From Leptospiraceae bacterium (GTDB taxonomy: Bacteria > Spirochaetota > Leptospiria > Turneriellales > Turneriellaceae), in assembly GCA_016788945.1 (NCBI GenBank), contig JAEUSA010000035.1, positions 1-12,336 of the forward strand: a stretch of DNA of 12,336 nucleotides. Direction: 5' to 3'. Shown in pieces: positions 1 to 12,336 of the stretch; within the stretch, counting starts at the first letter, position 1; the number at the start of each line of letters is the position of its first letter. The position numbers were made by a program, and so were the translations under genes. A model generated the notes under the pieces. That model saw only the letters and a list, made by a program, of their open reading frames with translations, ran no database searches and was not told the DNA's origin.

Positions 1-61
1 CATTTGCGTCATTATGGAACTAAGTATCGCGAAATAGTATTGATTTTATTGATTCATTCGC

Positions 62-75
62 ATTTTCGCGAAAAT
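62..75. promoter_or_regulatory. 14-bp perfect palindrome in the control region
   Basis: The sequence ATTTTCGCGAAAAT is identical to its own reverse complement. Its core TCGCGAAA also occurs at 28-35 and is followed both times by a short A/TAG stretch, so there are two related sites about 38 bases apart. Further along, TGACA occurs twice (85-89 and 96-100). Paired palindromic sites upstream of a promoter are typical of dimeric activator or repressor binding, but no known operator is recognised here. The region is much richer in A and T than the genes around it. Confidence 0.35.
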
Positions 76-136
76 AGCAAAAAATGACACGGAAGTGACA
101 TTTTATTTCAAAAATTTTTTATTTAACAGTGTTTTT

Positions 137-153
137 TTGGCACGGTTTTACCA
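137..153 (+). promoter_or_regulatory. Partial sigma-54-like promoter
   Basis: TTGGCACG at 137-144 matches the -24 element of RpoN promoters exactly. The -12 element expected five bases after TGGCAC reads TACC rather than TTGC, so the usually invariant GC doublet is CC. The site lies about 60 bases upstream of the phospholipase start codon, and the palindromic sites at 28-75 would be in a place where an enhancer-binding protein could act. Leptospira species are known to encode RpoN. The half-match makes this tentative. A sigma-70 promoter in the same AT-rich stretch is equally possible, for example GTGACA at 95-100 with a weak -10 near 118-125. Confidence 0.25.
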
Positions 154-215
154 CTTAGACCGATCATGCATTAAAGACAAACCAAACTATGCGTGAAGGA
201 GTTAAACAAAACACT

Positions 216-1493
216 ATGAAAAGAGGCGTATCATTCGCACTCGCGCTTGTCGCAGCGGTCTTTGCCCTGCACAGCTCAAGCAGCAAACCGAAACCCGAAT
301 CTCCGGTAGATATTTATCAACGCTCATGGGAAAAAAAATCCCTGACACAGCAGCGCTCGCTCGAAGCGAACCTACCGCTGAAAGACAGCACCTTTCTGCA
401 CTCGCACAACACGTACAATTCTGCGGCTTACACCACCGCGTTTGCGTACATTGATCCGAACCACGACTTTTCGATCAATGATCAGCTGCGCATGGATATT
501 CGTGCAATCGAATTCGACGTGCATTGGTACTTCAGCATGGATGGCTGGCCATGGGAATGGGGTATGAGACCGTTGCTCTGCCACGGCCAAGATAACCACC
601 TCGGCTGCAGCTCTTACGACCGCCATCTCTCCAAAGGTATCGACGAACTCAATGGCTTCATTCGCGCAAACCGCTCTGAAGTGGTGATCCTTTATATCGA
701 AGATCACCTGAGCGGTCACCATCAAGATGCCCTCAATGTGATCAAATCACGCCTCGGCGATTTGATCTATCGCCCGAGCAGTAACTGCCAAGACGCGCCG
801 GTTAACATCACTCGCCAGCAGGTGCTCAATGCGGGTAAAAACATTATCCTGTGGAGCGGCGGCTGCGGCACCGGTGAATGGCAGAGCTGGGTATACCTGA
901 AAAATAATGTTGTCCCCGAAGAAAATGTGTCCAAATTCACTTCATACCCCGATTGCGGATCACAATACATCAATGCCGATGCATACGCAAACAAGATGGT
1001 GCGCTTCTATGAAGATCGCACAAACCTGACTGCTTGGTTCGGTGGTGGTTCTGGAAAAACAACGACAGCGAACATGCCTGAAATGATCAAGTGCGGTGTT
1101 AACCTGCCCGGCATGGACAAAATCAGCCCGAACGATGGTCGCCTTGCTTCTGCAGTGTTCTCTTGGGCACCGGGCGAACCGAATAACTACGGCAATAACG
1201 AAGACTGCGCAATGCAATACTCGAGTGGCCGCTGGAACGATGCGAACTGCGCAAATCGCTATCGCTTTGCCTGCCGTAACAGTGCAGGTCAATGGCGGAT
1301 CTCGAATGCGTCGGGAACATTTGCCGACGGTGCAGCAGTTTGCAGCAACGAAACCGGCGGTGCCTACCAGTTTGCCGTACCGAAAAATGGTAACCAGAAC
1401 CAGAAGCTTGTCGACGCAAAACGCGCCGCCGGCGTGAACGATGTCTGGATTCGTTACTCTGATATCTCCACCGAAGGCGTGTGGAGAGAATAA
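216..1493 (+). CDS. Secreted PI-PLC-type phospholipase C with permuted C-type lectin domain
   Basis: This is a 425-residue secreted phosphodiesterase. Residues 1-20 form a signal peptide without a lipobox cysteine. Residues 55-300 match the PI-PLC X domain: HSHNTYNS (H64, N65), IEFDVHW (E99, D101), LLCHG (H123) and ILYIEDH (E162). These resemble the catalytic histidines and calcium ligands of eukaryotic PI-PLC more than those of Bacillus PI-PLC. The likely reaction is cleavage of phosphatidylinositol or a related lipid outside the cytoplasm. Residues 315-353 match the C-terminal half of a C-type lectin domain: E321-P322-N323, EDC331, W340-N341-D342, C345, C353. Residues 360-425 match the N-terminal half (C376, AVP 387-389, DVWI 409-412, EGVW 420-423), so the order is reversed. 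I chose the ATG at 216 because AAGGAG (196-201) precedes it, 14 bases away, and it begins a clean signal peptide. An in-frame ATG at 189 has no ribosome site. Lipid and sugar specificity are unknown. Confidence 0.8.
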   Translation: MKRGVSFALALVAAVFALHSSSSKPKPESPVDIYQRSWEKKSLTQQRSLEANLPLKDSTFLHSHNTYNSAAYTTAFAYIDPNHDFSINDQLRMDIRAIEFDVHWYFSMDGWPWEWGMRPLLCHGQDNHLGCSSYDRHLSKGIDELNGFIRANRSEVVILYIEDHLSGHHQDALNVIKSRLGDLIYRPSSNCQDAPVNITRQQVLNAGKNIILWSGGCGTGEWQSWVYLKNNVVPEENVSKFTSYPDCGSQYINADAYANKMVRFYEDRTNLTAWFGGGSGKTTTANMPEMIKCGVNLPGMDKISPNDGRLASAVFSWAPGEPNNYGNNEDCAMQYSSGRWNDANCANRYRFACRNSAGQWRISNASGTFADGAAVCSNETGGAYQFAVPKNGNQNQKLVDAKRAAGVNDVWIRYSDISTEGVWRE

Positions 1494-1504
1494 GCTAATT
1501 CAAG

Positions 1505-1522
1505 CCCCGGCGCCCGTCGGGG
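1505..1522 (+). terminator. GC-rich hairpin after the phospholipase gene
   Basis: Twelve bases after the stop codon there is a seven-pair stem (CCCCGGC against GTCGGGG, with one G-T pair) around a GCCC loop. It looks like the stem of an intrinsic terminator, but TAGTCTC follows instead of a run of T, so termination may be weak or factor-dependent. Confidence 0.4.
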
Positions 1523-1570
1523 TAGTCTCAAAAGAAATTGGTTGCCGCCGCAGATCGCCGGCATGTATTC

Positions 1571-1621
1571 TCAGAACAAGTAGAGTAAAGTGGGCGTAGC
1601 CCACTTTACTCTACGTTCTGA
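1571..1621. repeat. Large near-perfect hairpin between phospholipase and chaperone-like genes
   Basis: Bases 1580-1595 and 1599-1614 are exact reverse complements (16 pairs) around a GTA loop. Outside them, TCAGAAC (1571-1577) pairs with GTTCTGA (1615-1621), leaving only AA (1578-1579) unpaired, so 23 pairs form in 51 bases. The structure ends three bases before the AAGG ribosome site of the next gene. No T run follows it, so it is not a standard terminator. It could be an mRNA stability or processing element that separates expression of the two genes, a protein-binding palindrome, or a copy of a dispersed palindromic repeat. Confidence 0.75.
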
Positions 1622-1635
1622 ATCAAGGTTAAACA

Positions 1636-2571
1636 ATGATCGAAATTCTTAAGCGCTACCGCATACCGCTGTTCTTGGTGGTTGTCGCCATAATCATCTA
1701 TCGCTTGTTCTTCTATGGCCAGAATGCACCCGCCGGCAAAGCACAAACCGCCGGTATCGAACGCTTTCCTTATCCGACAGACCGGTTGAGTGAATCGCAC
1801 AGTGACTATATTCTTGCCGAAGTTCAGGCCGGCCGCATTGACCTCGCACTGGAATTGGTGCGCCTGCGCCGCGACTGTGCGGGTGAAGTCGACGAGCAGG
1901 GCTGTAATGAACGCATACGCAAAATGATCCAAAATTTGCCGGGCAAAGACAAGCAGCGCCTCGGTGAAATCTTTGAGCAGTACCTGCAATTCGAGGCCAA
2001 AATGCGGCAGAATCTGCCGGAAAATTTTGCCAGCCTGAGCAATCAGGAAAAGTACCGGCTGATGAAAAAAGCGCGGCGGGATTTTTTCGGTGAAGACACA
2101 GCGAAATTGATTTTCGGCGTCGAAGAGGCGCGAGTTGCCCTGACCGAAGAACAGGCGAAGTTCAATTCACCTGAATATGCCAACCTGCCGGTTGAAGAAC
2201 GTCTACGCCTGTATGAAGAGCGCAAGAAAGAAATTTTAGGCGGTTATCATCAGGCGCATATCGAACGCGAGCCGGCAGACATCAAGTACGGAACCGATCT
2301 GATGCTGCACCAGAGCGATTTAGCGAAAATGCCCGAATCTGAACGCAAACGGGTTGAATCAGAGCTGAGGGTCAAATACTTCGGTGCTGCGCAGGCGCAA
2401 AAAATGGAGCAAGAGGAAAAACAGTTGTCTCAGCAAGATAGCGAGGCAATCGCCAAGATGGATCAGTTTCTGGCCGCCGAACGCGAATACCTCAAAAATA
2501 ACCCCAATCTCAGCGAAGAGCAGCGTCGTTCGGGTGTTGAAGACCTGCGCAAGCGTATCATCGGCAAATAA
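1636..2571 (+). CDS. Membrane-anchored lipase chaperone-like (Lif/LifO) protein
   Basis: This is a 311-residue protein with one N-terminal membrane helix (about 9-27) and no cleavage site, followed by an almost wholly helical, charged periplasmic part. The stretch 142-200 has the pattern of lipase-specific foldases: RRDFFG (147-152), then IFGVEEAR (159-166), then a helix ending in a KKEILG motif. Residues 50-75 resemble the start of the Lif family (DYIL followed by a long helix). A second, weaker repeat of the helical pattern covers about 243-311. Lif proteins are anchored in the inner membrane and fold secreted lipases in the periplasm, and they are usually encoded next to their lipase. Here the neighbour is the phospholipase-lectin 143 bases upstream, suggesting it as the client, which is inference. 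The start is supported by AAGG at 1625-1628, seven bases before ATG. The length is close to the usual 310-350 residues. A generic coiled-coil protein is the alternative. Confidence 0.55.
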   Translation: MIEILKRYRIPLFLVVVAIIIYRLFFYGQNAPAGKAQTAGIERFPYPTDRLSESHSDYILAEVQAGRIDLALELVRLRRDCAGEVDEQGCNERIRKMIQNLPGKDKQRLGEIFEQYLQFEAKMRQNLPENFASLSNQEKYRLMKKARRDFFGEDTAKLIFGVEEARVALTEEQAKFNSPEYANLPVEERLRLYEERKKEILGGYHQAHIEREPADIKYGTDLMLHQSDLAKMPESERKRVESELRVKYFGAAQAQKMEQEEKQLSQQDSEAIAKMDQFLAAEREYLKNNPNLSEEQRRSGVEDLRKRIIGK

Positions 2572-2572
2572 C

Positions 2573-3010
2573 GTGCGTTACACAGATAAACTGACTGTCG
2601 GCGAGCTGATGCTCAAAGATGTTATTACCGCCAAAGAGAGTGACAACGTGCAGCAAGTCTATGTGCGTATGCTCGAGGGGCGTTTCAGGCACATGCCGGT
2701 CGTCAAAGCCGGGCGTCTCGTCGGCATAGTTTCAGACCGCGATCTGCGCAATGCACTGGTGATCTTTCACGACGGCGAGGGCAAAAAAGAGATAGTCGGC
2801 AACCGCCAGCTGAACGTGGCGAAAATCATGACCCGGGAACCCCTCGTGGCAGATTCGGGTGATTCGGTGAAAACGGCAGTGCGGTTGATGGTGAAGCACA
2901 AAGTAGGATGTCTGCCTGTGTGCGATGACGACGGCCGTTTGTTGGGGCTGATTACCGAGACCGATATGCTGCGCCTGCTTGAAGAATTGCTGACCGTGAA
3001 GAAAAAGTGA
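2573..3010 (+). CDS. Two-CBS-domain protein
   Basis: This is a 145-residue cytoplasmic protein made almost entirely of two CBS motifs (about 6-62 and 80-140). Each has the usual pattern: a motif such as LMLKDVITAKESDNV or IMTREPLVADSGDSV, then HMPVV or CLPVC, then GRLVGIVSDRDL or GRLLGLITETDM. Such pairs form a Bateman module that binds adenine nucleotides such as AMP, ATP, SAM or cyclic di-AMP and acts as a sensor. I chose the GTG at 2573 because the domain similarity begins there. It lies one base after the stop of the preceding gene, which suggests translational coupling, and there is no clear ribosome site. The reading frame is open further upstream, but that part is out-of-frame translation of the chaperone-like gene. 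A start at ATG 2609 would cut into the first CBS motif. The partner it regulates is not evident. Confidence 0.85.
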   Translation: MRYTDKLTVGELMLKDVITAKESDNVQQVYVRMLEGRFRHMPVVKAGRLVGIVSDRDLRNALVIFHDGEGKKEIVGNRQLNVAKIMTREPLVADSGDSVKTAVRLMVKHKVGCLPVCDDDGRLLGLITETDMLRLLEELLTVKKK

Positions 3011-3058
3011 CATAACGAGCCGGGTGGGTGAACAGCGATTTGCTTAACGAATTCGATT

Positions 3059-3085
3059 TAAGATTTACGCTTTAGACGCCGACAA
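3059..3085 (+). promoter_or_regulatory. Sigma-28 (FliA)-like flagellar promoter
   Basis: TAAG (3059-3062), then exactly 15 bases, then GCCGACAA (3078-3085). The flagellar sigma-28 consensus is TAAA, 15 bases, GCCGATAA, so 10 of 12 positions match with exact spacing. It would produce a leader of about 100 bases before the FcpA-like gene. A sigma-70 -10-like TATAGT lies at 3090-3095, but no good -35 box stands at 16-18 bases from it. Confidence 0.55.
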
Positions 3086-3119
3086 AGAATATAGTAAGCT
3101 CGGTGTATTTTTGATTTGA

Positions 3120-3165
3120 GCCCGGCGCAGCAATGCCGCGACGCACTCGAATCGGGTATCCGGGC
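3120..3165 (+). other. Possible structured leader before the FcpA-like gene
   Basis: GCCCGG (3120-3125) can pair with CCGGGC (3160-3165) across a 34-base loop in the predicted 5' leader, ending about 18 bases before the AAGGAG ribosome site. It could act as a stabilising leader structure. The evidence is only one six-base pairing. Confidence 0.2.
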
Positions 3166-3195
3166 AGGATTTACAGCAACGTGAAGGAGAAAACT

Positions 3196-4035
3196 ATGAA
3201 AAAGTTACTGGCAGCAGTTTCGATACTGGCTGTACTCGCGGGTGTACCTGCGCTGATGGCGCAACCTGGTGCAAAACCTGCAGACCCGAAAGCGGCGGAG
3301 AAAAAAGAAAATCCGGCCGAAGAAAAAGAAGCAAAGTGGTATAATCCCGATTATCGCCCGTACGTAGCGTCATTTGACGAACTCTACAAACTCGGCGATG
3401 ATTTTGCCAACAACAAGTTCCGTCTGGCACTGTCAAACTACCAGACCGGCCGCTCGATTCTTGACAAAATGCGCGAAGAAGTTCAGCGCAACAAAGAAGA
3501 ATGGGCAGATGCAAAGTACCTGAACGAAAAATGGTACTGGCAGACTATCGACCGCAAAATGCGCGAAGAGCGTATCTTGCTCGAGAAAAAGAACCGTGCA
3601 AAAATTAAGGCCGTGACTTATTTTACACGTGCCATCAATCACCTCGATGAAATCCAAAACCGCTCTTTCCGTGAAAAGCAGCAGATGAAAGATCTGACAG
3701 CTTCGGTTTACCGCGACTGGATTATCGCCCAGTACGACCTCGGCAACCTGCCGCAGACCATCGATCTGCTCGAGCGTTACCTGAAAATCGACCCGGCGTT
3801 TGAGACCGAAATCTCTCCGCACAAATACCTCGCTTCAGGTTATGGCTTCAAAGAAGCAGTAGCAGAGAAGTACAACAAAGGTACTGAAGCAGAGCGCATC
3901 TTCTACAAGAAGAACAAGAACAAGCATCTGCTGCGTGCAACAGAGCTGAAGTACAAAAAAGATTCTCCGGAATACGAGCACATTCTTGAACTCGTAAACC
4001 GCGACGAAATTATCGCAACGAAACCTTCTCCGTAA
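3196..4035 (+). CDS. fcpA: FcpA-like flagellar coiling/sheath protein, secreted TPR-like
   Basis: This is a 279-residue protein with a classical signal peptide and a type I site after ALMA (residue 22), a charged Ala/Lys/Pro/Glu-rich linker (23-47), then a helical domain. Residues 60-92 (DELYKLGDDFANNK, then RLALSNYQTG) and 172-205 (a DLGN turn followed by LLERYLKIDPAF) look like TPR-type hairpins. The segments PHKYLASGYGF (208-218) and EYEHILELV (259-267) fit the C-terminal part of the Leptospira FcpA family as I recall it. FcpA is a periplasmic flagellar sheath protein needed for coiled filaments and translational motility. The start is set by AAGGAG (3184-3189) six bases before ATG, by far the best ribosome site in the window, which suggests high expression. 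The upstream in-frame ATG at 3133 is rejected. A sigma-28-like promoter and a strong terminator make it a single-gene unit. It could instead be another periplasmic TPR protein. Confidence 0.6.
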   Translation: MKKLLAAVSILAVLAGVPALMAQPGAKPADPKAAEKKENPAEEKEAKWYNPDYRPYVASFDELYKLGDDFANNKFRLALSNYQTGRSILDKMREEVQRNKEEWADAKYLNEKWYWQTIDRKMREERILLEKKNRAKIKAVTYFTRAINHLDEIQNRSFREKQQMKDLTASVYRDWIIAQYDLGNLPQTIDLLERYLKIDPAFETEISPHKYLASGYGFKEAVAEKYNKGTEAERIFYKKNKNKHLLRATELKYKKDSPEYEHILELVNRDEIIATKPSP

Positions 4036-4050
4036 TCATTGCGGTGTAGA

Positions 4051-4066
4051 GCCCGGGCAACCGGGC
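4051..4066 (+). terminator. GCAA-tetraloop hairpin after the FcpA-like gene
   Basis: GCCCGG and CCGGGC form a six-pair stem closed by GCAA, a stable GNRA tetraloop. No T run follows. It may protect the 3' end of the abundant upstream message, in series with the terminator at 4090-4129. Confidence 0.45.
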
Positions 4067-4089
4067 CGTTGCTGATTTAAGTCCGAAAT

Positions 4090-4129
4090 CCCCGCTCTCC
4101 GGATTATCCGGTAACAGGCGGGGTTTTTT
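4090..4129 (+). terminator. Rho-independent terminator of the FcpA-like gene
   Basis: CCCCGC (4090-4095) pairs with GCGGGG (4118-4123), enclosing a second small hairpin CCGGA-TTA-TCCGG (4099-4111), and is followed directly by six T and then ATTT. This is the clearest intrinsic terminator in the window. It isolates the upstream gene from the adenylate cyclase, whose start codon is only 41 bases further on. Confidence 0.85.
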
Positions 4130-4142
4130 ATTTGCTTGGCGT

Positions 4143-4162
4143 CGTGCGCTGAACTGCGCACG
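4143..4162. other. Inverted repeat just upstream of the cyclase start
   Basis: CGTGCGC (4143-4149) and GCGCACG (4156-4162) form a seven-pair stem with a six-base loop, ending eight bases before the cyclase ATG. No ribosome site is visible there. The structure covers nearly all the space between the preceding terminator and the gene, so it could limit translation or be an operator overlapping the promoter. Confidence 0.4.
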
Positions 4163-4170
4163 CAGACCCG

Positions 4171-5466
4171 ATGGCTCTGCCGAACGAACTCGATACCTTT
4201 GATGCGCTGGTGACCCGGCAGATGAATGAAACCCTGCAAAAGGGGTCATTGGCCTCGTGCCTGATGGGTTTCAGCAGTTCGCTGTTGCTTTATGCACTCA
4301 CGCTAACGGGCTTTGTTAAAGGCATTGAGGTCCCGATCGTGTGGACGCTGATCGGCGGTGTATATTCCGGTACCGTTTGGTTGCTCGCGCGCGCAGGGAA
4401 AATACAAAGCCGCAGCACGTGGGCCGTCATGCTGGGTTTCTGCACATTGCCCACGACGATTTATATCATGGCCTATTTCGTACTGCCTGCAGGCACCGCG
4501 ACCTATATCACCGGCCCGCCGGGTTATCTGTATTTTTTTCTCATCGTGCTGACGGGGTTTGCTTTTGATTTTCGCCTGTCTCTTGCAACGGGCATATATT
4601 CGGGGTTGCAGTACAGTCTCGCGGCTCACCTCGCGATTCCACACCTTGCTGCGGCGTCGCATCCAGACCAATTGCTTGTGCAAGATCTGACGCAAGAAAC
4701 TTTCTACCATTTCAAGTCGATGATGATGGGTGTCACGGGGTTTACCGTCGGTATCGTCAGCCGTCATGTACGCGCGCTGATCGCAGACACGTTGGTGAAG
4801 CAGCGCGAAACCATGATGGTCTCGCGCCTGTTTGGCCAGTTTGTTTCCGCCGAGGTCAAAGACAAGCTGCTTTCGGGCACCGGAGCCGCAGGTCATGGTG
4901 AAAAAAAGCAGGTTGCGATTCTGTTTTGCGACATCAGAGGATTCACCACGTTCAGTGAAAACACTCCGCCTGAAAACATCGTCGAATACCTCAACGAATA
5001 CCTCGACGCGATGGTGCAGGCAATCAACGCTGCCGGGGGTACCATCGATAAATTTATCGGAGATGCGGTTATGGCGGTCTTCGGTGGCGTGCTTGAAGTA
5101 CCGAATTCTTGCGATGCTGCACTCGCCGCAGCGCTATTGATGCGCGCGCAGCTCTCTGAACTCAATACCCGTCGCGCGGCGCGCGGTCTTGCCCCGATCA
5201 ACAACGGAATCGGCATTCACTATGGCGAGGTTCTACAGGGCGCCATTGGTTCATCGTTACGCAAAGATTTTACCGTCATTGGCGATGCCGTGAACAGCGC
5301 CTCACGCCTCGAGGGGCTCTGTAAAGATTTTGCCACCGATCTGATTTTTTCTGACGCCGTTTATGCGGGTGCGTCGCCTGCGGTTCAGCAGCGCTGCCGC
5401 CGCTTGGGTGAAGCGAAGGTTAAGGGGCGCGAGCAGCCGATCGCCTTATGGTCGATTGACGCCTAA
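4171..5466 (+). CDS. Membrane-bound class III adenylate cyclase
   Basis: This 431-residue protein makes cyclic AMP from ATP. About six membrane helices occupy residues 28-200 (for example 31-50, 55-73, 84-105, 117-135, 138-158, 183-200). A linker helix (205-235) joins them to the catalytic domain (246-425). Visible catalytic residues are the metal-binding aspartates D254 (FCDIRGFT) and D298 (FIGDAVMAVFG), the adenine-selecting pair K294 and D366 (KDFTVIGD), and N375 and R379 (GDAVNSASRLE), which stabilise the transition state. All are present, so it should be active as a homodimer and prefer ATP over GTP. The membrane part matches no sensor domain that I can name, so the signal is unknown. 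The ATG at 4171 has no clear ribosome site but lies right after a terminator, leaving little room for an earlier start. It is followed 40 bases on by the lipoyl-domain gene. Multiple class III cyclases are typical of Leptospirales. Confidence 0.9.
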   Translation: MALPNELDTFDALVTRQMNETLQKGSLASCLMGFSSSLLLYALTLTGFVKGIEVPIVWTLIGGVYSGTVWLLARAGKIQSRSTWAVMLGFCTLPTTIYIMAYFVLPAGTATYITGPPGYLYFFLIVLTGFAFDFRLSLATGIYSGLQYSLAAHLAIPHLAAASHPDQLLVQDLTQETFYHFKSMMMGVTGFTVGIVSRHVRALIADTLVKQRETMMVSRLFGQFVSAEVKDKLLSGTGAAGHGEKKQVAILFCDIRGFTTFSENTPPENIVEYLNEYLDAMVQAINAAGGTIDKFIGDAVMAVFGGVLEVPNSCDAALAAALLMRAQLSELNTRRAARGLAPINNGIGIHYGEVLQGAIGSSLRKDFTVIGDAVNSASRLEGLCKDFATDLIFSDAVYAGASPAVQQRCRRLGEAKVKGREQPIALWSIDA

Positions 5467-5506
5467 ATAATGGTTTACGCGCGTAGCGGGCAAACAACGC
5501 AAATTC

Positions 5507-5749
5507 ATGGCGCGGATTATTGAGCTTAAAATTCCCGATATCGGTGGCAACGACGGCATCGAGCTCGTAAAATGGAATAAAAAGCCCGGTGAAACATTCG
5601 TCGCTGGCGATGAACTCTGCGAGCTGGTGACCGACAAGGCGGCGTTTTCACTCGAAGCCCCGCAGGATGGCAAACTTGTTGAAATATGCCAGCCCGAAAA
5701 ATCACACCCGAAAATCGGTGAACTTGCTGCCCGCGTCGAAGTAAATTGA
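5507..5749 (+). CDS. Stand-alone lipoyl-domain protein
   Basis: This is an 80-residue protein that is a complete lipoyl/biotinyl domain and nothing else. It resembles the N-terminal domain of 2-oxoacid dehydrogenase E2 subunits: IPDIGG (9-14), ELVKWNKKPGE (19-29), then ELVTDKAAFSLEAP (39-52), where K44 in the TDKA turn is the expected lipoylation site. The symmetric hairpin fold is completed by KLVEI and the final strands. No peripheral-subunit-binding or acyltransferase domain follows; the stop codon is real and a convergent gene begins soon after. At 80 residues it is shorter than glycine-cleavage H protein (about 125-130) and lacks its features. It may be an accessory carrier for an E1/E2 complex encoded elsewhere. 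The ribosome site is weak. Its position 40 bases behind the adenylate cyclase suggests co-transcription but no obvious functional link. Confidence 0.85.
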   Translation: MARIIELKIPDIGGNDGIELVKWNKKPGETFVAGDELCELVTDKAAFSLEAPQDGKLVEICQPEKSHPKIGELAARVEVN

Positions 5750-5757
5750 GTTTTTTC

Positions 5758-5779
5758 TGCACAGGGGGCCCCCTGTGCA
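5758..5779. terminator. 22-bp perfect palindrome between convergent genes
   Basis: TGCACAGGGGG is followed immediately by its exact reverse complement CCCCCTGTGCA. It lies nine bases after the lipoyl gene stop and 10 bases after the stop of the minus-strand gene, where a bidirectional terminator would be expected. However, the T run (5751-5756) is on the left of the plus-strand palindrome, the wrong side for termination in either direction. It may be a variant terminator or a protein-binding site. Confidence 0.45.
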
Positions 5780-5789
5780 TTAACACCGG

Positions 5790-6149
5790 TTACAGTTCTT
5801 CGTTAACGCGCTGTACTGAACAAAACTTCTGGGCGAAGCTGCAGTAAAAAATGCGGCCAGTGACGCGAATTTTACCGGCGTCCGCAGGCAGCGATATGGA
5901 TTGCAGGCGGTTAAAGTATTTTTTATCTTCGGGGGCGGTGGAACCCTGAAAAGATTTTACGGTCAGCAGAATTTTACCCGTTGAAACAGAGGTAAAGGTC
6001 AGTTCATGTTTGCCGTCTTTCTGCACTCCATAACCTTTTTGCAGAGAAAAAGCGACAGTGCCCGGCTCACGGACGAGTCTGACGACGGCACTGCCGAATG
6101 CTTCAACCGCAAAAAAAACCGCGAGTACGAAAAACAATCCACCCTTCAC
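5790..6149 (-). CDS. Small secreted protein with two C-terminal cysteines
   Basis: This 119-residue protein is not recognised with certainty. Residues 1-21 are a signal peptide (MKGGLFFVLAVFF, cleavage probably after GSA at 19-21). The rest is predicted beta-rich: HELTFTSVSTGKILLTVKSF (49-67) could be paired strands, and the end reads RVTGRIFYCSFAQKFC, with C103 and C110 seven residues apart. The pattern of an immunoglobulin-like fold ending in a strand with CX6C recalls the N-terminal domain of DsbD-type thiol-disulfide proteins, which would fit a periplasmic redox role. This is a weak analogy. The start is GTG at 6149: a stop codon lies four codons upstream and no other start is available. 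No ribosome site is seen. It is the last gene of the minus-strand run, 51 bases after the transporter. Confidence 0.65.
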   Translation of the reverse strand: MKGGLFFVLAVFFAVEAFGSAVVRLVREPGTVAFSLQKGYGVQKDGKHELTFTSVSTGKILLTVKSFQGSTAPEDKKYFNRLQSISLPADAGKIRVTGRIFYCSFAQKFCSVQRVNEEL

Positions 6150-6200
6150 AGTTAAAGGTTAATCAAACGGAGTCAATTATGCAACAAAAAATCGAGATAA

Positions 6201-7070
6201 TCAATGCTTCGGCCGCAACGCCAAGGCCACATTGGCGAACAAAACCAGGGCTGCGCCGATTGCCGAAGCGGCAGTGAACGGTTCGCCCAGAAAGGCAACC
6301 CCGGCAACGAGGGCAATCAGAATGCGGCTCGACGACAAGATCGAACCTTCGACTGCACCGACCCACGCGAACCCCCAGGTGAACACCCATTGCCCCGCGA
6401 CGCCGCAGAAGCCGGAGAGTAGAAGCAGCTGCCAAAAACGCGGCGGATAATCTGTGGGGGAAGCGCTTATGCCGAGGATTACTTCGACGAAAATCCAGAT
6501 GGCGGTGACCACCGTACCGAGAAAGAATGTGAAAAATAGCACATTAAAGGTAGAGTCAGTCTTGCGAATTTTCCGCAGGCTCATCACGCCTACGCCGGCC
6601 GTAATGCCCGACGCGAGGCCCAATAGGTCTGCCGTGGAAAAATGTAAGGCTTGCCCCCTGAGGGTGATGAGTGCTGCTCCGGAAATTGCAGACATGACCG
6701 CAATCCAGCTGAGTGCCGAGTTTTTTTCACCGATGAAGATGGGGGAGAGCAACGCAACGAATGCTGGATACGTCATGTTGAGCACGTTGGCATTCATCAC
6801 CGAGCCAAAGTGCGCCGCATAGAGAAAGAAAATCACAGCCACGACATTGAAAATGGCGCGCATGGCAAGCCAGCCGGTGTTTTGCACGGGGACACGGTGC
6901 TTGCGATAGAATAGATAAAAAAATGGCAGGCCGAGGAAAAAGCGGGAAAAATTAAACCACGATCCGGGCGCGCGGAAATCGAGGCTTGCAAAATGTACGA
7001 AAAGCGTCGCGAGGTAGAAGAAGAATGCAGAACAGAGTATCAGCGCGATACCGGGCGTGCGTTTGTTCAT
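6201..7070 (-). CDS. DMT-superfamily (EamA) transporter
   Basis: This 289-residue integral membrane protein has about ten hydrophobic helices in two homologous halves of five, as in the drug/metabolite transporter (EamA/RhaT) family. Typical features are the conserved first helix with phenylalanines, the RFFLGLPFFYLFY segment (43-55), the NMTYPAFVALLSPIFIGE segment (98-115) ending the first repeat, and the matching SSRILIALVAGVAFLGEP stretch (246-263) in the second repeat. Such proteins export or exchange small metabolites such as amino acids, nucleotide derivatives or nucleobases. The substrate cannot be told from sequence. Its ATG overlaps the TGA of the nucleosidase-family gene by four bases (ATGA), so translation is probably coupled. 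This suggests, without proving, that the transporter handles a substrate or product of that enzyme. Confidence 0.9.
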   Translation of the reverse strand: MNKRTPGIALILCSAFFFYLATLFVHFASLDFRAPGSWFNFSRFFLGLPFFYLFYRKHRVPVQNTGWLAMRAIFNVVAVIFFLYAAHFGSVMNANVLNMTYPAFVALLSPIFIGEKNSALSWIAVMSAISGAALITLRGQALHFSTADLLGLASGITAGVGVMSLRKIRKTDSTFNVLFFTFFLGTVVTAIWIFVEVILGISASPTDYPPRFWQLLLLSGFCGVAGQWVFTWGFAWVGAVEGSILSSSRILIALVAGVAFLGEPFTAASAIGAALVLFANVALALRPKH

Positions 7071-7753
7071 CGCTCAGGAATCGATGCCAGCGCAGTCTTC
7101 ACCTGCCGGAAAATTTCCCTCGCTACCCGGCGGCGGCGCAGCTTTAGAACGAAATAATCCCAAATGCCGAATCGCAGAATTTCTCTCACGGACGGTCGTG
7201 TGCGTGCCGTACCGCTCATCAGCTGTCGCAGTGCCATGTCTTTCGCGAGATAACTCTCTTCACCGGGCAAATCGTCGACCACGCGGATTACAGAGAACGG
7301 CAGCGCGGCGAATTCCGGCTCAGCCATGATGCCCGCGATGGTGTATGTTTCCATATCCAGTACATCGGCCCCGGTTTGCTCTCGCAGATCTGCCTTTGCG
7401 TTGTCTGTTGTCACCAGATGGCGCAGCGATACGCCGCTTACGCCGCTCTGCCCGATGATGCGATTTTTTTCACCGGGGGTCGTTACTGTGCTAATGATGA
7501 CCGGTTGTAGATGCGTCAGTGCGGCGGTCAGGCTCGCACAGCTGCCCGAATGAACAACTGCATCGAAGCGGTAGAGCATCAGAAAGCGCCTCACCTGTTG
7601 CGGCGCATAGACGCCCGGCCGCGTGAGAAACAGCGCAGCGCCCTTGCCGGCAATGGTGCCGCGATAATGATAGATGCCTTCGCGCTTTACGGGTGAAAGT
7701 CTGCGCAACAGCTCAGAAGCCTCATGGCGCGTCGCGATCAGAATGGCGGTCAT
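7067..7753 (-). CDS. Nucleoside phosphorylase/nucleosidase-family protein
   Basis: This 228-residue cytoplasmic protein belongs to the PNP/UDP phosphorylase superfamily, closest in style to MTA/SAH nucleosidase and its relatives. Evidence is the N-terminal ILIATRHEA strand (4-12), the glycine turn VVHSGSCASL (66-75) in place of the usual GTAG-type loop, DMET at 133-136 matching the purine-site DME motif, and VIRVVDDLPGEE (155-166), where D160 or D161 corresponds to the catalytic aspartate of the R-x-x-SD motif. The serine normally before that aspartate is V159, and the first glycine loop is altered, so the substrate may differ from MTA/SAH. Futalosine hydrolase and hopanoid-associated phosphorylase-like branches are alternatives. 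The C-terminal 50 residues are rich in arginine. It lies 47 bases downstream of coaB and overlaps the transporter gene. Confidence 0.75.
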   Translation of the reverse strand: MTAILIATRHEASELLRRLSPVKREGIYHYRGTIAGKGAALFLTRPGVYAPQQVRRFLMLYRFDAVVHSGSCASLTAALTHLQPVIISTVTTPGEKNRIIGQSGVSGVSLRHLVTTDNAKADLREQTGADVLDMETYTIAGIMAEPEFAALPFSVIRVVDDLPGEESYLAKDMALRQLMSGTARTRPSVREILRFGIWDYFVLKLRRRRVAREIFRQVKTALASIPER

Positions 7754-7800
7754 GGTTCGACTTTGCTCACCAAGGGTATTTTACCGCCACGCGACACAGA

Positions 7801-8481
7801 CTATGCGCTTGCATAGGCAATTATACAGTCGATGATTTTTTTGCCCAGTGCTTCTTTGGCCTCGTTGGCGAATTCAACGCGCCGGCCGTCGCGGTAAAAT
7901 ACGGTGAACTCGTTGGTTGTTGAGGCAAAACCCGCACCCTTGCGAGAGACATCGTTCAAAAAGATCATATCGAGTTCTTTATCGCGCAATTTACCCAGCG
8001 CGTACTTTTCCGTTTCGTGGGTTTCTGCCGCGAAACCGATCAGCAGAGCCCGCGGTTGCAGTTGGCGGTTTTTCGCGGCCATTTCCTTAAGTATGTCAGG
8101 GTTAGGCACGAGGTTGATCTGCGGATTCTCGGTCTTTTTGATTTTGATCGGCGAGCGTACCGCCGGGCGGTAATCTGCGGGGGCAGCCGCCATGACGAGA
8201 ATACCGCCGGCGTTGAGGTTGGCTTCCACCTCGCGCAGCATATCTTCGGTGCTGATAACCTGCCGGTTCGTCGCGCCGCTCACCGTTGCAAACTCGGCGC
8301 TTACGGGGCCTGCAACATAGATGACTTCAAAACCGCCATGGGCGACCGCGGCACTCGCAATCGCATGGCCCATGCGGCCGGTACTCGGATTCGACAAGAA
8401 ACGGATCGGATCGAAATATTCGCGCGTTGGCCCTGAGGTAATGATGATGCGGCGCTTGGCCGCCTCAGTGGTAACGCGCAT
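7801..8481 (-). CDS. coaB: Stand-alone phosphopantothenoylcysteine synthetase
   Basis: This 226-residue enzyme joins 4'-phosphopantothenate to cysteine, using a nucleotide triphosphate, in coenzyme A synthesis. It shows the full CoaB signature: ITSGPTREYFDPIRFLSN (14-31) with STGRMG (33-38), the nucleotide-site MAAAPADYRP (97-106), the KIKK stretch (113-116), LVPNPDIL (124-131), GFAAET (149-154) and FLNDVSRKGAGF (174-185). In most bacteria CoaB is the C-terminal half of a CoaBC fusion of about 400 residues. Here the flavin-dependent decarboxylase half (CoaC) is absent, and an ATG begins right at the CoaB domain. A separate coaC must exist elsewhere or the pathway differs. The ATG at 8481 has no clear ribosome site. 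It lies 15 bases after the ArsC-family gene, so both are probably on one transcript. Confidence 0.9.
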   Translation of the reverse strand: MRVTTEAAKRRIIITSGPTREYFDPIRFLSNPSTGRMGHAIASAAVAHGGFEVIYVAGPVSAEFATVSGATNRQVISTEDMLREVEANLNAGGILVMAAAPADYRPAVRSPIKIKKTENPQINLVPNPDILKEMAAKNRQLQPRALLIGFAAETHETEKYALGKLRDKELDMIFLNDVSRKGAGFASTTNEFTVFYRDGRRVEFANEAKEALGKKIIDCIIAYASA

Positions 8482-8496
8482 CGAGGCGCCGGGCCG

Positions 8497-8904
8497 TCAG
8501 ATAATGCGGCGCACGTCTTCGGGCGGACGGCCCAACACGGCGCGCTGGCCTTTGACGACGATCGGGCGCTCAATCAGTATGGGATACTCATTGAGATACG
8601 TCAGAAGCTCATCGTCCGTCAGGTCTTTATTTTTGAGCCCGAGGTCTTTATAGAGCGGCTCTGATTTGCGGAAAATATCGCGCGGGCGACGACCCATTTT
8701 GCGCAATACTTCGGCGAGCTCGGCCTTTGAGGGTGGCTCTTCCATATAGTTGCGGATTTCAGGATCGATGCCTTTTTCTTTGATAATTTGCAGCGCTTCG
8801 CGGCTCTTGCGGCATTTAGGATTATAGTAGATGGTCACTTTTGCATGTGCACCGGCCGAGCCGTTCGCCGTCCCTTGCGGGGGCGCACCAGAGAGTTTCG
8901 CCAT
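8497..8904 (-). CDS. ArsC/YffB-family thioredoxin-fold reductase
   Basis: This 135-residue protein is of the glutaredoxin-type arsenate reductase family. The active-site cysteine is C31 in YYNPKCRKSREAL (26-38), as in ArsC and YfgD. FRKSEPLYKDLGL (78-90), with R79, matches the RKN arginine region, and ERPIVV (112-117) and LGRPPE (124-129) hold the two further arginines (R113, R126) that bind the oxyanion. All key residues of a glutathione/glutaredoxin-coupled arsenate reductase are present. No ars regulator or efflux pump is nearby, so a general thiol role is possible. Residues 1-21 (Gly, Ala and Pro rich) are an extension beyond the fold. A GTG at 8838 would give a protein of usual size, so the start is uncertain. 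It is first in the minus-strand run, facing the GGDEF-EAL gene across 78 bases. Confidence 0.8.
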   Translation of the reverse strand: MAKLSGAPPQGTANGSAGAHAKVTIYYNPKCRKSREALQIIKEKGIDPEIRNYMEEPPSKAELAEVLRKMGRRPRDIFRKSEPLYKDLGLKNKDLTDDELLTYLNEYPILIERPIVVKGQRAVLGRPPEDVRRII

Positions 8905-8982
8905 GCAGACAGAAAATGCGATTTAGACATGCCGTCAAGGACAAAGGGCTTTACAGATCGCGTCACAGCAGATGCTTAACCG
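8905..8982. promoter_or_regulatory. Divergent intergenic region between ArsC-family and GGDEF-EAL genes
   Basis: This 78-base gap separates divergent genes and should contain promoters for both the minus-strand run and the plus-strand signalling gene. TTTACA at 8950-8955 is a possible -35 box for the plus-strand gene, but no matching -10 is convincing. No strong ribosome site precedes either start codon. No palindrome stands out. Confidence 0.3.
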
Positions 8983-11304
8983 ATGCGCAAACGGGGGTCA
9001 TGGAGATTCGCAAACCCTGTACAAAGTGCGCCTTCTGCCGAGGCACAAAACCTTTGGAAATATAGGCTGGTTGTTTGGGCGATTCTGACGGTTGGCGTCG
9101 GCAGTGTCGTGACCATCATTTTATGGATTTTGCGCATGGGCCGCGTCGACCTCGGTGCGGCCTTGGGCATTACTTTTGCGACGATCGTTTTTTTAAGTCT
9201 GCATCCGAGGTTTGGTTGGCGCACGAAGGCGGTAGTACTCGTCGCCGACTTGACGTTGATCGGTCTGTATTTTCCTTCGCTGGTCGGGGTAAGATACACT
9301 GCACTGGCCATTGCCAGTTCGGGAATTATCATCACCGCCGCGTTTTTCGGCCGTAGGCCGGCATTTCTTCTGATACTGTTCGATACCCTCATTCTCATTT
9401 TTTATGCCTACGGCTCGAGTACGGGGCTGATACATCCACCTGAACTGATGCTGCCCGGTGAGAGCGTCATCATGTCATGGCTGAGAACGACGATCGTTTT
9501 TGTGACGATCAGTTCGATGCTTTCGCTGATGATTTCCGGTCTTGTTGATAAACTCGAAGCCACTGTCGAACACCTGCGACAGGTTTCAGAGCTATCGGGA
9601 TACAATGAGTTAAAATACCGTCGCCTGATCGATTTTGCCCCCGAAGCGATTGTCGTTTTCGATCTTGAACTCCGTAAGTTCGTCGACGCTAATCCGCTTG
9701 CGGAAAAGTTATTCGGTTATGAACGCGAAGAATTGCTGCAACTGGGGCCGGTCGAGTTAAGCCCCGAGTTACAGGAAAACGGCCGACGCTCGGTTGACGT
9801 GGCGCAGGAGCAATTGTCGCGCGCTGCAGCCGGCGAAGTCGCTGTATTTGAATGGCTGCACAAAAATCGTGATGGCGATGTAATTCCGTGTGAAGTGCGT
9901 CTGCTGTTATTGCCAGAAAAAAACAGCGTTCGCATACGGGGCAGTATCACCGATATACGCGAGCGGCGCAAAGCACAGGCGTTGATACAGAGCCTGGCGC
10001 TTTACGATAATTTGACCGGGTTGCCGAACCGCAAGCTATTTCACGACCGCCTGCAACACGCGATAGCAACGAGCGAGCGCGATTTCAAATACAATGCCCT
10101 GTACTTTATCGACGTCGATAACTTTAAGAATATTAATGATGCGACCGGCCACGCATCGGGAGATTATTTTCTTACCGTCGTCGCAGAGCGTTTGGCCGGC
10201 TGCCTGCGCGAAACCGACACGCTGGCACGCTGGGGGGGCGACGAATTCGTCGTCATCGCCGAAAACATCAGTTCGTCGCTTTCCGATGCAGGCAGAAAGG
10301 CTGAACTCCTTGGCGAACAGATGCTGGCGGCGGTGAATGTTCCGGTGGCGAATCCTTATGCGCAGGGCCAGAATTACCAGAGCAGCGTCAGCATCGGCAT
10401 CACGCTGATGTACGGTCATATTCACACACCGGAAGAGTTGCTCAAGCGCGCCGATATAGCGCTGTATGAGGCGAAACAGGCGGGCAAGAACCGGCTGCGT
10501 TATTTTGACATCGAAATGCAGAAATCTGTCGAAGACCGTCTGCGTCTCGAAGCTGACCTACGGCGCGCGGTTGCCGAACGCCAGTTCACCCTGCATTATC
10601 AGCCGCAGTGGAATGCGTCAGGAAAAATCTGCGGTGCCGAAATTCTTCTTCGCTGGCAACATCCGACGCGTGGGCTTATTTCACCGTCTGAATTTATCGC
10701 GATTGCCGAAGAAACGGGCGACATTCTTGAAATCGGCAAGTGGGTAATCGCCGAGGCGTGTGCACGGCTGAATGCCTGGCGGTCTGAACCGGGGTTTCGC
10801 GAACTGAACCTCGCCGTGAATGTAAGTCCCCGCCAATACCGCGATGCCGGGTTTGTTGATTATGTGCGATCGGCAACGCGCGAAACCGGTATCGATGCGT
10901 CGCGCCTGATTTTTGAACTTACCGAGAGCCTGATGCTCGAAAATGTGGCAGAAACGGTACAAAAGATGGAAAGTATTCGTGATCTTGGCATACAGTTTTC
11001 GATCGACGATTTCGGCACAGGCTATTCATCGCTGACCTACTTGAAGAGCCTGCCTCTGAGCGAACTGAAGATCGACCAGACCTTTGTGCAAGAGATCACC
11101 ACTGACAAGAACAATGCGACGCTGATACGCACGATAATCGGCATGGCGCAGAACCTCAATCTGAAAGTTCTCGCCGAGGGAGTCGAGACCAAAGAACAAC
11201 TTGAAGCGCTGCGCGAAATGGGTTGCGAGGCGTATCAGGGATATTATTTCAGTCGGCCATTGCCACCCGATGAATTCGAGGCGCTGGCCGGCAAGGCTTC
11301 GTAA
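8983..11304 (+). CDS. Membrane PAS-GGDEF-EAL cyclic-di-GMP protein
   Basis: This 773-residue protein makes or degrades cyclic di-GMP. Residues 27-188 contain about six membrane helices of no recognised sensor family. A helix and PAS domain follow (about 188-328; YRRLIDFAPEAIVVFD at 212-227, then FGYEREELL, ending with ITDIRERR). The GGDEF domain (340-508) has an intact RWGGDEF (416-422), and the RxxD inhibitory site (RETD, 409-412) stands exactly five residues before it, so diguanylate cyclase activity with product feedback is expected. The EAL domain (516-768) has EIL (553-555) instead of EAL, but keeps NVSPRQ, ELTES, IDDFGTGYSS (674-683), KID and EGVET, so phosphodiesterase activity remains plausible. 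Such bifunctional proteins switch according to input. The ATG at 8983 lacks a clear ribosome site, and residues 1-26 are not hydrophobic. Only 20 bases separate it from the convergent gene. Confidence 0.93.
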   Translation: MRKRGSWRFANPVQSAPSAEAQNLWKYRLVVWAILTVGVGSVVTIILWILRMGRVDLGAALGITFATIVFLSLHPRFGWRTKAVVLVADLTLIGLYFPSLVGVRYTALAIASSGIIITAAFFGRRPAFLLILFDTLILIFYAYGSSTGLIHPPELMLPGESVIMSWLRTTIVFVTISSMLSLMISGLVDKLEATVEHLRQVSELSGYNELKYRRLIDFAPEAIVVFDLELRKFVDANPLAEKLFGYEREELLQLGPVELSPELQENGRRSVDVAQEQLSRAAAGEVAVFEWLHKNRDGDVIPCEVRLLLLPEKNSVRIRGSITDIRERRKAQALIQSLALYDNLTGLPNRKLFHDRLQHAIATSERDFKYNALYFIDVDNFKNINDATGHASGDYFLTVVAERLAGCLRETDTLARWGGDEFVVIAENISSSLSDAGRKAELLGEQMLAAVNVPVANPYAQGQNYQSSVSIGITLMYGHIHTPEELLKRADIALYEAKQAGKNRLRYFDIEMQKSVEDRLRLEADLRRAVAERQFTLHYQPQWNASGKICGAEILLRWQHPTRGLISPSEFIAIAEETGDILEIGKWVIAEACARLNAWRSEPGFRELNLAVNVSPRQYRDAGFVDYVRSATRETGIDASRLIFELTESLMLENVAETVQKMESIRDLGIQFSIDDFGTGYSSLTYLKSLPLSELKIDQTFVQEITTDKNNATLIRTIIGMAQNLNLKVLAEGVETKEQLEALREMGCEAYQGYYFSRPLPPDEFEALAGKAS

Positions 11305-11324
11305 ACTTCGGTTCAGAAACCTAT

Positions 11325-12336
11325 TTACTTCTTAATTACGACTTCGTTGCCCAAAAGATCAATAATATGTACCTCGACGCTTCCCGCCGGAAGTTTAATC
11401 ACATCGTTTGCACGCCATTGCTTGAAATACTTATCTTCGACGAGCTTGCCGTTTTGGTAGATGCGCACGACGATCGGGAAGTTTTCGTCTTTTAGTATCA
11501 GCGTCTTCACCCCGCCTTCGCCGCTGCCTTCTTCAACGGCAGGCGCTCGCGCGTCGATGAGCATGCGTCTTGTCTGCATCGGTTCAACCACACCAGCTAC
11601 GTTGGTAGCCTGGAATTCAACGATGTAGAAACCATATTTACCTTTGGCGAATGAAGCCACTTCGATTTCGTCGAGATACTTGTTCCACGCTCCCGGTTGG
11701 CTGCCTTCGGCATATATGCGGTACTCCATTTTGTCGTTCGGAGCGTGGCCGAACTCGGGAATCAGAGCGATCTTGGTTTTTGCTCCGACCGTGAAACCAC
11801 CTTTGCCATGCAAGAACGGTGCGTAGAATTTTGCGTACGTGCGGGGAATATCAGTGTATACCCAGAAGATCCAAGTCTGAATAGGTTCAGTAACCGCGGT
11901 GTCTTCTGTATTGTAGAGATTCATTTTGTACTGGCCGGCATTTTCAAAAGTTACGGGCCCTTCATACTTTTTGCGGCCATTCGTATTCTCCGGAGCCTCT
12001 TTATTGCCGATTGCCTCGACGTCATAGAATAGCGGGTTGTTCTGGTCGAGTTTATCAGCCGCGACAGATTTTCCGCGCAACACCCATCGTGCTCGGCCGT
12101 CTTTGTCGATTACTTGTGCAAATACCTCCTGCGGTCTGACGGGTTTCGCGCCTTTCGCTGCGGGAGGTTCATCGGGTTGTTTGACAGGTTCTTTCGCAGC
12201 GAATTTCACGGGTCGCTGTATTTCAACGATTTCACCCCAGGGCCCGTAGAGCCCGTCACGGTAAGCTGAACGCAGGCGAAAATAGCGGAAACGAACGGGT
12301 AGATTGGTTTTGATTTCGGTGCGTGTGATCTTGTCT
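11325..12336 (-). CDS. C-terminal part of an FN3/Ig-like repeat protein (cut by window edge)
   Basis: The frame is open through the right edge, so the start lies outside. 336 residues are visible. The first visible part, up to about YGPWGEIVEI, resembles the closing strands of a fibronectin type III domain (RFRYFRLRS, then an aromatic YGPW turn). A Lys/Pro/Ala-rich linker (12195-12140 region) follows, then at least two beta-rich segments with Ig-like features (QYKMNLYNTED; YGFYIVEFQATNVAG), and a C-terminal strand module ending in GSVEVHIIDLLGNEVVIKK. No cysteines or membrane helices are visible. Such architecture suggests an extracytoplasmic surface or periplasmic binding protein, but the signal sequence would be outside the window. 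The GTG at 12209 is an internal codon, not the start. Family and function are not recognised. Confidence 0.7.
   Translation of the reverse strand, partial: DKITRTEIKTNLPVRFRYFRLRSAYRDGLYGPWGEIVEIQRPVKFAAKEPVKQPDEPPAAKGAKPVRPQEVFAQVIDKDGRARWVLRGKSVAADKLDQNNPLFYDVEAIGNKEAPENTNGRKKYEGPVTFENAGQYKMNLYNTEDTAVTEPIQTWIFWVYTDIPRTYAKFYAPFLHGKGGFTVGAKTKIALIPEFGHAPNDKMEYRIYAEGSQPGAWNKYLDEIEVASFAKGKYGFYIVEFQATNVAGVVEPMQTRRMLIDARAPAVEEGSGEGGVKTLILKDENFPIVVRIYQNGKLVEDKYFKQWRANDVIKLPAGSVEVHIIDLLGNEVVIKK

Follow-up and report, generated by a model that had tools for sequence, protein, structure and literature searches.

C-type lectin domains with halves in reversed order at the C-terminus of bacterial PI-PLC-like proteins: a probable circular permutation

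Ordinary C-type lectin-like domains (CTLDs) pair their first strand with their last, b1 with b5, and have neighbouring chain ends, an arrangement used to explain why the binding loops of cell-surface receptors face outward, away from the anchor (PMC7618208, in excerpt). A carbohydrate-binding fold of permuted order is known from concanavalin A and favin, but it is another fold, and concanavalin A is permuted after translation (PMC3320104, in excerpt); for collagen IV NC1, a member of the CTLD-like superfamily, the excerpted text describes segment swapping between subdomains and mentions no circular permutation (PMC3779223). Among the titles and abstract openings of the open-licence PMC papers that our searches listed we found no description of a permuted C-type lectin domain, and one may exist elsewhere. 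A 2010 study by Montanier reportedly presents calcium-dependent carbohydrate-binding modules as natural permutants, with a fold unlike that of the C-type lectins. On the enzyme side, the comparison is with the Ca2+-dependent bacterial PI-PLC of Pseudomonas sp. (PDB IDs: 5fyr; 5fyp) and with eukaryotic PI-PLC X domains; a search of the open-licence PMC literature for Ca2+-dependent PI-PLC gave no paper.

The gene considered here lies in a 12,336-nucleotide stretch of Leptospiraceae DNA (contig JAEUSA010000035.1), called the window throughout, and its product differs from both kinds of PI-PLC in carrying a lectin tail. This tail shares with canonical CTLDs (PF00059; SP-D, MBP, CL-K1, langerin) both halves of the domain, the EPN and WND motifs, four cysteines, EGxW and, as predicted, the strands and helices, but its halves are swapped, its chain ends lie at the long loop region, and the cut has cost it about 10 residues of the loop. 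The features of the gene are:

189..1493, + strand: gene for a 434-residue protein with a probable signal peptide, a PI-PLC-X domain and a permuted C-type lectin domain
189..300, + strand: N-terminal hydrophobic helix, a probable signal peptide (helix 3-29 in the model; sequence judged by eye)
324..1136, + strand: PI-PLC-X-like domain, residues 46-316 (Pfam and fold)
1152..1280, + strand: first part of the tail, equivalent to the C-terminal half of a canonical CTLD (b3, b4, b5), residues 322-364
1281..1490, + strand: second part of the tail, equivalent to the N-terminal half of a canonical CTLD (b1, a1, a2, b2, EGxW), residues 365-434

An alternative start at 216 gives a product of 425 residues. 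The 434-residue phospholipase is probably a secreted protein. Its residues 62-199 match PI-PLC-X in Pfam (PF00388; 24.7 bits against a cut-off of 23.1), and H73, N74, E108, D110 and H132 are invariant in all 68 aligned PLC proteins, with E171 kept in at least 90%; H73 and H132 are presumably the catalytic residues. NCBIfam gave no match to the protein, and the assignment of the PLC part rests on Pfam and fold because phmmer with this part alone found no match among PDB sequences. The AlphaFold2 model of the full protein is confident (pLDDT 93.6, pTM 0.88), and the 50 matches listed for it by Foldseek are PI-PLC chains only, so the lectin tail, which follows the PLC through a very short linker, was modelled separately.

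The first-pass annotation had placed a C-type lectin domain with its halves in reversed order after the phospholipase; the domain is there, and only its extent had been drawn slightly short, since it covers 113 residues at about 1152-1490. Pfam detects Lectin_C on residues 323-363, corresponding to profile positions 68-106 of 107 only (33.1 bits against a cut-off of 22.6). This stretch is similar in sequence to animal collectins and to CD23, the IgE receptor (e.g. WAPGEPNN...EDC...GRWNDA.C), and is followed by WRIS..SG.F.DGAAVC...FAVP....N..L..A.......DVWI..SD.STEGVW, which is what an ordinary C-type lectin has ahead of it. The second half alone has no Pfam match in the window protein, as would be the case if only the Ca2+ loop half were a true lectin remnant and the rest unrelated, a reading to which we give next to no credence. 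Profile comparison contradicts it: the N-part alone scores 45.1 against canonical lectins in hhalign (E 3e-8), and the maximum over 300 column-shuffled controls is 17.5, so the match is far above chance. A relative, P0062, even shows Lectin_C directly on its N-half (positions 4-64), at 21.4 bits just below the cut-off of 22.6.

The reversed order itself emerges from two non-colinear hhalign matches, obtained when 68 relatives (64 after filtering) were compared with five canonical CTLDs. Our alignment A1 comprises 68 of a set of 91 proteins, and A2 the window protein and 43 loci. With A2 and a canonical profile of 123 columns, built from 6 canonical CTLDs including the canonical-order protein P0096, tail positions 4-42 match profile positions 81-120 (E 1.5e-13) and tail positions 40-112 match 1-70 (E 8.3e-8). 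Template positions 71-80, at the long loop, are absent from the permuted tail and mark the cut site. Two segments in reversed order thus jointly cover one domain, the pattern by which circular permutants are recognised.

Modelled alone, the 113 residues of the tail fold confidently (AlphaFold2; pLDDT 93.6, pTM 0.88), with the elements in the order b3-b4-b5-b1-a1-a2-b2. As the order of an ordinary CTLD is b1-a1-a2-b2-b3-b4-b5, the tail is a permuted variant and no ordinary member of the C-type lectin-like domains. Its likeness to them is found half by half. In 23 Foldseek rows the model aligns with lectins of the SP-D, MBP and CL-K1 kinds over 29-32 residues (rmsd 0.3-0.6, 47-55% identity), and judged by identity and sequence likeness the aligned residues are the C-half. 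VIA-align places model residues 44-113 on SP-D 241-306, MBP-C 113-175 and CL-K1 150-216, the N-terminal parts of these lectins, with 63-67 residues at 1.9-2.2 A in the six best rows, which further argues against an unrelated second half. The former chain ends are joined in the model by a single feature:

1278..1292, + strand: short turn, residues 364-368, linking b5 to b1 and closing the former chain ends (model)

Strands b5 (358-363) and b1 (369-376) are consecutive, with five residues between them. From the prediction, the cysteines and the logic of this hairpin, the tail is very probably one closed, circularly permuted C-type lectin domain, and closure is supported on these three grounds. 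In a domain swap the C-half of one molecule would instead complete the N-half of a neighbour; this too is compatible with a monomer prediction, and collagen IV NC1, which is CTLD-like, is catalogued as showing segment swapping (PMC3779223, in excerpt), but the five-residue turn makes intramolecular pairing simplest and the monomer model is confident, so that we hold swapping to be very improbable indeed.

The residues expected of a C-type lectin site lie as follows on the permuted domain:

1176..1184, + strand: EPN motif, Ca2+ site II, mannose-type (E in 127 and N in 120 of 161 distinct domains)
1200..1208, + strand: EDC, with Ca2+ ligand E338 and cysteine C340 (C2)
1233..1241, + strand: WND motif, with Ca2+ site II ligands N350 and D351
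1248..1250, + strand: C354 (C3), expected partner C340
1272..1274, + strand: C362 (canonical C4), C in 161 of 161 distinct domains
1341..1343, + strand: C385 (canonical C1), expected partner C362, C in 159 of 161 rows

These counts refer to the 161 distinct rows, each with at most 25 gaps, that were left from 210 domain hits. The four cysteines needed for the two canonical disulfides had been noticed at the outset as C331-C345 and C353-C376, numbered from an internal ATG nine codons downstream; they are present as C340-C354 and C362-C385, and all four are kept in 157 of the 161 domains as aligned, or 159 after inspection, C1 of L103 and L104 being present nearby and displaced by misalignment. 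In L098 and L043, C2 and C3 are lost together while C1 and C4 are retained, which fits the pairs C2-C3 and C1-C4, the predicted disulfides being C340-C354 and C362-C385. The EPN and WND motifs, likewise reported earlier, are retained. The window protein has all five Ca2+ ligands of site II (E, N, E, N, D), as 90 of the 161 domains do. EPN is the signature of the mannose/fucose/glucose type (PMC7618208, in excerpt), and we infer that the tail would bind one Ca2+ in site II and sugars of the mannose/glucose/fucose type. Another 22 of the 161 domains show a linked change, EDC to QDC together with WND to WDD, with EPN present, possibly a swap of Ca2+ ligands.

The order of the halves was surveyed by profile across the PI-PLC relatives, as the first-pass annotation had proposed, and the suspicion that it is a family trait proved well founded. 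Counting each tail sequence once (166 proteins; 174 before near-duplicate removal), both halves are found in 154, always with the C-half first: 149 are PLC-C-N, three PLC-C-N-C-N, one C-N-C-N and one C-N. The rest comprise four PLC-C, four PLC-N, two PLC only and two canonical controls. None is PLC-N-C; this zero carries weight only where the halves of a relative are like those of the family, since the family N-half model fails to detect the N-half of either canonical protein, P0090 or P0091. A set of 93 proteins gives the same picture (85 PLC-C-N, one PLC-C-N-C-N, one C-N-C-N, two PLC-C, two PLC only, and two canonical with C alone detected). For 53 loci in named genomes, which were picked through a pattern inside the phospholipase domain and are therefore unselected for tail order, separate half profiles give 50 PLC-C-N, two PLC-C and one PLC-N, and a motif scan finds C before N in 49, missing L043, L046, L047 and L050. 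One locus search left out L013 and L021, and over the PLC gene L002 is the same DNA as genome G592 and L003 the same as G583. The permuted domain is thus real, natural and family-wide, the apparent circular permutation being supported by the non-colinear coverage, the fold of the lone tail, the cysteines and this common order.

The records, several of which are named strains, belong to Spirochaetota, Acidobacteriota-type genera, Pseudomonadota, Desulfoluna and Actinomycetota-type MAGs. Occurrence is patchy, with at least 6 of 296 genomes in the phylum of the window, at least 6 of 369 in the class of G159 and at least 2 of 247 in the phylum of G150 (the window genome and the other centre genomes included), counts that are lower bounds because many genomes had only part of their first-look candidates scored. 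Within the genus of the window, 4 of 7 genomes have a permuted-lectin PLC. Lectin_C as such is rare in the phylum (3 of 149 genomes), and in G092 it matches at positions 4-94, as for a canonical domain. Phage records gave no match to the tail; among plasmid records a single one, from Streptomyces, matched weakly, and this in the PLC part.

Several relatives carry the unit in other arrangements. Jacalin or ricin-type domains are added in some (Pfam), and the C-N unit occurs in two proteins outside PI-PLC: P0092, which is [C-N]-Jacalin-[C-N], and L087, an Exo_endo_phos protein with one C-N unit that the family profile scores at 69.9 bits and that has no Pfam match at E 0.1. A search of short proteins with the tail profile returned three matches, P0094, P0095 and P0096. 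The first has C-N order and opening residues reminiscent of the last part of a PLC domain, and is from its sequence probably a fragment; the second is partial and chimeric-looking; the third is the canonical-order lectin that later served as a control. Degenerate permuted domains, detected by the N-half profile alone, were seen in L098, L099 and L101, proteins with an additional long stretch at the N-terminus, ahead of the PLC, which by eye looks beta/gamma-crystallin-like.

Three proteins, P0024, L084 and L088, have two tandem C-N units after the PI-PLC. Lectin_C matches them best where the first N-half leads into the second C-half (positions 4-106, 5-106 and 5-106; whole-protein scores of 56.4, 66.2 and 57.9 bits), a near-complete read-through without artificial joining that ties the N-half to the C-type lectin fold in natural sequences and again contradicts an unrelated second half. 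Such tandem copies would also be expected if the tail consisted of two incomplete lectin domains, a shortened CTLD and, separate from it, the start of another, left by a decaying tandem array. We consider this very unlikely, as 113 residues suit one domain, the tail folds alone (pTM 0.88), 149 PLC proteins and two outside PI-PLC show this order of the two halves, and across the 161 distinct domains the halves jointly keep their cysteines and core tryptophans. For the single permuted domain that we prefer, the permutation-by-duplication model expects a tandem state of just this kind (PMC3320104, in excerpt), and the three proteins are either intermediates or later duplications. In them the middle N-C may pair canonically, or each C-N unit may close on itself.

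The permuted domain may then have arisen from a canonical domain that was duplicated in tandem and trimmed at both ends. The ancestral end strands b1 and b5 would have been joined through the five-residue turn, and the chain cut between EGxW and WxxGEPNN, in the region of the long loop, with some 10 residues lost there. The chain would enter at the loop pole, its ends having moved to the sugar-binding loop from the opposite side of the domain, and the EPN glutamate lies 8 residues past the start of the domain. Given such an entry, the sugar site should adjoin the enzyme: going by topology, the sugar-binding pole should lie beside the phospholipase, not facing away from it. It is conceivable, at a little less than an even chance, that the lectin holds the PI-PLC, which is probably secreted and probably Ca2+-dependent, on glycosylated surfaces or glycolipids, the enzyme being kept by it on glycosylated targets. 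By reasoning, GPI anchors and phosphatidylinositol mannosides are candidate substrates. It is rather unlikely that the permutation has been kept since the sugar loops face the PLC, in a two-site enzyme that would read the glycan and cut the lipid on one molecule; if true, its targets would be, for instance, mannose-bearing GPI anchors or phosphatidylinositol mannosides.

The next gene after the PI-PLC is also of interest:

1636-2571, + strand: lipase-foldase-like gene (PF03280; 53.1 bits, cut-off 25.7)

Its three closest relatives in the 296 genomes (66-69% identity; G055, G583 and G592) all adjoin the PLC gene. A distant copy (35%) stands beside the PLC of G580, and is no nearer to the window's gene than copies without a PLC nearby. 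For two of the latter (G577, G148) the preceding gene has a GHSQG lipase-like motif, and genus members without the PLC (G069, G141, G542) have a distant copy only. From co-location, the protein is possibly a dedicated foldase for the phospholipase C, and if so it would be unusual, for a PI-PLC, to have a foldase of its own. Between the two genes lies a strong hairpin (1571-1621; MFE -36.2 kcal/mol, z -9.25), whose sole further match within the genome is this very place read on the opposite strand.

As far as shown by the open-licence PMC literature searched, the permuted C-type lectin domain is new. Pfam detects just half of it in the window protein, and permuted lectin domains are therefore probably under-annotated. 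The permutant suggests that the C-type lectin fold, a sugar-binding fold that has been studied extensively, tolerates opening in the long loop and, as a natural protein with its ends at the loop pole, it tests the rule that the loops of C-type lectins point outward. Bacteria thereby gain a differently oriented lectin on a lipid-cleaving enzyme.
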